Shown here: positions 1 to 39,335 of the stretch, piece by piece | Layout: each line of letters begins with the position of its first letter | Numbering within the stretch: position 1 is the first letter of the stretch | From: Sphingomonas sp. | Lineage (GTDB): Bacteria; Pseudomonadota; Alphaproteobacteria; Sphingomonadales; Sphingomonadaceae | Reading direction: 5' to 3' | DNA length: 39,335 nucleotides | Assembly (NCBI GenBank): GCA_025980335.1 | Contig: JAICXO010000007.1 | Location: forward strand, 1 to 39,335 | Notes under the pieces: model-generated | Told to the model about the DNA's origin: nothing | Database searches by the model: none | The model's input: only the letters and a program-made list of their open reading frames with translations | Translations under genes and position numbers: made by a program

Positions 1-144
1 CCGCTGAAAGCATCTAAGCGGGAAGCCTCCCTCGAGATAAGGTATCTCAGAGTCGTGGAAGACCACCACGTTGATAGGCCGGGTGTGGAAGTGCGGTAAC
101 GCATGGAGCTAACCGGTCCTAATTACTCATTTCGCGCTTGAGAG
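1..144 (+). rRNA. rrl: 23S ribosomal RNA, 3' end (partial)
   Basis: The window opens inside the last ~145 bases of 23S rRNA. The segment with AGTCGTGGAAGACCACCACG, GATAGGCCGGGTGTGG and GCTAACCGGTCCTAATTACT is the conserved terminal domain of bacterial 23S rRNA. The 3' end is estimated by analogy with E. coli and may be off by several bases. The 5S gene and initiator tRNA follow, the usual alphaproteobacterial rrn operon order. Confidence 0.95.
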
Positions 145-249
145 TCCCACCATCATCGTCAGCTCTGCTGGCGGTTGATCGAAAGATCTCGGCTAGATGA
201 CGCTAAGAACAATACGAAGAGTGCACGATTTCTAGAGCTTCGAAGGGAA

Positions 250-274
250 CCCATCAAAGTATCACTTTGACGGG
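250..274 (+). repeat. Hairpin in 23S-5S spacer (copy 1 of a pair flanking 5S)
   Basis: CCC-A-TCAAAGT-ATC-ACTTTGA-C-GGG forms a near-perfect stem with a 3-base loop. It is preceded by GCTTCGAAGGGAACCCA. A closely related copy with the same core arms lies just after 5S at 443-459, again preceded by GCTTCGAAGAGGG. The pair probably serves precursor rRNA processing; that role is inferred. Confidence 0.6.
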
Positions 275-297
275 AACCCGTTGCGCCGGTCCCATAG

Positions 298-413
298 CTT
301 GGTGACCATAGCGTCCGTGACCCACCCGATCCCATCCCGAACTCGGCCGTGAAACCGGACAGCGCCGATGGTACTACTGCTCAAGCAGTGGAAGAGTAGG
401 TCGTCGCCAGGCT
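298..413 (+). rRNA. rrf: 5S ribosomal RNA
   Basis: The conserved 5S core CACCCGATCCCATCCCGAAC, the GCCGATGGTACT loop and the closing GGTCGTCGCCAGGC are all present. The first and last bases pair (cuuGGUGACc with gucGUCGCCAGG), giving a length of about 116 nt, normal for 5S. Exact ends are estimated. Confidence 0.93.
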
Positions 414-442
414 TTGAAACCGGCGCTTCGAAGAGGGTCTCA

Positions 443-459
443 TCAAAGTACTACTTTGA
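443..459 (+). repeat. Hairpin after 5S (copy 2 of the flanking pair)
   Basis: TCAAAGT-ACT-ACTTTGA is a perfect 7-bp stem with a 3-base loop, with the same arms as the hairpin at 250-274. Both copies follow a GCTTCGAAG tract. The two together bracket the 5S gene. Confidence 0.6.
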
Positions 460-488
460 GGGTGCCCGAAGAACCCATTCACAATTTC

Positions 489-532
489 AAAAGCCGCTGC
501 CGGGCTAACCCCCAGCGGCGGCTTTTGTTTTT
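489..532 (+). terminator. Rho-independent terminator-like hairpin between 5S and tRNA-fMet
   Basis: AAAAGCCGCTG pairs with CAGCGGC...GGCTTTT around a small CCGGG/CCCCC inner stem, followed by a T-rich run (TTTTGTTTTT). It may attenuate rRNA read-through or end the rRNA transcript, since the tRNA has its own terminator at 641-666. Confidence 0.65.
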
Positions 533-556
533 GCGGACTTCGGTCCGTGACGTTGG

Positions 557-634
<78 letters not shown>

Positions 635-640
635 CCAGAC

Positions 641-666
641 GGCCGCCTTCGGGCGGCCTTTTTTGT
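641..666 (+). terminator. Rho-independent terminator of the rRNA operon
   Basis: GGCCGCC-TTC-GGGCGGCC is a strong GC stem with a UUCG-like loop, followed immediately by TTTTTTG. It lies 8 nt after the CCA end of tRNA-fMet and closes the rRNA operon. Confidence 0.92.
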
Positions 667-731
667 TTCGGAGTTCGATCCAGCGCCGCGGTTGCTTGGA
701 ACGACTGCCTCCGGCCGAGCGCTTGTCAGCC

Positions 732-1757
732 GTGCCAAAGGCTTCGTCCGTTCCCGCTCCCATGGAAGCGCTTCTCGCCGCCGAGCTGCCCGACGGACCG
801 GGGTGGCAGTTCGAGCCGAAGTGGGACGGGTTTCGCTGTCTCGCCCGCCGCGATGACGCCGAAGTTACGCTGACCTCCAAGTCCGGCAAGCCGCTTGCCC
901 GCTACTTCCCCGACGTCGTCGAGATGCTGCTCGGCCTTAACGCGACCAACTTCCTGCTCGACGGTGAGTTGATCATTCCGGTCGACGATGCGCTCTCGTT
1001 CGATGCGCTTCAGCTTCGGCTGCACCCTGCCGAAAGCCGCGTTCGAAAGCTGGCCGACGAGACGCCGGCGGAGCTAATGGCATTCGACCTGCTCGAGCTG
1101 GACGGCAAGCCCCTTACCCAGCTGCCCCTGTCGCGACGCCGAGAATGTCTGGAGCAATTCTTCGGGCACAACCATTCGCGCGCGTTGCACCTCTCTCCCA
1201 TGACATGCGATCGCGCCATCGCCCTCGACTGGCTGCACCGCAGCGGCGGCGCGCTCGACGGCGTGATCGCCAAGCGCCGGGATCTCGAATATCGGTCAGG
1301 CGAGCGGGCGATGATCAAGGTGAAGCAGCAGCGCACCGCCGACTGCGTGGTCGGAGGCTTCCGCTATGCCGAGAAGAAGCGCGAAGTCGGCTCACTCCTC
1401 CTCGGGCTGTACGACGATGAGGGCCGGCTCGACCATGTCGGCTTCACCTCGGCGATCCCGTCGGCGGAGCGGCCGAGGCTCACCACCGAGCTGGAGGCGC
1501 TGGTCGAGCCTCCCGGCTTCACCGGCAGCGCGCCCGGCGGACCAAGCCGCTGGAACAATGCCCGCTCGATGGCCTGGGAGCCGCTGAAGCCCGTCCTGGT
1601 CGTCGAGGTCCGCTACGACCAGGTTACCGGCCGGCGGTTCCGCCACGGCACCGGCTTTGTGCGCTGGCGGCCCGACAAGGACCCCAGGCAATGCACGTTC
1701 GAGCAACTCGCGCCGGAGCTCAAGCCGTCCGAGCTTGAGGAACTGTTCGGCCAATGA
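732..1757 (+). CDS. ATP-dependent DNA ligase (LigC/LigD ligase-domain type)
   Basis: A stand-alone ATP-dependent DNA ligase of 341 residues, which would seal nicks in double-stranded DNA through an enzyme-AMP intermediate. The nucleotidyltransferase motifs are visible: motif I EPKWDGFR with the adenylated Lys at residue 30, DGE at 77-79, motif IV DGVIAKR at 176-182 and motif V IKVK at 195-198. A C-terminal OB-fold region follows, ending near RWRPDK. It has no nuclease or primase domain, so it resembles LigC or a free LigD ligase domain. The frame is open back to 414 through the tRNA, so the start was set at GTG 732, which gives the family-like N-terminus VPKASSVPAPMEA; ATG 762 is the alternative. 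It overlaps the following AlkB-like gene by 4 nt (ATGA), so the two are probably co-translated. Confidence 0.88.
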   Translation: MPKASSVPAPMEALLAAELPDGPGWQFEPKWDGFRCLARRDDAEVTLTSKSGKPLARYFPDVVEMLLGLNATNFLLDGELIIPVDDALSFDALQLRLHPAESRVRKLADETPAELMAFDLLELDGKPLTQLPLSRRRECLEQFFGHNHSRALHLSPMTCDRAIALDWLHRSGGALDGVIAKRRDLEYRSGERAMIKVKQQRTADCVVGGFRYAEKKREVGSLLLGLYDDEGRLDHVGFTSAIPSAERPRLTTELEALVEPPGFTGSAPGGPSRWNNARSMAWEPLKPVLVVEVRYDQVTGRRFRHGTGFVRWRPDKDPRQCTFEQLAPELKPSELEELFGQ

Positions 1758-2335
1758 ACTTGTTGTTCGACGCGCCGCTGATCGACGGTCTCAGCTATGA
1801 AGACGCTCTCGTCAGCATCGACGAAGAGCGTGATCTGATCGATCGGCTGCAGGCGCTGGAGCTGGCGCCGTTCCGCTTCCATGGCTGGACCGGCAACCGC
1901 AAGACCAAAAGCTTCGGCTGGCGATACGACTTCGACGACGCGAGCCTCACGCCCGCGGAGCCGATCCCCGAATGGCTCCGCCCGCTGCGCGCCAAGGCGG
2001 CCCGCTTCGCCGGGACTGCTCCAGGCGCGTTCGTCCATGTGCTCCTCGCGCGCTATGACCCGGGTGCGGGCATCGGCTGGCATCGCGACCGGCCGCAGTT
2101 CGAGCAGGTGGTCGGCGTTTCGCTCGGCTCCGCGGCGATGCTGCGTTTTCGGCAGCGTACCGACGGCGGGTTCCGCCGCGCCAATGTGCGCCTCGAGCCG
2201 CGCTCGGCCTATCTGCTGTCGGGCGACGTGCGACACCAATGGGAACACAGCATTGCGCCCGGCGACCGGCTGCGGTTCTCGATCACCTTCCGGTCGCTGT
2301 CGGAAAAAGGCCGCCGCGCCGCCGATCTGCTGTAG
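1754..2335 (+). CDS. AlkB-like 2-oxoglutarate/Fe(II) dioxygenase
   Basis: A 193-residue protein of the AlkB family, which removes alkyl groups from nucleic acid bases (or proteins) by oxidation using Fe(II), O2 and 2-oxoglutarate. The iron ligands are visible as H110 and D112 in GWHRD and H165 in WEHS, and the 2-oxoglutarate-binding RxxxxxR motif is R174 to R180 (RLRFSITFR). The start overlaps the ligase stop (ATGA), which suggests a two-gene repair unit of ligase plus dealkylase. The exact substrate cannot be read from sequence; the family includes both DNA and RNA demethylases. Confidence 0.9.
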   Translation: MNLLFDAPLIDGLSYEDALVSIDEERDLIDRLQALELAPFRFHGWTGNRKTKSFGWRYDFDDASLTPAEPIPEWLRPLRAKAARFAGTAPGAFVHVLLARYDPGAGIGWHRDRPQFEQVVGVSLGSAAMLRFRQRTDGGFRRANVRLEPRSAYLLSGDVRHQWEHSIAPGDRLRFSITFRSLSEKGRRAADLL

Positions 2336-2369
2336 GGAACAGTTTCAGCGGCGCAACGGTTTGGACGGG

Positions 2370-2714
2370 ATGCGGCGTTCTTTGTTGCTGTTCGTCCTGA
2401 CGCTCGCGGCCTGCTCCAAAGGCCCGCAGGCGGACCTGCAATATATCGCCGAAGCCCGCTCGCTGGCCGCCGAATGGGCGTTGGTCAACGAGCAGGCGGC
2501 CGAGGGCAAGCTCACGCCCGCTTATGTCTCGGCGATGCGCGCCTCGCTCCAAAAGCAGGCCAAAGCGGCTTCCCAGGCGCTGACCCAACACGACGCGCCC
2601 TACGCGCGCGAAATGCAGGCGATCGCGGCCGAGCCCGAAAACGCCGCCCCGCGGGAGCTGCGCGCGCATTCCGACAAGCTCAAGCAAATCGAGAATAGCC
2701 TTGAATCCGCTTGA
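2370..2714 (+). CDS. Small predicted lipoprotein
   Basis: A 114-residue protein with a short lipoprotein signal: MRRS, a hydrophobic run, then the lipobox LAAC with the acylated Cys at residue 15, followed by SKG. The mature part is Ala- and Gln-rich and probably helical, with no cysteine or recognisable domain. The stop overlaps the TTG start of the NRAMP-like gene by 14 nt, so the two are likely co-expressed. The family is not recognised. Confidence 0.7.
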   Translation: MRRSLLLFVLTLAACSKGPQADLQYIAEARSLAAEWALVNEQAAEGKLTPAYVSAMRASLQKQAKAASQALTQHDAPYAREMQAIAAEPENAAPRELRAHSDKLKQIENSLESA

Positions 2715-3936
2715 GCTGACGCTCGGGATCATGACGGCGGTCGGGGGCTTCGTCGATATCAGTGAGCTCGTGTTCGCGGCCAAGGCGGGCTCGACATTCG
2801 GCTATGCGCTGCTTTGGGTGTTTCTCGTCGCCACCATCGGCATCATGACGTTCGGGGAAATGAGCGGCCGGGTCGCCGCCGTGGCCAAGCAGCCGGTGTT
2901 CAACCTGATGCGCCACCGCCTCGGCCTCAAGCTCGGGCTCGTCACGCTGTTCGCGTCGCTCATCGCGAACCTGATCACGTGCGCCGCCGAGGTCGGGGGC
3001 GTCGCCCTCATCCTCCACTATCTGACGAACGCGCCGTATATGCTGATGGCGATCGTCAGCACGGCCGTGATGATGGCCAGCATGTGGGTGCTGCCGTTCA
3101 AATGGATCGAGCGAAGCTACGGCCTTCTCGGGCTGTTCATGATTGCCTTTGCGGCCGCGCTGGTCGCCATAGACCCGCCGTGGCACCAGGTCGCCGCTGG
3201 CTTCGTACCGCAGGTGCCGAAGGGACTTTCGACGAAGGAGCTGCTAACCTTCTGCTACTTCGGCGTCGCGATCGTCAGCGCGGTCATGTTCCCGTACGAA
3301 GCCTATTTCTATTCCTCGGGTGGAATCGAGGAGGGCTGGGGTCCCAAGGACCTGCCGATGAACAAGATTACGTGCACCATCGGCTTTGGTCTCGGTTCGC
3401 TGCTCTCGATGGCGATCCTCGCAAGCTCGGCCCAGCTGTTCGGTCCGATAAACATCGATCCGCAGCTCCCCGGCACGTCCGCGCTCGAAGTCGCTACTCC
3501 CTATGGCAGGGCGGGTCTGATTCTCGCTTTGCTCGGAATGCTGTTTGCCGTCGGCGGCGCGGCGGTCGAAACCTGCATGGCCAACGCCTACAGCGTCGCC
3601 CAATTCTTCGGCTGGGAATGGGGCCGCCACCGCAAGCCGTGGGAGGCGCCGCGCTTCACCGTCGCGTGGATCGTCTTTTTCCTGGCGGCGCTGGCGATCA
3701 TCCTCACCGGAATCGATCCGATGAAGCTTGTCGAATATGCGGTGCTGTTCTCGATCCTGGTCCTGCCGCTGACCTATCTGCCGTTGCTGCTGCTCGCGGG
3801 GGACAAGTCCTACATGCGTCAATATGCGAACGGCTATGCCGCGAAAGGGCTCGGCTGGCTCTATTTCGTCATCATTACGGTAGCGGCGGTCGGCGCCCTG
3901 CCGCTCTACGTCATTACCTCGGGAGGGCAGGGATGA
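2701..3936 (+). CDS. NRAMP-like (divergent) metal-ion transporter
   Basis: A 411-residue polytopic inner-membrane protein with about 11 hydrophobic segments. The fold is NRAMP-like: GGFVDISE at 15-22 takes the place of the TM1 GPGFxDPGN motif, CAAEVGGVA near 94-102 matches the TM3 AEVIG motif, and MFPYEAYFYSS from 196 aligns with TM6 MPHNLYLHSS. The TM1 Asp is kept (D19), but the TM6 Met, His and Asn are replaced by Phe, Tyr and Glu, so it is probably not a classical Mn/Fe importer. Nramp-related Mg transporters are known to have changed TM6 sites. The TTG start keeps the N-terminal half of TM1; ATG 2731 would cut into it. The stop overlaps the next start (ATGA). Confidence 0.8.
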   Translation: MNPLELTLGIMTAVGGFVDISELVFAAKAGSTFGYALLWVFLVATIGIMTFGEMSGRVAAVAKQPVFNLMRHRLGLKLGLVTLFASLIANLITCAAEVGGVALILHYLTNAPYMLMAIVSTAVMMASMWVLPFKWIERSYGLLGLFMIAFAAALVAIDPPWHQVAAGFVPQVPKGLSTKELLTFCYFGVAIVSAVMFPYEAYFYSSGGIEEGWGPKDLPMNKITCTIGFGLGSLLSMAILASSAQLFGPINIDPQLPGTSALEVATPYGRAGLILALLGMLFAVGGAAVETCMANAYSVAQFFGWEWGRHRKPWEAPRFTVAWIVFFLAALAIILTGIDPMKLVEYAVLFSILVLPLTYLPLLLLAGDKSYMRQYANGYAAKGLGWLYFVIITVAAVGALPLYVITSGGQG

Positions 3937-4286
3937 ACCCGACCGACCCGATCAAGCTTGTAAGTCAGCTGCTCGACCTGGCGATCATCGACAAGGACGG
4001 GAATTATTGCGGCATCGTCGACGATATCGAACTCAGCGGCGGCGCCGGGAAGGACACGCGACTAGCCGCACTGCTGGTCGGTCCCGGCGCGTATGAAGGG
4101 CGCGTGCCGGCATGGGCCATGTGGCTCGTACGAAAAATCGCGGGCGATCGCATCGTTCGCGTCGCGATTGCCGACATCGAATCGATCAACAGCGCCGTCC
4201 ACCTGAAGACCCTCGGCGAAAAGGCCGGACTTCAGAAGAGCGAGAATGCGGTGCGGGCTTACATTCCGCGCGTGGGAGCGATGTGA
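3933..4286 (+). CDS. PRC-barrel-like small protein (first of two)
   Basis: A 117-residue soluble protein. The stretch LLDLAIIDKDGNYCGIVDDIEL and later ALLVGPGAYEGRVP have the pattern of a PRC-barrel (a short beta barrel with a D-x-x-G-x-x-V/I-x-D/E core). The start overlaps the transporter stop (ATGA) and the stop overlaps the next ATG, so it is translationally coupled to both. PRC-barrel domains often act as regulatory or adaptor modules; a role in regulating the upstream transporter is inferred from gene order only. Confidence 0.7.
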   Translation: MNPTDPIKLVSQLLDLAIIDKDGNYCGIVDDIELSGGAGKDTRLAALLVGPGAYEGRVPAWAMWLVRKIAGDRIVRVAIADIESINSAVHLKTLGEKAGLQKSENAVRAYIPRVGAM

Positions 4287-4594
4287 TGCGGCTCACGGAC
4301 TTGCGGACGAAGAAGATCGTCACGCTCGACGGCAAAAGCTTCGGCCGGGTTCACGAGGTGCACTGTGACGGCGGACGCGTGACGGCTTTGATGAGCGGGC
4401 CAGGCAGCTTCCTCGAGCGGCTCACGGCAAAGAAAAAGGGTCGGCGGATCCCTTGGGAATGCGTGGTCAGGATCGAGCCGAAGCAGGTCGTGGTCACCCC
4501 CGATCCGCCGCAGCGGAAGTCGCCCGGCAAGCCTAGCGCATCTCGAACCCGGCAAGGCACTCGGCAAGCCAACGGGCGGCGGTCAAAGGGCTGA
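4286..4594 (+). CDS. PRC-barrel-like small protein (second of two)
   Basis: A 102-residue protein. MRLTDLRTKKIVTLDGKSFG followed by RVHEVHCDGGRVTALM is a typical PRC-barrel start, and the barrel appears to end near QVVVTPDPP at about residue 76. The remaining ~26 residues are a basic Ser/Arg/Lys-rich tail encoded opposite the 3' end of hutG: the two genes converge and overlap by 62 nt. The ATG overlaps the previous stop. It closes the lipoprotein-transporter-PRC-PRC unit. Confidence 0.72.
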   Translation: MRLTDLRTKKIVTLDGKSFGRVHEVHCDGGRVTALMSGPGSFLERLTAKKKGRRIPWECVVRIEPKQVVVTPDPPQRKSPGKPSASRTRQGTRQANGRRSKG

Positions 4595-5414
4595 GATCCG
4601 TCGGGTCGAGGGGTGGGTCCCACTCGGTGAGATCGATGAGGCGCACGCGCGGCTCCGAAGCGAGGCGGCGCACGGCCGCGAAAAAATCAGCGAGCGCCAT
4701 GCCGCCCGGCCGAGCCCCCGGAGCAGCAGGAAATTGGGAGCGATCGATCACGTCGCCGTCGCAATCGACGGCGATGGCCGCGCAGTGGCTCACGTGCGCA
4801 AGCGCTCGGTCGATCGCCTTGGCAATTCCGTCCTGTCGGACCTCGCCGATGCTGACCACGAGATTTCCCGACCGCTTGGCATCCTCGTGCATTTCCCTGC
4901 TGTTGGCGAACGGCGCCAGCCCGATCTGGGCGATGTTCCTGCCGGGAAGTCCGTCGCCGATCAGCGCCCGGACGGGGTTGCCGTTGCTGAGGCCCTGGTC
5001 GAGCCCGCGCATGTCGAAATGCGCGTCGAGCGTGATCAGTCCGATCTCCTCGAGCGGCTGTTTCAGGCCGAGCACTCCGGGTCTCGTCACCGCATTGTTG
5101 CCGCCGACGAGCAGCGTCAGCGCCTCCGCCCGGGTGCTTGCCGCAACCGCGTCGCGGATGAGCGGAGTTGCCTGTTCGATGCTCAAATCCGCGAGGTTGA
5201 GGTCGCCCCGGTCGAGTACCTTCGTCGACAGCTCGCGACCGGTTTCGACGTCGTAGCGGCCGATCCGGCGCAACGTGTTGCGGAGCAGCGCCGGCCCGAG
5301 ATCGCAGCGCCCGGGAGTGACCGAGCCGGCGGCGAGCGGCGCTCCGAGCAGCGCGACCGGCGCGCCGCTGTGCTCCGCCGCCACCAGTTCGGACAGGTTC
5401 GGCCAGCTGCTCAT
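4533..5414 (-). CDS. hutG: Formimidoylglutamase-like arginase-family hydrolase
   Basis: A 293-residue member of the ureohydrolase (arginase/agmatinase/HutG) family. Next to hutI, hutU and hutH it probably cleaves N-formimidoyl-glutamate to glutamate and formamide, the last step of histidine degradation. Metal-binding elements are visible: D130, H132 and D134 in LDAHFDM, and D217 and D219 in VDCDGD. The usual GGDHS element is GGNNAVT at 104-110, so the Asp and the Mn-ligand His are both Asn. The frame is open to 5813, but ATG 5414 gives the right N-terminus and leaves 39 nt to the divergent hutI start. Confidence 0.82.
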   Translation of the reverse strand: MSSWPNLSELVAAEHSGAPVALLGAPLAAGSVTPGRCDLGPALLRNTLRRIGRYDVETGRELSTKVLDRGDLNLADLSIEQATPLIRDAVAASTRAEALTLLVGGNNAVTRPGVLGLKQPLEEIGLITLDAHFDMRGLDQGLSNGNPVRALIGDGLPGRNIAQIGLAPFANSREMHEDAKRSGNLVVSIGEVRQDGIAKAIDRALAHVSHCAAIAVDCDGDVIDRSQFPAAPGARPGGMALADFFAAVRRLASEPRVRLIDLTEWDPPLDPTDLSPLTAARWLAECLAGFEMR

Positions 5415-5453
5415 CTTTTGACCGTAGCAAGCCCGCTCGCCTAAGGCACGCGC

Positions 5454-6665
5454 ATGTGGGACCGGCTGCTCGTCGACTGCCAGATCGCGACAATGGAAGA
5501 GCGGCCGGGCAATCCGCTCGGAATCATCGAGAACGGCGCGATCGGGATTGCCGATGGCAAGGTCGTTCGCGTCGGCAAGCGCACCGAGCTGGCGGGTTAT
5601 CGCGCGAGGCAAGTGGACGCGCTCGGCGGCGCGTGGGTGACACCGGGGCTGATCGATTGCCACACGCATCTCGTGTTCGGCGGAACGCGTGCAGACGAGC
5701 ATGCCATCCGCCGCGCGGGCGCGAGTTACGAGGAGATTGCGAACGCCGGCGGCGGGATTGCGTCGACCGTGTCGCGCACGGCGGCGGCATCGGACGAGGA
5801 ATTGCTCGAGCATAGCCGCCGGCGGCTACACGCGCTGATGCGCGGCGGCTGCACGACGATCGAGGTGAAGTCCGGCTACGGCCTCGATCCGGCAAGCGAG
5901 CTGAGGCTGCTCAGGATCGCGAGCCAGCTCGGCGATGGCGAACCCGTTCGGATCGTGCCGACGCTGCTTGCCCTTCATTCCATTCCGGCCGAGCAACGCG
6001 ACCGGCGCGCACATTATGTGAGCGAGATTGTCGACAAGCTCATTCCGGCGGCGGCGGAGCAGGGGCTCGCCACCAGCGTCGATGCCTTCTGCGACACCAT
6101 TGCCTTCACGCCCGACGAGGTCGAGCGCCTGTTCAAGGCGGCGGCGCACCACGGCCTCCGCGTCCGCCTTCACGCCGAGCAGCTGTCGAACCACCATGGT
6201 GCGGCGCTCGCCGCCCGATATCATGCGCTATCGGCCGACCATCTCGAGCATCTCGACGAAGCGGGCGCAAAGGCGATGGCCGCCGCCGGCACCGTCGCCG
6301 TGCTCCTGCCGGGTGCCTTCTACGCACTTCAGGAGGAGCGCAAACCGCCGGTCGACCTGCTGCGCAAGCATCGCGTCCCAATTACGGTCGCGACCGATTG
6401 CAACCCGGGCACCTCGCCGCTCCTGTCGCCCACGCTGGCGATGAACATGGCGTGCACCCTGTTCGGCCTCACCCCCGAGGAAGCGGTGGCCGGGATGACG
6501 ATCAACGCCGCGCGTGCGCTCGGGCTCGCGCATTCGGTCGGCAGCATCGCTGCCGGAAAGCAGGCGGACCTCTGTATCTGGCAAGTCGAGAGCCTGGCCG
6601 AGCTCGGCTATTGGATCGGCCTCCCCGGTCCGGACCGGCGCATCTTTGGAGGGCTGGATGCCTAA
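5454..6665 (+). CDS. hutI: Imidazolonepropionase
   Basis: A 403-residue amidohydrolase that opens 4-imidazolone-5-propanoate to N-formimidoyl-glutamate in histidine degradation. The metal motif HTH is at residues 70-72 within DCHTHLVFGGTRADE. HAEQLS and ATDCNPGTSP further on are the other conserved HutI blocks. Length is normal for the family. The ATG at 5454 lies only 39 nt from the divergent hutG start, so any promoters must overlap. The 3' end overlaps the next gene by 8 nt. Confidence 0.95.
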   Translation: MWDRLLVDCQIATMEERPGNPLGIIENGAIGIADGKVVRVGKRTELAGYRARQVDALGGAWVTPGLIDCHTHLVFGGTRADEHAIRRAGASYEEIANAGGGIASTVSRTAAASDEELLEHSRRRLHALMRGGCTTIEVKSGYGLDPASELRLLRIASQLGDGEPVRIVPTLLALHSIPAEQRDRRAHYVSEIVDKLIPAAAEQGLATSVDAFCDTIAFTPDEVERLFKAAAHHGLRVRLHAEQLSNHHGAALAARYHALSADHLEHLDEAGAKAMAAAGTVAVLLPGAFYALQEERKPPVDLLRKHRVPITVATDCNPGTSPLLSPTLAMNMACTLFGLTPEEAVAGMTINAARALGLAHSVGSIAAGKQADLCIWQVESLAELGYWIGLPGPDRRIFGGLDA

Positions 6666-7266
6666 AGTCGCTGCGGCACTGGTGGCGATCGTTTGCTGGG
6701 CGGGGCTCGCCATCCAGTTTGGGCACACCTACGGCTTTGAACATCGGATTGGGCTCACCTTGTGGGTGATCGCGCGGTTCTTCACCGTGGTCACCAACCT
6801 GCTGGTGGCGCTGGTCATGACGTGGGTCGCAATTGGCCGCCGAGCGTCCCCGGAAGTGCTCGGCGGACTGACGCTGTCGATCATTCTGGTCGGCGTGGTC
6901 TATTGGGCGCTGCTACAGAACCTCCACCACCCCGACGGACTGGCTCACGTCGCCAACATCCTGCTTCACCGCGTATCTCCGGTCGCCATGGCCCTGTGGT
7001 GGCTGCTGTTCGCGCCGCGCGCGCGGCTCAGGTGGAGCGCGCCATGGTGGTGGCTGATCTACCCCGTCGCCTACTTCGGCTTCATTCTTGCACGCGGGCA
7101 TCTCGACGGGCGCTATCCCTACCCCTTCATCGATGTCGGGCATCTCGGCTGGAGCCAGGTGGCGATGAATGCCGGCGGCATCGCGCTGGCGTTCATCCTC
7201 GCCGGATACGCGATGGTGTGGATCGACGGTTGGCGTCCGCTTGGGTCGAAGCGCGCCAGGCGTTAA
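6658..7266 (+). CDS. Pr6Pr-type six-helix membrane protein
   Basis: A 202-residue membrane protein with about six hydrophobic segments, rich in Trp and His. The pattern FxVVTNLLVA, then LHHxDG-LAHVANILLHRVSP and WWLIYPVAYF resembles the Pr6Pr (FAR-17a/AIG1-like) family of unknown function. The ATG is inside the 3' end of hutI and hutU starts 12 nt after its stop, so it is embedded in the hut operon. A role in histidine or urocanate transport would be a guess; the family is not an established transporter. Confidence 0.75.
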   Translation: MPKVAAALVAIVCWAGLAIQFGHTYGFEHRIGLTLWVIARFFTVVTNLLVALVMTWVAIGRRASPEVLGGLTLSIILVGVVYWALLQNLHHPDGLAHVANILLHRVSPVAMALWWLLFAPRARLRWSAPWWWLIYPVAYFGFILARGHLDGRYPYPFIDVGHLGWSQVAMNAGGIALAFILAGYAMVWIDGWRPLGSKRARR

Positions 7267-7278
7267 GGCCTCGCTCCG

Positions 7279-8940
7279 ATGACCGACAGCCAACGCGACA
7301 ACAGCCGCCACATCCGGGCCCGCCGGGGAAGCGAGATCAAGGCGAAGCACTGGACCACCGAAGCCGCGGTCCGGATGCTGATGAACAATCTCGACGACGA
7401 GGTTGCCGAGGACCCGCAGAGCCTCGTCGTCTATGGCGGCATCGGCCGCGCCGCGCGCAACTGGGCCTGCTTCGACAAGATCGTCGAGACCATTGAGCGG
7501 CTGGGGGAAGACCAGACCTTGCTCGTTCAATCGGGCAAGCCCGTCGGCGTGTTCCGCACGCACAAGGATGCCCCGCGCGTGCTCATCGCTAACTCCAATC
7601 TGGTCCCCAAATGGGCGAGCTGGGAAGTGTTCAACGAGCTCGATCGCAAGGGGCTCATGATGTACGGCCAGATGACGGCCGGCAGCTGGATCTACATCGG
7701 CACGCAGGGCATCGTTCAAGGGACGTTCGAAACCTTCGCCGAGATGGGCCGGCAGCATTATGGCGGCGACTTGCGTGGCCGCTGGATCCTGACCGCGGGC
7801 CTCGGCGGGATGGGCGGCGCTCAGCCGCTGGCCGCGGTCATGGCGGGAGCTCACTGCGTCGCAATCGAGGTCCAGGAAAGCCGGATCGAGAAACGGCTCC
7901 AAACGCGCTATGTCGACCGGCGCGCTGGCACCATCGACGAGGCGCTGGAGATCATCCGCGCCGCCTCCGAGCCGACCAGCGTCGGCCTGCTCGGCAACGC
8001 GGCGGAGATCATTCCGGAAATGCTGAGGCGCGGCATCCGGCCCGATGCGCTCACCGATCAGACCTCAGCGCACGATCCGGCGAACGGCTATTGTCCGGCC
8101 GGATGGAACGTCGCCAAATGGCAGGAGATGCGCGAGCGCGACCCGACTGCCGTCGCCGAGGCAGCGAAACTGTCAATCGCACAGCACGTCGAAGCAATGC
8201 TCGCCTACAAGGCGATAGGCGTGCCGACCTTCGATTACGGTAACAACATCCGGCAGGAAGCCAAGGACATGGGCGTGACCCACGCGTTCGACGTCCCCGG
8301 CTTCGTCCCCGCCTATGTGCGGCCGCTCTTCTGCCGGGGCATCGGCCCGTTCCGATGGGTGGCGCTGAGCGGCGATCCCGAGGACATCTACAAGACAGAC
8401 GCCAAGGTGAAGGAGCTGATCCCCGACGACCCGCACCTTCACCGCTGGCTCGACATGGCGCGCGAGCGGATTGCCTTCCAGGGGCTCCCCGCGCGCATCT
8501 GCTGGGTCGGGCTCGGCCAGCGCGACAAGCTCGGGCTCGCCTTCAACGACATGGTCCGCAGCGGCGAGATCTCGGCGCCGATCGTCATCGGCCGCGACCA
8601 TCTCGACAGCGGCAGCGTCGCCTCGCCCAACCGCGAGACCGAGAGCATGAAGGACGGCAGCGACGCGGTCAGCGATTGGCCGCTGCTCAATGCGCTGCTC
8701 AACACCGCCAGCGGGGCGACTTGGGTGTCGCTGCACCACGGCGGCGGCGTCGGCATGGGCTATTCGCAGCACGCCGGGATGGTCATCGTCGCGGACGGAA
8801 CGGATGATGCGGCGCGGCGACTGGGGCGGGTGCTGTGGAACGATCCCGCGACCGGCGTAATGCGACACGCGGATGCGGGCTACGAGATCGCCGTCGACTG
8901 CGCGCGCGAGCAAGGCCTCGACCTGCCAATGGTCCTCTAA
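7279..8940 (+). CDS. hutU: Urocanate hydratase
   Basis: A 553-residue urocanase, which converts urocanate to 4-imidazolone-5-propanoate with tightly bound NAD as an electrophile. Family hallmarks include [29 protein letters not shown], the glycine-rich [18 protein letters not shown] and the late [15 protein letters not shown]. Length matches the usual ~555 residues. It begins 12 nt after the membrane protein gene and is followed directly by a palindromic repeat. Confidence 0.97.
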
Positions 8941-9010
8941 TCGTCATCCCCGCGAAAGCGGGGACCGGGTTTCTTTTCTTGCTAGGTTCCCGCTTTCGCG
9001 GGAATGACGA
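8941..9010. repeat. Palindromic intergenic repeat (CCCGCGAAAGCGGG type) between hutU and hutH
   Basis: TCGTCAT-CCCCGCGAAAGCGGGG at the left and CCCGCTTTCGCGGG-AATGACGA at the right form a long inverted repeat around a T-rich loop. Each arm is itself a small palindrome. A second copy with a different loop lies at 14479-14553 between imuB and dnaE2. The repeat fills the gap from the hutU stop to the hutH ribosome-binding site and would fold in the mRNA. Confidence 0.85.
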
Positions 9011-9019
9011 AAGAAGGTG

Positions 9020-10525
9020 ATGAACCTCGATCCTGAAAACATCTCGCTAGGTCAGCTGCGCGACCTTTGGATCGGCGCGGACGCGCGCCTCGACAGTGCG
9101 TCGATGCACCGTGTCGCCAATTCGGCAGCGGCGGTCGAGCGCATCGTTGCCGGCGGAGCGACCGTCTATGGCGTCAACACCGGCTTCGGCCTGCTCGCGA
9201 ACACGCGCATCCCGGACGACAAGCTGGCGGAGCTCCAGACCAATTTGATCCTGTCGCACAGCGCGGGCCTTGGCGACCCCCTTCCGCGGCATGTCACGCG
9301 GCTGATGATCGTCCTCAAGCTGCTGGGCCTCGGGCGCGGCTACTCGGGCGTTCGGCCGCTGGTTATCGAAGCGCTTCAGCGCCTGCTCGACGCCGACGCG
9401 ATGCCGGTCATCCCAGCGCAGGGCAGCGTCGGCGCCAGCGGGGATCTTGCACCCCTCGCCCATCTGATCGCCGTGCTGATGGGCTACGGACGAATCGATG
9501 TCGCCGGGGAAGTGCTTGGCGCTGAAGCGGCGCTCGACCGGCTCGGTGTCGAGCCGCTGCAACTCGGTCCCAAGGAGGGCCTGGCGCTGATCAATGGCAC
9601 CCAGGCGAGCACTGCCCTCGCACTCGACGCCCTGTTCCACGGCGAGCGTGTGTTCGCGGCGGCAATCGCGGCGGGCGCTCTGTCGGTTGATGCGCTCAAG
9701 GGATCGGCAAAGCCGTTCGACTCCCGCCTCTCCGCGCTGCGTGGCCAGCCCGGGCAAATTCGGGTCGCCGCGGCAATCGACAATCTGCTCCACGGCAGCG
9801 AGATCGTGACGAGTCATACCGCCTGCAGCCGGGTGCAGGATCCCTACAGTTTCCGCTGCCAGCCGCAGGTGATGGGCGCCGCCCTCGACCTGCTCCAGAA
9901 CGCCGCACGCACGCTGGCCATCGAGGCGGCGGCCGTTACCGACAACCCGATCGTGTTCCCGGAAGACGACAGCGCCATTTCCGGCGGCAATTTCCACGCC
10001 GAGCCGGTCGCCTTTGCCGCCGACACCATCGCGATGGCGCTGTGCGAGGTCGGGTCGATCTCGGAGCGGCGCGTCAGCGTGCTGGTCGACCCGAAAATGA
10101 GCGGGCTCCCGGCCTTCCTCAGCCAGGATTCGGGGGTCAATTCGGGGCTGATGATCCCGCAGGTGACCGCCGCCGCGCTGGTCAGCGAGAACAAGTGCCT
10201 CGCCTTCCCGGCAAGCGTCGATTCGATCCCGACGTCGGCCGGGCAGGAGGATCACGTGTCGATGGCGCCGATTTCCGCGCGCAAGGCCGCGCAAATCGCC
10301 CGCAACGCCGCCGGCGTGATCGCTGTCGAGCTGATGGCCGCCGCCGAAGGGATCGACTATCATGCGCCGCTCAGGACTTCGGCGAAGCTGCAGGGCGTTT
10401 ATGCCGCGGTCCGGGCGCATTCGCCGCATTTCACCGCCGATCGCTATTGGGCCGACGAGATGAGCGCGCTTCAATCCGCGGTGCTGTCGGGCGAAATCGC
10501 CGCCGAAGGAGTGGGGCTCGTTTAG
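9020..10525 (+). CDS. hutH: Histidine ammonia-lyase
   Basis: A 501-residue lyase that removes ammonia from histidine to give urocanate, the first step of the pathway. The self-forming MIO cofactor arises from A139-S140-G141 in GSVGASGDLAPL. The conserved YGVNTGFG (Tyr 50), QDPYSFRCQPQ and later QEDHVSMAP blocks are present. GTG 9017 overlaps the AGAAGG ribosome-binding region, so ATG 9020 was chosen. The stop overlaps the convergent DUF2147 gene by 4 nt. Confidence 0.96.
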   Translation: MNLDPENISLGQLRDLWIGADARLDSASMHRVANSAAAVERIVAGGATVYGVNTGFGLLANTRIPDDKLAELQTNLILSHSAGLGDPLPRHVTRLMIVLKLLGLGRGYSGVRPLVIEALQRLLDADAMPVIPAQGSVGASGDLAPLAHLIAVLMGYGRIDVAGEVLGAEAALDRLGVEPLQLGPKEGLALINGTQASTALALDALFHGERVFAAAIAAGALSVDALKGSAKPFDSRLSALRGQPGQIRVAAAIDNLLHGSEIVTSHTACSRVQDPYSFRCQPQVMGAALDLLQNAARTLAIEAAAVTDNPIVFPEDDSAISGGNFHAEPVAFAADTIAMALCEVGSISERRVSVLVDPKMSGLPAFLSQDSGVNSGLMIPQVTAAALVSENKCLAFPASVDSIPTSAGQEDHVSMAPISARKAAQIARNAAGVIAVELMAAAEGIDYHAPLRTSAKLQGVYAAVRAHSPHFTADRYWADEMSALQSAVLSGEIAAEGVGLV

Positions 10526-10941
10526 CGCTCGGCGAGGACCGGACCGTCGACGCGCGGCCACACCTGCGACTTGCACAGCAGCCCGAAGAACACGCAGCCG
10601 CTGACCTGCAGCCTGTGTGGGCTGAGCATCTGGAGCTTGGCGGTGGCGTGGATGTCCTCGTCCGGAAGCCAGACCTTCCCGCTGTAGCGGCTGGGGCCGC
10701 CCTGGAGGCCGGTCAGCAACTGCGCGCCGATCAGGTTCGCAACATGCTTCGAGGCGTTGCGCTTGGCGTTTTCGTTGGCCCAGGTGACCGTTCCGCACAG
10801 CTGTGCACCGCATGGCGCGATGTGCATGACGACGGTGCTTCTGGGGCTTCGCCAATAGCCTTCCACCGGCGCGGTCGCATCGGCCGGCATTGCGGTTGTG
10901 AGCGTCGCCAGGGCGGCGAAGATGGCGAATATCGGTCTCAT
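10522..10941 (-). CDS. Secreted DUF2147 protein
   Basis: A 139-residue exported protein. A signal peptide MRPIFAIFAALATLTTAMPADA is followed by APVEGYWRSP, a GYW-R element typical of the DUF2147 family. CGAQLCGTV contains two cysteines and GCVFFGLLCKSQ two more, so disulfides are likely in the periplasm. ATG 10941 was chosen over the longer frame because it gives a clean signal peptide. The function of the family is unknown. It is convergent with hutH, sharing 4 nt. Confidence 0.85.
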   Translation of the reverse strand: MRPIFAIFAALATLTTAMPADATAPVEGYWRSPRSTVVMHIAPCGAQLCGTVTWANENAKRNASKHVANLIGAQLLTGLQGGPSRYSGKVWLPDEDIHATAKLQMLSPHRLQVSGCVFFGLLCKSQVWPRVDGPVLAER

Positions 10942-10984
10942 CGCAGCGCTTCTTGCCACCAAAGCCTTAACCGCAGGTGGCCGG

Positions 10985-13900
10985 TTAATGAAAGTCGCGG
11001 CTCTTGGGGATGACCTCGGCGTCGCGCGGATGGCGCGCGGCGGGAGCCCGCCAGCTGCCGGCCGCGTCGCCTTGCGAGAGGGTCGAGGGCATGATCTCGT
11101 CGCCCAAGTGCCTGAGCATGGAGCTATGGTCCTCCAGCTGGCGGGCGACGACGTGGGTGACCTCGCTATCGGGGTCGCGCTGGACGATCCCGTGGACGGC
11201 GATCAGCCGGGCGCCCATCACGATCTTGCGCTGGCGCCCGAACACGTCGGGCCAGATGACCAAATTGGCGACTCCGGTCTCGTCCTCGATGGTGATGAAC
11301 ACGACGCCCTTGGCGCTGCCGGGCCGCTGCCGGATCAGCACCAGTCCGGCGATCGACAGGCGCTTGCCGTCCTTGACCGCGTTCAGCCGGTCGGCGGTGA
11401 TGAACTTCCGGGCTGCATAATGCTCACGCAGGAAGCGCATCGGGTGCGCCTTCAGGCTGAGGCGGATGGTCTGATAATCGTTCACGACATGCTCGCCTAG
11501 CGGCATTGCGGGGAGCTGCGCCGGATCGAATTCCGATCCTTCGTCGCGCGCGTCGGCATGAGCGAACAGCGGCAGGTCGGGCGCCTGGCGCAGCGCGCGC
11601 GAATCCCACAGTGCAGCGCGGCGGTCGAGCCCCATCGACCGGAACGCGTCGGCCGCGGCGAGGCGCTGGATGGCGTGGACAGGGACGCCGCCCCGGGTTC
11701 GCAGCTGTTCGACGGAGGCATAGGGCCGGCGCGCGACGAGGCGGTCCGCAGCTTCGCGATGAAGTCCGTCGACCTGGCGGAGCCCGAGGCGGAGGGCCAC
11801 ACTCCCCCTACCGCTTGCGGGAGGGGGTCGGGGGGTGGGTGTGTCGGACAGGCCCACCCCTTCGGCGCTTCGCGCCTCTTCCCCTCCCGCAAGCGGTAGG
11901 GGAGATTCAAGCGTACAATCCCACTCACTCCAGTTCACATCGACCGCGCACACCTCCACGCCATGCTCGCGCGCATCGCGGACGATCTGCGCCGGGGCGT
12001 AGAAACCCATCGGCTGCGAGTTCAGCAGGGCGCAGGCGAAAGCCGCCGGGTAGCGCCACTTGAGCCAGCTCGACACATAGACGAGGTGCGCGAAGCTCGC
12101 GGCGTGGCTTTCCGGGAAGCCGTACTCGCCGAAGCCCTTGATCTGATCGAAGCAGCGCTGCGCAAAGGCCGGATCGTAGCCGCGGCTGACCATTCGCCCG
12201 ACCATCTTGTCTTCCAGCACGGCGATGTCGCCCCTGCTGCGGAACGTCGCCATCGCCTTTCGCAGCTGGTTTGCCTCCTCGGAGCTGAACTGCGCCGCGT
12301 CGAGCGCGATCTTCATCGCCTGCTCTTGGAAGATCGGCACGCCGAGGGTCCGGCCGAGGATGCGCTCGAGCTCGTCGGACGGCCCGTGCGCCGGGTCGGG
12401 GCAGGGGAAGGTCACCGGCTCCTTGCCGCTGCGCCGCTTCAAATAAGGATGGACCATGTCGCCCTGGATCGGCCCCGGCCGGACGATCGCCACCTCGATC
12501 ACCAGATCGTAGAAGCAGCGCGGCTTCAGCCTCGGCAGCATGTTCATCTGCGCCCGGCTCTCGACCTGGAACACGCCGAGCGAATCCCCGCGGCAGAGCA
12601 TGTCGTAGACCTCGGGCACCTCCTGCGGGACGGTCGCCAGTTCGAAGCGTTCGCCATGATGCTGTTCGACCAGGTCGAAGCATTTGCGGATGCAGGTCAG
12701 CATGCCGAGCGCGAGCACGTCGATCTTGAGGATGCCGAGCTCGTCGATGTCGTCCTTGTCCCATTCGATGAACGTGCGGTCGTCCATTGCGCCGTTGCCG
12801 ATCGGCACCGTCTCGGTCAGCGGCCGTTCGGTGAGGATGAAGCCGCCGACATGCTGCGACAGGTGGCGCGGCATGCCGATCAGCTGCTCGGCGAGCTTCA
12901 TCGTGCGCCGGAGCAGCGGGTCGGTGAGGTCGAGTCCGGCGTCCTTGGCGCGCTCTTCCTCCAGCTCGGGGTCCATGCTGCCCCAGATGGTCGAAGCAAG
13001 CGCGCCGCAAATGTCCTCGGACAGGCCCATGACCTTGCCGACTTCGCGGATCGCAGAGCGCGGGCGGTAATGGATCACGGTCGCGGCGATCCCGGCGCGG
13101 TCGCGGCCGTATTTCTCGTAAATATGCTGGATCACCTCTTCGCGCCGCTCGTGCTCGAAATCGACATCGATGTCGGGCGGTTCGCGCCGTTCCTCGGAGA
13201 TGAAGCGCTCGAACAAGAGCTCACTCGTCGCAGGGTCCACCGCGGTGATGCCGAGGCAATAGCAGACCGCGCTGTTCGCCGCGCTCCCACGCCCCTGGCA
13301 CAGGATCGGCGGGTCGAGCGAGCGGGCAAAGGCGACGATGTCGTGGACGGTCAGGAAGTAGCGGGCGAAATCGAGCTTATCGATTAGCGGCAGCTCGTAA
13401 TGGAGCTGTTTCAGCACCTTGCCGGGAATGCCGTCGGGCCAGCACCGTTCCGCGCCCTCCCACGTGAGCTGCTCGAGGTACTGCTGCGGGGTCCGGCCTT
13501 CCGGCACCGTCTCGCGCGGATATTCGTAACGCAGCTCGTCGAGGCTGAAATGAAGCGAATCCGCGAACTCGCGAGTCGCCGAAATCGCGTGCGGCCAGCG
13601 CGAGAACAGGCGGATCATCTCTTCGGGGCGTTTCAGGTGGCGTTCGGCATTGGGGTTCAGCAAATAGCCGGCTGTGGCGATCGTCGCTTTCTCGCGGATG
13701 CAGGTGATCACGTCCTGCAGCGGCCGGCGGTCGGGCGCGTGATAATGGACGTCGTTGGTGGCGAGGATGGTGCAATCGTGCTTGCGGGCGATGCGGTCGA
13801 GCCGCTCGATCCGCGCCGAGTCATTGCCGCGATAAAGCCAGCTCGCCGCGACATGGCGGAGTGACGCCAAGGCCTCGCGAAGCCGGGGCAATTCCCGTTC

Positions 13901-14476
13901 GAAATCATCGAGATCCTCTTGCGGCCAGGCGATGAAGGCGATGCCGTCGCTGTTCGTCGCGACGTCAGTTAGGCTGAGCTCGCATTCGCCTTTCTCGGCG
14001 CGCATCTTGCCGAGGCTGAGGAGGCGCGACAGCCGTCCGTAACCCTCGCGATCGATCGGGTAGGCGAGCAGGCTCACTCCCCTCCCGCTCGCGGGAGGGG
14101 AAGAGGCGCGAAGCGCCGAAGGGGTGGGCATGTCAGTGGTAAGCTCGCACGACAGACCCACCCCCCTGCCCCCACCCGCAAGCGGGAGGGGGAGAAGATC
14201 GAGCCGGCAGCCGATCAGCGGTCTCAGTCCCGCGCCCGTGCAGGCGCTGTGCATGCGGACCACGCCGGCGAGCGTGTTGCGATCGGCGATTCCGAGGGCG
14301 TCATAACCAAGGCCTAGCGCCGTCAGCGTCAGCTCGATCGCGTCCGACGCTCCCCGCAGGAAGGAAAAGGGCGAGGCCACCCCGAGTTCGACATATGGGG
14401 ATGGCTCGACCGGAGGAGGCGGCAAACCCTCGCTCCGCACCAGCTTCAAACGTGAGAAGGCGGATTTCTCAGGCAT
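10985..14476 (-). CDS. dnaE2: Error-prone DNA polymerase DnaE2
   Basis: A C-family polymerase of 1163 residues that, with ImuA and ImuB, carries out SOS mutagenesis and lesion bypass. The N-terminal PHP region starts VELGVASPFSFLRGASD and the catalytic Asp motif PDIDVDF is at about 434-440. Helix-hairpin-helix and OB parts follow (FRSMGLDRRAALWD; GLVLIRQRPGSAKGVVFITI). The protein is longer than usual (~1,085) because two palindromic repeats lie in frame, encoding residues ~94-134 and ~857-892, both at variable loops. Without them the length is normal. It is the last gene of the LexA-controlled unit; a palindromic repeat separates it from imuB. Confidence 0.95.
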   Translation of the reverse strand: MPEKSAFSRLKLVRSEGLPPPPVEPSPYVELGVASPFSFLRGASDAIELTLTALGLGYDALGIADRNTLAGVVRMHSACTGAGLRPLIGCRLDLLPLPLAGGGRGVGLSCELTTDMPTPSALRASSPPASGRGVSLLAYPIDREGYGRLSRLLSLGKMRAEKGECELSLTDVATNSDGIAFIAWPQEDLDDFERELPRLREALASLRHVAASWLYRGNDSARIERLDRIARKHDCTILATNDVHYHAPDRRPLQDVITCIREKATIATAGYLLNPNAERHLKRPEEMIRLFSRWPHAISATREFADSLHFSLDELRYEYPRETVPEGRTPQQYLEQLTWEGAERCWPDGIPGKVLKQLHYELPLIDKLDFARYFLTVHDIVAFARSLDPPILCQGRGSAANSAVCYCLGITAVDPATSELLFERFISEERREPPDIDVDFEHERREEVIQHIYEKYGRDRAGIAATVIHYRPRSAIREVGKVMGLSEDICGALASTIWGSMDPELEEERAKDAGLDLTDPLLRRTMKLAEQLIGMPRHLSQHVGGFILTERPLTETVPIGNGAMDDRTFIEWDKDDIDELGILKIDVLALGMLTCIRKCFDLVEQHHGERFELATVPQEVPEVYDMLCRGDSLGVFQVESRAQMNMLPRLKPRCFYDLVIEVAIVRPGPIQGDMVHPYLKRRSGKEPVTFPCPDPAHGPSDELERILGRTLGVPIFQEQAMKIALDAAQFSSEEANQLRKAMATFRSRGDIAVLEDKMVGRMVSRGYDPAFAQRCFDQIKGFGEYGFPESHAASFAHLVYVSSWLKWRYPAAFACALLNSQPMGFYAPAQIVRDAREHGVEVCAVDVNWSEWDCTLESPLPLAGGEEARSAEGVGLSDTPTPRPPPASGRGSVALRLGLRQVDGLHREAADRLVARRPYASVEQLRTRGGVPVHAIQRLAAADAFRSMGLDRRAALWDSRALRQAPDLPLFAHADARDEGSEFDPAQLPAMPLGEHVVNDYQTIRLSLKAHPMRFLREHYAARKFITADRLNAVKDGKRLSIAGLVLIRQRPGSAKGVVFITIEDETGVANLVIWPDVFGRQRKIVMGARLIAVHGIVQRDPDSEVTHVVARQLEDHSSMLRHLGDEIMPSTLSQGDAAGSWRAPAARHPRDAEVIPKSRDFH
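11800..11906. repeat. Palindromic element inside dnaE2 (element A)
   Basis: Inverted arms CCCCCTACCGCTTGCGGG and CCCGCAAGCGGTAGGGG bound a ~107-bp element whose centre includes GCGCTTCGCGCC. Read in the dnaE2 frame it encodes LPLAGGEEARSAEGVGL and PPPASGRG (residues ~857-892). It shares its core with element B at 14073-14197 but lies in the opposite orientation. It sits between VNWSEWDCTL and ALRLGLRQVDGL, two blocks that are close together in other DnaE2 proteins. Confidence 0.88.
14073..14197. repeat. Palindromic element inside dnaE2 (element B)
   Basis: A ~125-bp element with arms CCCCTCCCGCTCGCGGGAGGGG and CCCACCCGCAAGCGGGAGGGGG (each also a hairpin) and the GAGGCGCGAAGCGCCGAAGG core seen in element A. 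In the dnaE2 frame it encodes LPLPLAGGGRGVGL, then PTPSALRASSPPASGRG (residues ~94-134), between GCRLDL and LLAYPIDREG of the PHP region. Confidence 0.88.
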
Positions 14477-14478
14477 GT

Positions 14479-14553
14479 TTCGTCATTCCCGCGAAAGCGG
14501 GAATCCCGCTGTTTTTGAAGGAAGCGGGACCCCCGCTTTCGCGGGGGCGACGA
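14479..14553. repeat. Palindromic intergenic repeat between imuB and dnaE2
   Basis: CGTCATTCCCGCGAAAGCGGGA and CCCCGCTTTCGCGGGGGCGACG form an inverted repeat of the same family as the one at 8941-9010. It occupies nearly the whole gap between the imuB stop and the dnaE2 ATG, so it would fold in the mRNA just upstream of dnaE2 translation. Confidence 0.85.
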
Positions 14554-14566
14554 TGTAAGATCGTCG

Positions 14567-16282
14567 TCACCCGAACAGCCCATGGATGAACCAGGCGGGC
14601 AGCCCGCCGCGTCCGTCGCCGATCAGGCCTTCGCGGTAGATCCAGTAGCGGCGGCCGTCGGCGTCCTCTACGCGGTAATAATCGCGCAGCCGAGCCGACG
14701 AGGGCTGGCGCCACCATTCGGGCGCGATCCGCTCCGGTCCCTCGACGCGGGCGATGTCGTGCACGGCGCGGCGCCAGACGAAGCGGCGCGGCATGCCTTC
14801 CGGAGTCGCGTAGATGACATCGATCGCTTCCGCGCGGTCGAGCAGGCGCTGGGGGCGCCTTTCCCCCTCCCTGCAAGGGAGGGGATTGAGGGGTGGGTTG
14901 CGACTGAAGCGGCTCGATGCCGCTGAAGGAGCTTCCAAACGGGCATTGAGCCCGTTCGGAAGCACCCACCCCCGGCCCCTCCCTTGCAGGGAGGGGGAAT
15001 GAATTGCCGCCACCCATCCGCTCGCCCGCTCTGGAAGATGACTTTCAAACGCCGCCGGGCGCCGCACGGCCCTCGGGCCGAGCTTCACCGTCAGCCGGTC
15101 CACCAGCCGCGCCAGCTCCCGCTCGCTTGACGGCTCCTCGACCAGGCTTTCCTGCGCGGCCCCGAGATCCTCGGTCCATTCGGCGGTCAGCGCAAAGGCG
15201 TCGAAGCCGAATTCCGGGTCCAGCGCCGCCGCCCCCGTCTCCATGACTCCGGTGAGGAGGCGATGAAGATGCTTTGGCTCGCGGCTCGGGATTGCGGTTG
15301 CAACCGATGCAACACCGACGCTGCCATCGACCCGATAGCCGGCGAGCGACAGCCGGCGCGCGCCGAGCCGCCGCTGCTCGAGCTCGCGCACCAGCATCGG
15401 GATCAGCCGCTCGAGCGCTTGGGCTCCCGCTTCGGGATGGGTCGCGGGTTCCTCCAGCTTCAGCAGCGCGCGCGGCGGCGGGTTGGCGGGCGCGGCGGTC
15501 AGCGGCTCGGGCTTGCGGCCGAGCGCCCGGTCGAGCGCGTCGACGACATCCTCGGCCCCGCGAAACCGCCGTGCCAGCGCCAGCCGCGGAACGCCGATCA
15601 GCGCGCCGATGGTCTTGAGGCCAAGCCGTTCGAGCGTTCGCACGGTGTCCGGGTCGAGGCGCAGCGCCGAGACGGGCAGGGGCGAGAGCTGATCAATCAA
15701 ATCCCTCTCCCATCGGGAGAGGGTGCCGACCCCGGCCTTGAGCCGGGGGAGGCGGGTGAGGTCGACCTCACCTTTCCGCAGCCTGCGGCTGCTCCCTCCC
15801 TCTCCCAAGGGAGAGGGGCCGAACCGCGCCAGCGCCCAGGCTGCAGCGGCGGTCGGGGCAATTGCAACACGAATGCTGAAGCCAAGCCGCGTAAAAGACC
15901 TGTGCACGTCCTCAACCAGCCCGCGCTCGCCGCCGAACAGGTGCGCGACTCCGCTCGCATCGAGCCGCAGCCCGTCGGCACCATCCACCTCGACCAGCGG
16001 CGACCAGCGGCCGGCCCATTTGGCGAACCGCTCGACCAGCGCCGCATCGCCTTCGGGATCGGCCGGCACCGCGACCAGCGCCGGATCGAGCGCCCGGGCA
16101 TCGGTCAGGCGCGCTCCGGACCTCGCCCCCCGCTCGGCGGCGGCTTTGGTGACGGCGTGGATGAGGAGGCCGTGCGTGCCCTCGACGGTGAGCACGACCG
16201 GCGCGTCAGGCGTATAGCCGGCGCTTTTTGCCCAGCGCTCGATCGCCAGCTGCGGCAACCAGATGGAAAGTATCCGCCTCAT
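14567..16282 (-). CDS. imuB: Y-family polymerase-like mutagenesis protein ImuB
   Basis: A 571-residue Y-family polymerase homologue that acts as the hub linking ImuA, DnaE2 and the beta clamp in SOS mutagenesis. It starts MRRILSIWLPQLAIERW, then has the ALARFG and LSPLPVSALRL blocks and GALIGVPRLALARRF (HhH region), and ends with PRRFVWRR and DYYRVEDADGRRYWIYREG. ImuB proteins usually lack polymerase catalytic acids. It is longer than usual (~500) because two palindromic repeats are in frame (residues ~155-195 and ~428-475). ATG 16282 lies inside imuA (77-nt overlap), so translation is coupled. Confidence 0.93.
   Translation of the reverse strand: MRRILSIWLPQLAIERWAKSAGYTPDAPVVLTVEGTHGLLIHAVTKAAAERGARSGARLTDARALDPALVAVPADPEGDAALVERFAKWAGRWSPLVEVDGADGLRLDASGVAHLFGGERGLVEDVHRSFTRLGFSIRVAIAPTAAAAWALARFGPSPLGEGGSSRRLRKGEVDLTRLPRLKAGVGTLSRWERDLIDQLSPLPVSALRLDPDTVRTLERLGLKTIGALIGVPRLALARRFRGAEDVVDALDRALGRKPEPLTAAPANPPPRALLKLEEPATHPEAGAQALERLIPMLVRELEQRRLGARRLSLAGYRVDGSVGVASVATAIPSREPKHLHRLLTGVMETGAAALDPEFGFDAFALTAEWTEDLGAAQESLVEEPSSERELARLVDRLTVKLGPRAVRRPAAFESHLPERASGWVAAIHSPSLQGRGRGWVLPNGLNARLEAPSAASSRFSRNPPLNPLPCREGERRPQRLLDRAEAIDVIYATPEGMPRRFVWRRAVHDIARVEGPERIAPEWWRQPSSARLRDYYRVEDADGRRYWIYREGLIGDGRGGLPAWFIHGLFG
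14858..15000. repeat. Palindromic element inside imuB (element C)
   Basis: Outer arms CCCCCTCCCTGCAAGGGAGGGG and CCCCTCCCTTGCAGGGAGGGGG bound a ~143-bp element with an inner stem GCTTCC-AAACGGGC / GCCCGTT-CGGAAGC. In the imuB frame it encodes SPSLQGRGRGWVLPNG and later NPPLNPLPCREGE (residues ~428-475), between ESHLPERA and RLLDRAEAIDV. This is a different arm sequence from elements A and B. Confidence 0.87.
15699..15819. repeat. Palindromic element inside imuB (element D)
   Basis: Outer arms CCCTCTCCCATCGGGAGAGGG and CCCTCTCCCAAGGGAGAGGGG enclose inner palindromes CCCCGGCCTTGAGCCGGGG and GTGAGGTCGACCTCAC. About 121 bp; in the imuB frame it encodes SPLGEGGSSRRLRKGEVDL and AGVGTLSRWERDL (residues ~155-195), between ALARFG and DQLSPLPVSALRL. 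Confidence 0.87.
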
Positions 16283-16910
16283 GAGCGACCACCCAGCGTC
16301 CGGGAGGCAATCCCCGCGCCCGGAACAGCTCGGCATCCCATGCCGGCGCTTCCGGCGCTCGCGGGTCGAGATCGTTGAGGAGCGAGGGTGCGCTCGCGAT
16401 CCGCCAGCGCATGCGCGCGCCGCTGAGGTTCGCCGTGCCGCCGAGCCGGACCAGCCAGCACGGCGTTCCGCTGCGCTCCGACGCGACCGCCAGCCGCCGG
16501 GTCGCGGTGAAGTCGAGCGCGCGCGGGTCGCCCCAAAGCTCGCCGATGACGGCGGAGAGACAGGAGCATCTTACCCCCTCCTCCATCGCCCACAGCGCGT
16601 CGCGGGCGTCGCGCGCCTCGACATGGATGAGGTCGTGGCTTGGAAAGCCCGGCGGATGGACTCGCCCGCCTTCCAGGATCGCCATCCGGTCCTGAACCCA
16701 CAGCAAAGGCTTGTCGCCGCCCACCTGCGCCAGCAGGAACGCGGCCCAGCCGCCGTCGCGCGGGTGCGCGGCGAACACTTCGGAGAGCGTCGCGCTGGAC
16801 GGAACGGGCAAGCGCCATCGTCCGCCCAGCTCCCTCGCGAGCTGAACTTTTCCAAGCGCACGGCTTGCGCCGTCGCCGACCAGTGAAAGGCCTGCAACCA
16901 CACGACTCAC
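16206..16910 (-). CDS. imuA: ImuA, RecA/SulA-like SOS mutagenesis accessory protein
   Basis: A 234-residue protein of the ImuA family, which is RecA-like and works with ImuB and DnaE2. Family traits are GGWAAFLLAQVGGDKPLLWVQD near the middle of the N-terminal half, GLPSHDL-like FPSHDLIHVEARDARDALWAMEEG, and LVRLGG-A plus RMRWRIASAPS towards the end. No canonical Walker A is seen. The frame is closed 15 nt upstream, leaving GTG 16910 or GTG 16901 as start. A LexA box lies 10 nt upstream. The 3' end overlaps imuB by 77 nt. Confidence 0.88.
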   Translation of the reverse strand: MSRVVAGLSLVGDGASRALGKVQLARELGGRWRLPVPSSATLSEVFAAHPRDGGWAAFLLAQVGGDKPLLWVQDRMAILEGGRVHPPGFPSHDLIHVEARDARDALWAMEEGVRCSCLSAVIGELWGDPRALDFTATRRLAVASERSGTPCWLVRLGGTANLSGARMRWRIASAPSLLNDLDPRAPEAPAWDAELFRARGLPPGRWVVAHEADTFHLVAAAGDRALGKKRRLYA

Positions 16911-16919
16911 AACGTTCTT

Positions 16920-16934
16920 GTTCTAGTTTTGTTC
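16920..16934 (-). promoter_or_regulatory. LexA (SOS) box upstream of imuA
   Basis: GTTC-TAGTTTT-GTTC on the + strand (GAAC-N7-GAAC as read towards imuA) is an exact match to the alphaproteobacterial LexA operator GTTC-N7-GTTC. It lies immediately upstream of imuA, so DNA damage should derepress imuA-imuB-dnaE2. Confidence 0.88.
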
Positions 16935-16986
16935 TTTTTCCCGCGACTCACGGGCAAGAGTCAAGTCACTGGCAGGAACGCCATTT

Positions 16987-17796
16987 TCAATGAACGCCGA
17001 GCCGCGCTCCGACAGGAATTGAGGTCAACGGCCGCCGTCCTTCCGAATCGGTCACAAACTGCTCGATCTCCCTGGCGATCCGCTCCAGTGCCGGCCGCCA
17101 CAGCACCGCGCCGATATGATAGGTGTCGATCTCGATCGCCCGGTCGACCTCGTCCTCACCGCCGCGCGCCGCCGCCGGAGCGACGATCCCGTCGCGGCGC
17201 GACCAGAACGCCAGCGTCGGTACCGGCGGCTTGCCGTGCGAGCGCGGGAACGGCGGCTCGTTGACGTCGTGACCGGCAACCCGTTCGTACAATTCCCGGA
17301 CGTTGGTGTTGGTCTTGTAGTCGCCCGAGAACGGCGAGCAGAGGGTGACCACCGCGCGCACCTTGCCGGGATGCAGATGCGCAAGCTCGCGGGCGAACAT
17401 GCCGCCGAGGCTCCAGCCGACCAGAAGTACCGGTCGCCCGTCGTAAATCTGGTCCAGCCGCTCGCGGAGAAGCTCGGGCGTGTCCGGCTTGGCGCCGAGA
17501 TTCATCCCGAGCGCCCACGGGTGAACGCGCCAGCCTGCCCGGGCGAGCGCCCGGCGCAGTTCCATCGTCGTCCGGTCACTGGCGAGGAAGCCCGGCAGAA
17601 CGAGCGCCGGCGGTCCATCCTCCGGCCCCCGCGGGCCGAGCGGACCGAGGCCGGCGAGAACCCGGGGCAAGTGCCACGCCATTTCGCGCACCCGGTGCCA
17701 GTTCGGCGGCGCCAGCTGGTCGGACGGAATCTCCGCCGTCGCCGGCTCAGCCGCCCTCGTCCATTTGATGTCAAACAAGGATGCCATCGCGTTCAT
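16987..17796 (-). CDS. Alpha/beta hydrolase (lipase/esterase-like)
   Basis: A 269-residue alpha/beta-hydrolase. The nucleophile elbow is GWSLGG (G-x-S-x-G) within RPVLLVGWSLGGMFARELA, followed by VRAVVTLCSPFSG. A later SRRDGIVAP fits the loop with the catalytic Asp and DTYHIGAVLW supplies a candidate His. There is no signal peptide. ATG 17787 is an alternative start. It lies downstream of serS in the same direction with a 64-nt gap; the imuA LexA box is further downstream, so it is probably not SOS controlled. Substrate unknown. Confidence 0.85.
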   Translation of the reverse strand: MNAMASLFDIKWTRAAEPATAEIPSDQLAPPNWHRVREMAWHLPRVLAGLGPLGPRGPEDGPPALVLPGFLASDRTTMELRRALARAGWRVHPWALGMNLGAKPDTPELLRERLDQIYDGRPVLLVGWSLGGMFARELAHLHPGKVRAVVTLCSPFSGDYKTNTNVRELYERVAGHDVNEPPFPRSHGKPPVPTLAFWSRRDGIVAPAAARGGEDEVDRAIEIDTYHIGAVLWRPALERIAREIEQFVTDSEGRRPLTSIPVGARLGVH

Positions 17797-17860
17797 GCGA
17801 AAAACATTCCGCCGCGGCGAACTGTTCCGAAGGCAATTTGGAACCGGTCCACGGATCGCC

Positions 17861-19120
17861 TCAGAGGAACTCGCGCCCCATCAGCTGCTGCATCGCTTTG
17901 GGCAGCCTTACGCGACCGTCCTCCGTCTGGTGGTTTTCCAGCAGCGGAACGAGGATCCGCGGGCTTGCCAGCGCCGTGTTGTTGAGCGTGTGCGCAAACC
18001 GCACCTTGCCGTCGGTGCCGCGGTAACGGATGTTCGCGCGCCGCGCCTGCCAGTCGTGCAACGTCGAGCAGCTGTGGGTTTCCCGGTATTTGCCGAGGCT
18101 CGGCACCCAGCTCTCGATATCGTTCATGCGATACTTGCCAAGGCCCATATCGCCGGTCGAGGTCTCGATCACCTGATAAGGGATTTCGAGGTCGCGAAGC
18201 AGGCTCTCGGCGAGCTCCAGCAGCCGTGCGTGCCACCGCGCCGATTGCTCGTCGTCGGCCTCGCAGATGACATATTGCTCGACCTTGACGAACTGGTGGA
18301 CCCGAAGGAGCCCCCGGACGTCCTTGCCGGCGCTCCCCGCCTCGCGCCGGAAGCAGGGAGAAAAGCCCGCGTAGAGCACGGGCAACTTGTCCGCTTCCAG
18401 GATCTCGCCCGAGTGAAGCGACGTCAGCACCACCTCGGCGGTGCCGGCGAGCCACAGCTCGTCGTTCGGCAGCTGATAGGTTTCCTCCTCGTGACCGGGG
18501 AACTGCCCCTGGTTGAGGAACGCCTGGCCGCGCGCGATCGCCGGCACGGTGATCGGCGAGAAACCCGCATCGGCGATCTTTTCCAGCGCCCAGCCCATCA
18601 GCTTGGTCTCGAGCAGCGCCAGCGCGCCCTTCAAACAATAGGTGCGGCTGCCCGACACCTGGGTCACCCGCGACAGCTCGGCCCAGCCGTTCTTCTCGAT
18701 CAGCGCGACATGGTCGAGCGGCGCGAAATCGAACTGGCGTGGCTGTCCCTCGGTCCGGATGACCGTATTGAAGCTCTCGTCGGGGCCAACCGGCGCCCCC
18801 TCGTAGGGAATGCCGGGGAGCTTCAGCATCAGGGCGCCAAGCTCGCCCTCCTTGGCGGCAAGTCCATTCTCGAGCGCCGACGCGCGGGCTCCCGCTTCCT
18901 TCGCCTGGCGGCCGAGCTCGACTTTCTCTGCGGGAGCGGCGTCCTTGAACCGGGCGCTGATCGCATTGCGCTCCGCCCTCAGCCGCTCAATTTCGGTCTT
19001 GGCGCTCCGGACCTCGGCATCGAGCGCCAGCAGCAACCCCAAGTCCAGCGCCACTCCTTTGTCGCGGATCGCGCGTTCAACCGTCTCGCGGTTCGCCTTG
19101 ATGTAATCGAGCGCCAGCAT
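17861..19120 (-). CDS. serS: Seryl-tRNA synthetase
   Basis: A 419-residue class II synthetase that charges tRNA-Ser (and tRNA-Sec) with serine. The N-terminal long coiled-coil arm spans about residues 25-105 (EVRSAKTEIERLRAERNAIS). Motif 2 is near 255-275 (FRREAGSAGKDVRG) and motif 3 near 378-390 (NNTALASPRILVPLLEN). The N-terminus MLALDYIKANRETVERAI and the C-terminal NIRYRGTDGKVRF differ from the MHDIRxIRE type that I associate with sphingomonads, so it may be a second or transferred copy. It lies 21 nt downstream of the flavin reductase gene. Confidence 0.95.
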   Translation of the reverse strand: MLALDYIKANRETVERAIRDKGVALDLGLLLALDAEVRSAKTEIERLRAERNAISARFKDAAPAEKVELGRQAKEAGARASALENGLAAKEGELGALMLKLPGIPYEGAPVGPDESFNTVIRTEGQPRQFDFAPLDHVALIEKNGWAELSRVTQVSGSRTYCLKGALALLETKLMGWALEKIADAGFSPITVPAIARGQAFLNQGQFPGHEEETYQLPNDELWLAGTAEVVLTSLHSGEILEADKLPVLYAGFSPCFRREAGSAGKDVRGLLRVHQFVKVEQYVICEADDEQSARWHARLLELAESLLRDLEIPYQVIETSTGDMGLGKYRMNDIESWVPSLGKYRETHSCSTLHDWQARRANIRYRGTDGKVRFAHTLNNTALASPRILVPLLENHQTEDGRVRLPKAMQQLMGREFL

Positions 19121-19141
19121 CGCGCCTGCCTAGCGAAGCGC

Positions 19142-19657
19142 TCAGTCGAAATGAAGCCGCCGGTAGCGACCGCGGAAATAGAGCAGCGGATCGAGGCTGG
19201 CGTCGAAGCTCGCCTTGACGACCTCGCCGATGAGGATGTGGTGGTCGCCGCCGTCGTGCACCGCATGGCGGCGGCACTCGAACACGCCGAGTGAATCCTT
19301 GAGGATCGGCGCCCCCGCCTCGCCGCACGACCAGGGCGTGGTCCCGAACCGGTCCTCGTCGCGGGTCGAAAAGCGGATGGAGGCTGGCTGCTGATGGGTC
19401 TGGAGAACGTTGACCGCGAAATGCGAAGCGGCCGTCAGCGACCCGGCGCTTGCCGCATATTTGGCGAGGCAGACGAGCAGCAGCGGCGGATCGAGCGAGA
19501 GCGAGGTGAAGCTGTTGACCGTCAGCCCGGCCGGAGTGCCATCCTCCGAAACGCAGGTGACCACCGTCACGCCAGTCGCAAAGCAGCCGAGCGCATCGCG
19601 CAGCGTCCGCGGGTCATGCCCGGTGCGATATTCGCCGCTGGTCGGCTGGTCCGCCAT
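19142..19657 (-). CDS. Flavin reductase-family protein
   Basis: A 171-residue FMN-binding split-barrel protein. LRDALGCFATGVTVVTC followed by GLTVNSFTSLSLDPPLLLVC is the typical N-terminal half of NAD(P)H:flavin oxidoreductases that supply reduced flavin to two-component monooxygenases (HpaC/RutF-like). ECRRHAVHDGGDHHILIGEV is the conserved C-terminal block with the GDHxIxxGxV motif. ATG 19657 is used because the longer frame to 19798 adds a sequence unlike the family. No partner monooxygenase is nearby. Confidence 0.88.
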   Translation of the reverse strand: MADQPTSGEYRTGHDPRTLRDALGCFATGVTVVTCVSEDGTPAGLTVNSFTSLSLDPPLLLVCLAKYAASAGSLTAASHFAVNVLQTHQQPASIRFSTRDEDRFGTTPWSCGEAGAPILKDSLGVFECRRHAVHDGGDHHILIGEVVKASFDASLDPLLYFRGRYRRLHFD

Positions 19658-19833
19658 GGTTGGGGTATAGCGCCACGGCAAACATCGGCCACCTTCTTCT
19701 GGTGGCGATTGCCCGCGCGCCGCGGTCGACTTCCTCGCGAAGCGCTTCTCAGGACTGTGGCTTAACTGCACCAATATGGGACGCGTAAAACTACCCATTC
19801 CGTTTTTAGGCTTAACATTACCCTAACGAAAGT

Positions 19834-19848
19834 TTAACAGCTTCTTAA
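19834..19848 (+). promoter_or_regulatory. CtrA-type box upstream of PEP-CTERM gene 1
   Basis: TTAA-CAGCTTC-TTAA is an exact TTAA-N7-TTAA match to the CtrA response-regulator site, 35 nt before the ATG at 19884. A near match TTAA-CATTACC-CTAA lies at 19812-19826. The same first half and spacer start (TTAACAGC) recur upstream of the paralogue at 23869-23883. Confidence 0.55.
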
Positions 19849-19883
19849 TCCGACCAGCGAGTCGGCGGGGCAGGGAGATTTTC

Positions 19884-20456
19884 ATGCGTAAGTTTGTTGT
19901 TCTGGCCGCCGGTGCGGCGGCGTTGGCGTCGGCCTCAATGGCGAATGCGGGAATCGTGACTACCTCGAGCGGGTTTACGAGCCTCACCGAAGTAGACACC
20001 CCGAGCGTGATCACCATTTCATTCACGCAAAATCCGATCACTGGCAACTTCACTGACGTGTTGGACCTCACCAATCCTGCCGCCGGAATTTATTCCATCG
20101 GTATTCAGACCAGCACGCCTGGCGTTACCTATGGGACGGGAACACTCAAGGCCTGGGATGGAATTGGCTACAATATTCTCGTGGGCACGCTGACGACTGG
20201 CAGCACCATCTGTTGCGGCGCCAACAGCGCGATTGGACTGGCGCCGCAGTATTTCGCCGCGGGCAACTACCAGTTGACGTGGAACGGGACCTTCAGTGCC
20301 TCTACCGGCTATACCGAGGGCACTGACGGCGGCACCGTGACGATCACCAGTGCCGTTCCTGAGCCGGCCACCTGGGGACTGATGCTCCTGGGCTTCGGCG
20401 GGATCGGCATGGCGATGCGTCGCCGCCGGCGTCCGCTGCTCGCGCAAGTCGCGTAA
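19884..20456 (+). CDS. PEP-CTERM exosortase-substrate protein 1
   Basis: A 190-residue secreted protein. A signal peptide (residues 1-22, ending SMANA) leads into a beta-rich, Thr/Ser/Gly-rich domain with the segment NFTDVLDLTNPAAG. The only cysteines are the adjacent C110-C111 in STICCGANSAIGLAPQ. The C-terminus has the PEP-CTERM signal: VPEPATW with PEP at 159-161, a transmembrane stretch LMLLGFGGIGMAM and RRRRR. Such tails are cut and processed by exosortase (EpsH/XrtA type) for surface delivery; no exosortase is in the window. AGGGAG at 19872-19877 is the ribosome-binding site. It is a full-length paralogue of the gene at 23913, with which it shares length and tail. Confidence 0.92.
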   Translation: MRKFVVLAAGAAALASASMANAGIVTTSSGFTSLTEVDTPSVITISFTQNPITGNFTDVLDLTNPAAGIYSIGIQTSTPGVTYGTGTLKAWDGIGYNILVGTLTTGSTICCGANSAIGLAPQYFAAGNYQLTWNGTFSASTGYTEGTDGGTVTITSAVPEPATWGLMLLGFGGIGMAMRRRRRPLLAQVA

Positions 20457-20476
20457 CGAACCCGGATCCAGATCAA

Positions 20477-20507
20477 GGGGCGGTGCCGGAAACGGCGCCG
20501 CCCTTTT
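20477..20507 (+). terminator. Rho-independent terminator after PEP-CTERM gene 1
   Basis: GGGGCGG / CCGCCCC-like stem (GGGGCGGTGCC...GGCGCCGCCC) followed by TTTTTG, 20 nt after the stop codon. It separates this gene from the acyltransferase gene downstream. Confidence 0.85.
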
Positions 20508-20546
20508 TGCTTGCAATTGGATTTGACGATCCGCGGGGCGTCAGCA

Positions 20547-21224
20547 ATGGCGGCTCCCTTCATGGCCGACATCGTAATCTTCGGCGCAGGCCAGCTGGCG
20601 GAGCTCGCGCGCGTCTACATTGAACGCGAGAGTCTCGGCCGCGTCGTCGGCTTCACCGTCGATGCCGACTACTGCCGAAGCGACAGCATGGACGGGTTGC
20701 CGATCATTGCCTGGGAAGAGCTCGAGGCGCACTTTCCACCCGATCAGGTGCAGCTACTCGGCCCGATCAGCTTCCGCCGAATGAACGAATTTCGTCGCGA
20801 CCGTCACCTCGACGGACTTGCCCGAGGGTACCGATTCGCGACCGTCATTCATCCGGGAGCGCGTGTCTATTCGGACAAGATCGGCGACAATTGTCTGATC
20901 CTCGACGGGAACACCGTCCAGCCGGCGGCGACGATCGGCCGGGGCGTGCTGCTTGGAAGCGGAAACCACGTCGGCCATCACTCGCGCATCGGCGATTATT
21001 GCTTCATCTCGACCCACGTCACGATCTCCGGGGCGTGCGATATTGGCGAGCGCTGCTATTTCGCGCCCAAGGCGACGGTGGAGATGGGCCTGTCGATCGG
21101 CGCCGGCAGCTATCTGGGCTCCGCCACACTGATCCGTGATAATCTGCCGGAAGCCGCGGTTGTGCGGCCGGTCCCGTCGAAGTTGGCCCGTTTTTCGGCC
21201 GACCGGATCAAACGGCTGGTTTGA
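20547..21224 (+). CDS. NeuD/PglD-like sugar O/N-acyltransferase
   Basis: A 225-residue protein with an N-terminal nucleotide-sugar-type Rossmann part (DIVIFGAGQLAELARVYIE) and a C-terminal left-handed beta-helix of hexapeptide repeats (IGRGVLLGSGNHVGHHSRIG, then CDIGERCYFAPKATV and IGAGSYLG). NeuD/PglD proteins transfer acetyl or related groups from CoA to amino sugars in surface polysaccharide synthesis. ATG 20547 is preferred (GGGG about 8 nt upstream); ATG 20562 is possible. It is followed by the radical SAM gene. Confidence 0.82.
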   Translation: MAAPFMADIVIFGAGQLAELARVYIERESLGRVVGFTVDADYCRSDSMDGLPIIAWEELEAHFPPDQVQLLGPISFRRMNEFRRDRHLDGLARGYRFATVIHPGARVYSDKIGDNCLILDGNTVQPAATIGRGVLLGSGNHVGHHSRIGDYCFISTHVTISGACDIGERCYFAPKATVEMGLSIGAGSYLGSATLIRDNLPEAAVVRPVPSKLARFSADRIKRLV

Positions 21225-21304
21225 GCCAGCCAGCCCTCGCCGAACTTATTGAATTCGTGATTGTTCTGGCTGACAAGAAAGCCACTGCTGAGAATGAGGT
21301 CATC

Positions 21305-22915
21305 ATGCGTTCGCTGAAGGTTGCGGTAATCAACCCCAGGTTTGAGCCGTCCTTCTGGTGTTACCATCACGCTCTTCCGTTTCAGCATGGCGATAAGCGG
21401 TGCTGGATGGTGACCGGCGCCTTGCCGGCCCTCGCCGCCGCCGCGCCGGCACATTGCGATGTCACCTTGATCGACGAAAACGTCGAAGCGATCGACTTCG
21501 CCGCGCTCGATGACTTCGATGTCATCGGTGTCACCGGCATGGTCGTGCAGGCCAATCGAATGCGCGAAATCCTTCTGGAGCTTCGCGGCAAAACGGCCAC
21601 GATCGTCGTTGGCGGTCCGTACGTATCGGTCGCACCCGAGCTGTTCGAGAAGCTCTGCGACATTCGATTCCTCGGGGAAGCCGACGAAACCTGGCCCGCG
21701 TTCCTGAACACGCTGGGCGAGGGTGCCGAGCCGTTGAAGATTTATCGCCAGGACGAAAAGACGGACATGGCGACCGTTCCCTGTCCCCGCTACGACCTCA
21801 TCAAGTCCGATCGCTACATGATGGCCTCGCTCCAATTCTCGCGCGGATGCCCCTTCACCTGCGAGTTCTGCGATATCATCACCATTTTCGGCCGCCGCCC
21901 GCGCATGAAGACCGCGGCTCAGATGATTGCCGAGTTCGAAGAAATTCACGCGGCGGGCTTCCGCCTGTGCTTCCTCGTCGACGACAATCTCATCGGCAAC
22001 AAGCGGGAGGCGAAGAAGCTGCTCCGTGCGCTGGCCGACTGGCAGGCGGCGCACGGCTATCCAATCAAGCTCTACGTCGAAGCCAGCATCAATCTCGCCG
22101 ACGAACCTGAGCTCCTCGACCTGATGCTCGCGGCCAACGTGCGGCAGGTGTTCATCGGCATCGAATCGCCCCGGATGGCGGCGCTCGAAGAGATGAAAAA
22201 AGTTCAGAACATCCGTGGCGACAGTCTGCTCGCCAAAATCGGGCGGATCCGCGACGCCGGCCTGGTTATCAAGGCGGGCTTCATCGTCGGCTTCGACAGC
22301 GACGATCACCTGATCTTCGATGATCAATACGAGTTTATCCAGGAAGCCGGCATCGCGCAGGCGATCGTCGCGATCCTCGCTCCGATTCCCAGTACCCCGC
22401 TCTACGATCGTCTGTCGCGCCAGGGCCGCATCGATCATCGGCACCCTGATGTCGGCTTCCGTCCCAAACTGATGAGTGCCGATCAGCTGAAGGACGGCTA
22501 TGATGAACTCATGCTCAGGCTTTTCGAAGCCGACGCGTTCTTCGATCGAGTATTCCAGGGCTACGCTCAGTCCTCCGAGTTCCGTCGGCGGCGAAAGGAT
22601 TTCGATGCGCTCGCGCCGAAACGTCGCGGCCTGCGCGCCACCGTCTCCAACTGGACTGGAACCATGCTCCAGGCGGCTGCCCTTTGGCGCACGGCTCGAC
22701 GCACCGAGCGCGGGCGCGATCTGCTGCGCGCCTACATCCACGCGTGGAGGAAGCAGAACTTGCCGTTAGGCGCAGAGCGTATTCCGCTCGCCAGCTTCGT
22801 CGGCCTATGCGTGGAGCACTGGCACTTCTTCAACATTGCCCAGAACCGCCACAAGGGCCGCTTCGCCCATCTATCGGAGTTCGCCGGACCGGAGCCGGTC
22901 GACCTCGCCGCCTAA
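21305..22915 (+). CDS. B12-binding-domain radical SAM enzyme (HpnP/DUF4070-like)
   Basis: A 536-residue radical SAM protein. The N-terminal third (VAVINPRFEPSFW, then VTLIDENVEAID and VIGVTGMVVQ, VVGGPYVS) has the fold pattern of the cobalamin-binding domain. The [4Fe-4S]-binding cysteines are in SRGCPFTCEFCDI (CxxxCxxC). YVEASINLADEPELLDLML and FIGIESP are typical of the SAM barrel. The layout resembles HpnP, BchE and related methylases or cyclases; the substrate here is unknown. The ATG with upstream GAGG was chosen over the TTG 21221 that overlaps the acyltransferase stop. The stop overlaps the convergent WbqC-like gene by 4 nt. Confidence 0.85.
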   Translation: MRSLKVAVINPRFEPSFWCYHHALPFQHGDKRCWMVTGALPALAAAAPAHCDVTLIDENVEAIDFAALDDFDVIGVTGMVVQANRMREILLELRGKTATIVVGGPYVSVAPELFEKLCDIRFLGEADETWPAFLNTLGEGAEPLKIYRQDEKTDMATVPCPRYDLIKSDRYMMASLQFSRGCPFTCEFCDIITIFGRRPRMKTAAQMIAEFEEIHAAGFRLCFLVDDNLIGNKREAKKLLRALADWQAAHGYPIKLYVEASINLADEPELLDLMLAANVRQVFIGIESPRMAALEEMKKVQNIRGDSLLAKIGRIRDAGLVIKAGFIVGFDSDDHLIFDDQYEFIQEAGIAQAIVAILAPIPSTPLYDRLSRQGRIDHRHPDVGFRPKLMSADQLKDGYDELMLRLFEADAFFDRVFQGYAQSSEFRRRRKDFDALAPKRRGLRATVSNWTGTMLQAAALWRTARRTERGRDLLRAYIHAWRKQNLPLGAERIPLASFVGLCVEHWHFFNIAQNRHKGRFAHLSEFAGPEPVDLAA

Positions 22916-23610
22916 TTGGCGACGTCGCGCGTGGCGGCGGATGCGCGGATAGAGTTCGCCAGCTCGTCGAGCGGGACGGTGCCCAGCGCCGGCAGCATGT
23001 GCCAGTGGTCGCCTTGGTACGGTCGAAGGAACTCAAGCCGCAGTCCATGGCGGGCGAACAGGCGAGGGTCGTACAGATTTCGGCCGCCTGACGCGTTGAC
23101 GTAGCGGTCTGCCCCCAGAGCCTCTGCGATCGCGATGATTCGCTCCTGGCCGTGAAGTGCCGGGTCGATCGGCAGGCTCGAACTGCGGACGATCCGCGGA
23201 GTCAGTCCGAGCAGGGCGGCAGTGACGTGAAGCCCTTCGTGAAGGAACCCGACGACGTCCGACAACTCACCGGTCAGGTGCCGCCGAACGGGTTCTGGAA
23301 GGCGGTCGTAATTGTTCTTGTTGGCGAGCAGACCGAGGCGCTCGCGGAACACGGATGTCGCATCGGGAGCGAATTCGAGATCGCGGATCAGCGTGGCCCT
23401 CGACTGCCGAAGCAGAGGCAATGTCAGCCAGATCGGCTGCTGGCCGCGACGGCCGACCTCGCTTCGGTGCACGCGTCCCCGGCGGGGGAATTGGACGCAA
23501 TCGTAGATGACGAACGTTTCTACCGCAGCCAGCAAGGCGAAATAAGCGGGATAGGGATAGAAATAGGGCTGCATCACGGCCACGCTTTTGCTGATCGCAG
23601 AGACCTTCAC
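22912..23610 (-). CDS. WbqC-like protein
   Basis: A 232-residue protein of the WbqC family, found in O-antigen and other surface-glycan clusters. MQPYFYPYPAYFALLAAVETFVIYDCVQFPRRG is the hallmark N-terminus (given here in part only: MQPYFYPYPAYF then FVIYDCVQF). Later blocks include WLTLPL, RIVRSSSL and ALGADRYVNASGGRNLYD. The function of the family is not established; a role as a transferase or ligase acting on amino sugars is a common guess. GTG 23610 is used; TTG 23616 and GTG 23583 are alternatives and none has a clear ribosome-binding site. Confidence 0.82.
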   Translation of the reverse strand: MKVSAISKSVAVMQPYFYPYPAYFALLAAVETFVIYDCVQFPRRGRVHRSEVGRRGQQPIWLTLPLLRQSRATLIRDLEFAPDATSVFRERLGLLANKNNYDRLPEPVRRHLTGELSDVVGFLHEGLHVTAALLGLTPRIVRSSSLPIDPALHGQERIIAIAEALGADRYVNASGGRNLYDPRLFARHGLRLEFLRPYQGDHWHMLPALGTVPLDELANSIRASAATRDVAN

Positions 23611-23792
23611 GGGCAATCGAGTGTCCTGCGGACTCTATCCGCAACAGGCAGCAATCTGGATTGCCGGAAGGTCGATAGCAGCAGCATTGGCGGCGGCGAT
23701 CGCATCGATTGTCCATCCTTCGGCTGTTCGAAACGTATCAGAACGCTTTTGGTCCGCAATCAGGCGCCCAACGCGTAACTGAGGCAATCTCG

Positions 23793-23812
23793 CAACAGTT
23801 CCGCGGCTGTTG
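23793..23812. promoter_or_regulatory. Inverted repeat upstream of PEP-CTERM gene 2
   Basis: CAACAG-TTCCGCGG-CTGTTG, a perfect 6-bp dyad with an 8-base spacer. It lies in the ~300-nt gap between the divergent WbqC-like and PEP-CTERM genes; the rest of the gap shows no gene. It may be a regulator site; unproven. Confidence 0.35.
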
Positions 23813-23868
23813 GAATGGGTAAAAACCGCCTCCCCGATTAAATCCTCCGCTGTCCCGGAACCTAGGCC

Positions 23869-23883
23869 TTAACAGCCTGTTAA
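23869..23883 (+). promoter_or_regulatory. CtrA-type box upstream of PEP-CTERM gene 2
   Basis: TTAA-CAGCCTG-TTAA is an exact TTAA-N7-TTAA match and is also a perfect dyad (TTAACAG-C-CTGTTAA). It ends 29 nt before the ATG at 23913. The paralogue at 19884 has the same site with three different spacer bases at most. Confidence 0.6.
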
Positions 23884-23912
23884 CGCTGCACCGAAAGATG
23901 TGGAGGTCGCAA

Positions 23913-24485
23913 ATGCGTAAGACTATTCTTACGGCTGTGGGGGCGGTTGCGCTCGCCACAGCCTCAATGGCTAGTGCCGGTGTCGTTACCGGCAACACCG
24001 GCCTTCAGAACGTCACCGAGGTGGATACGGCGAGTCTGATCACGATCGCGTTCGAACAGAATCAACTTGCAGCGAACCAGTCGTTCACCGGCGTTCTCGA
24101 TCTGACAAATCCGAGTAACGGCACTTATTCCGTGAACATTGGCACCAGCACTCCGGGCGTGACGTTCACGTCGGGCACGCTGGCGCTGTGGAACGCAATG
24201 ACGTCGAGCTTCAACACCGTCGCGACGCTCAGTCTCGGCAGCACCATTTGCTGCGGCGCCAACAGCAGCATCGGACTCGCCCCCCAACTGTTCACAGCCG
24301 GAACCTATCGGCTGACATTCAACGGGACGAGCACCGTGGCAGGGGCGGACAGTGGCACCGTTACGATCGCAGCCGCGGGTGCAGTTCCCGAGCCGGCGAC
24401 CTGGGCGATGATGCTTCTGGGCTTTGGCGGGATCGGCATGGCGATGCGTCGCCGCCGCAAGCCGGTCTTGGCGCAAGTCGCTTAG
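23913..24485 (+). CDS. PEP-CTERM exosortase-substrate protein 2
   Basis: A 190-residue paralogue of the protein at 19884, aligned almost end to end. A signal peptide ends at SMASA (residue ~22), a Thr/Ser/Asn-rich beta domain contains SFTGVLDLTNPSNG and STICCGANSSIGLAPQ with the only cysteines C113-C114, and the C-terminal signal is VPEPATWAMM with PEP at 159-161, then LLGFGGIGMAM and RRRRK, ending LAQVA. The ribosome-binding site GGAGG at 23902-23906 fixes the ATG at 23913 rather than the upstream ATG 23898. A terminator follows. Confidence 0.92.
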   Translation: MRKTILTAVGAVALATASMASAGVVTGNTGLQNVTEVDTASLITIAFEQNQLAANQSFTGVLDLTNPSNGTYSVNIGTSTPGVTFTSGTLALWNAMTSSFNTVATLSLGSTICCGANSSIGLAPQLFTAGTYRLTFNGTSTVAGADSGTVTIAAAGAVPEPATWAMMLLGFGGIGMAMRRRRKPVLAQVA

Positions 24486-24504
24486 TCCGGAACCTGCTTT
24501 CGCG

Positions 24505-24537
24505 AAGGGCGGCTCGGTGGACCGGGCCGCCCTTTTC
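24505..24537 (+). terminator. Rho-independent terminator between PEP-CTERM gene 2 and phhB
   Basis: AAGGGCGGC pairs perfectly with GCCGCCCTT over a 12-base loop, followed by TTTTC. The A-rich 5' side lets it serve the convergent phhB gene as well. Confidence 0.85.
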
Positions 24538-24548
24538 TATTGCGCCAG

Positions 24549-24803
24549 CTAGGATTGACCCAATGCGCTGATCGCCTCCGCGAGCTTGCCGTCGCGCTCT
24601 GTCACCCCGCCGGCATCATGGCTGGTCAGCCGAAAATCCACCCGGTTCCAGACGCTCGTGAACTCGGGGTGGTGATCGACCTTCTCCGCGTGCAGCGCGA
24701 CGCGTGTCAGGAACGCATAGGCCTCGCTGAAATCCTTGAACTTGAAGCTGCGCACCAGCGCCTTCCCGCCGTCTTCGAGAGTCCAGCCTTCGGGAGCGTC
24801 CAT
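24549..24803 (-). CDS. phhB: 4a-hydroxytetrahydrobiopterin dehydratase
   Basis: An 84-residue pterin-4a-carbinolamine dehydratase, which regenerates the pterin cofactor of phenylalanine hydroxylase. The signature ALHAEKVDHHPEFTSVWNRV (two adjacent His in the EKxxHHPE motif) and the final LTSHDAGGVTERD block are present. Its place next to hppD fits phenylalanine-to-tyrosine catabolism, though phhA is not in the window. Confidence 0.93.
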   Translation of the reverse strand: MDAPEGWTLEDGGKALVRSFKFKDFSEAYAFLTRVALHAEKVDHHPEFTSVWNRVDFRLTSHDAGGVTERDGKLAEAISALGQS

Positions 24804-24900
24804 GGCGATTCTCCTGTCCTACAGCACCCGCCACCGCTTAAGCGCCATTCAATGACGAGTTCCAGCCGCTGGCCTGTTTGCACCCGCTTTGTCCACCCGC

Positions 24901-24949
24901 CTACGCGGACTCACGCGCGCGCGTAGAACCATGAACTTTGTGAACTTTC
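24901..24949. promoter_or_regulatory. Repeat-rich candidate control region upstream of hppD
   Basis: CTACGCG (24901-24907) and CGCGTAG (24920-24926) are perfect inverted arms, followed by two tandem 9-mers TGAACTTTG and TGAACTTTC (24932-24949). The region lies 55 nt before the hppD start, between the divergent phhB and hppD genes. The regulator is unknown. Confidence 0.3.
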
Positions 24950-25003
24950 GCGTGCTTGAAATGATGCCGTTGCAGGCGCAACTGGCCGCGAAGGAGTCTG
25001 TTG

Positions 25004-26095
25004 ATGGCCACGCAAGTCGCCGATGAGAATAGTGTAACCGGGTTCGCGAACCCGATGGGCACCGACGGCTTCGAGTTCGTCGAATATACCGCGCCCGACA
25101 TCGAGCTGTTGCGCTCGCTGTTCACGCGGATGGGCTTCCCCGAAGTCGCCCGGCACAAGAGCAAGAACGTCACGCTTCACAAGCAGGGCGACTGTAACTT
25201 CATCATCAATGCCGAGGCCGGAAGCTACGCCGAGGAATATGCGAGGGCGCACGGCCCCAGCGCCTGTGCGATGGCCTTCCGGGTCAAGGACGCGAAGGCC
25301 GCGCACGAGCGGGCGCTCAAGCTCGGCGCGACGAATGTCGAAGTGCACAAGGGCGCCGGCGAACTCGACATTCCGGCGATCGAGGGCATTGGCGGCTCGC
25401 GGCTGTTCTTCGTCGACCGCTACGGAGAGCTGGGGTCGATCTACGACGTTGACTTCGAATTCCATTCCGACTGGCGGCGGCGGATGGCCGAGGCCGACTC
25501 CAGGCTGACCTACATCGACCACCTCACCCACAACGTGAACCGCGGGCGGATGAGCGTTTGGGCCGATTTTTATGAGCGGCTCTTCAACTTCCGGGAGATC
25601 CGCTACTTCGACATCGAGGGGAAGCAGACCGGCCTGTTCTCCAAGGCAATGACCAGTCCGTGCGGCAAGATTCGGATCCCGCTCAACGAAAGCCAGGACG
25701 ACAAGAGCCAGATCGAGGAGTTCCTGCGCGAGTATAAGGGCGAGGGCATCCAGCATATCGCGCTCGGCACGTCGGACATCTACGCGGCCGTCGACATCAT
25801 CTCGGCCCGCGGCATTCCCTTCCAGGACACGCCCGATACTTATTACGAGCTGCTGCCCGAGCGCATAAAAGGGCATCAGGAAAGCATCCCCGAGCTCGAG
25901 AAGCGGCGCATCCTGATGGACGGTGCTCCGACCGAAGGACAGGGATTGCTGCTGCAGATCTTCACCCAGAACGTGATCGGCCCGATTTTCTTCGAGATCA
26001 TCCAGCGCAAGGGCAACGACGGGTTCGGCGAGGGCAATTTCAAGGCGCTGTTCGAGTCGATCGAGCTCGACCAGGTGCGCCGCGGAGTGCTGTAG
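25004..26095 (+). CDS. hppD: 4-Hydroxyphenylpyruvate dioxygenase
   Basis: A 363-residue vicinal-oxygen-chelate enzyme that converts 4-hydroxyphenylpyruvate to homogentisate in tyrosine degradation. The Fe(II) ligands are H173 (IDHLTHNV), H251 (GIQHIAL) and E331 (FFEIIQR). The C-terminal FEIIQRKGNDGFGEGNFKAL is the family signature. AAGGAG at 24991-24996 places the start at ATG 25004, not the TTG at 25001. No hmgA or maleylacetoacetate gene is in the window. Confidence 0.97.
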   Translation: MATQVADENSVTGFANPMGTDGFEFVEYTAPDIELLRSLFTRMGFPEVARHKSKNVTLHKQGDCNFIINAEAGSYAEEYARAHGPSACAMAFRVKDAKAAHERALKLGATNVEVHKGAGELDIPAIEGIGGSRLFFVDRYGELGSIYDVDFEFHSDWRRRMAEADSRLTYIDHLTHNVNRGRMSVWADFYERLFNFREIRYFDIEGKQTGLFSKAMTSPCGKIRIPLNESQDDKSQIEEFLREYKGEGIQHIALGTSDIYAAVDIISARGIPFQDTPDTYYELLPERIKGHQESIPELEKRRILMDGAPTEGQGLLLQIFTQNVIGPIFFEIIQRKGNDGFGEGNFKALFESIELDQVRRGVL

Positions 26096-26138
26096 CGCGG
26101 CCATCGCCCCGCCAGCGATTCGCGTGTAGGATGCGCTG

Positions 26139-26606
26139 ATGGGCGTGGTGGCGGAGAAGGTGCTCGACGAAGCGGCGATCATGGCCGTGCTCGAGACGGT
26201 TCCCGACCCGGAGATCCCGGTGCTGACCATCACCGATCTCGGGATCGTCCGCGGATTCGAGCAGGATCCGCCGCGGGTCCTGATCAGTCCCACCTACACC
26301 GGCTGCCCGGCGACGGTCGCCATCGAGACATCGATCCGAGAGGCGCTCGACGCGGCGGGCTTCGAGGAGGTTCACATTCAGCGGGTGCTGTTCCCGCCGT
26401 GGACCACCGACTGGATTACCGAGCGCGGCCGAGCGCGCCTCCACGCCTACGGCATCGCACCGCCAAGTTCGTCAGCAACCGCGCAATGCCCGCTCTGCGG
26501 CTCGGAGGAGACGGTGGAGGTCAGCCGCTTCGGGTCGACCCCGTGCAAGGCCCAGTGGCGCTGCACCGCCTGCCTGGAGCCGTTCGAACGCTTCAAATGC
26601 CACTAG
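26139..26606 (+). CDS. paaD: PaaD-like protein (1,2-phenylacetyl-CoA epoxidase accessory subunit)
   Basis: A 155-residue protein with an N-terminal MIP18/DUF59 domain (VPDPEIPVLTITDLGIVRG, then SPTYTGCPA) and a C-terminal zinc ribbon (CPLCGSEE ... CTACLEPFERFKCH). This domain pair is typical of PaaD, needed for assembly or maturation of the phenylacetyl-CoA epoxidase. The epoxidase genes paaABCE are absent here. It starts 43 nt after hppD in the same direction. Confidence 0.9.
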   Translation: MGVVAEKVLDEAAIMAVLETVPDPEIPVLTITDLGIVRGFEQDPPRVLISPTYTGCPATVAIETSIREALDAAGFEEVHIQRVLFPPWTTDWITERGRARLHAYGIAPPSSSATAQCPLCGSEETVEVSRFGSTPCKAQWRCTACLEPFERFKCH

Positions 26607-26608
26607 CC

Positions 26609-27091
26609 TTACGGCTTGATCCAGAACCCGCCGCCGACAATCGTGCGGATCACATGAATCTTATGATCTGGGCCGAATTGATAGAGTGTGGCTCGGCTCG
26701 TCATGCGCGGGTCTGCAATGAAATTTGGCGGCAAGTCCGAGCGGTCGATGGTGTCATACTCGTCGACAATCATGAGGCTTCCATTGTCGCGCCAGTCGGG
26801 ACTGTACGCCAGCACGTGACCGGGGCTGCGGCGGGCGGCTGCCCATTCCCGCATCCAAACCGTTTTTCCGTCCGCGACTAGCTCATCGTTGACGTAGTCA
26901 CGGACATCGTCGGCAACGAAGCCCGACAGCTGTGTGACGGTGCCGGCGTCTTCCTTAGCCGTGAGCAGGTGCGCGACGTCCATTACATAGGATGGCGGCG
27001 GTGGAGGCGGCGCAGCCAGTGCCCGGGTCAACGGCGCGGCTGCGAGCGCAATGGTGGATGCGAATAACGCGAGTCTCGCTAAGCTCACCAT
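26609..27091 (-). CDS. Secreted protein of unknown function
   Basis: A 160-residue exported protein. A signal peptide (VSLARLALFASTIALAAAPL ... LAA) is followed by a proline run PPPPPPS and a compact domain with LSGFVADDVRDYVNDELVADG, WMREWAAARRSPGHVLAYS and ends GGGFWIKP. No cysteine and no family is recognised. It starts 54 nt from the dgoD stop, on the same strand, and its stop is 2 nt from that of the convergent paaD. Confidence 0.75.
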   Translation of the reverse strand: MVSLARLALFASTIALAAAPLTRALAAPPPPPPSYVMDVAHLLTAKEDAGTVTQLSGFVADDVRDYVNDELVADGKTVWMREWAAARRSPGHVLAYSPDWRDNGSLMIVDEYDTIDRSDLPPNFIADPRMTSRATLYQFGPDHKIHVIRTIVGGGFWIKP

Positions 27092-27145
27092 GCACGCTGG
27101 ATAAATCCGCCGCTTTGAGTTGGCACATGAATTCGTGTCAGGGGC

Positions 27146-28297
27146 TCACCATTCCGCGAAGCTCCCGTCGCTCGTGCGCCAGATCGGATTGCGCCAGCGG
27201 TGGCGGTCCTTGTCGGCGGCGCGCACCGCGGCTTCGTCGATCTCGACCCCAAGTCCCGGTCCTTCCGGCACCGGCAAATAGCCTTCGACCGGAGTGAGCG
27301 CCTGCTTGTCGACAACGAAGTTCAGAAGGTCGTGGCCGCCGGTGTTGTAATGGATCCCCAGGCTGATCTCCTGGATCGCATGGTTCGGCGTGCAGGCGGC
27401 GATCTGGAGGCAGGCGGCGAGGGCCAGCGGTCCGAGGGGGCAATGCGGCGCGACCGCGATGTCATAGGCTTCGGCCATTGCGGCGATCTTGCGGACTTCC
27501 AGGATTCCGCCGGCGTGGCTGAGGTCCGGCTGGATGATGTCGACCGCGCCCTGCTCGAAGAAGGGCCTGAACTCCCACCGGCTGTAGAGCCGTTCGCCAA
27601 GCGCGATCGGGGTCGTGGTGTGGGCGGCAATCTCGGGCAGTGCATCCATGTTCTCGGAGAGCAGGGGCTCCTCGATGAACATCAATCCCAAGGGCTCCAG
27701 CACCTTGGCGAGCTGCTTGGCGACGGGCCGATGAACGCGTCCGTGGAAATCGAGGCCGACATCCATATCCTGCGCCTGGGCCGCGCCGACTCGCTCGACG
27801 ACCTCGGCAAACTCGCGATTGGTGCCGATCCACGACATGTCGGCCGTGGCGTTCATCTTGACTGCAGTGAAGCCCTGCGCCTTGCGGGCAGCGGCCGCCT
27901 CGCTGACCTCGTGCGGCCGGTCGCCGCCGATCCACGCATAGGAGCGCACCCGATCGCGCACCTTGCCGCCGAGCATTTGCCAGGCGGGCAACCCGAGCGC
28001 CCTGCCCTTGAGGTCCCATAACGCCTGTTCGAGGCCCGAAAGCGCCGACATGATCACCGCGCCGCCGCGATAGAAGCCGCCGCGGTAGCCGACCTGCCAA
28101 ATGTCCTCGATGTTGAACGGGTCGGCGCCGATGAATCGGTCGCGGAAGACTTCGAACACCCCCTCGACCGCTTCGGCCCAGCCCTCGAGGCTCGCCTCGC
28201 CCCAGCCGAATGCGCCGTCGTCGCTCTCGACCCTGACGAACAGCCAGCGCGGCGGGACCAGGAAGGTTTCGATCTTTCCGATCTTGCGCTGCGTCAC
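27146..28297 (-). CDS. dgoD: D-galactonate dehydratase
   Basis: A 383-residue enolase-superfamily enzyme that dehydrates D-galactonate to 2-keto-3-deoxygalactonate. It resembles E. coli DgoD closely: PPRWLFVRVESDDGAFGWGE, GFYRGGAVIMSALSG, AWIGGDRP, the metal-ligand blocks GLDFHGRV (Asp, His), FIEEPLL (Glu) and ALGERLYSR (Glu), the catalytic VAPHCPLGP (His), and the end WRNPIWRTSDGSFAEW. The ATG overlaps the GH1-like gene by 4 nt, so both are made from one transcript. Confidence 0.95.
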   Translation of the reverse strand: MTQRKIGKIETFLVPPRWLFVRVESDDGAFGWGEASLEGWAEAVEGVFEVFRDRFIGADPFNIEDIWQVGYRGGFYRGGAVIMSALSGLEQALWDLKGRALGLPAWQMLGGKVRDRVRSYAWIGGDRPHEVSEAAAARKAQGFTAVKMNATADMSWIGTNREFAEVVERVGAAQAQDMDVGLDFHGRVHRPVAKQLAKVLEPLGLMFIEEPLLSENMDALPEIAAHTTTPIALGERLYSRWEFRPFFEQGAVDIIQPDLSHAGGILEVRKIAAMAEAYDIAVAPHCPLGPLALAACLQIAACTPNHAIQEISLGIHYNTGGHDLLNFVVDKQALTPVEGYLPVPEGPGLGVEIDEAAVRAADKDRHRWRNPIWRTSDGSFAEW

Positions 28298-29574
28298 GCT
28301 TGCTCTGCCTCGTTGGCTTCAGTGCCGCTATCGCCGAGGGTGCGTCCGGCGGCATCGTCTTCGTCAGACCGTTCGCCGATCTTCTTGATCGGAACGATCA
28401 GGCACACGCTCTGCGCGGGCAGGACATTGCGCCAGTCGGCGATCAGCTGCTTGTAGGCTTTGCCGACGTTGCGGATCTTGCGGTCGAGGTCGAACAGGCC
28501 GAGCGGGTTGACGTTGCCGTTCTGCTCACGAAGCGCCGTGTCCCAGTCCACCTGGTCGGTCAGGCTGTACCAGGTGAAGCCGACGGTGGGGATGCCGACG
28601 TTCCTGAGGCGAAGGACGTTCGCCCATTCCTTCCACAGCCATTTGACCGCTTCGTCGCCGTGGGGACCTTCCCACAGGTTGGTCTCGGTGTGCATCACCG
28701 GCAGCCGGTAGCGATTGTAATATTGGCGCGTGATTTCGGTGTAGCCGAACGTCTCACCGGCAGCGACGGTGTGGCCGTCTGCGAAAACGCGGTGCTCGTT
28801 CAGCTGATAATAATCGTTCCCGAAAATGCAGTGCTGCTTCAGCCGGTGGTTGAGAAACCACTCATATTCGTCCCGGCTCATGCCGTTATCGAGCAGGTAC
28901 TGGTACATCCCGCTGTCGACCCGGCGCCCGTAATTGAGGTCGAGGCTGAGGAAACGCATCTGGTTCAGCACTTCGGCGCGGCCGATCGCGCCGGGCGAAT
29001 CGGCGTGATAATATTCCGAGGATTCCGACTGGATGAAGATGGCGTCGTGCCGGCGCTTGAGGATCTCGATCATCCCCATGATGTTGGCCTTCACCAGGTG
29101 CTTCAGCGCGGTGACGAACGACGTGTCGTCCTTCTTCTGCTCGTTCCACCAACCGTATTTCGCCGAGAAGACGGCGCAGATGAACATCTCGTTGATCGGA
29201 GTGTAGAGCTGCACCCACGGGTAGCGCTCGGCAAATTCACCGGCATAGGCGGCAAACAGCCTCGGGAAATCGGGGTTCTGGAAGTTGCCGATCCAGTCAG
29301 GCATGCCGAAGTGGCAGAGGTCGACGATCGGCGTGATGTCGCGCTTTTTCAGCTCGGCGAAGGTAAGGTCGGTGAATTCCCAGTCGAATTTGCTGGGCCC
29401 AAGAAAGGTCCTGTAGAGGGGCGGCCCGTAACGCAGGAAATTGATCCCGATTTCCTGGACGCAGTCGAAATCCTCGCGCCAGCGCTCATAATGGCCGCAG
29501 ACCTCCATCTCGTCGACTCGGGTCTTGCCGTGGTTGATTGTCGGGATGCTGTTCTCGATCCCGGTCGCAAACAT
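28294..29574 (-). CDS. GH1-like glycoside hydrolase
   Basis: A 426-residue TIM-barrel glycosidase resembling family GH1. MFATGIENSIPTI, the DFDCVQEIGINFLRYG strand and QLYTPINEMF (acid/base Glu in a TxxNE block where GH1 has NEP), and VMHTETNLW (nucleophile Glu, where GH1 has TENG) are visible, with GFTWYSLTDQVDWD near the end. Coupling to dgoD and the galactose pathway suggests release of galactose (beta-galactosidase), but this is inferred. No signal peptide, so it acts in the cytoplasm. An in-frame TGA lies just upstream, fixing the ATG. Confidence 0.82.
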   Translation of the reverse strand: MFATGIENSIPTINHGKTRVDEMEVCGHYERWREDFDCVQEIGINFLRYGPPLYRTFLGPSKFDWEFTDLTFAELKKRDITPIVDLCHFGMPDWIGNFQNPDFPRLFAAYAGEFAERYPWVQLYTPINEMFICAVFSAKYGWWNEQKKDDTSFVTALKHLVKANIMGMIEILKRRHDAIFIQSESSEYYHADSPGAIGRAEVLNQMRFLSLDLNYGRRVDSGMYQYLLDNGMSRDEYEWFLNHRLKQHCIFGNDYYQLNEHRVFADGHTVAAGETFGYTEITRQYYNRYRLPVMHTETNLWEGPHGDEAVKWLWKEWANVLRLRNVGIPTVGFTWYSLTDQVDWDTALREQNGNVNPLGLFDLDRKIRNVGKAYKQLIADWRNVLPAQSVCLIVPIKKIGERSDEDDAAGRTLGDSGTEANEAEQA

Positions 29575-29693
29575 GAAGTTGGCGATGACTCAGTCTCCGT
29601 CGTCTTCAGCCGGTCAGGCGGGCATCGTCGCCGCCCTGCCCCCCGCAAGCGTGATAAGCAACCCGTGCCGGAAATGGTTGCATCCTGCGGAAT

Positions 29694-29736
29694 ATGCCGT
29701 GGACCGGGCTTGAATGTCGACTGTTGTACACGGCAT
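29694..29736. promoter_or_regulatory. Inverted repeat in the divergent promoter of the galactose genes
   Basis: ATGCCGTG (29694-29701) and CACGGCAT (29729-29736) are perfect 8-bp inverted arms 27 nt apart, between the GH1-dgoD operon (minus) and dgoK-dgoA-gal operon (plus). Such a pair could be an operator for both. No regulator gene is next to the pair. Confidence 0.35.
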
Positions 29737-29746
29737 GGGATCGCAC

Positions 29747-30631
29747 ATGCGCTGGACTGAGGGATTGATCGCCGTCGATTGGGGTACGACCAATCGGCGC
29801 GCCTATCGCATCGATGCGAACGGCAATTGCGCCGACGAGTTCGAAGACGGCAAGGGCGTCATGTCGGTTGCGGCGGGCGGCTTCCCGGAGGCCGTTGCCG
29901 AGATCCGCCGCCGGCTCGGCGATCTCCCGCTGCTGCTGGCCGGAATGGTCGGATCGAACCGCGGCTGGAAGGAGGCGCCCTACGTTCCGTGCCCGGCCGG
30001 AATGGACGAGCTCGTGAAGGCGCTGGTCTGGCCCGGCGAACGCGAGGCGATCGTTCCGGGAGTTTCGTTCATCGGCAACGGCCGCGCCGACGTGATGCGG
30101 GGGGAGGAGGTGCAGCTGCTGGGTGCGGTTGCCGCCGGATCGGTCGATCCGATGGGCATGGTCTGTCACCCCGGCACCCACAACAAGTGGGTTACGCTGC
30201 GGCACGGCAAGATCGCCGAATTCCGGACGGTGATGACCGGCGAGCTGTTCAGCCTGCTCAAGGACCACAGCATCCTGTCCGACCTCCTGCAGGAGCACGT
30301 CGAAGCCGGCGACGCGTTCAAGGAGGGTGCTCGATACGCACTGAATGACGATGCGCTGTCGGCCGACCTGTTCATGGTCCGTGCGCGCGTGCTCCTCGGC
30401 CAGGCGAAGAAGGAAGATGCGACCTCTTATGCGAGCGGTCTGCTGATCGGCAGTGACGTGCGGATCGGCCTCGCCACGCCGACGAGCGCTCAGATCCACG
30501 TGGTGGGCAGGCCCGAGCTGACCCGGCTATACGCCGCTGCCGTGGCCGAGGCGGGTCGCGACGTCGTCGAAATCGATGGCGAGAAATGCTTCCTCGCCGG
30601 AATCCAGGAAATCGCGAAGAGGATAGGATGA
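29747..30631 (+). CDS. dgoK: 2-Dehydro-3-deoxygalactonokinase
   Basis: A 294-residue sugar-acid kinase that phosphorylates 2-keto-3-deoxygalactonate with ATP. The nucleotide-binding block IAVDWGTTNRRAY near the N-terminus, VGSNRGWKEAPYVPCP, and PGTHNKWV are typical of DgoK. ATG 29747 has GGGA 6 nt upstream and begins at the usual point of the domain; ATG 29714 is the longer alternative. The stop overlaps dgoA by 4 nt. Confidence 0.93.
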   Translation: MRWTEGLIAVDWGTTNRRAYRIDANGNCADEFEDGKGVMSVAAGGFPEAVAEIRRRLGDLPLLLAGMVGSNRGWKEAPYVPCPAGMDELVKALVWPGEREAIVPGVSFIGNGRADVMRGEEVQLLGAVAAGSVDPMGMVCHPGTHNKWVTLRHGKIAEFRTVMTGELFSLLKDHSILSDLLQEHVEAGDAFKEGARYALNDDALSADLFMVRARVLLGQAKKEDATSYASGLLIGSDVRIGLATPTSAQIHVVGRPELTRLYAAAVAEAGRDVVEIDGEKCFLAGIQEIAKRIG

Positions 30632-31257
30632 GCGCCACGGACCTGCTGCACCGGTATCTCGACGAATGCCCGCTGGTGGCGATCGTTCGCGGGGTCACAC
30701 CCGACGAGGCGGAGGCCGTCGGCGAGGCGATCTACGAAGCTGGAATCCGGATCATCGAGGTGCCGCTCAATTCGCCCGACCCGCTCAACAGCATCGGACG
30801 ATTGGCGAACAGATTTGGCGAGCGGATGCTGGTGGGCGCCGGGACGGTGCTGACCAGCGCGGACGTCCGACGAGTGGCCGATGCCGGCGGCCGGATCATG
30901 GTGTCGCCGGATACCAATGTGGAAGTCATCGCCGCAACGGCCGCCGCCGGACTCGTGGCGAGCCCCGGCTACTTCACTCCCTCGGAAGCGTTCGGGGCGA
31001 TCCGCGCCGGCGCCACCGCGCTCAAGCTGTTCCCCGCCGAGGCGGCCACGCCGGCGGTTCTCAAGGCTCAGCTGGCGGTACTCCCGAAGGACTTGCCGGT
31101 CATGGTCGTCGGCGGCGTCAAGCCGGATTCGATGCGACCGTGGCTTGAGGCGGGCGCAAGCGGGTTCGGTCTTGGCGGCGGGCTCTACAAGCCGGGGCAA
31201 TCGGCCGCCGACACGCTCGCCAGGGCCTGCGCTTACGTGGAAGGGCTGAAGTCGTGA
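30628..31257 (+). CDS. dgoA: 2-Dehydro-3-deoxy-6-phosphogalactonate aldolase
   Basis: A 209-residue class I aldolase of the KDPG/KDPGal family, which splits 2-keto-3-deoxy-6-phosphogalactonate into pyruvate and glyceraldehyde 3-phosphate. Glu 44 (IIEVPLNSP) and the Schiff-base Lys 133 (ALKLFPAE) are visible, as is LVGAGTVL. The start overlaps dgoK and the stop overlaps the dehydrogenase start, so the three are translationally coupled. Confidence 0.94.
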   Translation: MSATDLLHRYLDECPLVAIVRGVTPDEAEAVGEAIYEAGIRIIEVPLNSPDPLNSIGRLANRFGERMLVGAGTVLTSADVRRVADAGGRIMVSPDTNVEVIAATAAAGLVASPGYFTPSEAFGAIRAGATALKLFPAEAATPAVLKAQLAVLPKDLPVMVVGGVKPDSMRPWLEAGASGFGLGGGLYKPGQSAADTLARACAYVEGLKS

Positions 31258-32186
31258 CTCCGATCCGCATCGCCATCTTGGGCTATGGCAAGATTGCCGC
31301 GGACCAGCACGTTCCGTCGATCAGCGGGAACAGCCGCTTCGAGCTGGTCGCCACTTCGAGCCGCTCCGGTTTGGGGGTGGGTCGGACCTTCACCGACTGG
31401 CGGTCGCTGATCCGCGATGTCGAAGGGCTACAGGCCGTCGCCATCACCACGCCGCCAGGACCTCGTTTCGAGATTGCGCGCGAATGCGTCCTCGCCGGCC
31501 TGCACTGCCTGCTCGAAAAGCCGCCCACGGCCGGCCTCGCCGAGATCGCCGAGCTAGAATGCCTTGCCCAGGCGAAGGGCGTCACCTTGTTCACCACGTG
31601 GCACGCGCAGCATCACGCGACGGTCGATGCCGCGGCCCGCGCGCTCGCCGGCAAGCGGATCAAGTCGATGGAGATCCACTGGCACGAGGACGTCCACAAG
31701 TGGCATCCGGGCCAGCAGTGGATTTGGGAGCCCGGCGGCTTCGGTGTGTTCGATCCCGGCATCAACGCGCTGTCGATCGCAACGAAAATCTTTCCGGGCG
31801 GCCTGTTCGTCGAATCGGCGGAGCTTCAGGTGCCGGCGAATGCCCAGACGCCGATCGCCGCCGACATCCTCTTCTCGAGCCCTCAAGCCGACGGGCGGCT
31901 TCACGCCAGCCTCGACTGGCGCCGCAGCGAGGGCGAGGAATGGACGATCACGGTGGAGACCAGCGACGGAGACACCGTCCGCCTGGAAGAGGGCGGCACG
32001 ACCCTCGTCCTCAACGGCGACGCGCCACGGCGTGACGACGGTCCGGGCGAATATCCCGACATCTACCGCGTTTTCGTCGACCTGATCGACCAGCGGCAGA
32101 GCCTCGTCGACGTCGCCCCGTTCCGATTGGTCGCCGACTCGCTTCTGCTCGGCCGCACGGTAAGCACCGATCCGGTCCACGGCTGA
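31254..32186 (+). CDS. Gfo/Idh/MocA sugar dehydrogenase, probable D-galactose 1-dehydrogenase
   Basis: A 310-residue NAD(P)-dependent oxidoreductase. ILGYGKIAADQHVP is the Rossmann start, LLEKPPTAG the substrate-loop motif, and HEDVHKWHPGQQWIW plus GGFGVFDPGINALSIAT are shared with Pseudomonas galactose and Azospirillum arabinose dehydrogenases. It would oxidise galactose to galactono-lactone, feeding DgoD after lactone opening. GTG start overlaps the dgoA stop. No lactonase gene is seen in the cluster; a gap in the pathway as read here. Confidence 0.88.
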   Translation: MTPIRIAILGYGKIAADQHVPSISGNSRFELVATSSRSGLGVGRTFTDWRSLIRDVEGLQAVAITTPPGPRFEIARECVLAGLHCLLEKPPTAGLAEIAELECLAQAKGVTLFTTWHAQHHATVDAAARALAGKRIKSMEIHWHEDVHKWHPGQQWIWEPGGFGVFDPGINALSIATKIFPGGLFVESAELQVPANAQTPIAADILFSSPQADGRLHASLDWRRSEGEEWTITVETSDGDTVRLEEGGTTLVLNGDAPRRDDGPGEYPDIYRVFVDLIDQRQSLVDVAPFRLVADSLLLGRTVSTDPVHG

Positions 32187-32272
32187 TGGAGCAACTTGGG
32201 CGGCGGGGCATTGATCGTCCGGAAAGCCGGGCGCCGCAAATCTGAGAACGCGTGCCGGCGCGGAAGGAAGAC

Positions 32273-33025
32273 GTGACTGACCCGACAATGGACGAGCTGA
32301 CCAGGGCCGATCAGGCCTTCAGTGGCAACCGGCTGTTATCGACCTTTTCCCGCGAGGCGCGGGCGCTGATCGAACCTTTCGGTGAGATAACCGAGTTGAA
32401 AGCCGGCGAGGTCGTCCTTGCCCGGGGCGAGCAGGTGCATTCCAGCCTGTTCCCAATTGGCCCGACAATGATTTCGATGACGGTCGAGCTCAGCGGCGGC
32501 CGGTCCGCGGAGGTGGCGTCGATCGGCCGTGAAGGAGCCGTCGGAGGGATCGTCAGCTGCGGCCATGCGCCCGCCTTCTCCCGCTCCGAGGTCTTGGTTG
32601 GCGGTCCGGCGTTCCGGGTCCCGATGGAGGTGCTGGAGGACGCCAAGAAGCGCTCGCCGTTCATCTCGAACCTGTTCTGCCGCTACTCCGATTATCTGCT
32701 CGCGCAGGTCATGCAGTCGGTGGTCTGCAACTCCTTTCACTCTATTCCCGAGCGGGCGGCGCGCTGGCTGCTCCACGCACAGGACCGCGCGGGCGACCGA
32801 ATCGAGCTGACCCAGGAGGCTTTTGCGGGACTGCTCGGGGTGCAGCGCACGACCGTCAACGCCGTCGTCCAGACCCTGCAAAGCGAGCATCTGATCGCGA
32901 CCGGCCGCGGCGTCATCCGGGTGACCGACCGTGCCGGGCTGAAGCGCCGGGCGTGCGAGTGCTACCAGCGCCTGCAGGACCATTTCGGCGCGGTGATTGG
33001 CGTCAGCGGCCGGGGAACGACCTAG
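32273..33025 (+). CDS. Crp/Fnr-family transcriptional regulator
   Basis: A 250-residue regulator: an N-terminal cyclic-nucleotide-binding-type beta barrel ([38 protein letters not shown]) and a C-terminal winged helix ([30 protein letters not shown]). There are no Fnr-like N-terminal cysteines. GGAAGGAAG 5' of GTG 32273 sets the start. It lies 86 nt after the galactose dehydrogenase gene and may or may not control it. The stop overlaps convergent pyrC by 4 nt. Confidence 0.9.
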
Positions 33026-34044
33026 CCCGCGAGGCGCCAGTGGAGGGTCTCGCCCGCGTGAAAGGGGACGAGCCCTTCGATTTCTCCGGGCACCTGGACC
33101 TCAGCCCGTTCCAGCGTAACCGTCCCGTCGTTGAGCGGCAGCCCGTAGAATCGTGGGCCATTGATTGACGCGAAGGCTTCCAACCGATCGAGCGCGCCAT
33201 CCTCCTCGAATACGGTGGCGTAGCTTTCGAGCGCGAAGGGCGCGTTGAAAATGCCGGCGCACCCGCAGCCGGATTCCTTGGCATGCCGCGCATGGGGCGC
33301 GCTGTCGGTTCCCAGGAAGAACTTCGGCGAGCCCGAAGTCGCCGCCGCCCGGACGGCCAACCGATGTTGTTCGCGCTTCGCGACGGGGAGACAATAAGCG
33401 TGCGGCCTCAATCCCCCTGCAAAGATCGCGTTGCGGTTGATGAGCATATGCTGCGGCGTGACCGTCGCGGCGATGGTCGGTCCGGCACCGCTCACGAACT
33501 GCGCCGCCTCGATCGTCGTGATGTGCTCGAGAACGACCTTCAATGCCGGGAAATCGCGCGTCAGCGGCTGCAGGATCCGGTCGATGAACACCGCCTCCCG
33601 GTCGAAGACGTCAATCTCCGGATCGGTCACTTCGCCGTGGACGCAGAGGACCATGCCGATCCGTTCCATGCGCGAGAGTACGGCACCGATGTTGCGGATG
33701 TCGGTCACGCCGCTGGCGCTATTGGTGGTCGCTCCCGCCGGGTAGAGCTTGGCGGCGATCCACACCCCTTCGGCAAGGCCGCGGGCGATCTCGTCGGGAT
33801 CGCTATGGTCCGTCAAATAGCAGGTCATCAGCGGCGTGAAGCCGGGGCCGGCGGCCTCGACGATCCGCTGGCGATAGGCGGACGCTGCTTCAATCGAGGT
33901 GACCGGCGGCACCAGGTTGGGCATCACGATCGCCCGTGCGAACTGCCGGGCCGTGTAGGGCGCCACCTTCCGCAGCATCTCGCCGTCGCGCAGGTGGACG
34001 TGCCAATCGTCGGGCTTGCGGATGGTCAGCGTTTGCGATGCCAC
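33022..34044 (-). CDS. pyrC: Dihydroorotase
   Basis: A 340-residue class II dihydroorotase, closing carbamoyl-aspartate to dihydroorotate in pyrimidine synthesis. The metal motif WHVHLRD near residue 14, the carboxylated Lys in [17 protein letters not shown], the metal-binding His in VLEHITT and the late LGTDSAPH with its Asp are all visible. Start is GTG 34044. It is divergent from ygfZ, with an 17-nt gap, and convergent with the Crp/Fnr gene. Confidence 0.96.
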
Positions 34045-34061
34045 GACCGGCTCACTAACTG

Positions 34062-34781
34062 ATGATCATGGCTGCAACCACCCTCGGCGACCGCGCGGTG
34101 ATCCGCCTTTCGGGCGAGGACGTGCGCGGGTTCCTGCAGGGCCTCGTCACCAGCGATGTCGCGGGCGCGCTGCCGGTGTGGACCGGCCTCCTGACGCCGC
34201 AGGGCAAATGCCTGTTCGATTTCATCGTTTGGGATGACGGCGACGACCTGCTGCTCGACTGCGAAGCGGCGGCTCTCGACGATCTCGTGAAGCGATTGGC
34301 GATCTACCGTCTGCGCCGGCCGATTCGAATCGAGCGCGACCCGTCTCTGGCGGTGCATTGGTCTTTTGAGCCGGGCGCCGGCTTGGCAGACCCTCGACTG
34401 CCGTTGCTCGGCCAACGGTGGCTTGAGCCTGCGAGTGAGGCGGCTTCAGGCTGGCTGCAACATCGTCTCCGCCTCGGCGTCTGCGAGGGCCGGGCGGAGC
34501 TGGGCGATATCCTCTGGCTCGAGTGTAACGCAACCGAGCTCAACGGCGTCAGCTTCACCAAGGGCTGCTTCGTCGGGCAGGAAAATACTGCCCGAATGAA
34601 CTGGCGGCAGAAGGTCAATCGCCGGCTGTTCGTCGTCGCAGGGGGCGGAGGCGAGCGCTCGCGCGTCGAATATCCCGAGATCGGTCTGTCGGTTGTTCAC
34701 GCGCGGGTCGATGCGATCCCCTCGAACGCGATCATACCGGATTGGCTGAAGGAGGCGCTGGCTCAGCCGAGCCCGGCATAG
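34062..34781 (+). CDS. ygfZ: YgfZ/GcvT-like folate-binding protein
   Basis: A 239-residue protein of the YgfZ (IBA57-like) family, which uses folate in the repair or assembly of certain Fe-S proteins. The signature [13 protein letters not shown], with the conserved Cys, is near residue 167. The N-terminal [20 protein letters not shown] and [12 protein letters not shown] blocks are also typical. ATG 34068 is an alternative start. Aconitase, a Fe-S enzyme, lies nearby, though in another operon. Confidence 0.93.
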
Positions 34782-34834
34782 GCGCCAGGGACATGGGCCA
34801 GGGAGCGCGGGTTAGATCGTCGTTTCGAGCTCGA

Positions 34835-35107
34835 TCACATGGCGGCGGTTGACGATCTTCTCCTCTTCCACAGCCGCCACAGCGCCACCGTCGCGATGAG
34901 CATCCAAAAGATGTTCAGAGCTGTCGAAGGCAATGCCCCATGCCACCATCCATTGATGATGAATCCGGCGGCACCGAACAGGTTCATCCACTGGAACGCG
35001 AGCGACTGGCCAGTCAGCCGGCCCACCGTCACGAGCACATAAGCGAGCAGGATCAGCAGCGCGCCCGCCCAGCCGACCACCTCGACGGCGATCTGGACCG
35101 GAGTCAC
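34835..35107 (-). CDS. Small membrane protein (CBU_0592-like)
   Basis: A 90-residue protein with about three transmembrane segments (VEVVGWAGALLILLAYVLVT, then NLFGAAGFIINGWW, then ALNIFWMLIATVALWRLW) and a basic C-terminus. The pattern resembles the CBU_0592 family. GTG start overlaps the GFA gene stop by 4 nt, making it the last gene of the acnA operon. Function unknown. Confidence 0.8.
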   Translation of the reverse strand: MTPVQIAVEVVGWAGALLILLAYVLVTVGRLTGQSLAFQWMNLFGAAGFIINGWWHGALPSTALNIFWMLIATVALWRLWKRRRSSTAAM

Positions 35108-35460
35108 GTCTGCCAGCTCCGGCCGTCAACGTGTCGCACGGGTATGTCCTTCAAAGCATCGGGCTCGAACAGCCGGGCATTGACGCCCATGCGCTCGTGC
35201 GGCGCATCGGTAAGCGGCGTCCAATGAGTCACGACGCCGCAGTGCCGGCAGCGATGATTGACCAAGCACGGCTCGCTCATGTCCTCCCGGACATAGCTGT
35301 CGAACTCGCCCTTGATGCGCAGTTCGCTCCACGCGAAATAGACGCCCTGGAAGCCGGTCTTGGCGCACAAGCTGCAATTGCAGTGGGTGACCTCGTCCGG
35401 TTCGCGCGGCAACGTGATCCGCACCCGCCCGCAGTGGCAGCTGCCCACCAGCGCATTCAC
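35104..35460 (-). CDS. GFA-family zinc-binding protein
   Basis: A 118-residue protein of the GFA (glutathione-dependent formaldehyde-activating enzyme-like) fold. Zinc-binding cysteines are in GSCHCG, CNCSLC and CRHCG. The GFA family has many members of unknown function, and a real formaldehyde role should not be assumed. GTG 35460 overlaps the acnA stop; the longer frame has no family-like N-terminus. Confidence 0.9.
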
Positions 35461-38138
35461 TGCGCGGCAAGCCTCCGCAGCACGTACTGGAGGATGCCGC
35501 CGGAGCGGAAATATTCGAGCTCGTTGAAGGTATCGATGCGGCAACGGGCGGTGAAGCTGAACTCCTCGCCATTATCGCGCGTAACCTTCACCTCGACATC
35601 CTGGCGTGGCTGCAGGCCGGCGATTCCGTGGATCGTATATTTCTCCTGACCGGTGAGCCCGAGGCTCTCGGCGTTCTCGCCCTCTCGGAACTGCAGTGGC
35701 AGAACGCCCATGCCGACCAGGTTCGACCGATGGATGCGCTCGAAGCTCTCGGCGATCACCGCGCGCACGCCCAGCAGCACCGTGCCCTTCGCGGCCCAGT
35801 CGCGCGAGCTTCCGGTGCCATATTCCTTGCCGGCGATGACCACGAGCGGGCGGTTGTCGTGTTTGTAGAGCATTGCCGCATCGTAGATCGGCATGGTCTC
35901 GCCGGTCGGGGCATAGCGGGTGAAGCCGCCCTCGACGTTCTCGAGCATGCGGTTGCGGATGCGGATGTTCGCGAACGTGCCGCGCATCATCACTTCATGG
36001 TTGCCGCGCCGCGATCCGTAGCTGTTGAACTCGCCCCGGCTGACCTGATGCTCGAGCAAATAACGGCCGGCCGGGCTGTCGGGCTTGATCGCGCCCGCCG
36101 GGGAAATGTGGTCGGTCGTGATCGAATCGCCGAAGATCGCCAGTGGCCGCGCCCGCTCGATATCGGTGAGCGGCGTCGCGTCCATCGTCATCCCTTCGAA
36201 GTAAGGGGGGTTCTGGATGTAGGTCGAGCCTGCGGGCCAGCCGTAAGTCTCGCCGCCCTTTACCTCGATCTTCCGCCAGCGCTCGTCGCCGCGATAAACG
36301 TCGGCGTAGCGGCGCCGGAACATCTTCGAATGGACATGCTCGTCGATCAGAGAACGGATCTCCGCGTTCGTTGGCCAGATGTCCTTGAGGTAGACGGGCT
36401 CGCCGTTCGAGGAGGTCCCGACAGGCTCGTTGATCATGTCTGAACGAACGGTGCCCTTGAGCGCATAAGCGACCACCAGCGGCGGCGAGGCGAGGTAATT
36501 GGCGCGGCAGTCGGGCGACACGCGCCCTTCGAAATTGCGGTTGCCCGAGAGGACGCTGACCGCGACCAGGTCGTTCTCGGCGATCGCCTTGCTGATCGGC
36601 TCCGAGAGGGGGCCCGAAGTGCCAATGCAGGTCGTGCAGCCGTAGCCGACGAGGTCGAAACCGAGCGCGTTGAGGTCTTCGCTGAGGCCGCTTTCGTTCA
36701 GATAGTCGGTGACCACCTGGCTGCCGGGGGCGAGGCTGGTCTTGACCCATGGCTTGGCGGTCAGCCCCTTCTGGCGCGCCTTGCGGGCAACCAGCCCGGC
36801 GGCAATCAGCACCGAGGGGTTGGACGTGTTGGTGCAGCTGGTGATCGCGGCGATGGCGACGTCGCCGTTGCCGAAGTCGAAGCTTTCTCCCTCGACCGGG
36901 ACTCGGCCTTGCGCGCCCTTCTGGTAGGTGTCGTCGAGATCGCGGTTGAACTTCTCGTCGACCTCGCCGAGCAGGACCCGGTCCTGCGGGCGCTTGGGTC
37001 CGGCGAGCGACGGCTCGATCGTGCCCATGTCGAGCTCGAGCGTGTCGGTGAACAGAGGTTCCGGGGAGGAGGCGTCCCGCCATAGCCCCTGCGCCTGCGT
37101 ATAAGCGCGGACCAGCGCGATCTCGTGATCGTCCCGCCCGGTGAGCTTCAGATAATCGATCGTCCGCTCGTCGATCGGGAAGAAGCCGCAGGTGGCGCCA
37201 TATTCCGGCGCCATGTTGCCGATCGTCGCCCGGTCCGCGAGCGGCAGATTGTCGAGCCCGGGGCCGTAGAATTCAACGAACCGGCCCACGACCCCCTTCT
37301 GCCGAAGCATCTGCGTGACGGTCAGCACCAGGTCGGTCGCGGTGATTCCTTCGCGCAGCTCGCCCGAGAGTCGGAAACCGACGACCTCCGGGATCAGCAT
37401 GCTGACCGGCTGGCCGAGCATCGCCGCCTCGGCCTCGATCCCGCCGACGCCCCAGCCGAGCACGCCGAGGCCATTGACCATGGTCGTATGGCTGTCGGTG
37501 CCCACCAGCGTGTCGGGATAGGCGACCATCTCGCCATTCTGGTCTTCGCCCGACCAGACGCAGCGCGCGATATGCTCGAGGTTCACCTGGTGGCAGATGC
37601 CGGTGCCCGGCGGCACCACCTTGAAATTGTCGAATGCCTGGCTGCCCCACTTGAGGAACTCGTAGCGCTCGCCGTTGCGCTGATATTCGAACTCGACATT
37701 TTTCTCGAACGCGCGCGGATTGCCGAACTCGTCGACCATCACGCTGTGGTCGATCACAAGGTGGACCGGGACCAGCGGATTGATCTTCTGCGGATCGCCG
37801 CCGAGCTTGGCCATCGCATCGCGCATTGCGGCGAGGTCGACGACGGCGGGCACGCCGGTGAAATCCTGCATCAGCACCCGCGCCGGGCGGTACTGGATCT
37901 CGCGATTGATGCGCCGTTCCTTCAGCCAGTCGGCCATCGCCTGGAGGTCGTCGCGAGTGACCGTCTTGCCGTCCTCGAACCGCAGCAAATTCTCGAGCAG
38001 GACTTTCATCGAGAAGGGCAGGCGCGAGATGTCGCCGAGGGACGTCGCCGCCTTGTTGAGCGAGAAATAAGCGTAGGTTTTGCCCTGCACTTCGAGAGTC
38101 GAGCGGGTGTGGAGGCTGTCCTGGCCGGTAGGGATCAT
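35457..38138 (-). CDS. acnA: Aconitate hydratase A
   Basis: An 893-residue Fe-S hydrolyase interconverting citrate and isocitrate in the TCA cycle. The [4Fe-4S] cysteines are in [11 protein letters not shown] and [12 protein letters not shown]. The [17 protein letters not shown] and [12 protein letters not shown] blocks are family hallmarks. Length is typical of AcnA rather than AcnB. It starts the acnA-GFA-membrane protein operon, with 4-nt overlaps between the genes. Confidence 0.97.
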
Positions 38139-38335
38139 CGCTATCTTTCTGGGGCTGCGTTCTACATGGGAGCCGCGGCGCGCTTAGCAACCCGCTTCAG
38201 CCGTCGCAAACTGTCGGCTGGAAAACCAGATCTTGCGCTCAATGGAACGAGTGCTGCGGCGGATCGGTGCCATGGGAGTGGCATTGGTGACGCTGACGCA
38301 ATAAATAAGGTTAACAGAGGAACGAGGAATCCAAA

Positions 38336-38530
38336 TTGACTCGCGATCATGATTATTTCCGCCGCCGGGCGGCCGAAGCGCGCGCTGTAGCCTGCTCGAA
38401 GGACGAGCCGGAGCGGGTCGAGGTCGCGGGTGAGCTGGCGCTTGCTTATGCCGCCTTGGCGCGGCGCCGCGCGGCCCTCGTCGCGGCGGCCGACGAACGC
38501 CCGGCGATCCCGCTCCACCAGCCCGCCTGA
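38336..38530 (+). CDS. Small hypothetical protein
   Basis: A 64-residue, highly charged, Ala- and Arg-rich helical protein (TRDHDYFRRRAAEARAVACS, then EVAGELALAYAALARRR). The N-terminal DHDYFRRRA looks like a small conserved sphingomonad family that I recall only loosely. TTG start at 38336 with GAGGA 7 nt upstream. It lies between the divergent acnA start (gap ~200 nt with no other gene) and the convergent corA stop. Function unknown. Confidence 0.62.
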   Translation: MTRDHDYFRRRAAEARAVACSKDEPERVEVAGELALAYAALARRRAALVAAADERPAIPLHQPA

Positions 38531-38536
38531 CGCCTC

Positions 38537-39335
38537 CTAAATCCAGCCGCGCTTCTTGAAATAGAGGTAGGGCCCGACCGCGCTCGCCAGCATCAGCAGC
38601 AGCGACGCCGGATAGCCGTAATGCCAGCCAAGCTCCGGCATGTAGTGGAAGTTCATGCCGAAAATGCCGGCGATCAGCGTCGGTGGCAGGAACACCACCG
38701 CCGCCCAGCTGAACAATTTCATCGCCGCATTCTGCTCGATGCTGAAGAGGCCGAGCGATGCGTCGAGCAGGAATTGGAGGTTGTCGGAGAGGAAGCTCGC
38801 ATGCTCGCTGAGCGAGGTGGCGTCAGTCGACATGCTGGCGACGTGGTGCCTGAGTTCGGCATTCGCCTCCTGGTTGACGCGCGGTGAGCCCGACAGGAAG
38901 CTCAGCATCCGCATCATGCTGACGCCCGAATAGCGAATTTTGCTGAGCAGGCTCTGCGTCCGGCCGATCCGCGTCAGCAGCGCCGTCAGGCGCGCCGCGG
39001 GAATGCGGCGCTGGTCCATTTCCTTGCGGAAAATGTGCGCGGAAATCTGCTCGATCTCGCCAGCGACGCTTTCGAGCTCGTCGGCGAGGCGGTCGATGAT
39101 GGCGTCGAGCATCCGCACCAGCGCGGTCGGCGCGTCGCGCACGAGATCGGGATCTCGCCGGGCATGGTCGGCGAAGGCGCGCACCGGCTTGGGAGTCGCA
39201 TAACGCACGGTGACCAGGCGCTTGTCGGTGAGCACGAAGCTGATCGGGCTGGTGTTCGGCTGCCCGTCCTGCACGCCGTAGAGCACGCTCACCGTCATGT
39301 AGAGCGCGCCGCGCCGCTCGTAGAGGCGGCTCGAC
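38537..39335 (-). CDS. corA: CorA-family magnesium/metal transporter (5' end outside window)
   Basis: The C-terminal ~266 residues of a CorA-type transporter. The frame runs off the window, and the residues at the edge (SSRLYERRGALYMT) match an internal CorA region, so ATG 39298 is not the true start. The GMN pore motif is in GIFGMNFHYMPE between two C-terminal transmembrane segments, followed by KKRGW. A long cytoplasmic helical part precedes it. It would import Mg2+ or another divalent ion. Confidence 0.93.
   Translation of the reverse strand, partial: SSRLYERRGALYMTVSVLYGVQDGQPNTSPISFVLTDKRLVTVRYATPKPVRAFADHARRDPDLVRDAPTALVRMLDAIIDRLADELESVAGEIEQISAHIFRKEMDQRRIPAARLTALLTRIGRTQSLLSKIRYSGVSMMRMLSFLSGSPRVNQEANAELRHHVASMSTDATSLSEHASFLSDNLQFLLDASLGLFSIEQNAAMKLFSWAAVVFLPPTLIAGIFGMNFHYMPELGWHYGYPASLLLMLASAVGPYLYFKKRGWI

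Follow-up and report, generated by a model that had tools for sequence, protein, structure and literature searches.

The same loops of sphingomonad core proteins receive different families of palindromic repeats again and again across species, and this recurrence is the new point of the present analysis. The stretch of DNA that was analysed (the window, 39,335 nucleotides of a Sphingomonas sp. contig) encodes the error-prone DNA polymerase DnaE2 (dnaE2, 10985..14476, minus strand, 1163 residues; NF004225, 1409 bits against a cut-off of 939), whose gene hosts two copies of one such repeat, here called P1. P1 very probably belongs to a class of non-autonomous repeats that insert widely and persist in genes only if they leave the frame intact and the fold can accommodate them. 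The system shows a source of new bacterial protein sequence, as one loop can be followed through many species in empty, filled, and decayed states and with several families. A long-standing question, whether such inserts ride along neutrally or supply raw material for new parts of proteins, becomes testable through the comparison of close species and the removal of inserts in relatives that can be cultured. Caution is called for in this genus, as the lengths of DnaE2, ImuB, CarA, and MutL vary because of the repeats.

Two inverted copies of one repeat in dnaE2

Element A (11802..11904, minus strand, 103 nt) lies in frame at site A of dnaE2 with the insert peptide SPLPLAGGEEARSAEGVGLSDTPTPRPPPASGRG, and element B (14077..14194, minus strand, 118 nt) lies in frame at site B, in the opposite orientation to A, with the insert peptide LPLPLAGGGRGVGLSCELTTDMPTPSALRASSPPASGRG. 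Both start with CTCCCC, finish with GGGGAG, and have 22-nt terminal arms, which match at 22/22 positions in A and 20/22 in B; when dnaE2 was shuffled 100 times with dinucleotides preserved, no arm exceeded 17 matches and the mean of the best was 2.4. The two elements pair as inverted repeats over 11847-11904 with 14077-14134 (58 nt, 95%) and over 11802-11861 with 14135-14194 (60 nt, 80%). A and B are thus inverted copies of one palindromic repeat, as the original prediction held when it described common arms in opposite orientations. It had also placed the palindromes at 11800-11906 and 14073-14197; both exist, but their exact ends are those given above. Each is open in the dnaE2 frame, in line with the prediction, whereas the idea that they are specially "readable in both directions" had to be dropped, since it says nothing beyond what GC-rich sequence gives: four of the six frames are open, and in dinucleotide-shuffled sequences the average number of open frames is 3.1 for A and 3.6 for B, with four reached in 172/500 and 283/500 cases, respectively. 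The predicted RNA folds reach −80.4 kcal/mol (z −9.4) for A and −88.5 kcal/mol (z −7.6) for B. Among known structured RNAs, Rfam at gathering thresholds finds just rRNA and tRNA in the window.

The inserts explain nearly all of the excess length of DnaE2, as had been proposed. Relatives with neither insert (G030, G026, and G033) have 1091-1094 residues, and the same alignment intervals span 50 residues here versus 16 in G030 at site A and 55 versus 19 at site B. The alignment with other sphingomonads that had been called for shows both sites empty in near relatives: site A in G030, G033, G026, and G028, and site B in G005, G030, G033, and others. By DnaE2, the closest relatives with a name are Sphingomonas sediminicola and two Sphingomonas bins. 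An AlphaFold model puts both inserts in disordered β-hairpin turns, which agrees with the predicted location in loops. At site A, residues 862-886 have a pLDDT below 50 and are flanked by strands 855-857 and 894-896; at site B, the same holds for residues 100-130 between strands 90-94 and 135-140. Both sites are therefore predicted to be turns between strands, with the inserts modeled as disordered loops.

The surrounding cassette contains further palindromes. Upstream of dnaE2 lie an imuB-like gene (14567..16336, minus strand; IMS domain and DUF6504) and an imuA-like gene (16206..16910, minus strand), the first of the mutasome cassette. Both names are tentative: no ImuB model matched, so that ImuB is our own reading, and the imuA-like gene matches NF033429 (E 5e-10, 39.6 bits) under the cut-off of 150. 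In the imuB-like gene, an element of a second family that the original prediction did not mention, P2 (14861..14999, minus strand, 139 nt), lies in frame near the C-terminus (site 2). It has 24-nt arms with a 100% match and a predicted RNA fold of −114.7 kcal/mol (z −12.5), and is absent or different in relatives. Between imuB and dnaE2 lies P4 (14480..14553, no strand assigned), a CGTC-type REP dimer, TCGTCATTCCCGCGAAAGCGGG.

The P1 family in a draft and a complete genome

The draft genome (G000) is a bin that is 83% complete with about 5% contamination and has one extra copy each of dnaE2, in split form, and recF. It holds 12 copies of P1 (89-164 nt as cut by the analyst), accepted as places from 58 matches after weak, single-arm, and other-family ones (e.g., C77, C107, C2, and C63) had been dropped. 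Nine copies lie in frame within conserved genes, one at the rnc/era junction, and two between genes. The hosts of the in-frame copies, identified by NCBIfam, are DnaE2 (twice), RecF, MutL, LeuS, ValS, CarA, HemW, and the 2-oxoacid dehydrogenase E2, so that the genome-wide search suggested beforehand did recover P1 in frame in other core genes. In the complete genome G020, 24 P1 loci were found, of which eight are internal and in frame, two at gene ends, and 14 intergenic; internal copies were recognized by an open spanning ORF. Of these 14 intergenic loci, 10 had their flanking ORFs tested: eight are bordered by two different named genes, in the other two at least one neighbor lacks a name, and none of the 10 was seen to split a gene by breaking its frame.

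The genic share varies, from 9/12 for P1 in the draft genome to 8/24 internal copies in G020 and 1/5 for P2 in the draft genome (one of the five P2 copies being cut by a contig end), and we therefore make no claim that the repeats have a general liking for genes. Likewise, seven of the nine internal P1 copies in the draft genome are read in the same frame of the element; those in G020 are mixed, so we do not take a preferred frame to indicate selection on the peptide.

Repeated filling of the same loops across the genus

Recognizable elements, labeled by eye, occur at site A in 14/35 rows and at site B in 7/36 (no match at the DnaE2 level came from G027 or G035, and G010, whose dnaE2 lies in several frames, entered the site B rows only). 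By the same labels, some species of one genus have nothing at site A, and in others at least four repeat families fill it, a variety of families that the original prediction had not noted. Several of the inserts at the DnaE2 sites have decayed; automatic detection picks up an inverted repeat in 11 of the 14 labeled rows at site A and 2 of the 7 at site B. The CarA linker carries elements in 8/22 same-genus rows (by eye) and the MutL linker carries palindromes in 4/30 loci. A quick tree of 34 rows built from MutL and LeuS, from which the bin's second dnaE2 was excluded and in which support is under 80 on 10/31 inner branches, requires at least 12 state changes for site A, 4 for site B, 6 for the CarA linker, and 4 for the MutL linker. 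P1 is missing from 29/30 LeuS loci, two of these loci having a longer loop without a palindrome at that place, and from 9/10 RecF sequences (10 genomes were searched for RecF, with none in G005). Judged from sequence only, the LeuS and RecF sites look like turns between strands. LeuS also has three inverted repeats outside its insert site, one of 17/19 in G030.

A scan of 37 DnaE2 sequences, from 35 genes of which two are in pieces, found 25 inverted repeats whose arms reach at least 14 nt, versus 3.4 in codon shuffles. Thirteen of them lie at site A or B and 12 elsewhere, the latter including five between residues 712 and 770 and one upstream of the start. The replicative DnaE1, sampled from 20 same-genus genomes (one gene partial), has four inverted repeats in its 20 genes versus 2.4 in shuffles; none has more than 14 matched positions, and palindromes of comparable strength are absent from these genes.

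Proposed origin and alternative explanations

P1, of which A and B are copies, would be a non-autonomous mobile palindromic repeat of about 90-160 bp in which an inner inverted repeat is flanked by two terminal palindromes. Together with at least three other palindromic families it would insert across these sphingomonad genomes, and genic copies would persist only if the frame is kept across the junction and the peptide can project as a disordered loop from a linker or a turn at the surface. The peptide so encoded is of low complexity and rich in Pro, Gly, and Ala. The insert is probably translated and probably near neutral, and we infer that it is protein tolerance rather than the choice of DNA target that makes the loops hot.

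The opposite view, that the hot loops are picked by a DNA target preference (for instance for sites that are structured or rich in GC, or for intermediates of repair in SOS genes), is unlikely. The join at site A is nearly identical in many species, just after WDCTLE or a similar motif, palindromes at site A also turn up at three named loci from other genera (Qipengyuania, Novosphingobium, and Erythrobacter), and REPs are described in PMC3733652 as common in replication and repair genes, all of which would fit such targeting. It is, however, harder to reconcile with the occupation of one loop by at least four families, with hosts of palindromic repeats that extend to LeuS, ValS, IleS, CarA, HemW, and GcvPB, and with the prediction that each of the two sites in DnaE2 is a turn between strands.

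A broader reading is unlikely. It holds that certain β-turns and linkers of sphingomonad core proteins are standing landing sites at which successive unrelated palindrome families insert, decay, and get replaced, that today's linkers are built largely from dead repeats, and that insertions concentrate in the SOS mutasome (at least four loops in ImuB and DnaE2) because the mRNA or the protein benefits. In another alternative, the hairpins are under selection because the SOS mutasome is tuned either by the very stable structures in the mRNA (−80 to −115 kcal/mol) or by the peptides they add. The three strong predicted hairpins within the imuB-dnaE2 coding sequence speak for it, as do two variable loops in the ImuB of relatives, of the same kind as the DnaE2 loops (25 sequences compared, more distant ones excluded). 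Such selection is nevertheless quite improbable, given that many species have no insert at one or both sites, that different families fill one site and several inserts have decayed, and that housekeeping genes receive inserts as well.

Translational bypassing, in which the palindromes are transcribed and skipped by the ribosome, has a precedent in the palindromic elements of mitochondrial genes of the yeast Magnusiomyces capitatus, as presented in PMC6649704, and very stable hairpins are predicted within the coding sequence here. Bypassing would make frame and open codons needless, yet the nine internal P1 copies of the draft genome and the eight of G020 are open and in frame, and the G020 loci with tested flanks included no split gene, with the proviso that internal copies were recognized by their open ORF; we regard it as highly improbable. 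An assembly or binning artefact, which the contamination and duplicated genes of the draft bin might suggest, is in effect refuted because the same kind of insert occurs at the same loops in independent single-contig genomes, e.g., G020, G021, and G031.

Regarding the means of mobility of the preferred non-autonomous repeats, the search for RAYT (PF01797) in 23 same-genus genomes yielded no transposase for the palindromic repeats: the domain is absent from 22/23, the draft genome included, and found in 6/14 other-genus and 5/14 control genomes. RAYT-driven mobility is thus unsupported. At the DnaE2-B, LeuS, and RecF junctions no target-site duplication is apparent, the relatives being too divergent for exact joins, and native turn codons are missing beside the insert, which makes for a poor fit to simple transposition. 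Spread by plasmids or phages was set aside, element B having no match in either collection.

Relation to known palindromic repeats

Palindromic repeats within genes, dnaE2 included, have already been published for the RPEs of Rickettsia and for REPs (PMC3733652). RPEs are described in PMC2229807 as palindromic repeats of 105-146 bp, fused in frame in conserved protein genes and also found between genes. P1 is likewise a palindromic repeat of ~100-150 bp in several copies (12; 89-164 nt), in frame in conserved genes at sites that are empty in relatives and, in DnaE2, predicted to be disordered turns. The resemblance noted in the original prediction is therefore upheld as one of behavior. The hosts of P1 are GC-rich sphingomonads and, in contrast to RPEs, different families fill one loop in different species; as the nearest relatives are Sphingomonas and not Rickettsia, P1 works like an RPE but is not one.

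A and B share terminal inverted repeats with MITEs. ERIC, YPAL, and Correia/NEMIS are short non-autonomous repeats, some of which are read in frame within genes according to PMC2229807, where they are listed with target-site duplications; none was apparent at the junctions compared here. The nearest precedent in the literature is PMC3733652 (2013), which reports CGTC REPs across alphaproteobacteria, including sphingomonads, that have no dedicated transposase, and REPs inside DnaE2, repair genes, and tRNA synthetases. Under the criteria for CGTC REPs (a terminal CGTC, TGTC, or CCTC tag, a stem of 8-9 bp, and a loop of 4-5 nt), P4 looks CGTC-type and has the tag, whereas A and B have neither a CGTC nor a GTAG terminal tag and are longer compound palindromes. 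The draft genome also differs from GTAG REP/RAYT systems in having no RAYT (Y1_Tnp) match. For different REPs at about one site, the single case named in PMC3733652 is recB of two Xanthomonas, whereas the refilling described here recurs over many species and at several loops.

Two inverted repeats in predicted turns of DnaE2

The dnaE2 gene of draft genome G000 (10985-14476, minus strand), upstream of which an imuB-like gene (14567-16336) and a tentative imuA (16206-16910) are found, carries two copies of the palindromic repeat family P1, elements A (11802-11904) and B (14077-14194), which are inverted relative to each other. Their terminal arms comprise 22 nt, compared with at most 17 matches for the best arm among 100 dinucleotide shuffles of dnaE2. 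The RNA folds of A and B reach -80.4 kcal/mol (z-score -9.4) and -88.5 kcal/mol (z-score -7.6), respectively. In the predicted DnaE2 structure (mean pLDDT 73, pTM 0.63), residues 100-130 and 862-886 have a pLDDT below 50 and are flanked by strands 90-94/135-140 and 855-857/894-896, respectively; according to this model, both inserts hang out from beta-hairpin turns.

Across 37 DnaE2 sequences, 25 inverted repeats with arms of at least 14 nt were counted versus 3.4 in codon shuffles, 13 of them at A or B and 12 elsewhere. The replicative DnaE1, used as control in 20 genomes, gave 4 versus 2.4 in shuffles, none with more than 14 matched positions.

Empty and filled sites

The empty form of site B, the loop holding element B, reads RLDL-TDAP-SLLAYP (or nearly so) in the compared genomes G005, G033, and other relatives, and the window has RLDL-insert-SLLAYP. 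Site A, the loop of element A, is empty as LE-GG-ALRL (or nearly so) in G030, G033, G026, and G028. G000 is the only genome with P1 in LeuS (30 loci) and in RecF (10 sequences); its second recF is empty at this position, and in LeuS of G015 and G023 the corresponding loop is longer and non-palindromic. At DnaE2-B, LeuS, and RecF, the native turn codons are absent beside the insert and no duplication was seen next to it. Since some P1 elements have lengths that are not multiples of three, the junctions restore the frame, as expected if selection had filtered the insertions.

Different repeat families in equivalent loops

As judged by eye, recognisable palindromes occupy site A in 14 of 35 rows: P1 in the window, G020, G016, and G007 (decayed), with half a P1 in G036; P2 in G005 and G003; P3 (GTTCGTCCTGAGC type) in G032, G015, G031, G021, and G029; the CGTC-type P4 in G009; and a different palindrome in the second dnaE2 of G000. 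In another five rows, the loop is taken up by a long linker that is not palindromic. A conserved non-palindromic linker, RSWGSTAL..PDSLPPP, was observed at site A of G001, G002, G006, G013, and G034 (loci L176, L177, L182, L190, and L209), and in G015 it is preceded by the P3 repeat; it is possibly an old insert turned native.

Site B is occupied in 7 of 36 rows, also by eye (P1-like in the window, G020, G031, G021, G011, and G029; P3 in G028), and three more rows have longer non-palindromic stretches. The CarA linker contains inserts in 8 of 22 same-genus rows (P1 in G000, G012, G007, and G016 (decayed); P3 in G015, G009, G018, and G021) and in none of the 8 rows from other genera. Four of 30 MutL linkers carry palindromes, P1 in G000 and G020 and P4 in G008 and G029. 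Among 25 ImuB sequences, strong palindromes are found in the second loop of the window (24/24), G026 (26/26), G032 (23/26), and G036 (20/23), and in the first loop of the second G000 copy (23/24). In the window, this first loop (15701-15820, residues ~173-212) is variable, and its sequence (SPLGEGGSSRRLRKGE..LSRWERD) resembles a palindromic repeat that has decayed; at 15703-15723 it contains a terminator-like hairpin. CGTC-type REP dimers (TCGTCATTCCCGCGAAAGCGGG) also lie between genes of the window (8940-9012 and 14480-14553), and DnaE2 (G009) and MutL (G008 and G029) contain the same type.

Of 80 named loci, four of which (L066-L068 and L077) are likely from the same genus, six have a DnaE2 palindrome of at least 16 matches: three at site A (Qipengyuania 20/21, Novosphingobium 28/28, Erythrobacter 36/36), two near residue 191, one near 924, and none at site B.

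A quick MutL+LeuS tree of 34 rows, in which 10 of 31 inner branches are weak, requires at least 12 state changes for A, 4 for B, 6 for CarA, and 4 for MutL, with decayed and half copies scored with their family and gain indistinguishable from loss; dnaE2 itself may have been transferred between species.

Genomic distribution of P1

BLAST and pattern searches gave 12 P1 copies in G000, where two adjacent matches were merged into one copy on each of contigs C132, C93, and C5, and weaker and single-arm matches were dropped. Nine lie within genes, open and in frame: DnaE2 (two), RecF, HemW (directly after the probable start), LeuS, 2-oxoacid dehydrogenase E2, ValS, CarA, and MutL (names by NCBIfam). 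Two lie between genes, one directly upstream of pheT and one upstream of a gene read as nadB, and one where rnc meets era (the latter named by NCBIfam, the former by our own reading). At this last, P1-like locus (L018, C5:11922-12009), the preceding frame stops inside the element and no ATG is present in the era frame from the element to the G1 motif, so both the stop of rnc and the start of era may come from the element. The valS copy (L014, C132:44617-44770) contains a second palindrome, perfect and AT-rich (GTTCGAAAAAT..ATTTTTCGAAC), the whole still in frame, as if one palindrome had inserted into another.

Of 23 same-genus genomes, 12 contain P1 arms (at most one mismatch), as against none of 14 genomes from other genera of the order. 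The single-contig G020, searched with its own P1 copy, gave 30 matches, counted as 24 loci: eight internal and in frame (DnaE2, E2, ValS, MutL, IleS, biotin carboxylase, HrpB, and a partial copy in GcvPB), two at gene ends (UvrA, MurC), and 14 that lie between genes according to ORFs and codon composition. At 10 of these 14 the flanking ORFs were tested and no gene split by P1 was seen; eight pairs consist of two distinct named genes, one pair has a single named member, and one has none.

Proposed mechanism and precedents

Non-autonomous palindromes most likely insert widely across genomes. The REP-associated transposase RAYT (PF01797) is absent from 22 of 23 same-genus genomes searched, and element B had no match among the plasmids and phages searched. 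Insertions disrupting a needed gene would be lost, and in-frame insertions in a tolerant turn or linker would persist, probably be translated, and decay, after which another family may succeed them. We infer that a greater tolerance of SOS polymerases would account for the contrast with DnaE1; essential genes carry inserts too.

In-frame fusions in conserved genes are described for Rickettsia palindromic elements (PMC2229807), and CGTC REPs are described as alphaproteobacteria-wide, also in sphingomonads, and as lacking a dedicated transposase; REPs within repair genes, tRNA synthetases, and DnaE2 are described as well (PMC3733652). The kind of element is thus already known. As far as could be seen, the P1 and P2 families are new, as is the recurrent filling of one loop by different families across the genus; no publication on P1, P2, or P3 was found in the open-licence literature.

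Host genome

The G000 assembly (2.37 Mb, 151 contigs, 83% complete, 5% contamination), of which the window is contig C62, is most likely a metagenome bin, judged from its fragmentation and duplicates. By DnaE2, its closest named relatives are Sphingomonas sediminicola and two Sphingomonas bins (73-78% identity), and Sphingomicrobium lutaoense is more distant (62%). An extra split dnaE2 (~79-80% identical) and an extra recF (78%) lie on contigs C150 (3-1538), C151 (12811-14709), and C140 (1060-2097), probably reflecting either a related species binned together or paralogues. In the window, 19884-20456 and 23898-24485 hold two small same-strand ORFs with similar stretches (106 nt at 84%, 111 nt at 70%), likely a gene duplication.
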